Of a stretch of 64,000 bases of DNA, positions 1 through 64,000 are shown in pieces. The stretch lies in contig NZ_NIRT01000001.1 of assembly GCF_003207795.1 (NCBI RefSeq), positions 1 to 64,000 on the forward strand, written 5' to 3'. Both the position numbers and the translations under genes were made by a program. The stretch comes from Komagataeibacter nataicola. GTDB taxonomy: Bacteria; Pseudomonadota; Alphaproteobacteria; Acetobacterales; Acetobacteraceae. A model generated the notes under the pieces. It saw nothing but the letters and a program-made list of their open reading frames with translations, was not told the DNA's origin and did not search any database. Position 1 is the first letter of the stretch; each line of letters opens with the position of its first letter.

Positions 1-254
1 CCAGACGGACCATGCGGTATCGGAAAAGACAGACTGCATCATGCTCATCATAAACAGCTATGCAGTCCGTTCTGTCATTCAAGGTCTAACACGCCCTAGT
101 CTGCTCATTCAGCAATTATTCATTCAGTGAATATAAAACAACCGTCTTTAGGCGACTTTGAGTGCTTTGATAATTCTTATTTTTTGACCTCTAGGATCTG
201 GACGTTCGATCCCCTCAAGATCCACGCATGGATCAATAATCAGGAGGCCCAGGT

Positions 255-1313
255 TTGTCAGGCCGCACCAACGCCAACATCTACCTTCGAGGCAAAACGT
301 ATTGGGGGCGGCTCCAGATTGCCGGCCGCGAGCATCGAAGCAGCCTACGCACGACTGACACGCGGGAAGCCCGGCGCAGGCTCCGCCACTGGAAAACGGA
401 ACTCGAGCGCGAGGCCGTAACGGGCGACAGCGACCAGCTTTTTGAGGAAGCGGTCATCCGCTGGATCACGGAAGTGCTGGAAACCTCGGTCAAGCCCCAG
501 ACCATGCGGCGCTACACCATCTCCATCTGCAGCCTTGAGGGCACATTCAAAGGCGTGCGGGTGCGTGACATCACCACCCGACTGATTTCCAATTTCGTAT
601 CCGGCCGGTCGGGCAATGTCACCAACGCCACGATTCGCCGTGACCTGGCTGCCCTGTCCCGCCTGCTGTCGGCCTGCGTGGCGTGGGGGTGGATCACCGC
701 CAACCCGGCCCTGTCCTTTGACCGCACGATCATCCGCGAACGGCGCGATCCGATCACGCTGCCCTGCCCCGATTCGGTGGCACGGGTCAAAACCGCCTGC
801 CCGCCCGGCATGGCCGCGATTCTCGACCTGCTGGAACAGACCGGCATGCGCGAAAACGAGGCCGTCAGCCTGATGGCTGAAAACGTGGACCACGAACGCC
901 ACCAGATCCGTCTGATCCGGACCAAAACGAGCCGACCGCGAACGATCGCCTGGGCCACACCGGGTGGGAACGCGGCGACATTACTGGAACACGCGCCACG
1001 CAGCGGCCTCCTGTTTCCCAACCGTGATGGCGCCGCCTATCGCAACGCGGCCTCGAATTACGGACAGGTCATGCGCCGGGTCGCTGCACGCTGCGAGGCC
1101 GAAAGCATACCCTTCACCCGCTTCCGCATCCATGACCTCCGCCACGCCTTCGCCATCCGATGGCTCAAGGCGGGTGGTGACATCTACCGGCTGAGCCGCC
1201 ATCTGGGACATACATCGGTCAAGACAACCGAAATCTACCTGTCCGCCCTGACGGCGGATGAACTGGACCGCGTGCTGCATGTCGGCACAACAGACGGCAC
1301 AGAGACCCCATGA
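255..1313 (+). CDS. Tyrosine recombinase / phage-type integrase
   Basis: Site-specific DNA recombinase of the tyrosine (lambda integrase) family, 352 residues. The C-terminal catalytic domain shows the expected set: Arg in GMRENEAVSL, Lys in RTKTSRPRT, the HDLRH box, the LGHTS His and the nucleophile Tyr in TTEIYLS near residue 330. The N-terminal part resembles a SAM-like arm-binding domain with an integrase-like NIYLRGKTYWGR start. The start is taken as TTG at 255 because AGGAGG lies 9 bases upstream; no ATG gives a full-length protein. The gene ends 66 bases before tRNA-Ser on the same strand, so it is probably the integrase of an integrated element whose body lies left of the window. Target site and element identity are inferred, not seen. 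Confidence 0.9.
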   Translation: MSGRTNANIYLRGKTYWGRLQIAGREHRSSLRTTDTREARRRLRHWKTELEREAVTGDSDQLFEEAVIRWITEVLETSVKPQTMRRYTISICSLEGTFKGVRVRDITTRLISNFVSGRSGNVTNATIRRDLAALSRLLSACVAWGWITANPALSFDRTIIRERRDPITLPCPDSVARVKTACPPGMAAILDLLEQTGMRENEAVSLMAENVDHERHQIRLIRTKTSRPRTIAWATPGGNAATLLEHAPRSGLLFPNRDGAAYRNAASNYGQVMRRVAARCEAESIPFTRFRIHDLRHAFAIRWLKAGGDIYRLSRHLGHTSVKTTEIYLSALTADELDRVLHVGTTDGTETP

Positions 1314-1379
1314 CTGTAGCGGTTTTTGTGCACGGTAACATCTAGACGGCGGCGGAATAGCTGGCTAAACAGACCTTAT

Positions 1380-1469
<90 letters not shown>

Positions 1470-1519
1470 AAATATTCCCCTGCACAAATCTATTTCACGA
1501 TGGCCGCTTCGACTGGCCA

Positions 1520-1894
1520 TCAAAACATATTAGGCACGCCCCAGCGCCTCACACGTCGCCGCCCTGTTGCGTTCGCGGCCTGATAATGGGCCTGCAGGAT
1601 GGCTGAATCGAATTCCAGATACAGGTTATCCTGATCGGCAACCAGCCTCTCGAACACTGTTTTCCACACCCCCGCATGGCACCAGCGGTTAAAGCGACGA
1701 TACACCGTCTGCCATTGACCATAGCGCTCAGGCAGATGGTGCCAATACGCGCCAGAACGCAGGATCCACAGGCAGCCATTCACGAACAGGCGGGTATCTT
1801 CTGCCCCATCATCCGCATCACTGAATTTGCCAGGCAGAAGGGGCGCAACAAACCGCCATTGCGGCGTGCTCAACTCGTAACGCTTTATCCCCAT
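1520..1894 (-). pseudogene. Truncated IS5-family transposase (N-terminal remnant)
   Basis: The reading frame starts with MGIKRYELSTPQWRFVAPLL and continues with CLWILRSGAYWHHLPERYGQW, the typical N-terminal DUF4096 domain of IS5-family (IS427-like) transposases. It reaches DSAILQAHYQAANA, which in intact relatives carries the first DDE aspartate, and then runs into unrelated sequence and stops after 124 residues. Intact proteins of this kind are roughly twice as long, so the catalytic core is missing. An alternative frame carries a few more transposase-like residues (QQGGD), suggesting a frameshift near 1565 before the truncation. Terminal inverted repeats were not found. It lies between tRNA-Ser and bcsAB, and it is not expected to be active. 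Confidence 0.8.
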
Positions 1895-2040
1895 TCAAAC
1901 CTCCATGCGCCAGAAAGAATTTGGTTCCCCACAAGAAAACGCCCGATCCCGATCGGAGCCGGGTTTCCCTTATCCTGTCATCATGGCAGCACGCACGGCA
2001 AATCATACGCTGCCACATAAACCGGCTTCAATGGCGCCCG

Positions 2041-5000
2041 TTAGTGTCCCTCCCCCCGCATGCGGGCTTCTTCATCGGCTTTTGCCTGCTCGCGCACCCG
2101 GCGTCGCGCCCGCGCGCGCAGCCACATCCACACGCCCGTGCCCAGCATGACCGCTCCCATCACGCCACACAGATACATCAGCAGCGGATGACGTGAGAGG
2201 AACCAGTCCACCCACATCCACAATGGCAGGTGACCTACGCTATAGGTGGGCGAGGTGCGGTAGGTAGTCAGTTGGCTGCCATTTTTCAGCACCAGATCAC
2301 CCTGTATCTGCGGCAGCATCCTGCTGTCATGCAGGCTGAGCACCAGGTCGTGGATCTGCCCGCCATCATCGCCGACCAGCGCCAGGACCGACCGATGCGC
2401 CGCATAGGGAGATTCCGCCCCGATCATGAAGGCCGCCCCCTTGACGGGGGCATCAAGATTGGCCGTTACGCCATTGCGCAGGCCAGCGTTGTCCCGGTCC
2501 TGAAACAGGTACCAGATACCCTGCAGCCCCATGTCCTGCCCAACGGCGAGATGGTTGGCATCGATATGATAGGCCGAACGTGACAGCAACGCTGCCGCCC
2601 CACCCATCTGCTGCACCGGCGCAAGCAGGATCACGTCGCCCGAGGGTGGTTTCTGCGCGACCTCATCCGTGCTGGCCAGGTGCACGCCCGCGACCGGATA
2701 GCCCGTAACCGACCCGAAAAAACCCATCAGGTCCAGATAGGCGCCAAGCGTATCGTGGTCAGGCGTGCGGGGCAGCACCACCGTGGTCTCGCCCAGATCG
2801 GCCATGCGCGAGAACGGAAAACCGATCTCGGCAAAATAGGACAGGTTGGGCAGCATGGCGAAATGCACCCCACGCCGGAAGTCGAGCATGGAATCCGAAT
2901 CAATCGCCATCTGCACGTCGCCCGGCGTGCGGCGGCACGCGCCGGGGTCCATCGGGCGGGTATTGAAGCTGAACTGGAGGTCGTTCTGCCCGAACAGAAG
3001 CCACGGCGGCATGGCGGTCACGTGCCCCATGGAGCCCGCATGCTGGGTCACCATCCGCTCCGACCATGCCCGCCACAGGCTGTTGGGGCGTAGCGAATAG
3101 CTCTGGATATAATTGTGATTGAGATGGATATCGAGCCGCGATGCATTGAGGTCCATCACCGCCCCGTCAGGCGCACGGACCCACAGGTCCATCAGAAAAG
3201 GCAACTGGTGCCAGGTATACAGGTCAGGCGGCAGGTGAAAGGGCACATGTAGCGGCGCCCCCACAAAACCTGAGGCCTGCAGGTCGCTTGCGGCTACAAG
3301 TTCACCCAACCGCACCGGCCGGTCGGTGGGAATGAACGCAGGCGCGTCATAAGGCCGACGCGGGCGCAGGCTGACATCCTGCACAACGGTGGACGCGACA
3401 TCGCCCAGCGTATCAGGCGAGAACACCAGCTTGCGCGCTGCGATCTCCACCTCCCTGGCATTGCGCCCGGTCACGACCAGAATGGTACCCCACCTGTCGG
3501 CAGGGTTGGCCATTTCCAGCAGGGTTGGCCCCACAGGGGGATGGCCCTGGTCATCAACTGGCAGGTTCTCGCCAATTTCAATGGCGTTTCCCGTATCCGG
3601 CAGGGCGGATGATACGGGAAAGGAAATCTGGTGCGACCCCGCCATCCGGCCCAGCCACGAGGCCACAAGCCCCGCCCCGCGCAGAACCTCCGGCGCCGAT
3701 GTAGGCGCGGGCAGGACAACGGGCACGCGCATCGCCACCCGCAGCGCGGGGTCAAAGAAAGGCGCAGGCAGGCGCGCCAGCGTGCGTTCGGGCGTGATGC
3801 GGGCGGTGGTGAGGGTTATGCTGGACTGGTCCGATATCTTGGCCCACAGTACATCATTATACAGATCATTACAGTCACGCCGGTATTCACCCGCGAAGCG
3901 GAAGTTGAGCTTGCTGTCCTCGGTAAAGTAGAGCGGGTCTATGGGGAACTCGATCGGCCCGAAGGTCGGGTGCGTGGGATCGACCCGGATCGTGCCGACA
4001 TACTGCTCGTTGAGGGTGACGTTGACGGCAGATGCTTCAGGCAGGAGCGAAGGTGAAATCGCGCCGGACAGGCTTAGCATCGCGTGCGTGACCACGCGGT
4101 TGGCCGGCACCACCACGTCAAGCCCCTGCAGGGGGGAGATGCCGGTCAGGCTCAGCGGCCCGTTGACCAGCCCCATGTCACGAAATGCAATGGTGCGCGT
4201 GACCTCGGTATCGGCGATGCGCCCTGCGGCGGCGGAATCCACCGGCTGCGGCACGGGTGGCAGATCACCGGAATTGCTGTCGCCCCATGGCGTTGCGGAC
4301 GATACGCCCGTGCGGTCAAAAACCGTGGGGTGCACAGGTTCCGCCGCCATGGCGGGAAAGACCGCCAGCACGAGTGACGCAACCAGCGCGCCCATGCTTC
4401 CGCGTATGCTGCTGGCATGGGTGGGCGGCACGATCAGACTCTTCTTTTCCAGCTTCTCTTCCTCTTTCTTTTCTCCGGCTTCCTCCTCATCCCCGTTTCC
4501 GCCTGAAGGGCTGATATTCCACAGATACGGGGGCGCCAGCAGCCCACCGATACTTTTTATAACCTGATAGATACTGTTAAGAGGCCGATCCTCCTTAAAG
4601 TCGGCCCAGTTATCCCACGCGTTGCTGCGCCCGAATACCATGCTCACAACCTGCCGTTCCTCTTCCAGCGTCTCGATCTTCCATTGCAGGTGCAGCCATC
4701 CGCCGCGCTGGCCCAGAATGCGGGTGGGCACGGCCACTTCAATACCATCTTCAGGGCGGGTATAGCGCAGTTCGATATCGACGGGCGTTTCAAGCTTGAC
4801 GGGCAGGTGCAGCGTAACACCCGCCCCACCGAGCGAGATATCGGTTGTATGCGCATGGAAGACATCGCCATTTTCAAAACAGATATCAACCGGCAGCTTG
4901 ACCCGCACACGCGGCGCATGGCGGATCTGCCGGGTTTCGCGCCCCACTGCAATGGAGGCCAGCACCACGATCAGGCTGATGGTGATCCACAGCGTATTGA

Positions 5001-6633
5001 GCGCGAAGGACTGGAACGCCAGTTTCTCATGATAGTCGAACACCATGCCGAACAGGCCACGCAACATGCCGCCAAACAGGACCAGCGCCATGATGACATT
5101 GGGGTACACCGCGCTGAAATCAAAATAGCCCCGCGCCAGCAGGCCGCCCTTGTCGGTCACGTTGAACTGGCCCTTGTGCGGCTGGAGCAGGGTCACGATG
5201 GTAATGCGCACCAGAAACAGCGCGAGCGAGGTTTCGTAAATCTCGCTCCAGAAGGAATAGCGCCACCGCCCCTCGATGCGCGAGAGCGTCATGATGGAAT
5301 GAAAGATGTGCGGCAGCGCATAGACCGTAATGCCCAGCGGCGATGCGGCAATAATGTTCTGGCCAAAAAACAGGAACGCCAGCGGCGAGACCAGAAAGAT
5401 CACGCGCGGAATAGCGAACAGGAAGTGCGACATGGCGGAAAGATAACAGAGCCGCTGCTCCCACCGCAGGCCGGGGCCAAGCATGGGGTTATCAAGCCGC
5501 ATGATCTGGAGCATGCCGCGCGCCCAGCGCACGCGCTGGCCAATGTGCAGGATCAGCCGCTCGGTTGCCAGGCCGCCTGCCAGCGGCTGGCGCAGATAGG
5601 CGGTGCCCCACCCCTTGCGCTGCATCTTGAGCGCGGTATGCGCATCCTCCGTTACCGTCTCGGTCGCGAACCCGCCCACGCTGAGCAGCGCGGAGCGACG
5701 GATGGCGGCGCATGAGCCGCAGAAGAAGGTGGCATCCCAGAAATCATTGCCGTCCTGCACCAGGCCATAGAACATGTTGCCTTCAGGCGGCACGTCATAG
5801 CCTGCGGCGAGGTTACGCTGGAACGGATCGGGGGAATAGAAGTGATGCGGTGTCTGGAGCAGGGCCAGCTTGGGGTCGGCCACCATCCAGCCAATGGTCT
5901 TGAGCAGGAACGAGCGCGTGGGCACATGGTCACAATCGAAAATGACCACGAATTCGCCTTCCGTGATCTGCATCGCATGGTTGAGATTGCCCGCCTTGGC
6001 GTGATTGTTCTCGGAGCGGATGATGTAGCCCGCCCCGGATTCCTTGGCGAAGTCATGGAACGCCTTGCGCCGTCCGTCATCGAGAATATAGACGTTCAGC
6101 TTGCCTTCGGGCCAGTGCAGGTCCATCGCCCCCAGCACGGTCGAGCGCACCAGTTCCAGATCCTCGTTATAAGAGGGAACGTACACATCCACCATAGGCC
6201 AGTCATCAAGGTTGTCAGGCAACTGGTGGGGCTTGCGGTGCAGCGGCCACGACATCTGGAAATAACTCAGGCACAGGGTGGAGAGCGCATACCCCTCCGC
6301 CATCAGCAGCGCGACGGACAGCACGCTCTGCAGCGGGCTCGCGAACTGCACCGTGCTGCCCAGCCGCCAGATCAGGTAGCGGAAGGACACGAACAGCGAC
6401 AGCATCATGAGGATACAGGTAATACGCCGCCCCGGCCTGCGGTTGAGCACAAAGAACAGCCCCACAGTGCCAATGGAAATACAGCCCTGCTGCATGGGCG
6501 TGACGGTAACGCCCCCCACCGAGACGCAGATGAGCGCGCCACCTGCCACGAGCAGGAAGATCAGCCCCCGCTGCGCGGCAGGTGTGGCCATTAATGCCGC
6601 CCCGCCCCACTTCAGCCATAATTCCCTGAACAT
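2041..6633 (-). CDS. bcsAB: Fused cellulose synthase catalytic and BcsB subunit (BcsAB)
   Basis: Inner-membrane cellulose synthase that polymerises UDP-glucose into beta-1,4-glucan; 1530 residues, the size of Komagataeibacter BcsAB fusions. The N-terminal half is BcsA: membrane segments, family 2 glycosyltransferase motifs DDGR (185-188), DCD (233-235), TED (328-330), QRVRW (366-370), the gating-loop motif FNVTDKGG (490-497) and a PilZ domain for cyclic-di-GMP with RHAPR (571-575) and DISLGG (598-603). A charged Glu/Lys-rich linker and a hydrophobic segment ending AMAAEP (about residue 760) join it to the periplasmic BcsB-like half, which ends in a membrane anchor and a basic tail. No bcsC, bcsD, cmcAx or bglxA flanks it, so this is a solitary copy like the bcsAB-only operons described in some Komagataeibacter. 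The ATG at 6633 has no clear ribosome site; the ATG at 6591 is an alternative. Confidence 0.95.
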   Translation of the reverse strand: MFRELWLKWGGAALMATPAAQRGLIFLLVAGGALICVSVGGVTVTPMQQGCISIGTVGLFFVLNRRPGRRITCILMMLSLFVSFRYLIWRLGSTVQFASPLQSVLSVALLMAEGYALSTLCLSYFQMSWPLHRKPHQLPDNLDDWPMVDVYVPSYNEDLELVRSTVLGAMDLHWPEGKLNVYILDDGRRKAFHDFAKESGAGYIIRSENNHAKAGNLNHAMQITEGEFVVIFDCDHVPTRSFLLKTIGWMVADPKLALLQTPHHFYSPDPFQRNLAAGYDVPPEGNMFYGLVQDGNDFWDATFFCGSCAAIRRSALLSVGGFATETVTEDAHTALKMQRKGWGTAYLRQPLAGGLATERLILHIGQRVRWARGMLQIMRLDNPMLGPGLRWEQRLCYLSAMSHFLFAIPRVIFLVSPLAFLFFGQNIIAASPLGITVYALPHIFHSIMTLSRIEGRWRYSFWSEIYETSLALFLVRITIVTLLQPHKGQFNVTDKGGLLARGYFDFSAVYPNVIMALVLFGGMLRGLFGMVFDYHEKLAFQSFALNTLWITISLIVVLASIAVGRETRQIRHAPRVRVKLPVDICFENGDVFHAHTTDISLGGAGVTLHLPVKLETPVDIELRYTRPEDGIEVAVPTRILGQRGGWLHLQWKIETLEEERQVVSMVFGRSNAWDNWADFKEDRPLNSIYQVIKSIGGLLAPPYLWNISPSGGNGDEEEAGEKKEEEKLEKKSLIVPPTHASSIRGSMGALVASLVLAVFPAMAAEPVHPTVFDRTGVSSATPWGDSNSGDLPPVPQPVDSAAAGRIADTEVTRTIAFRDMGLVNGPLSLTGISPLQGLDVVVPANRVVTHAMLSLSGAISPSLLPEASAVNVTLNEQYVGTIRVDPTHPTFGPIEFPIDPLYFTEDSKLNFRFAGEYRRDCNDLYNDVLWAKISDQSSITLTTARITPERTLARLPAPFFDPALRVAMRVPVVLPAPTSAPEVLRGAGLVASWLGRMAGSHQISFPVSSALPDTGNAIEIGENLPVDDQGHPPVGPTLLEMANPADRWGTILVVTGRNAREVEIAARKLVFSPDTLGDVASTVVQDVSLRPRRPYDAPAFIPTDRPVRLGELVAASDLQASGFVGAPLHVPFHLPPDLYTWHQLPFLMDLWVRAPDGAVMDLNASRLDIHLNHNYIQSYSLRPNSLWRAWSERMVTQHAGSMGHVTAMPPWLLFGQNDLQFSFNTRPMDPGACRRTPGDVQMAIDSDSMLDFRRGVHFAMLPNLSYFAEIGFPFSRMADLGETTVVLPRTPDHDTLGAYLDLMGFFGSVTGYPVAGVHLASTDEVAQKPPSGDVILLAPVQQMGGAAALLSRSAYHIDANHLAVGQDMGLQGIWYLFQDRDNAGLRNGVTANLDAPVKGAAFMIGAESPYAAHRSVLALVGDDGGQIHDLVLSLHDSRMLPQIQGDLVLKNGSQLTTYRTSPTYSVGHLPLWMWVDWFLSRHPLLMYLCGVMGAVMLGTGVWMWLRARARRRVREQAKADEEARMRGEGH

Positions 6634-7034
6634 GATTGACTACCAGATTACCCGAACATAAAGCCCTACAATACGTATATGCATGCCCGGGGGCGCGCCA
6701 GAACCCCTGCGGGCAACAGGTTGCCCGCCTGCCCTACGGCCGCGCCCTGCTCCCTATAATTGATGGCTCCACAAAAAAAGAATGTGCCTGTTAGGTCTTT
6801 CTTAACGAAGCGGAACAGTAAATGAGCAGCCCCCATCACTGCAAGATATTATCTGGTTTTTTCACTTATTTCACAAGCGGATGGCACAGATACGCCGGGC
6901 TGTTTATTTTACCAGTATAAATATTGCAACCTGTAAAAAATATGCCTTTATCAGGCTTTATTTATTATTTTATCGAATGATATAACATAAATTAATCTGA
7001 AATAATACTTCCTCTACCCCGTAACAGCCCATGC
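6634..7034. other. AT-rich intergenic region upstream of bcsAB
   Basis: About 400 bases without a convincing gene on either strand. The half nearest bcsAB is GC-rich and includes the perfect inverted repeat at 6709-6728. The half from about 6770 is clearly AT-rich compared with the surroundings. It separates the 5' end of bcsAB from the 3' end of the helicase gene, both minus-strand, so the bcsAB promoter should lie here. I could not pick a convincing -35/-10 pair. Confidence 0.6.
6709..6728. repeat. Perfect 9-bp inverted repeat upstream of bcsAB
   Basis: GCGGGCAAC and GTTGCCCGC are exact reverse complements separated by two bases, 76 bases upstream of the bcsAB start. The two-base spacer is too short for a good RNA hairpin loop, so a dimeric protein-binding site is a more natural reading; this is inference. 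Confidence 0.55.
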
Positions 7035-7070
7035 AAAAAGGCGCCCGACCAGAGGCCAGGCGCCTTTTTT
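7035..7070 (-). terminator. Rho-independent terminator of the RhlE-type helicase gene
   Basis: An 11-bp stem AAAAAGGCGCC/GGCGCCTTTTT with a 13-base loop. Read on the minus strand it ends in a run of T after the GC stem, 55 bases past the helicase stop. The A/T flanks are symmetric, so it could also act on plus-strand transcripts. Confidence 0.85.
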
Positions 7071-7125
7071 CAATCATTCCGTGTGCCGTGGCCCACCTGC
7101 CTGTGCAAGACGGGCCATGGTCGGA

Positions 7126-8469
7126 TCAGACCGCGCGGCGGCCACCGCCACCACCGCCGGAGCGGTTGCCACCGGGGCGGCCACCCCGGCCACCACCGGG
7201 CGGGCGACCGCCACCTGCAGGCCGACCGCCACCACCGGGGCGCCCGCCGCCGGGGCGACCACCACCGCCACCACGGCCACGGCCACCGCCACCGAGCACG
7301 GGCGGGCGCATGGTCGAGTTCTCGGCAGCTTCCGAGTGGTACGGATGCTCGGACACGACGGGAATCTTCTTGCCGATATTCTTTTCAATATCACGCAGCC
7401 AGGCGCGCTGCTCGGCATCGCATAGCGAGACCGCCCAGCCTTCGCGCCCCGCGCGCGCCGTGCGCCCGATGCGGTGCACATAGCTCTCGGGCACGTTGGG
7501 CAGGTCGTAGTTGAACACGTGGGTCACGTCATCCACGTCGATGCCGCGGGCTGCGATATCGGTCGCCACCAGCACCTTCACATTGCCCGAACGGAAGCCG
7601 GACATGGCGCGTTCACGCGCACCCTGCGACTTGTTGCCGTGAATGGCCTCGGCAGTAATGCCGTGCTCGTTGAGGAAGGTCGCGACCTTGTTGGCCTCAT
7701 GCTTCATCAGCGTGAACACCACGGCGCGCTCGACCTTGGGCGAGTCCACCAGCAGCTTCAACGCCTCGCGCTTGTTGCCGGTATCGACAAACATCACGGC
7801 CTGGCGGATGCGGTCCACCGTGCTGGACGGCGGAGTGACCTGCACCGTGGCCGGGTCGCGCAGCAGGCCATGCGCCAGGTCCGATATGGTCTTGGGCATG
7901 GTGGCCGAGAACAGCAGGGTCTGGCGATCGGTGGGCAGGGCCGCGACAATCTTGCGGATATCGCGCACGAAGCCCATGTCGAGCATGCGGTCGGCTTCAT
8001 CGAGCACCAGCACTTCAAGGCCGGACAGGTCGACATGGCCCTGGCCCATCAGGTCGAGCAGGCGGCCGGGAGCGGCGACCAGCACGTCCACGCCACGGCG
8101 CAGCGCCTCGATCTGGCGGCCCTGCCCCACGCCACCGAACACGACAGCGTGGCTGAAGCGCATGTGGCGGGCGTAGGAGGCAAAGCTCTCCCCGATCTGG
8201 GAGGCCAGCTCACGCGTGGGGGCCAGCACCAGGGCGCGCGCGCCCTTGGGGTGGGCACGGCCCTTCTCGCGGAAAAGGCGGTCAAGGATGGGCAGCGCGA
8301 AGGCTGCGGTCTTGCCCGTGCCGGTCTGGGCCAGACCCAGCAGGTCGCGCCCTTCGAGCAGGTAGGGAATGGCGCCGGCCTGGATGGGGGTGGGCGTGGC
8401 GTAGCCTTCCTCGTCCAGTGCCCGCAGCAGGGGCTCTGCAAGATGAAGATCGGCAAACGTCGTTGTCAT
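7126..8469 (-). CDS. rhlE: DEAD-box RNA helicase, RhlE type with Gly/Arg-rich tail
   Basis: ATP-dependent RNA helicase, 447 residues, likely acting in RNA remodelling, decay or ribosome assembly in the cytoplasm. Motifs in order: TPTPIQ (Q motif, 25-30), AQTGTGKT (47-54), PTRELA (84-89), [19 protein letters not shown] and HRIGRTARAG. The helicase core ends near residue 370 and is followed from 393 by a tail of about 55 residues made almost only of Gly, Arg and Pro (RGG/GGRP repeats), typical of RhlE/SrmB-like RNA-binding extensions. The gene stands alone, with a terminator downstream and an upstream gap of 308 bases that could hold a long leader. RhlE rather than DeaD/CsdA is inferred from length and tail. 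Confidence 0.92.
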   Translation of the reverse strand: MTTTFADLHLAEPLLRALDEEGYATPTPIQAGAIPYLLEGRDLLGLAQTGTGKTAAFALPILDRLFREKGRAHPKGARALVLAPTRELASQIGESFASYARHMRFSHAVVFGGVGQGRQIEALRRGVDVLVAAPGRLLDLMGQGHVDLSGLEVLVLDEADRMLDMGFVRDIRKIVAALPTDRQTLLFSATMPKTISDLAHGLLRDPATVQVTPPSSTVDRIRQAVMFVDTGNKREALKLLVDSPKVERAVVFTLMKHEANKVATFLNEHGITAEAIHGNKSQGARERAMSGFRSGNVKVLVATDIAARGIDVDDVTHVFNYDLPNVPESYVHRIGRTARAGREGWAVSLCDAEQRAWLRDIEKNIGKKIPVVSEHPYHSEAAENSTMRPPVLGGGGRGRGGGGGRPGGGRPGGGGRPAGGGRPPGGGRGGRPGGNRSGGGGGGRRAV

Positions 8470-8777
8470 GAATGGCGCCTCCTGGCGCGAAAAAACGGGG
8501 CAGCGAATCCCACAGGGCGCTGCATGCCCGGGTGGCGAACCGACAGATGAATCCGAAACCGGCCCTCATGTGCATGAGAGCACTCGTTCTGTCGTCGCAA
8601 GGATATCATGTAAGGAATAGAGGCCGGTCCAGTCTGCTTATGGTCGTGTCCCCCGCGTCAAGGACACGTGCAATCTAGCCAGCACGGGGAACAGGCGCGG
8701 TCCGTTCCCGAGCGTGATGCTCTATCGCGTTGCGGGCAGGACCGCAAGCTTTTAATGCGCCCTGCCTGCCCGCAGCA
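8470..8777. other. Intergenic region between the helicase and nitroreductase genes
   Basis: About 300 bases with no supported gene. It should contain the helicase promoter and leader on the left, and the end of the nitroreductase transcript on the right (stem-loop at 8732-8773). No riboswitch or known RNA was recognised. Confidence 0.5.
8732..8773 (-). terminator. Stem-loop after the metX-metW-nitroreductase operon
   Basis: GCGGGCAGG and CCTGCCCGC form a 9-bp stem around a 24-base loop, starting 4 bases past the nitroreductase stop. There is no T run after it on the minus strand, so it may be a transcript-end stabiliser rather than a classic intrinsic terminator. Confidence 0.5.
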
Positions 8778-9389
8778 TCAGCGCGGGGGAAAGCGGTCGG
8801 TCAGGATGACTTCGCTGTCAGGCAGTTTGCCCACACGCGGGGCCGCCTCCTGCGTGCCCCTGCCGATCACCACGAACATCGCCACCACATGGTTGGGCGG
8901 CAGGTTGATCAATTTGCCCACGGCCTCATAATCAAAGCCATCCATCGGGCAGGACTGGTAGCCCATGGCGGTGGCGGCGAGCATGAGCGTCTGGGCGGCC
9001 AGACCACAACTGCGCATGGTCTCGTCCTGCTGCACCCATTCGCGGCCTTCATAGTAGCGGGTGATCGTTTGCGCCATCTGCTGCCTGACCGCATCGGGCG
9101 CGCCGCTGAAGTAACGGGCGGGGTCTTCCTTCCAGGCATCACGGTCGGCACACAGCACGACAAGCACCGAAGCATCCGTCACATGCGCCTGGTCCCACGC
9201 CACCCTGCGCAGTTCGCGCCGCAGGGCGGGGTCTTTCACCACCACGAAACGGCAGTGCTGGACATTGAACGCCGAGGGCGCCATGCGCGCCGCCGAGAGC
9301 AGGGTGCGCAGTTCGGCATCGCTGATCCGGTGGTCGGGATCATAGGCGCGGATGGCGCGCCGGGTGCGAATGGCTTCAAGTGTGTCCAT
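8778..9389 (-). CDS. Nitroreductase-family flavoprotein
   Basis: FMN-dependent oxidoreductase of the nitroreductase fold, 203 residues. Diagnostic features are the N-terminal MDTLEAIRTRRAIR with the FMN phosphate-binding RTRR region, the MAPSAFNVQHCRFVVV stretch, and a C-terminal VVAMFVVIGRG segment. The start at 9389 is chosen because GGGAGA lies 7 bases upstream and homology begins there; a longer frame upstream overlaps metW. It starts 26 bases after metW ends, so it is probably co-transcribed with metX-metW. The true substrate is unknown; members reduce nitro compounds, quinones or enals. A methionine-related role is suggested only by position. Confidence 0.85.
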   Translation of the reverse strand: MDTLEAIRTRRAIRAYDPDHRISDAELRTLLSAARMAPSAFNVQHCRFVVVKDPALRRELRRVAWDQAHVTDASVLVVLCADRDAWKEDPARYFSGAPDAVRQQMAQTITRYYEGREWVQQDETMRSCGLAAQTLMLAATAMGYQSCPMDGFDYEAVGKLINLPPNHVVAMFVVIGRGTQEAAPRVGKLPDSEVILTDRFPPR

Positions 9390-9415
9390 GGTCGGGTCTC
9401 CCCATCGTGGCGCGT

Positions 9416-10030
9416 TCAGGGGCGTGGGCCGTCCTTGCGCCGCAGCAGGAACAGCGCCTGTTCGCCAAACAGGTTGGCCAGCCGGATCGAGCGCCGCCAC
9501 GGTGCGCGCTCGCCGTCTTCATCAACGGCCATCCATTGCTGCACACCATAACCCTCATCGCGGCACAGCGTCAAAAAGTCGAGAATGGTGCACGGGTGGA
9601 TGTTGGGCGTGTCGTACCACGGCCTGCTCCACACGCTGGTCATGGGCATGCGCCCGCGCGTGAGCAGTTGCAGGCGCAGCCGCCAGTGCCCAAAGTTGGG
9701 GAAGGAGACGATGGCATACCGCCCGATGCGCAGCATCTGGCGCAGCACCTCACGCGGGCGCTCGACCGCCTGGAGCGTGCGCTGCAGCACTACATAGTCA
9801 AAGGCGTTATCGGGGTAATGGGCCAGGTCATGATCCGCATCGCCATGCATGACCGGCAGGCCGTGCGCGACCGAGCGGGTCACCTCCTTCATGTCGATCT
9901 CGATGCCACGGGCATCACAGCCGCTGTTGCGGAACAGGTAGTCGAGCAGCGCGCCATCGCCGCTACCCACGTCAAGCACGCGGGTGCGGGGGCGGATCAT
10001 GCCGGCGATGAGTCGCTGGTCAAGGCGCAT
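9416..10030 (-). CDS. metW: Methionine biosynthesis protein MetW
   Basis: SAM-dependent methyltransferase-like protein that accompanies MetX in acyl-homoserine formation for methionine synthesis; 204 residues. It has the Rossmann motif VLDVGSGDGALLDYL, an acidic GIEID loop after strand 2 and the family-typical SFPNFGHWRLRLQLLTRGRMP. The ATG at 10030 comes 2 bases after the metX stop, showing translational coupling; a longer frame would overlap metX. MetW is known to support MetX activity rather than to have a firmly established methyl acceptor. Confidence 0.93.
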   Translation of the reverse strand: MRLDQRLIAGMIRPRTRVLDVGSGDGALLDYLFRNSGCDARGIEIDMKEVTRSVAHGLPVMHGDADHDLAHYPDNAFDYVVLQRTLQAVERPREVLRQMLRIGRYAIVSFPNFGHWRLRLQLLTRGRMPMTSVWSRPWYDTPNIHPCTILDFLTLCRDEGYGVQQWMAVDEDGERAPWRRSIRLANLFGEQALFLLRRKDGPRP

Positions 10031-10032
10031 GG

Positions 10033-11202
10033 TCAGGCAATCCCGGCATGTTCGGCGGCTCCGCACAGGAAACCACGGATGGTACGGTCAAAATCCGGCT
10101 CATCAAGCAAAAAGGCGTCATGGCCCTTGTCACTCTCGATCTCGACAAACGACACATTGGCCGCGACCCGGTTCAGCGCACGCGCCAGCAGGCGCGACTG
10201 TGATGTGGGGAACAGCCAGTCAGATGAAAACGACACGATGCAAAAACGCGTGCGCGTGCCCGCGAAGGGGTGCGACATATCGCCATCATGCTCGGCGCCA
10301 AGGTCGAAATAATCCATGGCGCGGGTGATGGTGAGGTAGGAATTGGCATCAAAGCGCCGCACGAAGGTCGAGCCCTGGTGGCGCAGGTAGCTTTCCACCT
10401 CGAACATCTCGCCAAACAGCGAGCCCGGCCCCCCTGCCCCGACGCGCCCCGGCTCATGGCGCACGCGGCGGCCGAATTTGCGCGTCAGCGCGGCCTCGGA
10501 AAGATAGGTGATGTGCGCCATCATCCGCGCCACCGCCAGCCCGCGCGCCGGGATCTCGCCGCATTCCCAATACCGCCCGCCATGCCATTGCGGGTCAGCG
10601 AAAATGGCCTGGCGGCTGACCTCGTTGAACGCAATGTTCTGGGCGGAATGGAACGGGGATGTGGCAATGGGCATGGCCGCGAACACGCATTCAGGGTAGG
10701 TCGCGGCCCATTCCAGCACCTGCATGCCGCCCATCGACCCGCCAACGACGGCCAGCAGGCGCGTAATGCCCAGATGGTCGACCAGCAGCTTCTGCGCGCG
10801 CACCATGTCGCGGATGGTGATGGCGGGAAAGTCCGTGCCCCACGGCTCCTGCGTGCCATCGGGCAGCGTGCGCGGGCTGCGCGGCCCGGTGGTGCCCATG
10901 CAGCCGCCCAGCACGTTGCAGCAGATGACAAAGAAGCGGTCGGTATCGATCGGCAGGCCGGGGCCGACCATGCGGCTCCACCAGCCGGGCTTGCCGGTGA
11001 GCGGATGCGGGTCGGCCACGTATTGATCGCCCGTCAGCGCATGACACACCACGATGGCGTTGTCCCGCGCGGGCGAAAGCGTGCCATAGGTGCGGTACGC
11101 CACGTCGACCGGGGCCAGATGGAAGCCGCAGTCAAGCGGCAGCCCATCGGCAAAGGTCACGCTCTGGTGCGACAGGCTGGTGGCGGGAATGGCATTGTCC
11201 AT
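10033..11202 (-). CDS. metX: Homoserine O-acetyltransferase
   Basis: Transfers an acetyl group from acetyl-CoA to L-homoserine, the committed step of methionine synthesis; 389 residues, alpha/beta hydrolase fold, cytoplasmic. The nucleophile Ser156 lies in [22 protein letters not shown] and the [11 protein letters not shown] region are typical of the family, and SDWLFP with the C-terminal KGHDAFL supplies the Asp and His of the triad. The start MDNAIPATS at 11202 matches the family's N terminus, although no strong ribosome site precedes it. First gene of metX-metW-nitroreductase. Its unusually long leader can form a closed multi-branched structure with a mutually exclusive hairpin, suggesting RNA-level control. 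Some related enzymes use succinyl-CoA; that cannot be settled here. Confidence 0.93.
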
Positions 11203-11360
11203 TCTGAATCCGGCTTTGCATGAACAGGGATGATGCGCGAAAGGCAGCCCCTGCGTATGGCACCGCTGCCCCGGGCTTGCAAGGTTCATGCCCCCACGGG
11301 CGGGCGATTGTCTGGCAACACTGCCGCATTGGCAGGATAATGAATGTTCCCGGGCAGCCT
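11203..11360 (-). promoter_or_regulatory. Structured metX leader, candidate riboswitch or attenuator
   Basis: On the minus-strand RNA, GCTGCCCGGG (11358-11349) can pair with CCCGGGGCAGC (11275-11265, one bulged G), closing a domain that holds a perfect hairpin CTGCC-AATGC-GGCAG (11335-11321) and a second GC stem (11305-11290). The 3' strand of the closing helix can instead pair with GCTGCC at 11248-11243, forming GGCAGC...GCTGCC followed by TTT. The two folds exclude each other. I do not recognise the SAM-I, SAM-II or SAH consensus. The pairings are seen in sequence; regulation is inference. Confidence 0.45.
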
Positions 11361-11380
11361 CTTTCTTCAAAACAACGATA

Positions 11381-11426
11381 TTTCCTGAAGCTTTGTGAAA
11401 AAAGCTTCACCAGAAACTTTTACTTT
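11381..11426. repeat. Intergenic palindromic repeat, copy A
   Basis: Stem TGAAGCTTT/AAAGCTTCA around GTGA, followed by CACCAGAAACTTTTACTTT. It shares the CCTGAAG start, the central GAAAAAAG and the trailing GAAACTTT with copy B (19976-20023), and partly with copy C (48515-48580). It lies between the dnaE stop and metX leader. Confidence 0.55.
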
Positions 11427-11443
11427 CAATTATCCGGTCATGC

Positions 11444-14878
<3,435 letters not shown>

Positions 14879-15016
14879 GCAGCCATTCTACCCCACTCGG
14901 GGCGCGATGTGCACTCCCCTGACGCGACCGCAAAGCAGCGCAGGTGGTGCGTGACAAAGACAATTATGGGTTTACGGCAATCTGTTACACAATGCCTGTT
15001 GCGGAGAAGTTATATT

Positions 15017-15484
15017 ATGAAAACCAGACTGGTTGATTCCCTACCCTGCATTGAAAACGTCAATTCAATCATGAATGCAATGGAACAGGGCAGCGCGCAC
15101 GACAAGCTGGCCTATATTGCCAGAAATTGCAGCCCTTACACATCACTGGCCTTCTGCACCTTGCTGTTCCCCACCATTATCGTGGTGGATGGATGCTTCC
15201 TTCTGGAATTTTATTATACTGAAAGTAACTTTCTGGATGCCTGCAAAAATTATAATAATGATAAAAGAAAAATTGAAGAAAATATGAACAACACATTCCT
15301 TTATGAGGTATTCGAATGCTTGGGCGAAAAAGTGTCTGATATGGTTTTTGAGGAAATAGGCAAGATTGTCCGGCTTTCATGGGACATGGTTTTAAAACAA
15401 ACATTTCCTGAACGGGAATTTGCCGTAAAATATTTTCATGATGAACAGGATTATGGTCCCGTTGTCACATTCTGCCAGAAATAA
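15017..15484 (+). CDS. Unknown AT-rich small protein, paralog of the next gene
   Basis: 155 residues, not assigned to a family. GGAGAAG ends 7 bases before the ATG at 15017, which fixes the start; longer upstream frames read through GC-rich dnaE antisense. No signal peptide is clear, but residues 45-65 are hydrophobic (AFCTLLFPTIIVVDGCFLLE). The C terminus LKQTFPEREFAVKYF...VVTFCQK parallels LNRCFPDRKFEFEI...CLTFWQAE in the gene 45 bases downstream, and PTIIVVDG parallels PDFFEIDG, so the two are probably diverged tandem duplicates. Codon use is AT-rich, unlike dnaE and lolD on either side, which suggests acquisition by transfer. An immunity-type role is possible from size and tandem arrangement but is speculation. 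Confidence 0.75.
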   Translation: MKTRLVDSLPCIENVNSIMNAMEQGSAHDKLAYIARNCSPYTSLAFCTLLFPTIIVVDGCFLLEFYYTESNFLDACKNYNNDKRKIEENMNNTFLYEVFECLGEKVSDMVFEEIGKIVRLSWDMVLKQTFPEREFAVKYFHDEQDYGPVVTFCQK

Positions 15485-15529
15485 CCCTTTCACCTCACTG
15501 ACCATGCTCGATTCATAAGGAACAGGCAC

Positions 15530-16045
15530 ATGAAGGTTTGCAAAAGTGGTCTTGATAAAAATATTTTGGAATTATTTACCGCTTCTTTCCCTGATCATGA
15601 TTTTTTCCTGCATGCGACGCATTTTGTCACAGTAGAGCAGGCCCTTGCCACAATCGGCATGCTCAACCCGGATTTTTTTGAAATAGACGGTTATATTTTA
15701 TGGAAAAATCCACAAACCATAAAATACATAGAAGAAAAGAGAAAAATAGATGAAGGGAAACCAAGAGGATTCAAGGAAATGCAGCGGATTGAACATTACC
15801 TCAATCTATTTGAAATAGGCACCCATTTCCAGAAATGGGAAGAATGGCCTCCTTCCCTCAAGGATGAAGACGCACGGTATAAAAAAGACATCGAACTGAT
15901 GGTCATCTTCGCCCATCAGATTGAGAAATACTGGCGTATGGCACTGAACAGGTGTTTTCCTGACAGAAAATTCGAATTTGAAATCTCCGCCGATGGCCTG
16001 GAAGGTGAACTGGGCGTGTGCCTGACCTTCTGGCAGGCGGAGTAG
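15530..16045 (+). CDS. Unknown AT-rich small protein, paralog of the preceding gene
   Basis: 171 residues, not assigned to a family. ATG at 15530 is preceded by AAGGAACAGG, an acceptable ribosome site. The protein is soluble-looking, rich in Glu, Lys and aromatic residues, with a central charged stretch (YIEEKRKIDEGKPRGFKEM). The C-terminal third, WRMALNRCFPDRKFEFEI followed by CLTFWQ, matches the pattern of the upstream gene, as does PDFFEIDGYILW in the middle. Both genes run on the plus strand between minus-strand housekeeping genes and are lower in GC. A decayed minus-strand gene follows within 40 bases. Function unknown; no toxin partner is visible. Confidence 0.78.
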   Translation: MKVCKSGLDKNILELFTASFPDHDFFLHATHFVTVEQALATIGMLNPDFFEIDGYILWKNPQTIKYIEEKRKIDEGKPRGFKEMQRIEHYLNLFEIGTHFQKWEEWPPSLKDEDARYKKDIELMVIFAHQIEKYWRMALNRCFPDRKFEFEISADGLEGELGVCLTFWQAE

Positions 16046-16082
16046 CACATGGTGGAGACAGGGCCGCCAATGCGCCGCCCTG

Positions 16083-16349
16083 TCAGAAAAGCGTTGTAAT
16101 CCGGTGAATGAAATTCATCATCGAGAGCCTGGCTTTATACCCGCTGGCTTCGTGTTCCTGTTGTTTCTGCTTTTCCTTCGCATATTTTACAATGCGGTTG
16201 ATATTCAGACCCGGCTCTTGCGCAAAGGGCGGATCATCTTCAAGCCAGAACAGATCACGCTGCTACGCGTATTCGTTAGGAAACAGTCATCATAGAGGCC
16301 CGGCGTGTCGTAACACCTGATCCATTTCAGGGGCAGTTGCGCTCATCAT
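16083..16349 (-). pseudogene. Decayed small gene of unknown function
   Basis: Read on the minus strand, ATG ATG at 16349 opens MMSATAPEMDQVLRHAG and then hits a TGA. A second frame further on gives QRDLFWLEDDPPFAQEPGLN and continues through NRIVKYAKEKQKQQEHEASG to MMNFIHRITTLF with a stop at 16083. That tail has a charged, helix-forming composition that looks like real protein, and it is interrupted by one in-frame TAG and at least one frameshift. Together the pieces would make about 88 residues. The family was not recognised. It is adjacent to the two unknown small genes, so the patch seems to be an eroding accessory locus. That the pieces form one former gene is inference. Confidence 0.45.
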
Positions 16350-16416
16350 GACCGAGCAGTTCGATATGGAGATGCCTGTATCGTCGTTTCGCGTGTGGGC
16401 TGCCGGGCGCGAGGGA

Positions 16417-17118
16417 TCATCCCTCCACCGGCACCACCTTTCCATCACGCAGGGTCACGATGCGGTCCATACGGCGGGCCAGCTCCATGTTATGGGTGGC
16501 GATCAGGGCGGCCACGCCATGGGCGCGCACGGTTACCAGCAGGGCATCAAACACGGCATCGGATGTATTCACATCAAGGTTGCCGGTTGGCTCATCGGCC
16601 AGCAGCACATGCGGGCGGTTGGCCAGCGCGCGGGCAATGGCCACGCGCTGCTTCTCCCCACCCGAAAGCTTGCCCGGCAGGTGGTCCAGCCGGTGGGCCA
16701 GGCCAAAATCGGCCAGAAGTTCATCCGCCCGCGCCCGCGCCTGCCCGCGGGGCACACCCGCGATCATCTGCGGAATCATGACATTTTCACGCGCGGTGAA
16801 CTCGGCCAGCAGGTGATGGAACTGATAGACAAACCCGATCCGGTCGCGCCGCAGTTCCGTGCGCCCGCCATCAGCCAGCGCACCCGCATCCTGCCCTGCC
16901 AGCAGCACGCAGCCTGCATCGGGTTTTTCCAGCAGGCCCGCCACATGCAGCAGGGTGGACTTGCCGGTGCCCGAGGGCGCCACAAGGGCCACGATCTCGC
17001 CACCCCGCAGCGTAAGGTCGGCCCCGCTCAGTACCTCGAGCGTTTCCTCGCCGCTGATATAGCGGCGCACCACGCCATCAAGGTGCAGCGGCGGGGCGGT
17101 GTTTACAGCATCATTCAT
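16417..17118 (-). CDS. lolD: Lipoprotein-releasing ABC transporter ATPase LolD
   Basis: ATPase of the LolCDE machine that extracts outer-membrane lipoproteins from the inner membrane; 233 residues. Walker [10 protein letters not shown] (47-55), Q-loop [16 protein letters not shown] with the family-typical FHHLL-x3-FTA-x-EN, signature [15 protein letters not shown], Walker [13 protein letters not shown] and the H-loop THNMELA are all present. The first Walker A residue is Ala rather than the usual Gly, a mild change. The ATG overlaps the last 8 bases of lolC, showing coupling, and both follow proS in one minus-strand operon. Confidence 0.93.
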
Positions 17119-18355
17119 GGCGCAGGGCCTCCACCGGGTCGGTCTTGGCCGCCCGCCATGAGGGGTAGAGCGTTGCCAGCAGCGAAAGCACCAGCGCCAT
17201 GGCGATCACCTCAATCACCTGCGACCACACCAGCTTGGCGGGCAGGTGCTCAAGGTAATACACCTCCGCATTGAACAGGTCGGTGCCGGTCATGCGCTGG
17301 AGCAGCTGGCGGATGCGCTCGATATTGAGGCAGAACACGATGCCCAGTCCGGTGCCGACAAACGTGCCCGTCACCCCCACCGAAGCCCCGCACATGAGGA
17401 AGATGCGCATGATCGCACCCCGCGTGGCGCCCAGCGTGCGCAGCACGGCAATATCGGCGCTCTTGTCCTTGACCATCATGATCAGCGAGGAAATGACATT
17501 GAAGGCCGCAACAAGGATGATGAGCGTCAGGATCAGGAACATCACGTTCTGCTCCACCTGCACCGCGCCAAAGAAGGCGTTGTTGCTCTGGGTCCAGTCC
17601 ATCACGCGCACTTCGCCATCCATCGCTTTTTCAATCGCCTCGCGGATGGGGATGACGTTTTCAGCGTCCTTTGTCATGACCTGCACCTGCGTCACCTGCC
17701 CCGGTAGCTGGAAATAGACCTGGGCCGCATGCAGCGGCAGGAACACGTAACTGGAATTATAGTCACTCACGCCCGCATCAAAGATCGCCACCACGCGGTA
17801 GGCGCGCACGCGCGGCATGGTGCCAAAGGCGGTGGCCGCACCCTGCGGCGAGACAAGGGTGAGCCTGCCCCCCACGGTCAGCCCCGCGCGCTCGGCCAGC
17901 GTGGTGCCGACAATGATCGTGTCATCGCCACCAAAGTCATCAAGGCTGCCCGCGACAAGATTGTCACTGACCTCATGCAGCCCCACCAGGTCGGCCCGCG
18001 TCATGCCGCGCACCAGTCCGCCCGCATTATAATTGCCTGAATTGAGCAGCACCTGCGATTCAACCAAAGGCGCAGCCGAGACCACACCCGGCACGCCGCG
18101 CACGCGGCCTGCCACGGCATCATAATCGCTGATGGTGCGGCTCAGGCCATACACGCTCAGGTCGCCATTCAGGCCCAGGATCCGGCCGAGCAGGTCTGCC
18201 TTGAACCCGTTCATGACCGACATCACGATAATCAGCGTGGCGACGCCAAGCGCGATCCCGACCAGCGAAAAGATCGCGATGATGGAAACGAACCGCTCCC
18301 CCCGCCGGGCCCGCAGGTAGCGCCCGGCGATCATCCGCTCGAAGGGACCGAACAT
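17111..18355 (-). CDS. lolC: Lipoprotein-releasing ABC transporter permease LolC/LolE
   Basis: Inner-membrane permease that works with LolD in lipoprotein release; 414 residues. The N terminus [18 protein letters not shown] leads into the first membrane helix with [20 protein letters not shown], followed by a periplasmic MacB-like domain and three C-terminal helices ([20 protein letters not shown] and onward). The start at 18355 lies 2 bases after the proS stop; a longer frame runs back into proS without homology. Only one LolC/E-type permease is seen here, as is common in alphaproteobacteria where a homodimer is presumed. The name lolC rather than lolE is conventional. Confidence 0.92.
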
Positions 18356-18357
18356 GC

Positions 18358-19680
18358 TCAGCCCTGCAGTTTCGCAATAAGGGCCAGCGCGCCTTCCAGC
18401 GTTTCCTCGGTGCGCTCGCCGGTGCGGCGGTTCTTGACCTCCACCTTGCCTTCCTTGGCACCCCGCGGCCCCACGATCAGCTGCCACGGGTGGCCCATCA
18501 GGTCGGCATCGGCAAACTTCGCGCCCGCGCGCTCGGCGCGGTCATCATACAGCACGGCCCTGGACGCTGCGGCGTAAAGCTGCTCGCACAGCGCGTCGCA
18601 CTGGGCATCACCATTCTTGAGGTTGATGATGACCGCCTTGAAGGGCGCCACGGATTCCGGCCAGATGATGCCGTTTTCATCATGGCTGGCCTCGATGATG
18701 GCCGCGACAAGCCGCGAGACGCCAATGCCGTAGGAACCCATCTCGGGGTAGAGCGGTGCGCCATCGGGGCCGCTGACCGCAATATCCATCGACTGGGTGT
18801 ATTTACGCCCGAAGTTGAAGATATGCCCCACCTCGATGCCGCGCCCCTCGCGCTGACGCGCGGCGGGCACTTCGGCCCAGGCCGCCGTGTCATGCATCTC
18901 GTCGGTTGCGGCATAAAACGAGGTCATGCGCGTGAAGAACTGTTCCAGCGAGGCGCGGTCATTGATGTCCACGTTCTCGGCCAGCCAGTCCTGATCCTCG
19001 AGCGCGCTGTCAAAGAACACGCCGCTCTCGCCGGTGGGGGCAAGGATGAGGAACTCATGGCTCAGCTCGCCGCCAATCGGCCCGGTATCGGCCCGCATGG
19101 GGATGGCGCGCACGCCAAGACGCTGGAAGGTGCGCAGATAGGCCAGCATCATGCGGCGATAGGTATCGACCGCCGAGGCCGTATCAAGATCGAAGCTGTA
19201 GCCGTCCTTCATGTAAAACTCGCGGCCACGCATCACGCCAAAGCGGGGGCGCACCTCGTCACGGAACTTCCACTGGATCTGGTAGAGAACCTGCGGCAGT
19301 TCCTTGTAGGACTTGACCACCTGACCGAAGATATCGGTAATCATTTCCTCATTGGTGGGGCCGAACAGCATGTCGCGCTCATGGCGGTCGCGGATGCGCA
19401 GCATCTCGGGGCCATAATCATCATACCGGCCCGAGCGCTTCCACAACTCGGCGGACTGCATGGTGGGCATCAGCACTTCCTGCGCGCCGGCCGCATCCTG
19501 CTCTTCACGCACGATATTGGCGATGTTCTCCAGCACGCGCAGGCCCGCGGGCAACCAGGCATAGATGCCGGCCGATGTCTGGCGAATCATGCCCGCGCGC
19601 AGCATGAGGCGGTGCGAGGTGATCTGGGCCTCGGCCGGATTTTCCTTAAGAGTCGGCAGAAAACTGCGGGACAGACGCAT
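18358..19680 (-). CDS. proS: Prolyl-tRNA synthetase, short alphaproteobacterial type
   Basis: Class II aminoacyl-tRNA synthetase charging tRNA-Pro; 440 residues. Motif 2 region [20 protein letters not shown], the TNEE ATP/proline-site element ([13 protein letters not shown]) and motif 3 [13 protein letters not shown] are clear, and the C-terminal anticodon-binding domain ends with [15 protein letters not shown]. It lacks the INS editing domain of the about 570-residue E. coli enzyme, as usual in alphaproteobacteria. The start at 19680 gives [13 protein letters not shown], a typical N terminus. It heads the operon proS-lolC-lolD with 2-base and overlapping junctions. Confidence 0.96.
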
Positions 19681-19919
19681 ATCCGTATGAACCTTGACGT
19701 ATGAGAACCGATAGTGCTGCGGACCCTAGACCAATCACAACGCCCGTGGAATGGGGCATGTGCACGGCCCGCCCCCTCATTACACTCAAGCGTGATGCAA
19801 AGCGGTGGTACAGGCGTAAACATCCGCGTGAGCAGGCATGGCGGCGCGGGCCTTACGGGCGTATGGTGCCCACGCAAATCTGGTTGCACGAAAGCGGTCG
19901 GGTTTAGGGAAAACGTACC
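19681..19919. other. Intergenic region upstream of proS
   Basis: About 240 bases between the proS start and the rnj terminator with no supported gene. It should hold the proS promoter and leader. No T-box or other known leader was recognised. Confidence 0.5.
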
Positions 19920-19959
19920 AAAAAAAATGGCAGGAAACGGTCTATCCGTTCCCTGCCAT
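19920..19959 (-). terminator. Rho-independent terminator of RNase J gene
   Basis: Minus-strand stem ATGGCAGG...AACGG / CCGTT...CCTGCCAT with one mismatch and a 5-base loop, followed directly by seven T (plus-strand A run 19921-19927). A strong intrinsic terminator shape, 85 bases past the rnj stop. Confidence 0.85.
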
Positions 19960-19975
19960 AATCATTTCTGATCCA

Positions 19976-20023
19976 AAACCTGAAGGAACGCCGCCTTGAA
20001 AAAAGACGGCGTTCTGAAACTTT
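19976..20023. repeat. Intergenic palindromic repeat, copy B
   Basis: Stem GAACGCCG/CGGCGTTC (19986-19993 and 20007-20014) around CCTTGAAAAAAGA, flanked by ACCTGAAG on the left and TGAAACTTT on the right. It shares its core and flanks with copies at 11381 and 48515. It lies between the rnj stop and its terminator. Confidence 0.55.
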
Positions 20024-20043
20024 CGGTCCTTGAAAATAATTTC

Positions 20044-21687
20044 TTACACGCGCAGCAGATGCACATCCACCAGCGGGCGCTTTTGCAGCTTGCGGCCCAG
20101 CGCGCGGCGCAGCGCGGTCTTGGCGGCCTCGCGGAAGGTGGCGTCATTCTCGCGCAGTTCATCGGGAATTTCGTCCAGCGCATTGCCGAACTCTTCCGTC
20201 ACGCGCACGGTCTCGGGGTCTTCGGCATCGAGCAGGCCGGGCGCACTCACCTTGGGGTCGCCAATCAGGTAGCCTTCATCATCCACAGCAAAGCTGCCCA
20301 GCACCATGCCGTTGAACAGCATGCGCCGCCGTGCCGAGAGCACGCCGCCATTCATGGGCAGGATGCGGCCGCCATCAAGCACCAGCCGCCCGGTGGGCGC
20401 GGTATCGCCAATTTCCACCCCGTTGCTGCTGATGTCGAGAATATCGCCATCCTCAAGCAGCACCGGCTCGATGTTGAGTTCCTGCGCAATGGCGGCATTA
20501 GCGGTCAGGTGACGCCACTCGCCATGCACGGGAATGAGGAAGCGCGGGCGCACGAGGTCATACAGCTTGCGCACGTCGCCACCCGTGGCATGGCCAGACA
20601 CATGCACAAGGTGGTCCTTGTCGGTAATGACATGCACGCCACGCCGGGTCAGGTTGTCCTGCACCTGAATGACGGCCTGCTCGTTGCCGGGAATCATGCG
20701 GCTGCTGTAGATGACCGTATCCCCCTCACCAAGCGAGATGTTGGGGTGCGTGTCGGATGCGATGCGTGACAGCGCCGAGCGCGGCTCGCCCTGGCTGCCT
20801 GTCACGATCAGCATGATCTGGTTATCGGGCACCGAATTGGCGTCCTGCTCGGACAGGAAGTTCGGCACATCGGACAGATAACCGCATTCACGCGCCGCAA
20901 CCTCGAGGTTGCGCAGGCTGCGGCCCACCACGGCCACACGGCGGCCCGCGGCCTGCGCCGCCTTGGCCAGCGTTTCCACCCGCGCCACGTTACTGGCAAA
21001 GCAGGTGACGGCAATGCGCCCTTCAAGCGATGCGATGAGGCGGGTCATCTCGCGCCGCACATCGGCTTCCGATGCGGAAGGCCCTTCGGTACGGACATTG
21101 GTGCTGTCGCACACCATGGCCAGCACGCCCTCGCGGCCAAGGGCGGCAAAGGTTTCAAGGTCGGTCGGCGGCCCGACCTGCGGGTCGGGGTCGATCTTCC
21201 AGTCACCGGTGTGGATGATGATGCCCTGCGGCGTGCGCAGCACCAGCGACTGTGATTCCGGCACGGAATGCGTGACCGAAATAAAGCGCAGGTCAAACGG
21301 TCCCACGTTGAACGCGCCACCGGGCGCGATCACGTGAATGGGCACCTGCTGCACCAGCCCTGCCTCACCGAGCTTGCGGCGCAGCACGGCTGCGGCAAAC
21401 GGCGTGACATAGACCGGGCAGCCAAGCTGCGGCCACAGATGGGCGATGGCGCCCAGATGGTCCTCATGCGCGTGGGTCACGACCAGCCCTGCCAGCGCCT
21501 TACGGCGTTCGGCGATGAACACGGGATCAGGCAGGATGATCTCCGCCTCGGGCGTGTCATTGCCGCTGAAGCCGATGCCACAATCCACCGCAAGCCACGT
21601 GTCGCCCTGGCGGTAGAGGTTGAGATTCATGCCGATTTCGCCGGTTCCGCCCAGCGGGAGGAAAGAAACGCCTGTCATGTCATTCAT
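20044..21687 (-). CDS. rnj: Ribonuclease J
   Basis: Metallo-beta-lactamase/beta-CASP nuclease with 5' exonuclease and endonuclease activity on RNA; 547 residues. The metal site HAHEDHLGAI (72-81), the N-terminal FLPLGGTGEIGMNLNLY, the later CDSTN and VTGSQGEPRSALSRIA motifs, and the beta-CASP HVSGHATGGD and PVHGEWRHL motifs identify it. The C-terminal KRPLVDVHLLRV is the usual RNase J end. It is minus-strand, with a terminator 85 bases downstream. The 298-base gap to birA upstream could be its leader; RNase J genes are often autoregulated, but no direct sign was seen. Confidence 0.95.
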   Translation of the reverse strand: MNDMTGVSFLPLGGTGEIGMNLNLYRQGDTWLAVDCGIGFSGNDTPEAEIILPDPVFIAERRKALAGLVVTHAHEDHLGAIAHLWPQLGCPVYVTPFAAAVLRRKLGEAGLVQQVPIHVIAPGGAFNVGPFDLRFISVTHSVPESQSLVLRTPQGIIIHTGDWKIDPDPQVGPPTDLETFAALGREGVLAMVCDSTNVRTEGPSASEADVRREMTRLIASLEGRIAVTCFASNVARVETLAKAAQAAGRRVAVVGRSLRNLEVAARECGYLSDVPNFLSEQDANSVPDNQIMLIVTGSQGEPRSALSRIASDTHPNISLGEGDTVIYSSRMIPGNEQAVIQVQDNLTRRGVHVITDKDHLVHVSGHATGGDVRKLYDLVRPRFLIPVHGEWRHLTANAAIAQELNIEPVLLEDGDILDISSNGVEIGDTAPTGRLVLDGGRILPMNGGVLSARRRMLFNGMVLGSFAVDDEGYLIGDPKVSAPGLLDAEDPETVRVTEEFGNALDEIPDELRENDATFREAAKTALRRALGRKLQKRPLVDVHLLRV

Positions 21688-21985
21688 TAAAAAGTCCTGT
21701 TACAAGATATCATGGGTTGGAAGATGCGTTTGAAGAAAGGGCCCGGAACGCCTGTTCCGTGCCGGTTTGTCTGTCCTGTTGTCAGCCCGGTCGGGGCCAA
21801 GATTCCGTTCTCTCGCCATAAGCTGGCAGTGTGCGCGACCTGAAACAGGCGGTGGAACCAGCACATTTCCCGCCCGGAAAATGGCGTTCGACACCGCACC
21901 GAAACAAAACGACGCACGATGAATTCATGCAAGGGATTATCATGTAATCCCTCTGACTTAAATCTCTTTCCGCAATCGGGGCGGA
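21688..21985. other. Intergenic region between birA and rnj
   Basis: 298 bases without a supported gene. It contains the perfect inverted repeat AGGGATTA-TCATG-TAATCCCT at 21932-21952. In several alphaproteobacteria a type III pantothenate kinase gene (coaX) sits between birA and rnj; nothing resembling it is present here. The rnj promoter is expected here. Confidence 0.5.
21932..21952. repeat. Perfect 8-bp inverted repeat between birA and rnj
   Basis: AGGGATTA and TAATCCCT are exact reverse complements around TCATG, 34 bases past the birA stop. There is no T run on either side, so it is either an operator near the rnj promoter or a transcript-end hairpin; undecided. Confidence 0.5.
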
Positions 21986-22777
21986 TTATTCTTGCCTGCC
22001 ACCCGCCATCAGCACCTCGCCCGTCACCACCTGCCGGGGCCCTGCGGGCGTGTCGAGCAGCAGGATTCCATCTTCCGCCAGCCCCGCAAACGTGCCGCTG
22101 AAGGCCTGGTTGCCTGCCAACACCCGCAGCTTCGTGCCCGGCGGGTGAGCGCGGGCCAGCCACGCCGCGCGTATGGCGTCAAACCCCTGCGCCGCATAAC
22201 ATTCCAGCCAGGCATCAAGGGCGCGAAGCACGGCGCGCGCCATGTCGGGCGGGCTGACCTCAACACCGCATTCGGCCAGACAGGCCAGTTCACGGCCTTC
22301 TATGCGCGGGGCGGCTTTGAGGTTGGCCCCCATGCCGAGCACCTGCCACGGCCCTGCTTCACTGGCCCCGCTCTCGATCAGGATGCCCGCCATCTTGCGC
22401 CCGTGCAGCAGCAGGTCATTGGGCCATTTGAGTTCCAGCGCGCCCGCTTCAGGCACAAAACCCGCCACGGCGTCATATAGCGCAAGCCCTGCAATGAACG
22501 GCCATAACCCCACCGGCACGATCGCCCCCTGCCCCACCAGCATGACCGACAGCGCCAGATTGCCACCCGGATCACACCACCCGCGCCCCCGGCTGCCGCG
22601 CCCGGCTGTCTGTTCCAGCGCCAGCACTGCAAGTCCGTCCTGCCCCTGCCCCGCCGCCAGCATGTCCTTGCACAGGTCGGATGTGGAACCGAGCCTGTCA
22701 TGCACCTGCAACGGCCATGCACGCTCCCTGCTGCGGGGAATGCTCATGGTATGGAAAGCAGGGGGGCTATGGGTCAT
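21986..22777 (-). CDS. birA: Biotin-protein ligase (monofunctional BirA)
   Basis: Activates biotin to biotinyl-AMP and attaches it to the biotin carrier domain of acetyl-CoA carboxylase; 263 residues. The biotin-binding GRGSRGRGW loop, LKWPND and the Lys in GRKMAGILIE are all present, and the C-terminal SH3-like domain ends TGEVLMAGG. The N-terminal DNA-binding helix-turn-helix of E. coli BirA is absent, so it is an enzyme only, as usual in alphaproteobacteria. The first ATG (22777) lies 3 bases after the nuoN stop; the ATG at 22747 is an alternative. It is the last gene of the nuo transcript by spacing. Confidence 0.93.
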   Translation of the reverse strand: MTHSPPAFHTMSIPRSRERAWPLQVHDRLGSTSDLCKDMLAAGQGQDGLAVLALEQTAGRGSRGRGWCDPGGNLALSVMLVGQGAIVPVGLWPFIAGLALYDAVAGFVPEAGALELKWPNDLLLHGRKMAGILIESGASEAGPWQVLGMGANLKAAPRIEGRELACLAECGVEVSPPDMARAVLRALDAWLECYAAQGFDAIRAAWLARAHPPGTKLRVLAGNQAFSGTFAGLAEDGILLLDTPAGPRQVVTGEVLMAGGRQE

Positions 22778-22780
22778 GAA

Positions 22781-24205
22781 CTACCTGAACAATGCGCCTG
22801 CCGCCGCCTGCGCCGCCGTGGCAACCGGGCCGAGTGCTACGATGAAGAACACCGTCACCAGCCCCATGCCAACGGAAACGAACGAGACCGAAACCGGCGC
22901 ACGATCCAGCGCCGGGGCGGCGGCATCGAAAAACATGATCTTGACGATGCGTATATAATAATACGCCCCGATCACGCTACTGATGATACCGATTGCCGCC
23001 AGCCCGTAAAGCTGCGCGTTGATCGCGGCATAGAACACCATCAGCTTGCCAAAGAACCCGGCCAGCGGTGGCGCGCCCGCCATGGAGAACATGAACACCG
23101 CCATGGCCAGCGCCATGCCCGGGTCGCTGCGGCCCAGCCCCGCAAGGTCGCTGATGCGGCTGACCGCACGCCCCTTGCGCCACATGGCCACGATGCCTGC
23201 GAACGCGCCCACGTTCATGAACAGGTACGTCACCAGATAGACCAGCGTGCCGCGCGTGCCCTCCGCCGTGCCGGCCGCAAGCCCGATCATGGCGTAGCCC
23301 ATATGCCCGATGGAGGAATATGCCATGAGCCGCTTGATATTGCCCTGCGGAATGGCGGCCAGCGCGCCAAACACCATCGACGCCGCCGAGACCACCTCGA
23401 TCAGCAGTTGCCACTGGTGCGCCATGGAGCCGAACGGCCCCGCCATCACCCGCAGCAGCACGGCAAATGCCGCGATCTTGGGCGCACCCGCCATATAGGC
23501 GGTCACCGATGTCGGCGCACCCTGGTACACATCGGGCGTCCACATATGGAATGGCACCATGGACAGCTTGAAGCACAGCCCCACCAGCACGAACACGATG
23601 CCAACCATAAGGCCCGCCGGCAGCACCGCGCTGCCGCGCACCGCCTGCTGCAGGCCGGCATAGTCCAGCGTGCCCGCAAAGCCGTAAGCCAGCGAGATGC
23701 CATAAAGCAGAATGCCCGAGGCCAGCGAGCCCAGCACGAAGTATTTCAGCCCCGCCTCCGCCGCCGTAACCTGATCGCGCGCAAATGCACACAGGATGTA
23801 GATGGACAGCGAGGAAAGCTCCAGCCCCACGAACAGGGTCATGAGGTTACCAGATGACGCCATAATCATGGCGCCAAGGGTCGAGAACAGCACCAGCACG
23901 GGGAACTCGAATTTGTCGATTTCCATCTCCCGTGCATAGCCAATGCCCAGCACCAGCGAGAGTGCTGCCCCCGCCAGCGCCAGCACCTTCATGAAGCGCG
24001 CGAAGCCATCATTGATGAAGACATGGCTGTAACCCGTGCCATCGGGCGAGAGCACCACAAGCGCTGCCGTCACCACCAGGGCGAACAGCGTCATCATCGT
24101 GCATGAAAAGAAAGCCTGACCGCGCTTTTGCATCACCCCGGCCAGCAGGATGACCAGCCCGGACAGGGCCAGCACGATTTCGGGCAGAGCAAGTGTCCAG
24201 TTCAT
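22781..24205 (-). CDS. nuoN: NADH-quinone oxidoreductase subunit N
   Basis: Antiporter-like membrane subunit of complex I, 474 residues with about 14 hydrophobic segments. The start MNWTLALPEIVLALSG is a classic NuoN N terminus; GLELSSLSIYILCAF contains the conserved Glu, KLSMVPFHMWTPDVYQGAP the central Lys helix, and the C terminus ends AAQAAAGALFR. The protein is complete at both ends. Unusually it directly follows nuoL: the ATG is 25 bases after the nuoL stop, where nuoM is expected. A CAGGG sequence lies about 10 bases before the ATG. Confidence 0.96.
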   Translation of the reverse strand: MNWTLALPEIVLALSGLVILLAGVMQKRGQAFFSCTMMTLFALVVTAALVVLSPDGTGYSHVFINDGFARFMKVLALAGAALSLVLGIGYAREMEIDKFEFPVLVLFSTLGAMIMASSGNLMTLFVGLELSSLSIYILCAFARDQVTAAEAGLKYFVLGSLASGILLYGISLAYGFAGTLDYAGLQQAVRGSAVLPAGLMVGIVFVLVGLCFKLSMVPFHMWTPDVYQGAPTSVTAYMAGAPKIAAFAVLLRVMAGPFGSMAHQWQLLIEVVSAASMVFGALAAIPQGNIKRLMAYSSIGHMGYAMIGLAAGTAEGTRGTLVYLVTYLFMNVGAFAGIVAMWRKGRAVSRISDLAGLGRSDPGMALAMAVFMFSMAGAPPLAGFFGKLMVFYAAINAQLYGLAAIGIISSVIGAYYYIRIVKIMFFDAAAPALDRAPVSVSFVSVGMGLVTVFFIVALGPVATAAQAAAGALFR

Positions 24206-24230
24206 TGGTTTGGCCCTGACATCCTTGGGG

Positions 24231-26168
24231 TTAGCTGGCGAACAGGATGGTGGTCAGCAGCACCACCAGCCCGATCAGCATGGAAAAGGCATAAACGGCC
24301 ATCGAGCCGGTCTGCACCCGCACGGCCTGCCCGGCGCTGCCCGCAGTCAGTCTGGCCAGCCCTTCGGGTATGGCTTCGACCACGCCTTCGTCAGCGCCCT
24401 TCCACAGCAGCCGCGCCAGCGCACGGTAGGGGCGCACGAACACGGCGTCGTACAGCTCATCGAAATACCATTTGTTGAGCAGGAACAGATAAAGCGGGCG
24501 CAGGCTGCGCGCCAGCGTGGCCGGAATGCCGGGGCTTGCGATGTAGCACAGATAGGCCACCGCAATGCCCGCAACGCCCGCAAATGTGGGCACCAGCGCA
24601 ATCAGGCCCGGTGTCTGCTCAAGGCGCTCCATGATGTCATGCCCCGGCAGGCTGGCAATGGCCCCGCCCCAGAACCCGGCCTGGTTCACACCCACATAGA
24701 ACGGCGCCAGCACCACGCCCGCCACCACCGCGCCGACCGACAGCACCGCAAGCGGCACCATCATGGAAGGCGGGCTTTCATGCGCGCCCTCGTGCAGGTG
24801 CGCATCACGCGGCTGGCCATGAAACACCAGGAAGATCAGCCGCCAGCTATACAGCGCGGTGAGGAACGCGGTGATGCAGCCCATCATCCAGCCATAATGC
24901 CCCATGGAGGAACCCGACATCCACGCGGCCTCCAGAATGGCGTCCTTCGACCAGTAGCCCGCAAACGGGAAGATACCGGCCAGTGCGAGGCTGCCAATCC
25001 ACATGGCGGCGTAGGTATAGGGGATCTTGCGCCACAGCCCGCCCATGCGGAACATGTCCTGCTCGTCATGCACGGCATGGATCACGCAGCCCGCGCCAAG
25101 GAACAAAAGCGCCTTGAAGAAAGCATGCGTGGTGAGGTGGAACATCGAGGCCTGATACGCCCCCACGCCTACGGCCACGAACATGTAGCCAAGCTGCGAG
25201 CAGGTGGAATAGGCGATGGTGCGCTTGATGTCAGGCTGCACCAGCCCCACGGTGGCGGCAAAGAAGCTGGTGGTGCCGCCTATCAGGATAATCAGGTCGC
25301 GGGTTACGGGTGCAAGCTCCACCAGAGGCGACATGCGCACCATCAGGAACACGCCCGCCGTGACCATGGTGGCCGCATGGATCAGCGCCGAGACCGGGGT
25401 CGGCCCCTCCATCGCATCAGGCAGCCAGGTGTGCAGGAACAGTTGTGCCGACTTGCCCATGGCGCCGATGAACAGCAGGGTGGCGATCACCTCCAGCAGC
25501 GGATGCGTGCCGAAAAGCTGGAAGGTGTCATGCACATGATAAGGAATGGCGGCGAAGATCGCATCATACGACACGCTGCCCAGCCGGATATAAATGAGCG
25601 AGATGCCGACAAGGAAGAACAGGTCGGCGATGCGGTTGACCACAAACGCCTTGATGGCGGCGGCACAGGCTGCGGGGCGGTCATACCAGTAACCGATCAG
25701 CAGGTAGCTCGCCAGCCCCACCCCTTCCCAGCCGAAGAAGAGCTGGAGCAGGTTGTCGGACGTGACCAGCATGAGCATGGCGAAGGTGAAAAGTGAAAGA
25801 TAGGAGAAGAAGCGGTAAACCGGCTGCGCCTCATGCGCCATGTAGCCCACGCTGTACACATGCACCAGCAGCGACACGGTCGTGACCATGGCCACCACGC
25901 TGACCGAGAGCATGTCCATGCGCAACTGCCAGTCAGCCGTAAAGCCTGCCGCATGGATCCAGTCGGCCACGGGCACGACAATGGGGTTCACGCCCCCCAT
26001 CTCGTACCCCAGCACCCCAATGGCGGACAGGGCCGCACACAGCATGAGGGCAATGGTGGTGAACCGCGCAGCACTATCGCCCATCAGGCGGCCAAAGCCA
26101 CCGGCGAGAAGAAACCCGATCAGGGGCGCAAAGACCGCGACTTCAAAAAGGAAGGATGCCGCCTGCAT
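24231..26168 (-). CDS. nuoL: NADH-quinone oxidoreductase subunit L
   Basis: Largest antiporter-like membrane subunit of complex I, 645 residues. Recognised by FFGWEGVGLASYLLIGYWY with the conserved Glu, MGKSAQLFLHTWLPDAMEGP with the channel Lys, PVSALIHAATMVTAGV, and the NuoL-specific C-terminal lateral helix followed by a last membrane span (YAFSMLIGLVVLLTTILF). Both ends look intact, so it is not a NuoL/NuoM chimera. It starts 5 bases after nuoK with AAGGAAC in front. The next gene is nuoN, not nuoM. Confidence 0.96.
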   Translation of the reverse strand: MQAASFLFEVAVFAPLIGFLLAGGFGRLMGDSAARFTTIALMLCAALSAIGVLGYEMGGVNPIVVPVADWIHAAGFTADWQLRMDMLSVSVVAMVTTVSLLVHVYSVGYMAHEAQPVYRFFSYLSLFTFAMLMLVTSDNLLQLFFGWEGVGLASYLLIGYWYDRPAACAAAIKAFVVNRIADLFFLVGISLIYIRLGSVSYDAIFAAIPYHVHDTFQLFGTHPLLEVIATLLFIGAMGKSAQLFLHTWLPDAMEGPTPVSALIHAATMVTAGVFLMVRMSPLVELAPVTRDLIILIGGTTSFFAATVGLVQPDIKRTIAYSTCSQLGYMFVAVGVGAYQASMFHLTTHAFFKALLFLGAGCVIHAVHDEQDMFRMGGLWRKIPYTYAAMWIGSLALAGIFPFAGYWSKDAILEAAWMSGSSMGHYGWMMGCITAFLTALYSWRLIFLVFHGQPRDAHLHEGAHESPPSMMVPLAVLSVGAVVAGVVLAPFYVGVNQAGFWGGAIASLPGHDIMERLEQTPGLIALVPTFAGVAGIAVAYLCYIASPGIPATLARSLRPLYLFLLNKWYFDELYDAVFVRPYRALARLLWKGADEGVVEAIPEGLARLTAGSAGQAVRVQTGSMAVYAFSMLIGLVVLLTTILFAS

Positions 26169-26173
26169 GTTCC

Positions 26174-26497
26174 TTACCCCTTCATCATCGTAATATCGTC
26201 GACTTCGATCGAGCCGCGATTACGGAAATACACCGTGACAATGGCCAGCCCGATGGCGGATTCCGCCGCCGCGATGGTCAGCACGAACAGGGTCATCACC
26301 TGCCCCGACAGGTCGCCGGTGGCGGCTGAAAACGCCACGAAATTGATATTGGCCGAAAGCAGGATCAACTCGATTGACATCAGGATGATGATGACGTTCT
26401 TGCGGTTGAGAAAAATGCCGAACACCCCCAGCACCAGCAAAATCGCGCCAATGCTCAGATAGGGTGTCAGGCCGATGGCCTCAATCGGGCTATTCAT
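26174..26497 (-). CDS. nuoK: NADH-quinone oxidoreductase subunit K
   Basis: Small membrane subunit of complex I, 107 residues with three membrane helices. The two conserved glutamates sit in [20 protein letters not shown] and [16 protein letters not shown]. The start at 26497 gives [15 protein letters not shown], and the ATG overlaps the last 8 bases of nuoJ with AGGAGAGGGCG-like sequence just upstream. A slightly longer frame upstream lacks homology. Confidence 0.95.
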
Positions 26498-27263
26498 CGC
26501 CCTCTCCTTTCGTGCCATTCGCAGGCGTCGTCATGACCAGCGCGGTGCCGGTCGTTTCCTGTGCTTCGGCCACGCGCCAGGCCTCGGTGCCATAGGTGCC
26601 GGGCACGGCGGCGATGTCGTAGCTTTCATGCGGGCGCAGGAAGCCGCCCTGGGCATCAACACCCGCGCCAAGCGGCACCTGCAGCATTTCAAGTGAATCA
26701 GTGACCGTGCGGTCATGCTGGCGGTTGATGTTCTGCCGCCGCCCTGTAGGCCGCTCGCGCAGGGTGAGCACGATGGCCCCGATCATGGCCACGAGCAGCA
26801 CCAGCGCGCAGGCCTGGAACAGGAAGATGTAGTGGGTATAGATCACATCTCCCAGCGCCGCCGTGTTGGTGCGCTCGGGCGAGGACGGAACAAGATGCGC
26901 GATCTGCCCGATATTGGAGGCCGACCGCCAGTGCATGAACGCCATGAGCAGTTCAACCAGCAGCACGCCACCCACAATGCCGCCAATGGGCGCGTAACGC
27001 TGCACGCCTTCACGCATGTGCGTGAAATTGACATCCAGCATCATGACCACGAACAGGAACAGCACGGCGACCGCGCCGACATAGACAATGACCAGCGTCA
27101 TCGCCAGGAACTCGGCGCCTGCGATCAGGAACAGGCCTGCCGCGTTGAAGAACGCAAGGATCAGGAACAGCACCGAATGCACGGGGTTGCGCGCGCTCAC
27201 CACCATGGTGGCGGACAGGACGAGAACCGCAGCAAAAACGTAAAAAACAATCTGGGTCATCAT
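26490..27263 (-). CDS. nuoJ: NADH-quinone oxidoreductase subunit J with C-terminal extension
   Basis: Membrane subunit of complex I, 257 residues. The five-helix core includes [20 protein letters not shown], the pi-bulge helix [20 protein letters not shown] and [20 protein letters not shown]. After the usual [11 protein letters not shown] the protein goes on for about 60 hydrophilic residues ([20 protein letters not shown], then a Thr/Gly-rich tail), making it about 50 residues longer than common NuoJ. Start: two adjacent ATG codons at 27263 and 27260, with AGGAAA upstream. It overlaps nuoK by 8 bases. Confidence 0.94.
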
Positions 27264-27341
27264 GGGTAGGTTTCCTGCCGCATGGATGTTTCCTCCTGCT
27301 GGCAAGGCTGCCCCGGCATGGGCCGGGGCGGCCATGCATGT

Positions 27342-27830
27342 TCAGCGGTACGGGGCATCAAGCTCGAGCCTGCGGGCCAGCACGCTTTCCCAGCGGTCGC
27401 CGTTGGCCAGCAGCTTGTTCTTGTCGTACATCAGTTCTTCGCGGGTTTCGGTCGCGAACTCATAATTCGGCCCTTCGACAATCGCATCGACCGGGCAGGC
27501 TTCCTCGCACAGGCCGCAATAGATGCATTTGGTCATGTCGATGTCGTAGCGCGTGGTGCGGCGTGAGCCGTCATCACGCGGTTCGGCCTCGATGGTGATC
27601 GCCTCGGCTGGGCATGTCGCCTCGCACAGCTTGCACGCAATGCAGCGTTCCTCCCCGTTGGGGTAGCGGCGCAGCGCGTGCTCGCCCCGAAAGCGCGGCG
27701 AGAGCACACCCTTTTCATAGGGGTAGTTGATCGTGGCCTTGGGCTTGAAAAACGCCTTCAGCGTTGCCCCCATGCCTGCGGCGAGTTCGGCCAGCAGCAT
27801 GGAGCGGGCGGCTTTGGTTAATGCATTCAT
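27342..27830 (-). CDS. nuoI: NADH-quinone oxidoreductase subunit I
   Basis: Peripheral-arm subunit of complex I carrying clusters N6a and N6b; 162 residues. Two CxxCxxCxxxCP motifs are present: [12 protein letters not shown] and [12 protein letters not shown]. The N terminus [13 protein letters not shown] leads to [14 protein letters not shown], the typical pre-cluster segment. The start at 27830 shares one base with the nuoH stop, so it is translationally coupled. It depends on the suf system further right for its clusters. Confidence 0.96.
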
Positions 27831-28852
27831 CAGCCTGCTCCTCCGGGCAGAAGGCCCGTTACCATCAGGAACCCCGCCGTCAGCACCATCCACGCCAGCG
27901 AGAACGGCAGGAACACCTTCCAGCCCAGCCGCATGAGCTGGTCGTAGCGGTAGCGGGGAAATGTCGCGCGCACCCAGATGAACACGAACAGGCAGAACAG
28001 GATCTTGGCGATCAGCCACAAAGGCCCCGGTATCCATGTAAAGGGTGCCATGGCCAGCGGCGGCAGCCAGCCACCAAGGAACAGGATGCTGACCATGCCG
28101 GACATGAGGAACATGTTCGCGTATTCACCCAGGAAGAACAGGCCGAAGGCGAGCGCGGAATATTCCACAAAGAAGCCCGCCACCAGTTCACTCTCGCCCT
28201 CGGGCAGATCAAACGGCGCGCGGTTGGTCTCGGCCAGTGCCGAGATGAAGAACACGATGAACATCGGGAACATGGGCAGGCAGAACCAAACATGGCGCTG
28301 CGCCAGCACGATGTCGTTGAGGTTGAGGCTGCCCACCGCCAGCAGCACCGACACGATCACCAGCCCGATGGACACTTCATACGACACCATCTGTGCCGCC
28401 GAGCGCAGCCCGCCAAGAAAGGCGTATTTGGAGTTCGACGCCCAGCCCGCGATCAGCATGCCGTAAACGCCGAGCGAGGAGATGGCGAGCAGGTAGAGGA
28501 TGCCCACATTGATGTTGGCAATGGCCAGCCCGTTGCCGGTGGGAATGACCGCCCACGCGATCATGGCCAGCGAGAAGGTCAGGAACGGCGCGAACAGGAA
28601 CAGCATCCTGTTCGCGCCCGAGGGGATGACCGTCTCCTTGGTCAGCATCTTGATGGCATCGGCAAAGGCCTGCAGCACGCCAAACGGACCGTTGACATTC
28701 GGCCCCTTGCGCAGTTGCATCGCGGCCATCACCTTGCGCTCGGCCAGTGTAAGATAGGCCACGCCAAGCAGCAGCGGCACGAGCACCGCGAGCGATTCCA
28801 GCACGATCAGCAGGATCTGGCCCAGGGTGGTGTGAAAGAAGAAATCCGCCAT
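27830..28852 (-). CDS. nuoH: NADH-quinone oxidoreductase subunit H
   Basis: Membrane subunit forming the quinone chamber with NuoB and NuoD; 340 residues, eight helices. The quinone-site loops are present: [40 protein letters not shown] and the acidic [20 protein letters not shown]. The start [12 protein letters not shown] at 28852 lies 4 bases after nuoG; a longer frame overlaps nuoG. Confidence 0.96.
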
Positions 28853-28856
28853 GTCC

Positions 28857-30923
28857 CTACTCCGCCGCCTCGATTGCGGGGCGCACGTAAATCCCCGAAC
28901 AGGTTTCCATGGTCGGGCTTGCGCGACACACGGCATGGGTCAGGTAATAATCGGCAATGACCGGGTAAAAGGGCGTTGCCGCCACCGCAACGCTGCCCGC
29001 CTGCGGCGCCGTGGTGTCCGCTGCGCCGAGGCGGGCATGTTCCGCCTGCCCGTAGGCCGGGTGCGCCTGCGCCATGCGCGCGCGCAGGGACTCGATCGTG
29101 TCATAGGGCAGCTTGCGGCCCGCCACCTCCGAGAAGGCACGCAGGATGCGCCAGTCCTCGCGCGCCTCGCCCGGCGGCATGACCGCGCGGAAGGCGCGCT
29201 GCACGCGGCCTTCGGTATTGGTGTAGGTGCCCGGCTTTTCGGCATAAAGTACTCCGGGCAGGATCACATCCGCCCGCGCCGCCCCCGCATCACCATGATG
29301 GCCCTGATAGATGACGAACGTGTCAGGTCCGATGTCACGCACCGCGAACTCATCCGCGCCGAGCAGCCACAGCACGTCCACCCCACCACCGAGCATGCCC
29401 GCCACGTCACGCCCCTGCGGGCCGGGCACGAGGCCGAGATCCAGCCCCGCCACCCGGCTTGCCGCCGTGTGCAGCACGTTGAAGCCGTGCCAGTCGGGGC
29501 GAATGGCATTCATCTGCACCGCCAGATCCCAGCATGCCTTTGCAATGGCCTGCCCGTCGGGGCGGGTCAGTGCGCCGTGGCCCACGATGATCATGGGGTT
29601 CTTCGCGTTGGCCAGCACCTCGGCAAAGGGCAGTTCGCCTGCTGCGAGTTTCGCCAGCGTGTCCGGCCCCTCGCCCAGCACGGTTGCGGCATAGGTCGGG
29701 TCGGCATTGGGCGCGCCGATCATGGCGATGGGGAATTTACCCCGCCCCGCATCGACAAACCGCCTGCGGATGCGGGCGTTGAGCACCGGGGCTTCCTGCC
29801 GGGGAATGGAGCCTACGATCAGCAGCGCATCCGCCTCGTCAATGCCGGAGATACCGGTATTGAAGGTATAGAAGTCACGGCGGGAAGTATCGTAACGCGC
29901 GCCATCCTGCCTGCAATCAATATTGGGCGAGCCAAGCATGCCCATCAGGTCCTTGAGCGCCATCAGGCTCTCACCGTCGCACATGTCGCCCGCAATCGCG
30001 CCAATGCGCGCGCCCGGCACGCCCTTGAGGCGCGTTGCGATGAGCGAGAACGCATCGGCCCAGCTTGCAGGCTGCAACCTGCCTTCCACCCGCACCCATG
30101 GCCGGTCAAGGCGGCGGCGGCGGAAGCCATCGACCACGAAGCGCCCCTTGTCGGCCAGCCATTCCTCATTCACTTCATCATTGATGCGCGGCACGATGCG
30201 CAGCACCGACGCCCCGCGCGCCTGCATGACGATATTGGTGCCCACCGCATCGCATACATCAATGGAGTCCGTGCGCTTGAGCTCCCAGGGTCGTGCGCTG
30301 AAGGCATAGGGCTGCGAAGTCAGCGCGCCGACGGGGCAGATATCGATCAGGTTGCCTGACAGTTCGGATGTCAGCGCCTTCTCGACGTAATTGGTGATCT
30401 CGAGGTTCTCGCCGCGTGACACGCCGCCAAGTTCCGGCACGCCCGCCACTTCGGTGGAAAAGCGGATGCAGCGCGTGCACTGGATGCAGCGCGTCATGAC
30501 CGTCTTGACCAGCGGGCCGAGATACTTGTCGGTCACCGCGCGCTTGTTCTCGCGGTAGCGCGAATGGTCCGCCCCGTAGCCAAAGGCCTGATCCTGCAGA
30601 TCGCACTCGCCGCCCTGATCGCAGATCGGGCAGTCAAGCGGGTGATTGATGAGCAGGAACTCCATCACTGCCTTGCGCGCGCGGCGCACCACCGCCGTGT
30701 CGGTAAAGATCTGCATGCCATTGCTGATGGGAAAGCCGCATGACGCCACCGGCTTGCGCCCGCCCGAGACCTCAACGAGGCACATGCGGCAGTTCCCCGC
30801 GACCGACAGCCGCTCATGATAGCAAAAGCGCGGTATTTCCTTGCCCGCCGCCTCGCATGCCTGCAGCGCGGAAGAACCGGGGGCTACATCAACCACAATA
30901 CCGTCAACGGTTACTTTAACCAC
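28857..30923 (-). CDS. nuoG: NADH-quinone oxidoreductase subunit G
   Basis: Largest peripheral subunit of complex I, 688 residues. The N-terminal 2Fe-2S ferredoxin domain has [19 protein letters not shown], followed by the His/Cys N5 site and the N4 site ([18 protein letters not shown], then [10 protein letters not shown]). The remainder is a molybdopterin-oxidoreductase-like domain without obvious cofactor, as in other NuoG proteins. The start [16 protein letters not shown] at 30923 follows the nuoF stop by 5 bases. Confidence 0.96.
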
Positions 30924-30928
30924 TGTTC

Positions 30929-32254
30929 CTACTCCGCCGCTTCAACAAGGCCGGTGGGCACCTGCACCGGCCGCCCGCCACCATGGGCCGCCTTGTAGGC
31001 GTGGATGCGTTCTTCCATCACCGGGCGGAACCGGCGGATCAGCCCCTGGATGGGCCACGCCGCCGCATCGCCCAATGCGCAGATGGTGTGGCCTTCCACT
31101 TGGCGGGTAACCTGCTCGAGCATGTCGATTTCCTCGATCTCGGCGCGGCCCTCCACCATGCGTTCCATGATGCGCATCATCCAGCCCGTGCCCTCGCGGC
31201 ACGGCGTGCACTGGCCACAGCTTTCATGCTTGAAGAATTTCGAGAACCGGGCGATGGCCGCGATGATGTCGGTGGATCTGTCCATGACAATCATGCAGCC
31301 GGTGCCAAGGCCGGAGCCTTCGGCGCGCAGGCTGTCATAATCCATCAGCACATTCTCGCACACATCGCGCGGCAGCATGGGCACCGAGCAGCCACCGGGG
31401 ATGACGGCCAGCAGGTTATCCCACCCGCCACGCACGCCACCGCCATGCTTTTCAATGATCTCGCGCATCGGCACGCCCAGCTCTTCTTCAAACACGCATG
31501 GCGTGTTGACGTGGCCCGATATGGCCATGAGCTTGCTACCCGCGTTATTGGGCCGCCCCAGCCCGGCAAACCATGCCGCCCCGCGCCGCAGGATGGTGGC
31601 CGATACCGCGATGCTTTCCACGTTGTTGACCGTGGTGGGGCAGCCATACAGGCCCATGGCGGCGGGGAAAGGCGGCTTCATGCGCGGCTGGCCCTTCTTG
31701 CCCTCAAGGCTTTCGAGCAGGGCCGTTTCCTCACCGCATATGTAAGCACCCGCGCCACGGTGGATGTAGAAGTCAAAATCCCAGCCCGAGCCGCAGGCGT
31801 TCCTGCCAATCAGCCCCGCCTCATATGCCTCGTCAATGGCGTGCTGGAGGTGCATGGCCTCATTGTAAAACTCGCCGCGAATGTAGATGTAGGCCGCATG
31901 CGCCCCCATGGCGAAGGAGGCGATCAGCGCACTTTCCACCAGCTTGTGCGGGTCATGACGCAGGATCTCGCGGTCCTTGCAGGTGCCGGGTTCCGACTCA
32001 TCACCGTTGATGACGAGGTAATGCGGCCGCCCGTCATTCTTGCGCGGCATGAACGACCATTTGACCCCGGTGGGAAAACCCGCCCCACCGCGCCCGCGCA
32101 GGCCCGATGCCTTCATCTCGCCGATGATCGCATCGCGTCCGCGCGCCAGAATTTCCGCCGTGCCATCCCAGTCACCCCGGGCGCGGGCCCCGGCCAGCGT
32201 CCAGTCATTCTGGCCATACAGGTTGGTGAAGATGCGGTCCTTGTCTTGCAACAT
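30929..32254 (-). CDS. nuoF: NADH-quinone oxidoreductase subunit F
   Basis: NADH-binding subunit with FMN and cluster N3; 441 residues. The glycine-rich [13 protein letters not shown] binds [24 protein letters not shown] is the second nucleotide loop, and [11 protein letters not shown] supplies three of four cluster ligands with a later Cys in [13 protein letters not shown]. It starts 5 bases after nuoE and leads into nuoG with the same short spacing. Confidence 0.97.
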
Positions 32255-32259
32255 GCGTT

Positions 32260-32910
32260 TTACCCCTGCCCCTGCGGCTTGGCCGCCGCATCATCCACCA
32301 GCACCTTGCGCCCGCCTGCGGGGGCGGAACTCATGCGGTCGATGGTGGGGCCGGGCGTGGGGCGCTCGCCACGCTTCAGCGCCTCGATCAGCTCAAGCGT
32401 ACGCGGACCGTCGAGATCCTCGTAGTAATCATCATCAACCTGCAGGATCGGGGCATTGGCGCAGGCGCCAAGACATTCCACCTCCGTCAGGGTGAACAGG
32501 CCGTCCGCACTCGTCTCGCCAAATGCCTTTATGCCCGTGGCCGCCTTGCAGGCCGCCGTCACATCATCCGACCCGCGCAGCCAGCACGAGGTGGTGGTGC
32601 ACACCTGCAGGTGATAGCGACCAATCGGCTTCGTGTTGAACATGAGGTAGAAGGTCGCGACCTCGTAAACCCGGATCGGAGCCATTTCGAGGCGTTCGGC
32701 CACCACGTCCATGGCGATGCGCGGAATCCACGCGCTGCCGGTCTGGCGGCCCATCTGCTTCTGCACCACGTAAAGCAGCGGCAGCACGCCGCTTGCCTTG
32801 CGCTCGGGCGGGTATTTGGCAAGGATCCCCGCAATCTGCTGCTCGCTCTCGGCATCAAATGCGAAATGGGTGGGTTCCGCGCCCCCGGGCGCAGTGAGTT
32901 GGGTGGACAT
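32260..32910 (-). CDS. nuoE: NADH-quinone oxidoreductase subunit E
   Basis: Thioredoxin-fold 2Fe-2S subunit (cluster N1a) that pairs with NuoF; 216 residues. Ligands are in [10 protein letters not shown] and [10 protein letters not shown]. The N-terminal four-helix part includes [12 protein letters not shown] and [11 protein letters not shown]. The ATG at 32910 is preferred because AGGTGA lies 8 bases upstream; a GTG at 32919 that overlaps the nuoD stop is a possible longer start. The 60-residue C-terminal tail ([20 protein letters not shown]) is low-complexity. Confidence 0.94.
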
Positions 32911-32915
32911 GTCGG

Positions 32916-34172
32916 TCACCTGTCAATCTCGCCAAACACCAGGTCGAGCGACCCGATGATGGCCACGGCATCCGCCAGCATGTGGCGGCGCGACATCTCG
33001 TCGATTGCCTGGAGATGGGAAAAACCCGTGGGCCGGATCTTGCAGCGATACGGCCGGTTGCTGCCATCGGCTACCAGATACACGCCAAACTCGCCTTTCG
33101 GCGTTTCGGTCACGGTATAGGTGGCGCCGGGAGGCACGTGATAGCCTTCGGTAAACAGCTTGAAGTGATGGATCAGCGCCTCCATCGAGCGCTTCATCTC
33201 GCGCCGGGGCGGCGGCGTGATCTTGTGATCCTGCACCTTGACCGGGCCGGGACGGATCTGCTCGAGGCACTGGTTGATGATGCTGACACTCTCGCGCATC
33301 TCGGCCACGCGCACGAGGTAACGGTCATAGCAGTCACCCTGCCGGCCCACGGGCACGTTGAAGTGTACCTTGTCGTAATTGTCATAGGGCTGGCTGCGCC
33401 GCAGGTCCCACGGCACGCCCGAGGCCCGCAGGCATGGGCCGCTGAAGCCCCAGGCCAGCGCCTGCTCGGTGGTGAACACGCCGATGCCCACCGTGCGCTG
33501 TTTCCAGATGCGGTTGCTGGTCAGCAGGGATTCAAGATCGTCAATCCATTGCGGGAAGGTGCGCGCCCAGTTGGCAATGCGTTCCTCCAGCCCGGCGGGC
33601 AGGTCCTGCGCCACGCCGCCGGGGCGGACGTAATTGGCATGAAAGCGCGCGCCCGATGCGGCCTCATAGAACTCGATCAGCTTCTCGCGTTCCTCATAAC
33701 CCCACAGCGCGGGGGTAAGCGCCCCGCAATCCAGCCCGAAAGACGTCAGGTTGAGGATGTGGTTGAGGATGCGCGTGATCTCGGCAAACATCACGCGGAT
33801 CCATTTCGCGCGATCCGGAGCCTCGATGTTGAGCAGCTTTTCCACCGCCAGCGCAAAGGCCTGCTCCTCGCACATGGGCGAGACGTAATCGAGCCGGTCG
33901 AAATACGGCAGCGCCTTGGGGTAGGTCTTGTATTCGATCAGCTTTTCCGTGCCGCGATGCAAAAGCCCCACATGCGGGATGGCGCGGGCCACGACCTCGC
34001 CCTCCATTTCCAGCACCAGGCGCAGCACGCCGTGGGCGGAGGGATGCTGGGGGCCGAAGTTCAGCGCATGGGAATCAATTTCCACCACATGGCGCTTCAC
34101 CTCGCCATCAGGCTCTTCTGGCAGCAGGCTGTCGGGAATGTCCGTATCGCTACGAAGGGTGACATCGCTCAT
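32916..34172 (-). CDS. nuoD: NADH-quinone oxidoreductase subunit D
   Basis: 49-kDa-type subunit lining the quinone site, related to NiFe hydrogenase large subunits but without the metal; 418 residues. Motifs include [19 protein letters not shown] with the quinone-site His, [20 protein letters not shown], and the C-terminal DLVFGEIDR. The start MSDVTLRSD at 34172 lies 4 bases after nuoC; extra N-terminal residues upstream lack homology. Confidence 0.97.
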
Positions 34173-34176
34173 CGGC

Positions 34177-34842
34177 TTAGCCCTTTCGCTTGATGTCGTG
34201 GCGGTCGGCATGGGCCTTTTCATCGCCGGGCAGGGTCAGGATGCCTTCCCATGGCGATTCAAAGTCGAAATTGCGGAAATCCTGCACCAGATCGACCGGC
34301 TCATAGACCACCTGCCGCCGTTCCTCGTCGTACCGCATCTCGACATATCCGGTCAGCGGGAAGTCCTTGCGCAGCGGATGCCCCTCAAAGCCGTAATCGG
34401 TCAGGATGCGGCGCAGGTCCGGCTGGTCGGTGAACAGAATGCCGAACAGGTCATAGGCTTCGCGCTCCCACCATGTGGCGGCGGGCCAGAGCTGGTGCAC
34501 CGACGGCACGGGATGGGTCTCGTCCGTGGTCACGATCACGCGGATGCGGTGATTATGGGTGACCGACAGCAGGTTGTAGACCACCTCGAACCGCTCGGGC
34601 CGATCGGGAAAGTCCACGCCGCATATGTCCATCACCTGCTGGCAGGCATAAAGCGGGTCATCGCGCAGCATGGCCATGAGGGGGAGCAGGCGGTCGCGTG
34701 TGGTACGCACCACCAGTTCGCCCTTTTCGATGCCAGCGGACATGATGCCCGGCACGGTAGTGGAAAGCCGGAAGCTGATGGCCCCAAGGCTGCCCGTGAC
34801 CCCGCGCGGCGCGGTGGCGGGAAGGTTCTGCACATCAGCCAC
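34177..34842 (-). CDS. nuoC: NADH-quinone oxidoreductase subunit C
   Basis: 30-kDa-type peripheral subunit of complex I, 221 residues. The signature [12 protein letters not shown], then [14 protein letters not shown] and [20 protein letters not shown], are diagnostic. The gene is separate from nuoD here, unlike the E. coli nuoCD fusion. Its start overlaps the end of nuoB by 8 bases. Confidence 0.97.
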
Positions 34843-35416
34843 GGCGGATCGTCCCCGTCCTGCGGATCTTCTTCTGCAGTTGCAGGATGCCGTAGATCAG
34901 CGCCTCCGCCGTGGGCGGGCAGCCGGGCACATACACATCCACCGGCACGATCCGGTCACACCCGCGCACGACAGAGTAGGAATAATGGTAATACCCGCCC
35001 CCATTGGCGCATGACCCCATGGAGATGACCCAGCGCGGCTCGGCCATCTGGTCGTAAACGCGGCGCAGGGCCGGGGCCATTTTGTTGGTCAGCGTGCCCG
35101 CCACGATCATCACATCGGACTGGCGCGGCGAGCCGCGCGGAATGATGCCCATGCGGTCAAGGTCATAGCGCGGCATGTAGGCGTGGATCATCTCCACCGC
35201 ACAGCAGGCCAGCCCGAATGACATGGGCCACAGGCTGCCCGTGCGCCCCCAGTTGACCAGCTTGTCGAGACTGGCGACGACAAAGCCCTTTTCCGTCATT
35301 TCGCCGGTGATGCCCTTTATCACCGCATCCTGCTCCGGCCCCGGGGGCAGCATGTCGCGGTTCCAGGCAATGCTGTCAGCGGGCCGGCCCGGCCCTGAGG
35401 TATCGTCGTTGCCCAT
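34835..35416 (-). CDS. nuoB: NADH-quinone oxidoreductase subunit B
   Basis: Carries terminal cluster N2 next to quinone; 193 residues. Ligands are in the tandem-Cys [10 protein letters not shown], in [12 protein letters not shown] and in [11 protein letters not shown]. The start at 35416 is chosen because AAGGGGAGG precedes it by 8 bases; an upstream ATG at 35437, two bases after the nuoA stop, would add seven residues. Confidence 0.95.
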
Positions 35417-35439
35417 TGGGGCGCCTCCCCTTGTCATGC

Positions 35440-35805
35440 TCAATCCCAGTCCAGCGCGCCCTTGCTCCATTCGTAAATGAAGCCGACGACCAGAACGCCA
35501 AGGAAACCCATCATGGATACGAAGCCGAACCAGCCGATGCGCGACAGGCTGAGCGCCCAGGGAAAGAGGAAAGCGACCTCAAGGTCGAAAATGATGAACA
35601 GGATCGCCACCAGATAGAACCGCACGTCAAACCGGCGGCGGGCATTGTCAAATGCCTCGAAACCACATTCATAGGCCGACGTTTTCTCGGCATAGGGTTT
35701 CTGGTGGCCAAAAAGCAGCGAGCTGCCCAGCATGGCCCCCGCGATCACCACAGCAATGCACCCGAATATCAGTACGGGCAAATAATCAGCGATAACGGAA
35801 TGCAT
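35440..35805 (-). CDS. nuoA: NADH-quinone oxidoreductase subunit A
   Basis: Small membrane subunit of complex I and first gene of the nuo operon; 121 residues with three helices. Key elements are [20 protein letters not shown] in the quinone-site loop and [18 protein letters not shown]. The start [15 protein letters not shown] at 35805 has GGAAG just before it; a TTG at 35820 could add five residues. All following nuo genes overlap or lie within 80 bases, so one transcript of about 13 kb is likely. Confidence 0.95.
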
Positions 35806-36032
35806 CTTCCGTGTTCCCAACCTGTTAATACGCCGCCCGGTGTCTTTATCGACTTATGTGTGGCTGAACGGATGCTAGCCCCAACCCGGTGGGGGGAACA
35901 GTTACTTAACCGTGTGCATTCATGAACATTACCGTGAAGATGAATACAGTAACGCTTCCGTTAACACGGCCCTGTCATGACTATAATGGTACGATTTATT
36001 ATTCTCATTTTTCCGTGTGGAAAAACGGGCAT
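35806..36032. other. Promoter region of the nuo operon
   Basis: About 230 bases between nuoA and the tRNA terminator, AT-richer than its surroundings and without a gene. The nuo promoter must lie here on the minus strand. An imperfect palindrome GTTAACGGAAGCGTTAC occurs around 35950-35966. No regulator site was recognised. Confidence 0.45.
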
Positions 36033-36062
36033 AAAAAAACGCCAGTGCAATGGCATCTGGCG
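36033..36062 (-). terminator. Rho-independent terminator after tRNA-Asp
   Basis: Minus-strand stem CGCCAG.../...CTGGCG, extended by TGC/GCA, followed by seven T. It lies 34 bases past the tRNA-Asp CCA and would end the tRNA-Val/tRNA-Asp transcript before the nuo promoter. Confidence 0.85.
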
Positions 36063-36095
36063 TGGTACGGACTATCATGATGGGCTGCGCCATAA

Positions 36096-36172
<77 letters not shown>

Positions 36173-36206
36173 ATGGGGCATGTTCCTGCGCGGATACAGG
36201 AAAACA

Positions 36207-36281
36207 TGGTGGGCGATGACGGGATCGAACCGCCGACCCTCTCGGTGTAAACGAGATGCTCTACCGCTAAGCTAATCGCCC
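36207..36281 (-). tRNA. tRNA-Val (anticodon UAC)
   Basis: Complete tRNA on the minus strand: acceptor GGGCGAT/ATCGCCC, D arm AGCTTAGCGGTAGAGC, anticodon loop TTTACAC giving TAC, T-loop TTCGATC, discriminator A and encoded CCA (36207-36209). Confidence 0.97.
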
Positions 36282-36302
36282 GCGCCCCTAGTAAGGGATT
36301 AC

Positions 36303-36346
36303 AAAAAAGGGGGCAACCCGGAAAATGGATTGCCCCCTCTTTTTTT
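36303..36346 (-). terminator. Rho-independent terminator after hup
   Basis: GGGGGCAA/TTGCCCCC 8-bp stem with a 13-base loop. A run of A on one side and T on the other make it usable in both directions. It lies 18 bases past the HU gene stop and 21 bases before tRNA-Val. Confidence 0.9.
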
Positions 36347-36363
36347 CCTGAAAACAGGCGGTC

Positions 36364-36651
36364 TTACTTGCTGACCGCTTCCTTCAGGTTCTTGCCCGGC
36401 TTGAAACGCACGGACGTGGATTCCGGAATGTCCAGCGGTTCACCCGTGCGGGGGTTGCGGCCCTTGGCGGCCTTGCGGGTCGCCGTAACGAACGTGCCGA
36501 AACCGACCAGACGAACTTCCTGATTGTTTGCCAGCGCCTTTTCGATCGCACCGAAAACCGCATCAACCACTTCGCCAGCCTTGGCTTTGGCCAGATCGGC
36601 TTCCTCGGCTACCGCAGCAACCAGTTCCTGCTTGTTAAGTGGCTTCTCCAT
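36364..36651 (-). CDS. hupB: DNA-binding protein HU
   Basis: Small histone-like nucleoid protein, 95 residues. It has the HU N terminus MEKPLNKQELVAAVAEEADL, the VRLVGFGTFVT hinge and the DNA-contacting arm RNPRTGEPLDIPESTSVRFK with the conserved Arg-Asn-Pro. The start at 36651 gives the standard N terminus; upstream residues in the same frame are not conserved. Position directly after lon is typical of proteobacteria (clpX-lon-hupB). It has its own terminator. Confidence 0.96.
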   Translation of the reverse strand: MEKPLNKQELVAAVAEEADLAKAKAGEVVDAVFGAIEKALANNQEVRLVGFGTFVTATRKAAKGRNPRTGEPLDIPESTSVRFKPGKNLKEAVSK

Positions 36652-36832
36652 TTTACGCCTTTCTTTGTACTGTGCGCTTACGCAATCGTTCAAACATCGC
36701 GCCGCATTTCTGCTCGCACTATGCCGCTGTTTTTTCTCACGTCAACCAACAGAATTCGGGGAATGACAGAGAAAACCGTCATTCCCCTCCATCATGACAA
36801 TTTTGCGACCACGCACCCCTGCCCTACGGCGC

Positions 36833-39328
36833 TCAATGCGTCAATGCAGGTGTTGCGGCCCCTTCGGTGTCGGGGGCTGCCACCGGCTCCGTCCACTCGA
36901 TCGGCTCGGGCTTTTCCACCAGCGCCTGGCCAATCACTTCATCCACATGCGAGACCGGTACGATGGTCAGCGCCTCGGTCACCACCGAGGGAATGTCCAC
37001 CAGGTCTTTCTCGTTATCCTTGGGGATGAAGATGGTCCGCAGCCCCGCGCGGTGGGCGGCCAGCAGCTTCTCCTTCAGGCCGCCAATTGGCAGCACGCGG
37101 CCACGCAGCGTGATTTCGCCGGTCATGCCCACGTCGCGCCGCACGGGGATGCCCGTCATCACGCTCACGATCGAGGTGGCCATGGCGATACCGGCCGAAG
37201 GACCATCCTTGGGCGTGGCGCCTTCAGGCACATGCACGTGCAGGTCGCGCTTTTCAAACAGGGCGGGGCTGATGCCAAAGCTCACCGCACGGCTGCGCAC
37301 ATAGGACAGGGCTGCCGCGACACTTTCTTTCATCACGTCGCCAAGCTTGCCGGTCAGCTTGATATTGCCCTTGCCCGGCACCATCACGCTTTCGATGGTC
37401 AGGATTTCCCCGCCCACTTCGGTCCAGGCCAGCCCGGTCACGACTCCGACCATGTCTTCCGACTCGGTCTCACCATGGCGGAAACGCTTTACGCCTGCGT
37501 ATTTCTCAAGATTTTCAGCCGTGATCGCCACGGTTTTGGCCTTGCCCGTCACGATCTCGGTCACGGCCTTGCGGGCCAGTGTCGCGATTTCGCGCTCGAG
37601 GTTACGCACGCCCGCCTCACGCGTGTAGCTGCGAATCAGTTCACGCAGGGCATCATCCGATACCGACCATTCACCCGGCTTGAGGTTGTTGGCCTCCGTC
37701 TGCTTGCCCAGCAGGTGGCGCTTGGCAATCTCGACCTTCTCATCCTCGGTGTAGCCCGACAGGCGGATGATCTCCATACGGTCCAGCAGGGGCTGGGGCA
37801 TGTTCAGGCTGTTGGCGGTGGTAATGAACATCACATCCGACAGGTCATAATCGACCTCGAGATAGTGATCGCCAAAGGTCGAATTCTGCTCGGGGTCCAG
37901 CACTTCAAGCAGGGCGGAAGACGGATCGCCGCGCCAGTCGGCACCGAGCTTGTCGATCTCATCAAGCAGAAACAGCGGATTCGAGGTCTTGGCCTTCTTC
38001 ATGCCCTGGATGATCTTGCCGGGCATGGAGCCGATATAGGTGCGGCGATGGCCACGGATCTCGGCCTCGTCACGCATGCCACCAAGCGACATGCGCACGT
38101 ACTGCCGCCCCGTCGCCTTGGCGATGGACTTGGCCAGCGAGGTCTTGCCAACGCCCGGCGGCCCGACAAGGCACAGGATCGGCCCCTTGAGCTTCTGGGC
38201 GCGACTCTGCACGGCCAGATACTCGATGATGCGTTCCTTGACCTTCTCCAGCCCGTAATGGTCGGTGTCGAGCACCTTCTGGGCCTCGGACAGGTCATGG
38301 CGCACTTTCGAGCGCTTCTTCCACGGAATGCCCAGAATCCAGTCGAGATAGTTGCGCACCACCGTCGACTCGGCGGACATCGGGCTCATGCTCCGCAGCT
38401 TCTTCAGCTCGGCCAGGGCCTTGTCACGCGCTTCCTTGCTCAGCTTGGTCTTGGCGATCTTTTCCTCAAGCTCGGCGGTTTCGTCCTTGCCGTCCTCGCC
38501 TTCGCCAAGCTCCTTCTGGATCGCCTTGAGCTGCTCGTTGAGATAGTACTCGCGCTGGGTCTTCTCCATCTGCCGCTTCACGCGGTTACGGATGCGCTTT
38601 TCTACCTGAAGCACGCCGATCTCGGCTTCCATATGCGCGAAAACCCGCTCCAGACGTGCATTCACGTCCTGAATCTCGAGGATTTCCTGCTTTTCGGGAA
38701 TCTTCAGGTTCAGATGACTGGCAATGGTGTCCGCCAGTTTTGACAGGTCATCAATCTGGTTGAGCGAGACCAGCACCTCGGGCGCGATCTTCTTGTTCAG
38801 CTTGATGTACTGCTCGAACTGGCCGATCAGCGTGCGGCCAATGGCCTCGGCTTCCTTGCCATCGGTTTCCTGCTCGGGCACATCCTCGATCTCGGCCTCG
38901 AAATGACCATCGACCTCGTGCAGCGCGGTAATGTGGGCGCGCCTGCCGCCCTCGACGAGCACCTTGACCGTGCCATCGGGCAGCTTGAGCAGCTGCAGGA
39001 TGGTCGAGACCGTGCCGTAGCGATAGATATCATCGGGCGTGGGGTCATCCTGCGCCGCATTCTTCTGCGCCACGAGCAGGATCTGCTTGTCGCTGCGCGT
39101 CACGGCCTCAAGCGCGCGGACGGATTTCTCACGCCCCACGAACAGCGGCACAATCATGTGCGGAAAGACGACAATATCGCGCAGGGGCAGGACAGCAATC
39201 GTGTCACGCGTCGTGTCGTCATCAGCCTCCTCCGCGCCACGCGTGGCGGCGACGGGGGTGCCGGCGATGTTGGTATCGGTGGTTTCCGTGCCTTCGGGCA
39301 CGGGAGTCAGTCTGTCAGTTTCAGACAT
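36833..39328 (-). CDS. lon: ATP-dependent Lon protease
   Basis: Cytoplasmic AAA+ serine protease that degrades misfolded and regulatory proteins; 831 residues. The N-terminal substrate domain begins [20 protein letters not shown], followed by a coiled coil with [20 protein letters not shown], Walker [15 protein letters not shown], Walker [10 protein letters not shown], and the protease domain with the catalytic Ser in [14 protein letters not shown] and Lys in [14 protein letters not shown]. Start MSETDRLTP at 39328; AGGAGG lies 13 bases upstream, a slightly long spacing. Gene order tig-clpP-clpX-lon-hup is conserved. Confidence 0.97.
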
Positions 39329-39490
39329 ATTGTTTTTTTGACCTCCTGATGGACGATCCCGGATGGGCATCCAAGCACGTGGCCTGCCCATCCGTTGCGC
39401 CGCATATGCGACAACCTCACTTTAATGTTGTCACGACGCGCCACCACCACAAGCCCGGTGGCGACAATTCGGCGTAAAGCGGCCAGTCCG

Positions 39491-40750
39491 TCAGGCGGAC
39501 TGTTCGGCCGGCTGGTTCTTGCCATACACATAGACGGGCTGCGCCTTGCCCTCGGCCACTTCCTTGTTGACCACCACTTCCTCGACATTTTTCAGGCCGG
39601 GAAGGTCGAACATGGTCGACAGCAGGATGCTCTCGAGGATGGCGCGCAGGCCACGGGCCCCCGTGCGCCGCGCAATGGCGCGCTGGGCCACCTGGCGCAG
39701 GGCATCCTCGGTGAAGGTGAGCTGCACGTCCTCCATCTGGAACAGGCGGGCATACTGCTTGACGAGCGCGTTCTTGGGCTTGGTCAGGATCTCGATCAGG
39801 GCAGCCTCATCAAGATCCTCAAGGGTTGCAACCACGGGCAGGCGACCGATGAATTCGGGGATCAGGCCGAATTTCAGCAGATCCTCAGGCTCCACCTCGC
39901 GCAGCACGGCACCCATGCGCCGCTCGTCGGGCGACTGCACATCGGCGCCAAAGCCGATGCCCGAGCCCTTGCCACGCGCGCTGATGATCTTGTCGAGCCC
40001 CGCAAACGCGCCACCACAGATGAACAGCATGTTGGTGGTGTCCACCTGCAGGAATTCCTGCTGCGGGTGCTTGCGCCCGCCCTGCGGCGGCACGGAGGCC
40101 ACGGTGCCTTCCATGATCTTGAGCAGGGCCTGCTGCACGCCCTCGCCGCTCACGTCGCGCGTGATGGAGGGGTTGTCCGACTTGCGCGAGATCTTGTCGA
40201 TCTCGTCAATGTAGACAATGCCGCGCTGGGCCTTCTCCACATTGTAGTCGGCGGCCTGCAGCAGCTTGAGGATGATGTTCTCAACATCCTCGCCCACGTA
40301 GCCTGCTTCGGTCAGGGTCGTGGCGTCGGCCATGGTGAAGGGCACGTCAAGGATGCGGGCGAGCGTCTGGGCCAGCAGGGTCTTGCCCGAGCCGGTGGGG
40401 CCGATGAGCATGATGTTGGATTTTGCAATCTCGACATCATTGTTCTTCTGGGCATGGGCGAGGCGCTTGTAGTGGTTGTGCACCGCCACCGACAGCACCT
40501 TCTTCGCATGGCCCTGCCCGATGACGTAATCATCGAGAATCTTGCAGATTTCACGCGGCGTAGGCACCCCGTCGCGCGACTTGACCAGATGCGTCTTGTG
40601 TTCCTCACGGATGATATCCATGCACAATTCGACGCATTCATCGCAAATGAACACGGTGGGACCGGCGATCAGTTTGCGGACCTCGTGCTGCGACTTGCCG
40701 CAGAACGAGCAGTAAAGCGTATTTTTGGAATCGCCGGATTTGTTATTCAT
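39491..40750 (-). CDS. clpX: ClpX, ATPase subunit of ClpXP protease
   Basis: AAA+ unfoldase that feeds substrates to ClpP; 419 residues. The zinc-binding domain has [19 protein letters not shown] and ICDECVELC; Walker A is [15 protein letters not shown], Walker [11 protein letters not shown], pore loop GYVGEDVE, and sensor 2 is in [10 protein letters not shown]. The ClpP-contact loop reads IGFGADV. Start [17 protein letters not shown] at 40750; a longer frame upstream is not conserved. Confidence 0.97.
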
Positions 40751-40884
40751 AACCGCTCCTATTCCCGCCTGGGGGAACTTCTTCATACCTTGCGACCAGG
40801 CAGGAAACGCTGCCTGGACCGCCGCAGGCAACCCTTCCCCACCGGGGCCGGGAGCGCGCCTGCGGACGCGCCCCCTGATGCAGA

Positions 40885-41526
40885 TTACTCTGCAGGTTTT
40901 GACGCAACGTTACGACGGACCACTTCATCCACGATGCCAAATGCCTGCGCTTCTTCCGCTGACATGTAACTGTCGCGCTCCAGCTTCTGCTCGATCTCCT
41001 CGAGCGTGCGGCCGGTGTGCTCCTTGTAGATCTCGTTCAGGCGCTGGCGGATGGTCAGGATTTCCTGCGCCTGGATCTCGATATCGCTGGCCTGCCCCTG
41101 CGCCCCGCCCGAAGGCTGGTGCACCATGACACGCGAATTGGGCAGCGCGAATCGCCGACCTTTCTCGCCACCGGCCAGCAGCAGCGACCCCATCGAGGCC
41201 GCCTGCCCGATGCACACCGTGCTGACGGGGCAGCGGATGTACTGCATGGTGTCGTAGATGGCGAGCCCCGCCGACACCACGCCGCCGGGGCTGTTGATGT
41301 AGAACGAGATTTCCTTGCTGGGGTTCACGCTTTCCAGATAAAGGAGCTGCGCGGAAACCAGCGCCGAAACCTGATCATAGACCGGCCCGGTGAGAAAGAT
41401 GATCCGTTCCTGCAGAAGGCGGGAATAGATGTCGAATGCCCGTTCCCCGCGGGAGGTCTGCTCGACCACCATCGGTACCAGAGCGTTATTGAAGATCTCT
41501 ACGGGATCCCGATCCCTCATAGCCAT
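40885..41526 (-). CDS. clpP: ClpP protease subunit
   Basis: Serine protease that forms the barrel of ClpXP; 213 residues. The triad is Ser in [13 protein letters not shown], His in [11 protein letters not shown] and Asp in [12 protein letters not shown]. The N terminus [20 protein letters not shown] includes the short propeptide. The start at 41526 (or 41520) is selected by homology. It lies between tig and clpX, as expected. Confidence 0.96.
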
Positions 41527-41726
41527 ATTCCCGATCCTGAAAAGCAAGGGCCCGTTCCATGTCACGCGCCCGGTGCAGGAGGCACGGACAGCGCAGGCAT
41601 AGCCGGACCCTTCCCGGTTACTTATGACAAAATAGAGACAAACACGCCAGATACCACCCCACCCCTGTCATTTTGCCAGAAACGGGCCGCACAATCAGCG
41701 CGTGTTCACCTGTCCACAAACACATA

Positions 41727-41756
41727 CGGCGCGCGGAAGTCCCCTTCCGCGCGCCG
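41727..41756 (-). terminator. Strong GC hairpin after tig
   Basis: A 13-bp perfect stem CGGCGCGCGGAAG/CTTCCGCGCGCCG with a 4-base loop, 28 bases past the tig stop. No T run follows on the minus strand, so termination efficiency is uncertain; it suggests tig is a separate transcript from clpP. Confidence 0.6.
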
Positions 41757-41784
41757 CAGGCGTTACCTATGCCGCCAGAGCGGA

Positions 41785-43122
41785 TCAGACGTCAGCTTCC
41801 GGCATTTCGGCCAGTTCTTCCGGCGTCACGACCTTATCCTCGACCTTGGCCAGCTCGACGATGTAGTCGATGACCTTGTTCTCGAAGATCGGGCCGCGCA
41901 GACCATCGATCGCCTGCGGATTCTTGCCGAAATATTCGAACACGGCCTGTTCCTGGCCCGGATAGCGCGCGGCTTCGGCCCGAACGGCGTGGACGATTTC
42001 TTCCTGCGTCACGGTGATGTTGTTCACACGACCGATTTCGGCAAGCAGCAGGCCCAGCTTCACGCGGCGCTCGGCAATCTTGCGATAGTCGGCGCGCAGC
42101 GTGTCCTCGTCCTTGTCCTTGTCTTCATCATCGAGGCGACCGGCCTTGCGGTCTTCCTCGATGCGGGCCCAGATCTGGCTGAACTCGGCGTCCACCATGC
42201 CCGGAGGGGCCTGGAAGTCGGTCTTTTCAGCCAGCTTGTCGAGCAGTTCACGCTTGAGGCGCAGGCGGGAAAGCTGGTCATATTCCTGCGTGACCTGCTG
42301 CGTGATCAGTTCACGCACCTGCTCGAGCCCTTCGAAGCCAAGCTTCTTGGCCAGCTCGTCGTCGATCTTGGCTTCGACCGGGCGCTTGAGCTCCTTCACC
42401 TTGATGTCGAAGGTGGCTTCCTTGCCGGCAAGGTGCTCCGCGCCGTAATCAGCGGGGAAGGTGACGGTGATCACTTTTTCTTCACCGGCCTTCATGCCCA
42501 CGATCTGCTCGGCAAAACCGGGGATGAAGCCCGCGCCGCCGAGTTCGACGTTCACGTCATCAGCGGAGCCGCCTTCAAAGGCCGTGCCGTCAACCTTGCC
42601 CACGAAGTCCACCGTCACCACATCGCCATCGGCGGCGGGGCGGTCTTCCTCGACCTTCTCGAACTCGCGCTGGCGGCTGGCGATTTCGTTGAGCGCCTTG
42701 TCCACCGTCTCGGCATTCACCTCGGACTTGAGGCGCTCGAGCGACAGGGTGGACAGATCGGGAATGGTGATCTCGGGCAGGATCTCGAATTCAACCGTGA
42801 ACTTCAGGTCTTCCTTGCTGCCCGGCTCGCTGCCGGAAACGAGGTCAACCTTCGGCTGCATGGCAGGGCGCAGGCCGCGCTCGTCAAGCAGGGTGCGGGT
42901 CGCGTCGCTGACGACCTGCTCCATCACCTCACCCTGCACGGATTCGCCAAAACGCTGCTGCAGGATGCTCATCGGCACCTTGCCCGGGCGGAAACCCGGC
43001 AGCTTCATGGACTGTCCAACTTCTTTCAGGCGCGCGGTGCGCTTGCTCTCGATTTCTGCTGCGGGCACCGTAACGGTGAAACCGCGCTTCAGGCCATCGG
43101 AAAGCGTTTCAGTAACCTGCAT
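41785..43122 (-). CDS. tig: Trigger factor, ribosome-associated chaperone
   Basis: Peptidyl-prolyl isomerase and chaperone at the ribosome exit tunnel; 445 residues. The ribosome-binding motif appears as GFRPGKVPMSILQQRFG in the N-terminal domain, followed by an FKBP-like domain (DVVTVDFVGKVDGTAFEGG) and the long helical C-terminal domain. The start at 43122 gives MQVTETLSDGLKRGF with GAGG 10 bases upstream; the ATG four codons earlier overlaps that ribosome site. The C terminus ends in acidic residues. Confidence 0.96.
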   Translation of the reverse strand: MQVTETLSDGLKRGFTVTVPAAEIESKRTARLKEVGQSMKLPGFRPGKVPMSILQQRFGESVQGEVMEQVVSDATRTLLDERGLRPAMQPKVDLVSGSEPGSKEDLKFTVEFEILPEITIPDLSTLSLERLKSEVNAETVDKALNEIASRQREFEKVEEDRPAADGDVVTVDFVGKVDGTAFEGGSADDVNVELGGAGFIPGFAEQIVGMKAGEEKVITVTFPADYGAEHLAGKEATFDIKVKELKRPVEAKIDDELAKKLGFEGLEQVRELITQQVTQEYDQLSRLRLKRELLDKLAEKTDFQAPPGMVDAEFSQIWARIEEDRKAGRLDDEDKDKDEDTLRADYRKIAERRVKLGLLLAEIGRVNNITVTQEEIVHAVRAEAARYPGQEQAVFEYFGKNPQAIDGLRGPIFENKVIDYIVELAKVEDKVVTPEELAEMPEADV

Positions 43123-43219
43123 CTGCCAGGCCATCCTCTCGGTCAGAACGTGTCAAAGAACGCAAGAAGCCGGTTGGGGCCACCACGTCTGCTCGCATAA
43201 CGCGACTTGCCGGGATCAT

Positions 43220-43304
<85 letters not shown>

Positions 43305-43385
43305 ACAGTGCCCAGCCTGTAAGCGCGCGGCTTTAGCGCACCACAGGCCATGGGGCAAGATGCGAAGGGAAAAGGATTGGGCTTT

Positions 43386-44849
43386 TCAGCCGAAAACTTT
43401 TTTCGCCAGCCCCTCCGCCCGGTGGCGGGCAGCGCCGATATGGCGGTCAAAATCCTCGGCCAGCGGCCACTCGCCCGCATGTAGCGCCGCATCACCATGC
43501 AGCCAGACCCCGGCGCAGGCCGCCTCCCACGCGGGCATGTCGGCGGCGAGCATGGCGGCGATGATACCGGTCAGCGTATCGCCCGAGCCTGCCGTGCCCA
43601 GCATGGGGGTGGCGTGCTCATTGATCGCCGCCCGGCCATCAGGTGCGGCAATGATGGTGTCCGGCCCCTTGAGCACCGTCACGGCGCCAGTGCACTCTGC
43701 CGCCCTGCGCGCGGCCTCCACCCGGTCCGCGCCGGGCTTGCCGAACACACGCGAGAACTCGCCGATATGCGGCGTGATGATGGCAGCCCCCTTCAGCCGC
43801 CCGGGATGACCTGCCGCCATGCTGAAGGCTCCGGCATCGGCAATCACCCCACGCCCCGCCCCCACCAGGGCTGGAAAGACCGCCGCCACCTCCGCCACCG
43901 AAAGGCCGGGGCCACACACCCAGACATGGCGGCGCTTATCCTCCAGCAGGGCTTGCAGCGGGTCGGAATCCACAATCAGGCCAGCGGGCGCGGTCATGCG
44001 GTAGACCTCGGCGCTGTCGCCCGCGGCCAGTCGCACCAGCCCTGCCCCTGCCCCCCGCGCGCCCGCGGCGGAAAGGCGGGCCGCACCCGGCATCTCGCGC
44101 CCACCACAGATGCTGACCACACCGCGGCTGTATTTATAGGAAGTAGCCGTGCAGGCAGGCGTGCGCCACAGGCCGGGTTCATTGCGCCAGGTGCGAATCG
44201 CAACGCCCCCGAACGCGGATTCGGGAATGCCGATATCAGCCAGCACGGTGCGCCCGCACAGCGTGCGGCCGGGCAGCAGCAGGTGGCCGGGCTTGAGGCG
44301 GCAGAAGGTCACGGTCATCTCGGCCTGCGCGGCACCACCGCGCACGGCGCCCGTCGCGCCATCCACGCCGCTGGGCATGTCGATGGCCACAATGCGCCGC
44401 GCCGCCTCGAGCACGGCCACCACATCCGGCTCCACGTCACGGCTCAGCCCCGCGCCGAACACCGCATCGACCACAAGGTCGAAGGCTGCGGCACTTTCCG
44501 GTGTAAACGGCACCATCGGCCCGCGCCACAGGGCGGCGGCGGCCGCTTCATCCCCGCCGGGGCGCGGCATGGCGAGCGCTGCAACCGAAACCGGCCAGCC
44601 CTGCTCGGCCAACCTGCGGGCCGCCACGTAGCCATCGCCGCCGTTATTGCCTGGCCCGCACAGCACCAGCACCCGGCACGGGCGCATGTGCTGGCGTATG
44701 GCGCGGGCCACCGCGCGGCCTGCGTTTTCCATCAGCACCGACACCGGCACGCTGCGGGCGGCAGCGGCATCGATCTGGCCCATCTGTACTGGCGTGGGCA
44801 GCACGAGGCGGGCCGCCAGGGGGGCTTGGGTATGTTCACTGGCGGGCAT
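43386..44849 (-). CDS. nnrD: Bifunctional NAD(P)HX epimerase/dehydratase
   Basis: Repairs hydrated NADH and NADPH; 487 residues combining two enzymes. The N-terminal YjeF_N epimerase domain has ENAGRAVARAI and LCGPGNNGGDGYVAARRL; the C-terminal ADP-dependent dehydratase domain has VLKGPDTIIAAPDG and the catalytic Asp in LGTAGSGDTLTGIIAAML. The start MPASEHTQAP at 44849 is supported by GGGAGAG upstream. It is divergent from the CopD-like gene. Confidence 0.94.
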   Translation of the reverse strand: MPASEHTQAPLAARLVLPTPVQMGQIDAAAARSVPVSVLMENAGRAVARAIRQHMRPCRVLVLCGPGNNGGDGYVAARRLAEQGWPVSVAALAMPRPGGDEAAAAALWRGPMVPFTPESAAAFDLVVDAVFGAGLSRDVEPDVVAVLEAARRIVAIDMPSGVDGATGAVRGGAAQAEMTVTFCRLKPGHLLLPGRTLCGRTVLADIGIPESAFGGVAIRTWRNEPGLWRTPACTATSYKYSRGVVSICGGREMPGAARLSAAGARGAGAGLVRLAAGDSAEVYRMTAPAGLIVDSDPLQALLEDKRRHVWVCGPGLSVAEVAAVFPALVGAGRGVIADAGAFSMAAGHPGRLKGAAIITPHIGEFSRVFGKPGADRVEAARRAAECTGAVTVLKGPDTIIAAPDGRAAINEHATPMLGTAGSGDTLTGIIAAMLAADMPAWEAACAGVWLHGDAALHAGEWPLAEDFDRHIGAARHRAEGLAKKVFG

Positions 44850-44984
44850 GTTCTCTCCCTTTTCCGGCAATTGGCTGCCGCACTGGCCTTGCACATGATA
44901 CAGGAATGAGGAAACAAGCACCCCACATCCTGCTTTATGGCAGGTGAGCGTTTTCCTTATTCCTTATCCCCGCAAGGAGGCTTC

Positions 44985-45437
44985 ATGTCCCTTTCCATTG
45001 TCTGGAGCCTTGTGCTCGCACTTCATATTACGGGCATGGCGGCCTGGGTTGGCGGCATGATGTATGCGGCCTTCGTGCTCAAGCCCAGCCTGAACCTGCT
45101 TGATGCAACGCAGCGCGCCTCGGTGCACCTGCAGACTCTGAACCGCTTCTTCCGCATCGTGTGGCACACCATGCCCATGGTGCTCGTAAGCGGCTGGCTC
45201 ATGATCTGGCACGAAGGCGGGTTCGCCACACTGCCGTGGCAGATCAACCTCATGCAGCTGTTCGGCCTGATCATGGCAGGCGTGTTCGCCCGCATCTATT
45301 TCGGCCCCTACCAGAAGGCCCGCCGCGCCATGCGCCCGCAGCCGGGGCAGTTCGACTCGATCCGCTCGCTGGTGCTGCTCAACACCGGCATCGGCATCCT
45401 GACCATCATCACCGCCTGCCTGGCCCATCCTTTCTGA
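44985..45437 (+). CDS. Small CopD-like integral membrane protein
   Basis: 150 residues with about four hydrophobic segments. The first helix region ALHITGMAAWVGGMMYAAFV carries the His-x-x-Gly and Trp-x-Gly-Gly pattern of CopD/YozB-like membrane proteins, and RFFRIVWHTMPMVLVSGW supplies a second His-containing helix. The start at 44985 has AGGAGG 7 bases upstream. The family includes putative copper or heme-related membrane proteins, but no function is proven for short stand-alone members. The gene is divergent from nnrD and stands alone. Confidence 0.75.
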   Translation: MSLSIVWSLVLALHITGMAAWVGGMMYAAFVLKPSLNLLDATQRASVHLQTLNRFFRIVWHTMPMVLVSGWLMIWHEGGFATLPWQINLMQLFGLIMAGVFARIYFGPYQKARRAMRPQPGQFDSIRSLVLLNTGIGILTIITACLAHPF

Positions 45438-45650
45438 AAATATGGGGCGTAACCTCACGCCCCCTTGATTTTCATTGCAAATATGGATAGGCACAGGGAA
45501 TGTGGCGCTTTGAGGGGTTTATCCCTGTCGCGTGTCACACTCCCCTTCCCTGCATTGCTGCAGGTACATCAGGGACGGCAGCCTGATACAGCGCGACACG
45601 GTGGCAATCGGACGGGGCCATATTCATCTGCTGATACGTTCGAGAGTAAT

Positions 45651-47222
<1,572 letters not shown>

Positions 47223-47233
47223 ACAGAACAGGC

Positions 47234-48508
47234 ATGGAACAGGACATGGCCGGCGCCGCCAGGGTGGTGGCGCTTGGCAATGACGGGGATGGCATAGCCG
47301 AGACCCTGGCAGGACGGATATTCGTGCCCGGCGCCATTCCGGGCGATACGGTGCAGCCTGGTCCGGTCCAGGCCACCCACGCCGTGCTGGAGCGCGTCAT
47401 AACCCCCAGTCCGGACCGGGTCACACCGCCCTGCGCTTTGTTTGGCCAGTGCGGTGGCTGCCGCGTGCAGCAGATGGCGCTGCCTGCCCTGCTGGCATGG
47501 AAGGCCGGGCGCGTGACCGAGGCACTGCAACGCGCGGGCTTCGCCACCATCCCCACGCCTGCCACCGTGCAGGTTGCCCCGCAGGAGCGGCGGCGCGTTG
47601 ATCTGGCCTTCCGCCGTGAAGGCAGGCGCATCGTGCTCGGGCTGCATCGCCGCCGGGGCGATGTGGTGGACATGACTGCATGCACCCTGCTCGACCCCAC
47701 CCTGTTTGCCCTGCTGGCGCCGCTGCGCGACATGCTGCACTCGCTGCCCGGCGTGCATGCGGGGGGTGACCTGCAGATCAACCTGCTCGACAGCGGGCCG
47801 GACCTGCTGATTACGATGGATGGCACGCCGGATGCCAATGACCGGCGCATCCTGGCCCAGTTCAGCAAGGCGCATGGCATACCGCGCATCTCGCTGGGCG
47901 GCACGCCGCCTGAAACACTGGCGCTGAATGGCCCGGTCTTCCATCATTTCGATGGCGTGCGCGTCACCCCGCCGCCCGGTGCTTTCCTGCAACCCGCCCG
48001 TCGCGGCGAGGATGCCATCAGGGCTGCCGTGCTGGCAGCGCTCCCCACCAAGGGGCTGAAGGCAGGCATTATCGAGCTTTATGCGGGCTGTGGCACGCTG
48101 TCCTTCGCGCTTGCCACCCATGCCAAGGTGCTGGCCTATGAAGGGGACCGCGCAGCGCTGGCCTGCCTCAAACAGGCCAGTGGCGGCACCCGCGTGCTGC
48201 CCGCATTGCGTGACCTGAACCGCCAGCCGGTCATGGCGGCCGAACTGGCCAAGGCTGCGGCCGTGGTGCTTGATCCGCCCCATGCCGGCGCGGGCGCACA
48301 GATGGCGCAGATCGTGGCAGGCAAGCCGCGCCATGTCATTTATGTCAGTTGTAACCCGACGGCCCTGCAGCGCGACCTGACGCCGCTGCAGCAGTTGGGC
48401 TACCGACTCGAGCGCCTGACGGTGATCGACCAGTTCCTGTGGTCAACCGAGGTCGAGGCCGTGTGCGTGCTGAAACTGCCGGGCACGGGTAAAAACCACC
48501 GACGCTAA
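47234..48508 (+). CDS. 23S rRNA/tRNA m5U methyltransferase (RlmD/TrmA family)
   Basis: SAM-dependent uracil-C5 RNA methyltransferase, 424 residues. A 4Fe-4S site of the RlmD kind is seen as C-x5-C-x2-C (CALFGQCGGC) with a fourth Cys in MTACTLL; the SAM motif is IELYAGCGTLSFALA, the VLDPPHAGA loop is present, and the catalytic Cys is in YVSCNPTALQRDL. The short N-terminal part (VVALGNDGDGIAE) is TRAM-like. RlmD (U1939) is the likely assignment, but RlmC or TrmA-like specificity cannot be excluded. Start 47234 or 47246. It probably shares the helicase transcript. Confidence 0.88.
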   Translation: MEQDMAGAARVVALGNDGDGIAETLAGRIFVPGAIPGDTVQPGPVQATHAVLERVITPSPDRVTPPCALFGQCGGCRVQQMALPALLAWKAGRVTEALQRAGFATIPTPATVQVAPQERRRVDLAFRREGRRIVLGLHRRRGDVVDMTACTLLDPTLFALLAPLRDMLHSLPGVHAGGDLQINLLDSGPDLLITMDGTPDANDRRILAQFSKAHGIPRISLGGTPPETLALNGPVFHHFDGVRVTPPPGAFLQPARRGEDAIRAAVLAALPTKGLKAGIIELYAGCGTLSFALATHAKVLAYEGDRAALACLKQASGGTRVLPALRDLNRQPVMAAELAKAAAVVLDPPHAGAGAQMAQIVAGKPRHVIYVSCNPTALQRDLTPLQQLGYRLERLTVIDQFLWSTEVEAVCVLKLPGTGKNHRR

Positions 48509-48514
48509 AACGAG

Positions 48515-48580
48515 AAAAGTTTTTGGTACAACTTTAAAGCACGCCGCCTTTTTGAAAAAAGGCGACACCTAAAAACTTTT
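48515..48580. repeat. Intergenic palindromic repeat, copy C
   Basis: Outer arms AAAAGTTTTTGG (48515-48526) and CCTAAAAACTTTT (48568-48580) are near-perfect inverted repeats and enclose an inner hairpin CGCCTTTTT/AAAAAAGGCG. The central GAAAAAAG and the trailing ACTTT resemble copies A and B. It lies between two convergent genes, where it could serve as a bidirectional transcript end. Confidence 0.6.
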
Positions 48581-48635
48581 CTTATTTTTTACAATGATTT
48601 GTTTTCAAACAATCCCTTATCTTTATCTCCGGCAA

Positions 48636-49016
48636 TCAGACGTGAAAGCTTTCCCCGCAGCCACAGCGGCCCTTTTCATTGGGGTTGGTGAAGGTAAAGC
48701 CGGATTCAAGCTGCTTGACCTCATAATCCATTACCGAGCCGATCAGGAACAGCGTCGCCTTGCGGTCCACGAGCAGGGTCACGCCCTTGTCCACTACTAC
48801 TTCATCACCAGGACCGGCCTGTTCGACAAAGCTCATGTCATAGGCGTGGCCGGAACAACCCTTGGTTGAAACCGCAATGCGCAGCAGATGGCCCGCATTC
48901 TTGGTCTGGTAGAGTTTTTCCAGCCGTGCCGCCGCGCGGTCCGTCAGGGTCATGAGCGGTGGCAGGGCGCGGCGGGTGGGGGCTTTTGCGGGTGTGGCTG
49001 TCTGGTGTTCGGTCAT
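48636..49016 (-). CDS. sufA: A-type Fe-S cluster carrier (SufA/HesB family)
   Basis: Transfers Fe-S clusters from the SUF scaffold to apoproteins; 126 residues. The three conserved cysteines are in TKGCSGHAYDM and in RCGCGESFHV near the C terminus, in the usual C...CxC arrangement. An N-terminal tail of about 20 residues (TATPAKAPTRRALPP) precedes the domain. It is the last gene of the suf operon, 20 bases after sufT. Confidence 0.93.
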   Translation of the reverse strand: MTEHQTATPAKAPTRRALPPLMTLTDRAAARLEKLYQTKNAGHLLRIAVSTKGCSGHAYDMSFVEQAGPGDEVVVDKGVTLLVDRKATLFLIGSVMDYEVKQLESGFTFTNPNEKGRCGCGESFHV

Positions 49017-49036
49017 GGCACAGTCCCCTTGAGGGT

Positions 49037-49489
49037 TCAGAACATGTTCAGGGCAAGGCGGGCATCTTCACTCATGCGCGACATGTCCCATGGCGGCTCC
49101 CACACGATCTCGACCGTGGCGGAGGTTACCGTCTCTATCTTTTCAACGGCTTCCTTCACCTGCGCGGGCAGTTCCTGCGCGCTGGGGCAGTTGGGGGCCG
49201 TGAGCGTCATCTCCACCTTGACCGATCCATCCTCATGCAGGTCGATGGCGTAAATCAGGCCAAGTTCGTAAATATTGACCGGAATTTCGGGGTCATACAC
49301 CGTGGCGATCGCCTCGATCACCGTGTCCTCATCGGGCATGGCCGCCTTGCCCGCGGGCTGCTCGCCATCCGGTGTCCAGGCCGATACGGGCGCCGCTTGC
49401 GCGGCGGGCGCATCGCTGGCCTCAAGGGAAAAATGCCCGGTCTCTTCCGCCATGCCCATGGCAGGCTCTACCTGATTTTTCTCGTCCAT
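49037..49489 (-). CDS. sufT: SufT / MIP18-family Fe-S assembly factor
   Basis: DUF59 (MIP18) protein that assists Fe-S cluster maturation; 150 residues. The domain starts VIEAIATVYDPEIPVNIYEL and carries the conserved Cys in LTAPNCPSAQELPAQV and the C-terminal WEPPWDMSRMSEDAR. The first 55 residues are low-complexity and not conserved. The start at 49489 lies 7 bases after sufU. Placement in a suf operon supports the assignment. Confidence 0.92.
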   Translation of the reverse strand: MDEKNQVEPAMGMAEETGHFSLEASDAPAAQAAPVSAWTPDGEQPAGKAAMPDEDTVIEAIATVYDPEIPVNIYELGLIYAIDLHEDGSVKVEMTLTAPNCPSAQELPAQVKEAVEKIETVTSATVEIVWEPPWDMSRMSEDARLALNMF

Positions 49490-49496
49490 GAGACTT

Positions 49497-49928
49497 TCAC
49501 CTGTCTTTATCATCATTGAGCATATCAATCAGTGCTGACCATGGCAGCAGGGCACAGCGCCTGCGCGAACGGTGCTGGTGCAGTGGCGCAAAGGCGGCAA
49601 GCTCGCCCAGCCCCTCCGGAGCCGTGCCGGTTTCAACCGCCTCGACCAGTTCCGCATGCAGCCTGTTCACCCGCGTACGGTTCTGGCCCGTTACCCGCCC
49701 GGCCATGAGGTCGGCGGAGGCTGCGCAGATGGCGCAGCCCCGCGTTTCATGCCGGATCGCCTCGATCCGCCCCTGCCCGTCCAGCACCGCATGCAACTGC
49801 ACACGGTCGCCACACAGCGGGTTGGACCCCTGTCCGTTCAGCGTGGCCGTGGGCAATGGTCCGGCGTGTCGTGGCGCCTTCGCACGCTCCAGCACCACGG
49901 TGCGGTACAGATCATCCTGCGCCATCAT
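49497..49928 (-). CDS. sufU: SufU / NifU-like Fe-S scaffold protein
   Basis: IscU-fold protein, 143 residues. Ligand motifs are NPLCGD, RGCAICAASADLM and RRRCALLPW, the SufU-type spacing. SufU proteins act as zinc-dependent sulfur acceptors for SufS, or as scaffolds; which applies cannot be read from sequence. It starts 6 bases after sufS. Confidence 0.9.
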   Translation of the reverse strand: MMAQDDLYRTVVLERAKAPRHAGPLPTATLNGQGSNPLCGDRVQLHAVLDGQGRIEAIRHETRGCAICAASADLMAGRVTGQNRTRVNRLHAELVEAVETGTAPEGLGELAAFAPLHQHRSRRRCALLPWSALIDMLNDDKDR

Positions 49929-49934
49929 CTGCCA

Positions 49935-51185
49935 TCAGACAAAAAAGCCACGAATCTGTTCCAGCGTCCTGGCCAGCAGGTCGATTTCCTCCGGCGTGGT
50001 GTAGATGCCGAAGCTCGCGCGTGCCGTGGCCGTTACACCCAGCCTGCGCATGAGCGGCTCGGCGCAGTGATGGCCCGCCCGCACGGCAATGCCGTTGCGG
50101 TCAAGCAGGGTGGCGATATCATGCGGATGAACATCCTTCATGGTAAACGAGATCACCCCGCCCCGCTGCGGCGCCGTGCCGATCACTTTCAGCCCGCTGA
50201 CATTACCCAGCGCCTCAAGCGCATAGGCCGTTAGCGCATCTTCATGCGCGCCAATCGCGTCAAACCCGATGGACTCGATATAGGCAAGGGCCGCGCCCAA
50301 TCCAATGGTCTCGATGATGGCAGGCGTGCCCGCCTCGAATTTATGCGGCACGTTCGCCCAGGTCGAGCGCTCGAACGACACGGTGGAGATCATGTCACCA
50401 CCACCAAGGAAAGGCGGCATTGCCTCCAGCAGTTCACGCCGCGCCCACAGCACGCCAATGCCGGTGGGGCCATACAGCTTGTGCCCGGTCACGACATAGA
50501 AGTCAGCCCCCAGAGCCTGCACGTCCACGCGGCGGTGCACGGCAAGCTGGCTGCCATCAAGCAGCACCTTCGCTCCTGCCGCATGCGCCATGTCGATAAT
50601 GGCGCGGGCATCGGTAATGGTGCCCAGCACGTTGGACATATGGGTGATCGCCACCAGCGCCACCTTGCCATCGGCCAGGTTGGCCGCCAGCGCTTCCATG
50701 TCCAGCGCCCCGTCATCGGTGATGGGGGTGATGCGCAGTTCAACGCCGGTGCGGTCGCGCAGCATCTGCCATGGCACGAGATTGGCGTGGTGTTCCATCT
50801 CGGACACCAGCACCACCTGCCCCGGCCTGAGCAGCCCGCCATAGGAATGGGCCACGAGGTTGATGGCTTCGGTGCTGTTGCGGGTAAAGACGACTTCCTC
50901 ACGCGCGGCAGCACCCAGGAAGCGCGCCACCTGATCGCGCACGGCTTCATACGCCTCGGTGGTGCGTTCGCTCATCCAGTACAGGCCACGATGGATGTTG
51001 GCGTACTGGGTGCGCATGGTGTCGGCCATGCAATCGATCACCTGCCGCGGTTTCTGGGCCGAGGCCGCGCTGTCAAGGAACACAAGGTCCTTGCCATGCA
51101 CCTTCTGGCTCAGGATGGGGAAGTCGGCGCGGACATGCCGCAGGCTGCCTGCCGCATGCACCGACGTGATGACGCTCTGGTCCAT
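49935..51185 (-). CDS. sufS: Cysteine desulfurase SufS
   Basis: PLP-dependent enzyme that removes sulfur from cysteine for Fe-S clusters; 416 residues. The PLP lysine is in VTGHKLYGPTGIG, HANIHRG-like NIHRGLYWMSERTTEAYE is near the N terminus, EMEHHANLVPW binds PLP, and the persulfide Cys is in RAGHHCAEPLMRRLG, the short-loop type 2 form. The start shares one base with the sufD stop. The PLP-ring Asp lies in LLDGSQL, where DGAQ is more usual. Confidence 0.96.
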   Translation of the reverse strand: MDQSVITSVHAAGSLRHVRADFPILSQKVHGKDLVFLDSAASAQKPRQVIDCMADTMRTQYANIHRGLYWMSERTTEAYEAVRDQVARFLGAAAREEVVFTRNSTEAINLVAHSYGGLLRPGQVVLVSEMEHHANLVPWQMLRDRTGVELRITPITDDGALDMEALAANLADGKVALVAITHMSNVLGTITDARAIIDMAHAAGAKVLLDGSQLAVHRRVDVQALGADFYVVTGHKLYGPTGIGVLWARRELLEAMPPFLGGGDMISTVSFERSTWANVPHKFEAGTPAIIETIGLGAALAYIESIGFDAIGAHEDALTAYALEALGNVSGLKVIGTAPQRGGVISFTMKDVHPHDIATLLDRNGIAVRAGHHCAEPLMRRLGVTATARASFGIYTTPEEIDLLARTLEQIRGFFV

Positions 51186-52459
51186 CAGGCGACCTCCCGC
51201 TTCCACCAGGCTTCCACCGCAAGGTTCAGGCTGTCTTTCAGCCGCGCATCATCGATCTGGTCCACCACGTCATGCAAAAAGGCGCGGATCAGGATGGAAC
51301 GGGCGGCTTCGTTGGGGATGCCGCGACTGCGCAGGTAGAAAAGCTGGTCATCATCCAGCGCGCCCACCGTGGCGCCGTGGCTGCATTTGACGTCATCGGC
51401 GTAGATTTCGAGTTCGGGCTTGGCGTCGATCTCGGCCGTGTCAGACAGCAGCAGCGCCTGGTTCATCTGATAGCCATCGGTTTTCTGGGCAATCCGCTCG
51501 ACATGGATCTTGCCCTGAAACACGCCACGCGCATGGTCGGCCAGCACGTTCTTGACCGTCTGGCGCGAGATGCAGTCAGGTGCGGCATGCGTGATGACGC
51601 TGGTCAGGTCACCATGCTGGTGGTCCGACAGAAGCTGAGCGCCATTCACATGCACGCTGGCCCCCGCGGCGTTCAGCCCTGCATGCACCTCATGGCGCGA
51701 GAGGCTGGCGCCGAGCGTGAGCGTAAAACTGTCATACACGCCATGGGTGGCCACGCGGGCGTGGCTGACCGCAAGGTGGAGCGCCTTTCTGCCTTCCGCC
51801 TGGATGCGGGCATGCGACAGATAGCCGCCCTCCTCCACCGTGATGTCATAGAGCGGGTTATGCAGGTAATAACCCCTTCCCACGGCGGCATCGAGCATGG
51901 CCAGCCTGCCACCCTTTTCCACCACGATGCGGTGCTGCGGGTGGAAGGAAACCGGCGCATCATCGCCCGCAAGGCCAATGCTGACCAGCAGCAGGCAGCC
52001 CGCATCAACCCCTTCGGGCACGACCAGCGCCAGCCCGTCATCCGCCAGCACGGTATTGAGCGCGGTGGTCACATCGCCCGCCGGGTCGATCCCGTCACGC
52101 GTTCCGGCAGCCGGATCAAAGGCGGAAACCTTCACCCCTACGGGCAGGCGCGAGCGCCCGGCATCGAAACGGCCATTGACGAACACGGCGCGATTGGCCC
52201 CGGCCCCGAGGCCCGAGATGGTCTCGACCTCGGCCAGCAGCGTATCGACCACGCCGACATCGACATCACGCGGCGCCACGGCAAACGGCACATCGGCCAG
52301 CGCGCGCAGCGAGGTGTATTTCCACGCCTCCACGCCCGCGCGCGGCAGGCCCACCGTGCGCAGGTAATCGGCGGCTTTGAGCCGCGCGGCATTCCCCTTT
52401 ACGTCACCCCGGTCAAGAAAGGCTGAGGGACTGATCCCGACCGGTGCAATGGCGTTCAC
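51185..52459 (-). CDS. sufD: Fe-S cluster assembly protein SufD
   Basis: Partner of SufB and SufC in the SUF scaffold complex; 424 residues. The right-handed beta-helix core is typical, and the C-terminal region CSHGATVGALDDDQLFYLRS with the conserved His and the RGIPNEAARSILIRAFL helix pair is diagnostic for SufB/SufD. The start overlaps the end of sufC by 4 bases. Confidence 0.95.
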   Translation of the reverse strand: MNAIAPVGISPSAFLDRGDVKGNAARLKAADYLRTVGLPRAGVEAWKYTSLRALADVPFAVAPRDVDVGVVDTLLAEVETISGLGAGANRAVFVNGRFDAGRSRLPVGVKVSAFDPAAGTRDGIDPAGDVTTALNTVLADDGLALVVPEGVDAGCLLLVSIGLAGDDAPVSFHPQHRIVVEKGGRLAMLDAAVGRGYYLHNPLYDITVEEGGYLSHARIQAEGRKALHLAVSHARVATHGVYDSFTLTLGASLSRHEVHAGLNAAGASVHVNGAQLLSDHQHGDLTSVITHAAPDCISRQTVKNVLADHARGVFQGKIHVERIAQKTDGYQMNQALLLSDTAEIDAKPELEIYADDVKCSHGATVGALDDDQLFYLRSRGIPNEAARSILIRAFLHDVVDQIDDARLKDSLNLAVEAWWKREVA

Positions 52460-53229
52460 GCCGCCTCCGAGAGGAACTGGGCATAACCCTGCGCCTCAAG
52501 CTGCCTGGCCAGTTCCGGCCCGCCGCTGTGGATGATGCGGCCCCTGGCCATGACATGGATGCGGTCAGGCACGATATAGTCCAGCAGGCGCTGGTGGTGG
52601 GTAATGACCAGCGCCGAGAAATCGGGCGAACGCAGCGAGTTCACACCCTCGGCCACGATGCGCAGCGCATCGATGTCCAGCCCGCTATCGGTCTCGTCGA
52701 GGATGGCGAAGGAAGGCTGGAGCATGCGCATCTGCAGCACCTCGTTGCGCTTTTTTTCACCACCCGAGAAACCGACATTCACGTTGCGCTTGAGCATCTC
52801 GTCGGACATGGACAGATGCTTGGTCTCCTTGCGCACGGCCTTGAGGAAGGCCACGGCATCAAGCTCGTCCATGCCACGTGCGCGGCGCACGGCGTTGACG
52901 GCGGTGCGCAGGAAGTTGGCGTTGTTCACGCCCGGCAGTTCCACCGGCGTCTGGAACGCGAGGAACAGGCCAAGTGCTGCGCGCTCTTCGGGCTCAAGGG
53001 CCAGCAGGTCCTCGCCCTTGAAGGTAGCCGAGCCAGCCGTCACCTCATAATCCTCGCGCCCGGCGAGCACATAGGACAGGGTGGACTTGCCCGAGCCGTT
53101 CGGCCCCATGATGGCATGGACCTCGCCTGCCGGAATCTCGAGATCGACCCCGCGCAGGATTTCCTTGTGGGCTTCCCCATCATCGATGCGGGCGCACAGG
53201 CCATTGATGCTTACGAATTGCTTGCTCAC
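52456..53229 (-). CDS. sufC: Fe-S cluster assembly ATPase SufC
   Basis: ABC-type ATPase of the SufBCD complex, soluble; 257 residues. Walker A is MGPNGSGKSTLSYVLAG, signature GFSGGEKKRNEVLQM, Walker B FAILDETDSGLDIDALR and the H-loop is THHQRLL. The start is at 53229, 15 bases after sufB. Confidence 0.97.
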   Translation of the reverse strand: MSKQFVSINGLCARIDDGEAHKEILRGVDLEIPAGEVHAIMGPNGSGKSTLSYVLAGREDYEVTAGSATFKGEDLLALEPEERAALGLFLAFQTPVELPGVNNANFLRTAVNAVRRARGMDELDAVAFLKAVRKETKHLSMSDEMLKRNVNVGFSGGEKKRNEVLQMRMLQPSFAILDETDSGLDIDALRIVAEGVNSLRSPDFSALVITHHQRLLDYIVPDRIHVMARGRIIHSGGPELARQLEAQGYAQFLSEAA

Positions 53230-53244
53230 GTCTTTGAATCCCTG

Positions 53245-54735
<1,491 letters not shown>

Positions 54736-54754
54736 GTGTCTTTCCTCCCCTGTT

Positions 54755-55216
54755 TCAGGCCGTGGCCTCGGGCCCGTCGGGCATGGGCGGCACGTGCAGG
54801 CCGCCCAGTCTGTCCGTTACTGTATGGTTCTTCATGTCTGCCAGCGTAATGGCTGAAAGTGCATGGCGGATGGCGGCATTGACCATATCCCACTGCCCGC
54901 CCAGCCCGCAGGTGGAGCGCGCGTCGCAATCGCCACCATCGACACAGGTGGTCAGCGATATGGGACCATCAATGGCCTGGATCACGGCTGCGATCGAGAT
55001 CTCCTCAAGCGGCCGGGCCAGCCTGTAGCCGCCACGCGCGCCGCGCTGCGAGCTCACGATGCCCTGGGTTGCCAGAATCTTGAGCACCTTCGCCACCGTG
55101 GGTTCGGGAATGCCGGTCGAACGCGACAGGACAGGCGAGGTGGTGACCTCGCTCTTCTGCCCCAGCCGGACCAGAGCCACCACGGCGTAATCGGTCAGTT
55201 TCGACAGTTTCAGCAT
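54755..55216 (-). CDS. Rrf2/IscR-type Fe-S-sensing repressor of the suf operon
   Basis: Transcription factor, 153 residues. The winged helix-turn-helix ([18 protein letters not shown] ... [18 protein letters not shown], then [11 protein letters not shown]) is followed by three cysteines spaced C-x5-C-x5-C ([13 protein letters not shown]), exactly the spacing of the 2Fe-2S ligands of IscR. The start [11 protein letters not shown] at 55216 is supported by GGGAGAG upstream. It heads the suf operon 19 bases before sufB, so it probably controls suf and itself. The palindrome at 55262-55273 is a candidate operator. Role and target are inferred. Confidence 0.92.
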
Positions 55217-55261
55217 TCCGCTCTCCCGTACGTCCTGAGCCTGCATTCATAATTGGACCAG

Positions 55262-55273
55262 AACAGTACTGTT
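55262..55273. promoter_or_regulatory. 12-bp palindrome upstream of the suf operon, candidate operator
   Basis: AACAGTACTGTT is a perfect palindrome 45 bases upstream of the regulator start codon, in the only gap that can hold the suf promoter. Rrf2 repressors bind palindromes near their own promoters; the match to a known IscR or RirA box was not established. Confidence 0.45.
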
Positions 55274-55337
55274 TCCTGAAGTTTCAGATGGGCTACCAGC
55301 CGGGCGCCGTCAAGTCCAATCGTAAAGCAGGCATGCC

Positions 55338-56633
55338 CTAGCCGATCCCGGTTCCGAATATCAGCTGTAATAACACGGACAGCCCACACCCCGCCAGAAA
55401 ACCGACCAGCGTGCCGTTAAGCCGGATATACTGTAGATCCTTGCCCACGCGCAGTTCCAGCCGGTCGCTCAGGCTTTCGGCATCCCAGCCGTTTACGACC
55501 GAGTAAATAAAACGCGACATGCGATCCCGCAGGAAGGGCAGGCTGCTCACGATCATGTTGCGCGCGCCGTCTTCCACGCGCTTGCGCATGGCCGCGTCGT
55601 TATACATCTGGTCGGCCAGGCGTTGCAGGGCGTCGCGCACCAGGGTCGCGACCCAGCTGGTGTCGCCCTTGCGCATGTCATCTTCAATCACGCGGCGCAG
55701 GCGGCGCCAGACATCGCTGCTCCAGCCGCGCACGCTGTCATGCGTCAGCACGCCCATCACGGCATCCGTAATCTCGCCGCGCCGCACGGGGTCGAGTTCG
55801 ATCCGGTCGATCTCGGTGCGCACCCAGGTGGTGAATCCTTCGCGCAGCTCGGAGTTCTGCGGGTCGATGCGGTCGAGTTCCTGGCTGGCGGCAAGCAGCA
55901 CCTTGGTGGCGATCGAGCCGCCAATGGCCCAGCCCAGCACGCGGCCGCCCTGCTCGCGCACGCGCTCCTCGATCATCATGCGCAGGGCGGGTTCCTTGGC
56001 CTTGATCCCTTCCTTCAGGCGCGAGAGCAGGAAGGACAGCACCTCCTGGTGGCAATCCCCCTCCACCATCGCGCGCAGGCTGCGGGTCACGATGGGGGCG
56101 ATCTCCTCGCCGCCCAGCAGGGTGGGCAGCAGGCTGGCTATGGCGGAACTCGCCCGCCCGTCTTCCAGCCGGTCAAGCACGTGGGGCACGGAGCCAAGCA
56201 CGGCGCGGTTGACCATCTCCGCCGTTTCGGGCTCCTGAAGGATATTGCCAATGAGCGAAGGCAGGTCGATGCGGCTGAAGGCGGCCCCGACTTCCTTTTC
56301 CGTAAACACGTTGTTCGAGACAAAACGCCCGAGCGCCTGCGCCAGCCGCTCCTTCTGGGCGGGCAGGATGGCGGTGTGCGGAATCGGCAGCCCCATCGGC
56401 CTGCGGAACAGCGCGGTCACGGCAAACCAGTCCGCAAGGCCGCCCACCACGCCCGCCTTTGTGCCCGAGCGCAGGATTTCAAGCCAGGGGCGATCGGCCA
56501 GCCAGCCCATCTGCGGCAGGGCGTAGCCTGCCACCGTCAGCCCCGCCATGGCGGCCAGCAGGCCCGTTGCGGACCGCTTGTAGCGCAGCAGGGTGCGCCG
56601 CGCATCCTGGTCCGTTTGTGGAATACCATTCAT
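55338..56633 (-). CDS. DUF445 family membrane protein (YjiN-like)
   Basis: 431 residues of the DUF445 family. The N-terminal membrane segment region SATGLLAAMAGLTVAGYALP is followed by GTKAGVVGGLADWFAVTALF and FRRPMGLPIPHTAILPAQKE, the family's signature, then long helical segments and a final hydrophobic hairpin (LVGFLAGCGLSVLLQLIF). The start at 56633 (MNGIPQTDQDARRTLL) is the first ATG before the conserved part; no strong ribosome site is seen. Function of the family is unknown. It is divergent from the PEPC-like gene and convergent with nothing; it follows 120 bases after the suf regulator start. Confidence 0.87.
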   Translation of the reverse strand: MNGIPQTDQDARRTLLRYKRSATGLLAAMAGLTVAGYALPQMGWLADRPWLEILRSGTKAGVVGGLADWFAVTALFRRPMGLPIPHTAILPAQKERLAQALGRFVSNNVFTEKEVGAAFSRIDLPSLIGNILQEPETAEMVNRAVLGSVPHVLDRLEDGRASSAIASLLPTLLGGEEIAPIVTRSLRAMVEGDCHQEVLSFLLSRLKEGIKAKEPALRMMIEERVREQGGRVLGWAIGGSIATKVLLAASQELDRIDPQNSELREGFTTWVRTEIDRIELDPVRRGEITDAVMGVLTHDSVRGWSSDVWRRLRRVIEDDMRKGDTSWVATLVRDALQRLADQMYNDAAMRKRVEDGARNMIVSSLPFLRDRMSRFIYSVVNGWDAESLSDRLELRVGKDLQYIRLNGTLVGFLAGCGLSVLLQLIFGTGIG

Positions 56634-56790
56634 GAAGTCACTGATACCATTGTCTCCCCGCCAGCCCAAGCAACACTCGTTATAGCCCGCCAAATAGACG
56701 TGAATAAACCACGCGAGACATTGCAGCCCGCCGCCGAACATGGGATTTGGGGGGCTGAACCATGACGACCTTTCATGACAGGACGACCCG

Positions 56791-59595
56791 ATGACCGAAG
56801 CCGCCGCGCGGAATGTGTCCAACCTGCTCGAGCAGGCCACACAGCTGATCGCAAGCCATGATGAGACCGCATCGGGCAGTCCCGTCATGGCGCTTGCCCG
56901 CCAGATCGGGCGGCAGATGGCCAGTGGCGCCCTGCCGATGAACGCGGTGGAGGACATCGTGCGCCTGCTGCGCGACCGCGCCTTTGCCGGCCGCGCCCAC
57001 CATATCGCCACCTATCTCGACGGGCCGGATGAACAGGCCGTGACCACGCGCATGCGCACTGTCGCCCACCACATTGTGCAGCCCGACCCCACCGACGGCC
57101 CGGTGCCCATCGAGCGCTTCCGCGCCGCCATCGAGCGCAGCCGCTTTGCCGCCGTGTTTACCGCGCACCCCACCTTCGCTCTGGCCAACCCGGTTTATGA
57201 GGCCCTGGCCGAACTGGCCTCCACCAACCCCGCCGAGGCCCCCGAACACGTTCCCGCCTTCCTCACGCACCGGCGCGTGGGGCCGCCCACGCTGGATGAG
57301 GAGTTCACGCTCGCCACCCAGGCCATCCTGCGCGGGCGCAATGCGCTCGACCGGCTCAACACCATCTTGCTGTCAGAGGCGCGCACCCACTGGCCGCAGC
57401 AGTGGTCCACGCTGGTGCCGCGCCCCATCATCATGACCAGCTGGGTGGGCTACGACACCGATGGCCGTACCGATATCGGCTGGTGGGACACGCTGCGCCT
57501 GCGCCTGCGCATGAAGCAGTTGCAGCTGAGCCGCCTGCAGGCCCAGCTTGAGCCCGTCGCGTCCTGCGCCAATGACCTCCGCGCCCGTGTGGCGGCAGCG
57601 CTTGAGGCCGTGACCGCCCAGATCACCGCCTGCCCCACCGGCCCCGAGCCTGAAGGCGTGTCGCGCTTTGCCGATGTGCTGATCAACCGCAGCACGGAAG
57701 CCCTGACCAGCAGCAACGACCTGCATGCAACTTTCAGCGAGGCGATCGACGCCGCCACCCCCGAAGACAAAATGGTGCTGGCGGTGGCCCGCGCGGGCTT
57801 CATGGCGCATGGGCTTTCCGCAGCCCACACGCATACGCGCCTCAACGCCACCCAGTTGCACAACATCGCCCGCCAGCGGCTGAACATTACCGACAACCCG
57901 GACATTCCCGCCCAGCGCCGCGCGCTGATAAGCCGCATGAACGAGGCGCTGGACACGGTCGAGCCGGTCGAGATCGATTTCGGCTCGCTGCTGATGGAGC
58001 AGGCCAGCGCCGGCCGGCTGATGATGACGGTGCGCCAGATCCTGCGCCATATCGACCGCACCAGCCCCATCCGCTTCCTCATTGCCGAGACCGAGACCGG
58101 CTACACGCTGCTTACCGCGCTGTGGCTGGCGCGGCTTTATGGCGTGGAGGACATGATCGAGATCTCGCCCCTGTTCGAGACGCAGGACGCGCTGGAGAAC
58201 GGCGAGCAGATCATCGAGGAGGCCCTGCGCTCGCCGCACTGGCGGGCCTACCTGCAGCGCACGCGCAAGCTGAGCCTGCAGTTCGGCTTCTCCGATTCCG
58301 GGCGGTATGTGGGGCAGCTGGCCGCGACGTACCTGATCGAGCGGCTGCGCATCAAGGTGTGCGACCTGCTGCGCAAGTGGGACCTCGCCTTTGTCGAGGT
58401 GATCCTGTTCGACACGCATGGCGAGAGCATTGGCCGTGGTGCCCACCCCTACCGGCTGGCCGACCGGTTTGACTACCTCTCCCCGCCCCATGCCCGCGCC
58501 CGCTTTACCCGCGCAGGCATCCAGCTACGCGAGGAAACCGCCTTTCAGGGCGGGGATGGCTACCTGCTGTTCGGCACCCAGACCCTGGCCGATGCCACGG
58601 TCAGCATCATTGCCGAGCACGCCTTCGCCACAAGCGTGCTCGACCGCGACCCGGTTTATGATGAGCCAGATTTCTCGGCCGATTTCTTCTCCACCATCGC
58701 CAATGGCATGACCGGACTGGTGGAAGACCCCGGCTATGCCGCCCTGCTTGGCGCGTTCGGCCCCTCGCTGATCGACAAGACCGGCTCGCGCCCCTCTGCG
58801 CGGCAGAGCGATGCCGCCTCCACGGTCACGCGCATCAAGCACCCCAGCCAGCTCCGCGCCATTCCCAACAACGCCATCCTGCAACAGTTGGCCTGGTGCG
58901 CGAACACGTTGCAGGGGCTGGGCACGGCGGCGGCCCGCCACCCAGAAACCTTCGAGAAATACCTTGCCGAGAGCCCGCGCTTCCGCCGCGCCATGGATTT
59001 CGCGGCCCACGGCCTGGCTCATTCCGACCACGGGGTGCTGCGCGGCGTGATCCGCCTGCTCGACCCCGACATGTGGCTTGAACGCGCCACCACCCAGCGC
59101 GACGCGGGCGCGCAGGAGGCCTGCCTGACCCTGATGCACGGGCTGGAACAGCTTGATTTCTGGGCCAGCACGCAGGCCATGTTCCGCCGCATCCAGTCCG
59201 ACCACCTCGCCCTGCGCCGCGCCTGGCCCGAAGCCCCGCGCATGCAGCCCGATGAACTGCTGCTGCACGCCATCCGCATCGCGCTGATCGAGCAGATCTG
59301 GATGCTCTCCACCCGCGTGCCCTACTTCTCGCCCCGCCATGCCTTCTCGCGTGATGTCATGACGCTGAAGGTGCTGTGCCTTGAAGTGCCCGCCGTGCTC
59401 AAGGAGCTGGAGCAGATTTTCCCCTACCGCTCCGATGGCAGCTTCGACCTCGATTTCCACGAGCCCCACGGCCCCCGGCAGGAAGGCACCTACAGCCGCG
59501 AATACACCGAAATTTTCGAGCCGATGCAGCGCCTATTCCAGATGGTGCGTGAAATCAGCACCGGCGTGATGCACCATGTTGGCGCGTTTGGCTAA
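56791..59595 (+). CDS. ppc: Divergent phosphoenolpyruvate carboxylase-like protein
   Basis: 934 residues, the length of bacterial PEP carboxylase, which makes oxaloacetate from PEP and bicarbonate. TAHPT (124-128) keeps the essential His126, Arg549 in SIGRGA matches E. coli Arg587, and GSRPS and RAIP are kept. Other sites differ: the K546 motif GYSDSAKDAG reads GFSDSGRYVG (Arg505), the HGRGG loop is DTHGE (541-545) so Arg581 is His543, the GGDRDGNP loop is GYDTDGRT (220-227), and the usual C-terminal NTG is replaced by VGAFG. Homology to the family is clear; whether it is a working carboxylase is open. The end overlaps the MBL gene by 20 bases. Confidence 0.8.
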   Translation: MTEAAARNVSNLLEQATQLIASHDETASGSPVMALARQIGRQMASGALPMNAVEDIVRLLRDRAFAGRAHHIATYLDGPDEQAVTTRMRTVAHHIVQPDPTDGPVPIERFRAAIERSRFAAVFTAHPTFALANPVYEALAELASTNPAEAPEHVPAFLTHRRVGPPTLDEEFTLATQAILRGRNALDRLNTILLSEARTHWPQQWSTLVPRPIIMTSWVGYDTDGRTDIGWWDTLRLRLRMKQLQLSRLQAQLEPVASCANDLRARVAAALEAVTAQITACPTGPEPEGVSRFADVLINRSTEALTSSNDLHATFSEAIDAATPEDKMVLAVARAGFMAHGLSAAHTHTRLNATQLHNIARQRLNITDNPDIPAQRRALISRMNEALDTVEPVEIDFGSLLMEQASAGRLMMTVRQILRHIDRTSPIRFLIAETETGYTLLTALWLARLYGVEDMIEISPLFETQDALENGEQIIEEALRSPHWRAYLQRTRKLSLQFGFSDSGRYVGQLAATYLIERLRIKVCDLLRKWDLAFVEVILFDTHGESIGRGAHPYRLADRFDYLSPPHARARFTRAGIQLREETAFQGGDGYLLFGTQTLADATVSIIAEHAFATSVLDRDPVYDEPDFSADFFSTIANGMTGLVEDPGYAALLGAFGPSLIDKTGSRPSARQSDAASTVTRIKHPSQLRAIPNNAILQQLAWCANTLQGLGTAAARHPETFEKYLAESPRFRRAMDFAAHGLAHSDHGVLRGVIRLLDPDMWLERATTQRDAGAQEACLTLMHGLEQLDFWASTQAMFRRIQSDHLALRRAWPEAPRMQPDELLLHAIRIALIEQIWMLSTRVPYFSPRHAFSRDVMTLKVLCLEVPAVLKELEQIFPYRSDGSFDLDFHEPHGPRQEGTYSREYTEIFEPMQRLFQMVREISTGVMHHVGAFG

Positions 59596-60442
59596 GCTGG
59601 CCCCACGCAACGGGTGGCGAGTGAGTGAACCACCCCCGCCCTATGGGGTGCCACTGCCCCAGACCCCTGCCATAAAGCGGGTGGTCGCCCATAATCCCGG
59701 CCCCATGACCGGCAATGGCACCAATAGCTGGCTGGTGGAACATGAAGGCGGCTGCGCGGTCATCGACCCTGGCAGCGCGCAGCCCGCCCATCTCGATGCC
59801 CTTGTGGCGGCGGCAGGTGAGCGGCCCCTGACCCACATCATCCTGACCCATACCCATCATGACCACCTTGATGGCGCCCGCCCGCTCGGGGCGCGGCTTG
59901 GCATTCCGGTCTGTGGGTTCCATGCCAGCGAAGATCCGGATTTCATGCCAGATCTCGGCCTGCGCGACGGGGACAGGGTCGCAGGCCTGCGGGTGCTGTA
60001 CACGCCCGGCCATGCCAGCGACCATATCTGCCTTGAAACGGCGGATGGCATCATCTTTACCGGCGACCATGTCATGGGCTGGTCCACCACCATGATTCCG
60101 CCAGCGCCCTATGGCTCGGTGCGGCAGTTCCTGCGCAGCATGGACATTCTACGTGCCCGCGGGGGCCGCCTGCTGCTGCCTGCCCACGGCCCCGCCATAA
60201 CCCGGGTGGAAGCCTGCATTGACGGGCTTGTCGCCCACCGCATGGCGCGCGAGGACAGCATCATGGCGCTGCTCCCCACCCGGCCGAGCACGCTCGATGA
60301 GATTGTGGACAGCCTGTACCACAACCTGCGCCCTGCCCTGCGCCGTGCCGCGCGACTCAACCTGCAGGCGCACCTTGAGAAACTGCTTGAGGACGGAAAG
60401 GTCGAGTTACAAGGAACTCAATGGGCCAGACTGCTCCCGTAA
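59576..60442 (+). CDS. MBL-fold metallo-hydrolase (LACTB2-like)
   Basis: 288 residues. The metal site THTHHDHLDG (about 92-101) is complete, with later His and Asp ligands in YTPGHASDHICLE and IFTGDHVMGW, and a C-terminal winged-helix segment (LQAHLEKLLEDGKVEL), the layout of LACTB2-like hydrolases, some of which are endoribonucleases. The ATG at 59576 lies inside the ppc-like gene; a GTG at 59621 with GGGTGG upstream would avoid the overlap and is equally plausible. Co-transcription with the ppc-like gene is likely. Substrate unknown. Confidence 0.85.
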   Translation: MLARLAKLAPRNGWRVSEPPPPYGVPLPQTPAIKRVVAHNPGPMTGNGTNSWLVEHEGGCAVIDPGSAQPAHLDALVAAAGERPLTHIILTHTHHDHLDGARPLGARLGIPVCGFHASEDPDFMPDLGLRDGDRVAGLRVLYTPGHASDHICLETADGIIFTGDHVMGWSTTMIPPAPYGSVRQFLRSMDILRARGGRLLLPAHGPAITRVEACIDGLVAHRMAREDSIMALLPTRPSTLDEIVDSLYHNLRPALRRAARLNLQAHLEKLLEDGKVELQGTQWARLLP

Positions 60443-61009
60443 TACGGTAGGCACCTCTTCTGGTGTCAGTGCGCATTGCTGGACGGGGAGCGTTCCAGGA
60501 ATTGTTGTATGACAGGATGCCAGACCTGTCGTCCGCCGAACGGGCGAGTTCAAGCACTTGGGGAAATGCAACAATGCCTTCCTCGAACATTTTGTCCTTG
60601 GCTCCCTTTTTTCCCAAAACAACATCGCCCTGACAGAAGTTGGCATAAGAAAATCGGGATCAGAAGTTCTCTATGTTTATCTGATCATATTTTTATTTTT
60701 AGTCGCTGTCGTTACGCACGTAAAGAATCGAGACTTACGACCTTTAATAAGAGATTTAATAACCCGACTGGACACTATCGGATCATATTGTTCTTCTTTC
60801 GTATAGTAACTTACAAAATAATAATGATGAAAATATCAGGTATAATATTTCTATACTCACTTCATATTCATTAATACCTAAACTGAAAATCCACCACTTC
60901 ATTGACATCTTAAATTTTATTGATTTCACCACACATAACAGCACTGCACAGCTCTGCTTTTCTTTGAGAGCGTAAAATCTCATGCTTCAATGAGGATTGC
61001 TTTGCATAC
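60443..61009. other. AT-rich intergenic region between the MBL gene and fusA
   Basis: About 570 bases with no gene I can support. From about 60640 the composition drops sharply to AT-rich, with short frames full of Phe, Ile and Tyr that have no ribosome site or conserved look. It lies between two convergent genes. It may be decayed acquired DNA; I found no terminal repeats or transposase residues. Confidence 0.5.
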
Positions 61010-61042
61010 AAAAAAAACCGGCCCCCTTTCGGGGGCCGGTTT
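61010..61042 (-). terminator. Rho-independent terminator of fusA
   Basis: Minus-strand stem AACCGGCCCC/GGGGCCGGTT with a short CGAAAG-type loop, followed by a run of eight T (plus-strand A run 61010-61017). It lies 28 bases past the fusA stop. Confidence 0.93.
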
Positions 61043-61069
61043 CTATTTGATGCTCTCTTTCGAGAAAGA

Positions 61070-63157
61070 TCAGGCGGACTGCGCCATGATCTCTTCCGCA
61101 ACGTTGCGGGGCACCGGATCGTAGTGATGGAACTGCATGGTGAAGGACGCACGGCCCTTGGTCATGGAGCGCAGGTGCGAGATGTAGCCGAACATTTCCT
61201 TCAGCGGCACCGATGCGCGGACCATAACGGTGGAACCGGCGGTTTCCTGGCTCTGGATCATGCCACGGCGGCGGTTGAGGTCACCCACCACGTCACCAAC
61301 GTGATCGTTCGGGGTGGTCACTTCCACATCCATGATCGGCTCGAGAATGACCGGACCGGCCTTCTTCATGCCTTCACGGAAGCAGGCCTTCGCCGCGATT
61401 TCGAACGCCAGCGCCGAGGAGTCGACATCATGGTACTTGCCGTCGAGCAGCGTGAACTTGAAGTCCACCGTGGGGAAGCCCGCGAGCACGCCGGTCGTGG
61501 CCTGGGCCTGGATGCCCTTGTCCACCGCCGGGATGTATTCCTTGGGCACGGTGCCGCCAACGACCTTGTTCTCGAAGGAGATGCCCTCGTTACGCTCGAC
61601 CGGCGCGAACTCGATCTTCACTTCCGCGAACTGGCCCGAACCACCCGACTGCTTCTTGTGGGTGTAGGTCTCGGTGTGCGGCTTGGTGATCGTTTCACGA
61701 TACGCCACCTGCGGCGCGCCGATGTTCGCATCCACGCCATATTCGCGGCGCAGGCGGTCGATGATGATGTCGAGATGCAGCTCGCCCATGCCGGACAGGA
61801 TGGTCTGGCCGGTTTCCTGATCGGTCTTCAGGCGCAGGGAGGGATCTTCGCCAGACAGCTTCTGCAGCGCCAGCGTCATCTTTTCCACGCCGTCCTTCGT
61901 CTTCGGCTCGACCGAGATGTCGATGACCGGGATCGGGAAGGTCATGCGCTCGAGCACCACGGGGTCGGTCGGATCGGCGAGCGTGTCACCGGTCTGGCTG
62001 TCCTTCAGGCCCACGAAGGCGGCAATGTCGCCCGCGTGCACTTCAGACAGTTCCTCGCGCTTGTCAGCGTGCATCTGGTAGATGCGGCCGATACGCTCCT
62101 TGTGGCCCTTGGTGGTGTTCAGAACCGTATCACCGGTCTTGAGCACGCCACGGTAAACACGCACGAAGGTCAGCGTGCCGTATTTGTCGTTGATGATCTT
62201 GAAGGCGAGGCCAGCAAACTTGCCATCGGGGTCAACCGGGACGATCGGCAGCTTGTTCTCGTCAACTTCCTCGTCTTCCGGCGGCGCGATGCGGATGCCT
62301 TCCACGTCGTTCGGCGCGGGCAGGAAGTCGATCACGGCGTCAAGCAGGGGCTGCACGCCCTTGTTCTTGAAGGCGGTGCCACACAGCACGGGGCGGAAGT
62401 CACCGGCGATGGTGCCCTTCTTGATGCAGCGCTTGAGCGTTGCAACGTCCACGTCGCCCTTGTCGAAGTATTCTTCCATCGCGGCGTCATCAACGGACAG
62501 CGCGGTGTCGAGCAGGTTCTGGCGGGCCTCTTCGGCCTTTTCCTTCAGGTCGGCGGGAATTTCCTCGTAGTGGAACTTCGCACCGAGCTCGCCGCCTTCC
62601 CATACGATGGCGCGCATTTCGATCAGATCGACCACACCAACGAAGTTTTCTTCAGCACCGATGGGCAGCTGCAGCGGAATCGCCACGATGTCCAGCTTCT
62701 CCTTCAGCGTGTCAAACGCGTTGTAGAAGTTGGCGCCCGTGCGGTCGAGCTTGTTGATGAAGATGATGCGCGGCACGTTGTACCGGTCAGCCAGACGCCA
62801 GTTGGTCTCGGACTGCGGCTGCACGCCAGCGACGCCTTCGATGATGAAGATCGCGCCATCGAGCACGCGCAGCGAGCGGTTGACTTCGATGTTGAAGTCA
62901 ATGTGGCCCGGGGTGTCGATGATGTTGATGCGGTGGCCTTCCCACTCACACGTCACGGCAGCCGAGGTGATCGTGATGCCACGCTCACGCTCCTGCGCCA
63001 TGTAGTCGGTGGTGGTGTTGCCTTCGTGCACCTCACCGATCTTGTGGGACACACCGGTGTAATACAGGATGCGCTCGGTGGTGGTGGTCTTGCCGGCATC
63101 AATGTGCGCGGTAATACCGATATTGCGAATCAGGGACAGATCAGACTTGGCGGACAC
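61070..63157 (-). CDS. fusA: Translation elongation factor G
   Basis: GTPase that drives ribosomal translocation; 695 residues. G motifs are [18 protein letters not shown] and NKLDR, followed by domain 2 and the EF-G-specific domains 3-5 ([41 protein letters not shown]). A GTG start at 63157 is chosen because GGAGG lies 7 bases upstream; an ATG 8 codons earlier would place that ribosome site inside the gene. It is not beside rpsL/rpsG/tuf as in the usual str operon, so it is either a relocated fusA or one of two copies. The first G-domain region ([34 protein letters not shown]) is somewhat divergent. Confidence 0.93.
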
Positions 63158-63319
63158 GGGAGAACCTCCACAAGACAACACGGGCGCGAAGGGGAACCTT
63201 TCCCTTTCGCGCCTGCCGGAACCGTAAGCTGCTTCCGCCCTCAGTCTCTTTCAACCTGGACGACGCAGACCGGCACAGCGGAACAATGCGCCAGACATCA
63301 GTCAGGCTTTTTGACAGCA

Positions 63320-63357
63320 CCGGGCCGCTTCCCCACAACCGTGAAGAGGCGGCCCGG
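63320..63357 (-). terminator. GC hairpin after rpmB
   Basis: A 9-bp stem CCGGGCCGC/GCGGCCCGG with a 20-base loop, directly past the rpmB stop on the minus strand. No T run follows closely, so it may be a weak terminator or a transcript stabiliser between rpmB and fusA. Confidence 0.55.
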
Positions 63358-63363
63358 AATGTG

Positions 63364-63663
63364 TCAGGCCACGGCGGCCTTCTTTTCCTGAACGCGCAGG
63401 ATGCGGCGCTTCACCGTCATGGCTTCCGGCGTCAGCTTGCGGTTCGGGGTGGACAGCAGGAACGAGTCCAGCCCGCCATTGTGCTCGACCGTGCGCAGCC
63501 CGTTGGTGGTCATGCGCAGGGGAACGGCCGTACCGAGAATATCGGACAGCAGCGAGGTTTCCTGCAGGTTGGGCAGGAAGCGGCGGCGGGACTTGTTGTT
63601 GGCGTGGCTGACGTTGTTACCGGTCAGCACGCCCTTGCCTGTGATCTGGCAGCGGCGAGACAT
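63364..63663 (-). CDS. rpmB: 50S ribosomal protein L28
   Basis: Large-subunit ribosomal protein, 99 residues. The L28 signature [20 protein letters not shown], then [12 protein letters not shown] and [18 protein letters not shown], is clear. The start at 63663 is the standard N terminus; a longer frame upstream is not conserved. It is minus-strand, 206 bases before fusA. Confidence 0.97.
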
Positions 63664-63797
63664 TTTATCATCCTCGGATATAACTTTGGCCGAGGCATAA
63701 ATGCCCGGCAAGGATCGTCTAGATTAGGCGCGGCTTATCGCCAAACCACCGCCATCCGTCAAGATGCATAAGCATGATTCGGCATATTTTGTATGCA

Positions 63798-63830
63798 AAA
63801 GGGCTGAAACGGCGCCGTTCCAGCCCTTTC
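63798..63830 (-). terminator. Rho-independent terminator of the partial gene at the window end
   Basis: A long hairpin AAAGGGCTG-A-AACGGC/GCCGTT-C-CAGCCCTTT. On the minus strand it ends CAGCCCTTTT. It lies 15 bases past the stop of the partial gene. Confidence 0.8.
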
Positions 63831-63844
63831 ATGGCCTTCAGGCC

Positions 63845-64000
63845 TCAGCCAGCACCGCCTTCATGGTCGGGGTGCAGTTCGCCCGCCTGCACGCTGTGCA
63901 GCGCGTTTTCAAGCAGGCCCTGCATGGCCTCGCGCCCCATGGTGCGCGACAGCAGGCCCAGCGAGCCGCCAAGCAGGGCGGAGGCAATGGCCATGGGCGG
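63845..64000 (-). CDS. Partial gene, C-terminal end of an unidentified protein
   Basis: An open minus-strand frame runs off the right edge of the window and stops at 63845. The visible last 51 residues include SALLGGSLGLLSRTMGREAM and end HPDHEGGAG. The composition suggests a hydrophobic segment followed by a short acidic tail. A terminator lies just after the stop, which supports a real gene. Family not recognised; an ATG at 63994 could be an internal Met or a start. Confidence 0.55.
   Translation of the reverse strand, partial: PPMAIASALLGGSLGLLSRTMGREAMQGLLENALHSVQAGELHPDHEGGAG

Follow-up and report, generated by a model that had tools for sequence, protein, structure and literature searches.

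A nuoM-less complex I operon in Komagataeibacter nataicola and the stand-alone nuoM of acetic acid bacteria

The complex I operon in the 64,000-nucleotide stretch of Komagataeibacter nataicola DNA analysed here (the window; part of contig C18 of genome G000, an assembly of 105 contigs and 3.67 Mb) has no nuoM, the gene for one of the three antiporter-like proton channels of the enzyme. The original prediction offered two readings of this: that nuoM has moved elsewhere in the genome, or that complex I in this organism contains two antiporter-like subunits, with a changed proton stoichiometry. We are confident of an answer close to the first, namely that the organism has a full complex I of 14 subunits with all three antiporter-like channels, the gene nuoM being placed apart from the other 13.

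The nuo operon of the window

Thirteen Nuo proteins encoded in the window were identified, 12 by curated NCBIfam models and NuoA by Pfam. Their genes, the nuoL-nuoN junction and the gene past nuoN are as follows.

21986-22777, minus strand: birA, next gene past nuoN (TIGR00121 124.6 bits)
22781-24205, minus strand: nuoN, 474 aa (NF004440 588.8 bits, TIGR01770 463.5 bits, above cut-off)
24206-24230, minus strand: nuoL-nuoN junction, 25 bp, with no nuoM remnant; the site of nuoM in sampled relatives outside the nuoM-less clade
24231-26168, minus strand: nuoL, 645 aa, full length including the C-terminal lateral-helix region (TIGR01974 779.8 bits, 4-629/630)
26174-26518, minus strand: nuoK (ORF; match from residue 14; NF004323 154.6 bits)
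26490-27335, minus strand: nuoJ (ORF; match from residue 26; NF005164 269.8 bits)
27342-28037, minus strand: nuoI (ORF; match from residue 72; NF004539 305.7 bits)
27830-28936, minus strand: nuoH (ORF; match from residue 33; NF004745 512.8 bits)
28857-30923, minus strand: nuoG (TIGR01973 708.5 bits)
30929-32254, minus strand: nuoF (NF010120 820.7 bits)
32260-32919, minus strand: nuoE (TIGR01958 163.9 bits)
32916-34223, minus strand: nuoD, a gene distinct from nuoC (NF004739 604.4 bits)
34177-34842, minus strand: nuoC (NF004733 283.4 bits)
34835-35470, minus strand: nuoB (NF005012 266.9 bits)
35440-35820, minus strand: nuoA (PF00507 133.2 bits; no NCBIfam match at 1e-30)

The coordinates confirm the gene order that had been described, nuoA through nuoL and then directly nuoN, which starts 25 bp past the nuoL stop; this differs from the canonical single-cluster operon of 14 genes, 13 being in the window and nuoM on another contig. 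Also upheld was the claim that the C-terminal helix of NuoL and the N terminus of NuoN are intact, without fusion or chimera: the TIGR01974 match to NuoL takes in 4-629 of 630 model positions and the NF004440 match to NuoN 8-477 of 477. Neither these profile matches nor a tblastn search of 24101-24330 gave any sign of a fusion, a chimera or a nuoM remnant at the junction, the best match of three NuoM proteins in that interval having an E value of only 0.3. The residues tested, E133, K217, K247 and K395 in NuoN (E. coli numbering) and E144, K229, K342 and K399 in NuoL, are all conserved in the window proteins.

A stand-alone nuoM and its distribution

Searching the whole genome with PF00361 returned four proteins: NuoL, NuoN, a full NuoM on contig C49 and a distant HyfB-like protein. 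The nuoM gene (G000:C49:154413-155948) is complete and encodes 511 aa, counted from the ATG in agreement with the NuoM models (527 aa in the mechanical ORF, which starts at a GTG further upstream). Its product matches over its full length above the curated cut-offs of NF004499 (593.0 bits, cut-off 585) and TIGR01972 (559.3 bits, cut-off 263.8, positions 1-483/486), and it scores higher with NuoM models than with Mrp models, MrpD being compared by profiles. The genome-wide search for NuoM that had been proposed thus yielded one complete gene, on another contig, which bears out the reading that nuoM has moved elsewhere. The gene stands alone; mutL, in the same orientation, ends 134 bp upstream of it, and parE faces it from the other side. 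Among named relatives, those nearest to its product are from Komagataeibacter. Two solved NuoM proteins match it near full length, PDB 8qby chain M (441 bits) and the E. coli 7p61 chain M (283 bits); in E. coli, nuoL and nuoN flank nuoM. The organism of 8qby we take to be Paracoccus, whose nuoM presumably likewise lies between nuoL and nuoN in its operon.

All 19 genomes of the genus that we examined have one NuoM of the stand-alone type outside the operon, and their nuoL and nuoN matches lie too close together to fit nuoM, so that the comparison of junctions among relatives returned the same nuoM-less junction in 19/19. The order mutL, nuoM and the opposing parE was found in 18/18 genus relatives fetched as well as in G000, and on single contigs of G004, G011, G012, G013 and G017 some 435-720 kb separate nuoM from the nuo operon.

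Beyond the genus, the gap between nuoL and nuoN was -1 to 70 bp in 18/18 nuoM-less operons fetched (one per genome, 11 genera), versus 1510-1575 bp in 18 same-type operons that include nuoM (the ranges leave out mis-extracted values for L055, L095 and L076). Same-type Acetobacteraceae operons outside the nuoM-less clade share the order of nuoK, nuoL and nuoN and have orthologous NuoL and NuoN, but carry nuoM between nuoL and nuoN; this was seen in 20/21, the remaining one being cut by a contig end. The gene after nuoN is birA in 18/18 nuoM-less operons and in 19/21 same-type operons with nuoM.

Among 397 genomes of the family, stand-alone-type NuoM (at least 798.9 bits with alignment A1, the next group reaching at most 710.7) occurred in 66, of which 63 belong to 11 genera and three to genus g89; the direct adjacency of nuoL and nuoN was checked in 18 of the 63, covering all 11 genera. 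In our samples the nuoM-less operons make up one clade, the acetic acid bacteria, with Acetobacter, Gluconacetobacter, Novacetimonas, Commensalibacter and Endobacter among its genera. A scan of named genomes, whose query was made from stand-alone sequences and so favours stand-alone loci, confirmed 107 loci, and the best 80 of them came from Komagataeibacter, Novacetimonas, Gluconacetobacter, Acetobacter, Ameyamaea, Commensalibacter, Endobacter, Lichenicoccus and unclassified genomes. At these 80 loci mutL was upstream in 65 and parE downstream in 53, and neither nuoL nor nuoN was beside nuoM in any (flanks of 4 kb where the contig allowed). As a separate observation, 14 of the 80 flanks, mostly from Acetobacter species (e.g. 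L186, L187, L206, L208 and L228), held none of the query's neighbours; some of these flanks are cut by contig ends, and nuoM may have moved again at these loci.

Seven sampled genomes of the family (G025, G052, G060, G088, G093, G119 and G128) have neither the window-type operon nor a stand-alone-type NuoM, and their sole antiporter-like matches are one L-M-N cluster of another type; this joint absence counts in favour of our explanation.

A probable single displacement: move or replacement

The nuoM-less operons form one clade in a tree of NuoL and NuoN together (14 of 34 rows, 100/100; G004, G017, G124 and G125 left out), as do their genomes in a tree of RpoB (12 of 27 rows, 100/99; of 30 genomes searched, two had no match and one a fragment only), and because of this agreement a single loss from the operon is the simplest reading. 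In a midpoint-rooted tree of NuoN alone, one nuoM-less row, G019, falls at the base of the nuoM-bearing rows. The stand-alone NuoM rows likewise form one clade (15 rows, 100/100). Together with the operon NuoM of the same type (36 rows in all) they lie across a 100/100 branch from 27 rows of other families, and a branch with SH-aLRT 100 parts them from the 22 rows of the family's other operon type in a tree that leaves out 13 genus rows; the stand-alone protein thus groups with the complex I NuoM of this operon type and not with another type of NuoM. On these sequence comparisons, nuoM was most likely displaced once, in the ancestor of the acetous clade, either because the operon copy itself moved or because a second copy was gained and the original one lost.

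Transfer of the stand-alone gene from outside the family found no support, its clade falling inside the family in a tree that included only the 27 best non-family loci and left out the family's other operon type. Outside the family, the best scores were 668 bits among the 289 genomes of the class sample and 656 bits among the 249 of the phylum sample; the next-best NuoM type within the family reached 711 bits (397 genomes).

One observation counts against our explanation: the stand-alone NuoM diverges from operon NuoM (mean identity 0.50) beyond what NuoL (0.58) and NuoN (0.55) show in the same genome pairs, although inside each group its conservation is close to theirs. The means over 280 pairs of nuoM-less and nuoM-bearing genomes were 0.499 for NuoM, 0.576 for NuoL and 0.552 for NuoN (G004, G012, G017 and G125 left out on the nuoM-less side), and those within the two groups were 0.629 and 0.667, 0.653 and 0.630, and 0.629 and 0.607, respectively. 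The stem of the stand-alone clade measures 0.55 in one tree and 0.91 in another (0.66 + 0.25 across the midpoint root), versus 0.22 for the NuoL and NuoN stem of the nuoM-less clade. The long stem and lower identity would fit a second copy replacing the first, or a burst of change after a move.

Replacement is a variant of our preferred explanation, to be set against movement in one step. It holds that another, divergent nuoM appeared outside the operon, by origin there or by acquisition, coexisted with the first and took over as core proton channel in the ancestor of the acetic acid bacteria, where the operon copy was lost, with genus g89 keeping both. All three g89 genomes do carry an operon NuoM together with a stand-alone NuoM of the acetous type, and the one included in the tree splits off first within the stand-alone clade; RpoB sets g89 beside the nuoM-less clade, weakly (79/67), and extra stand-alone NuoM copies have arisen separately in genera g4 and g11. 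However, the extra g89 gene occupies a different site, flanked by a tRNA-synt_1c gene and an ORF for which Pfam gave no match at 1e-5, with no mutL and no parE, and possibly came by transfer. A recent duplication shared with g89 predicts a clade of stand-alone NuoM and the g89 operon copy, which was rejected (p-AU 0.002), and NuoL with NuoN place g89 with the nuoM-bearing G047 and G090, joining it to the nuoM-less clade having a p-AU of 0.068. The stand-alone clade groups with the operon NuoM of g22, g63 and g85 (99/98), which also fits vertical descent if these genera are, as we guess, the acidophilic sister clade, and long branches may distort all these trees. We regard replacement as a tentative reading, appreciably less probable than its negation. 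Were it true, a divergent homologue would have taken the place of one membrane-arm subunit in an enzyme that was otherwise inherited vertically.

An acidophilic sister clade is described in PMC10715153, and the term nuoM is absent from its main text. The phenomenon itself is already in print in passing, because nuoM (APT_00690) is listed apart from the nuo operon in A. pasteurianus SKU1108 (PMC5158111), the passage saying nothing of how this arose or how widespread it is. 'Split' complex I clusters in general are treated in PMC12361115, where, in the sections consulted, neither nuoM nor the acetous clade is singled out; the plasmid-borne Nuo set of K. saccharivorans reported there is a separate matter. 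One nuo tree was built on nuoHIJKLN with nuoM omitted, in an article that gives G. diazotrophicus two nuo operons (PMC4596401). A point against our explanation is that in G. diazotrophicus a single Fur box is followed by a set of nuo genes that includes nuoM (PMC9368920); because a fused nuoCD is named there, we take this set to be probably the second nuo operon of that organism. The label 'nuoA-nuoN' has been applied to operons called complete in A. pasteurianus 386B and G. diazotrophicus, the ranges given in the relevant parts of those reports covering only 12 and 13 locus tags (PMC3751514, PMC2765452). Within the open-licence PMC literature we found no paper on a clade-wide displacement of nuoM, and did not find in print its clade-wide extent, the genus with both operon and stand-alone NuoM (3/3 genomes) or the long stand-alone stem.

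Signs of retained function and the remaining readings

The equivalents of E. coli NuoM residues E144, K234, K265, H322, H348 and E407 are all kept in G000 NuoM, and the six are unchanged in 116/116 stand-alone-type rows (80 from the scan of named genomes, being the best 80 of 107, 33 from a second set that overlaps the first, and three from g89). Three of them, E144, K234 and K265, are described in PMC5061711 as essential to the E. coli protein. For six genome pairs dN/dS was 0.04-0.18 for stand-alone nuoM, 0.04-0.21 for nuoL and 0.02-0.17 for nuoN; judged by these ratios, purifying selection acts on the stand-alone NuoM as it does on NuoL and NuoN. In the tabulated proteome of A. pasteurianus (PMC10742644), NuoM (fig_HN.1610) was detected and is numbered far from the Nuo block (fig_HN.3342-3354). 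Its changes of 0.62/0.33/2.16/1.78, versus 0.33/0.20/2.54/2.40 for NuoC, are in the same direction as those of the ten block Nuo proteins listed, with the exception of NuoN, which was unchanged (0.93) in the first of the four comparisons.

In the 19 genus genomes the mutL-nuoM spacer is 121-134 bp long and variable at most bases, with a conserved block, CTCTGCATAATGTGAGCG or near-identical, about 55-70 bp upstream of the nuoM start and a second conserved block, CTGGATTC-like, after it. A consensus scan found no sigma-70-like site upstream of nuoM, nor any terminator-like site above chance level between nuoM and parE. Transcription of nuoM from its own promoter, at the conserved element about 55-70 bp before the start, is thus suggested by conservation, the scan having given no sigma-70-like site. 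The product would then insert into the membrane and assemble in trans between NuoN and NuoL, so that the usual proton stoichiometry would apply. Most likely the enzyme still has all three channels, as far as can be judged from the genes.

A true two-antiporter complex I, in which NuoN meets NuoL directly, fewer protons are pumped per NADH and the stand-alone NuoM has another role, draws on the operon without nuoM and on the divergence of the stand-alone protein. It is very improbable. This second reading of the original prediction lost its basis because a complete nuoM is present on C49 (154413-155948), and it is contradicted further by the intact channel residues and by the presence of nuoM in 19/19 genus genomes. 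A complete NuoM with intact residues accompanies every nuoM-less operon fetched (18/18 genomes), and in a 120-genome sample of the family all 111 genomes with any hit also have a protein above the NuoM cut-off. The abundance of NuoM also tracks that of most other subunits in the A. pasteurianus data (PMC10742644, as cited).

A second, distinct complex I set with adjoining nuoL, nuoM and nuoN occurs in 12 of the 19 genus genomes (G001, G002, G003, G005, G007, G009, G010, G011, G012, G014, G017 and G018), and its nuoM could therefore pass for the missing one. Still fainter, for all that, is the prospect that such a set, Mrp or the HyfB-like protein of G000 fills the role of NuoM: neither a second set nor any additional PF00361 protein is present in G000, and its HyfB-like protein scores about 25 bits with TIGR01972 (cut-off 263.8), so we rejected a second complex I and the HyfB-like protein as substitutes in this genome.

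Least credible of all, to the point of being negligible, is an assembly collapse or strain artefact that deleted nuoM from the junction, the former of which had been named as what would undo the finding: G000 is a 105-contig draft, but the identical junction in 19/19 independently assembled genus genomes (five on contigs of 2.9-3.5 Mb), whose nuoL and nuoN match coordinates leave no space for nuoM, and in 18/18 fetched nuoM-less operons from 11 genera, rules it out.

The complex I of Komagataeibacter and other acetic acid bacteria is accordingly not to be modelled as a two-channel pump, and operon-based annotation and metabolic models can overlook one of its three proton channels. The bioenergetics are ordinary, and what remains is a modest evolutionary question, move versus replacement. 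For the study of assembly in trans, the clade offers a natural case of a membrane-arm subunit with a locus of its own, and the genus with two NuoM copies is material for comparative work on subunit replacement.

Other antiporter-like proteins gave observations of their own. In all five genomes of genus g49 (G066, G130, G195, G232 and G263; loci L074, L076 and L258-L262), the operon NuoM, of the main operon type, has Asn for the transmembrane lysine equivalent to E. coli K265, and in four of the five it is the sole protein above the NuoM cut-off; on its sequence, this NuoM makes a stronger case for an altered proton channel than does the nuoM-less operon of the window. Asn at the K265 equivalent is also found in extra NuoM copies of genera g11 and g4 (L078/L265 of G028, L080/L264 of G108 and L263 of G250), that of G028 having Tyr at the H348 equivalent as well. 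In the tree, the extra copies in G028 and G108 derive from their group's operon NuoM, and an extra copy was present in two of seven g4 genomes searched. One operon NuoM row, L082 (G095), looks frameshifted and has an odd residue at position 403. The HyfB-like region (G000:C18:140428-144861; L006:429-4862) scores 50 bits with NF005086 (cut-off 667) and is followed by three further overlapping ORFs without Pfam match; weak TIGR01972 matches akin to its protein occur in 17/19 genus genomes, and the region is possibly a divergent hydrogenase-4-like membrane module.
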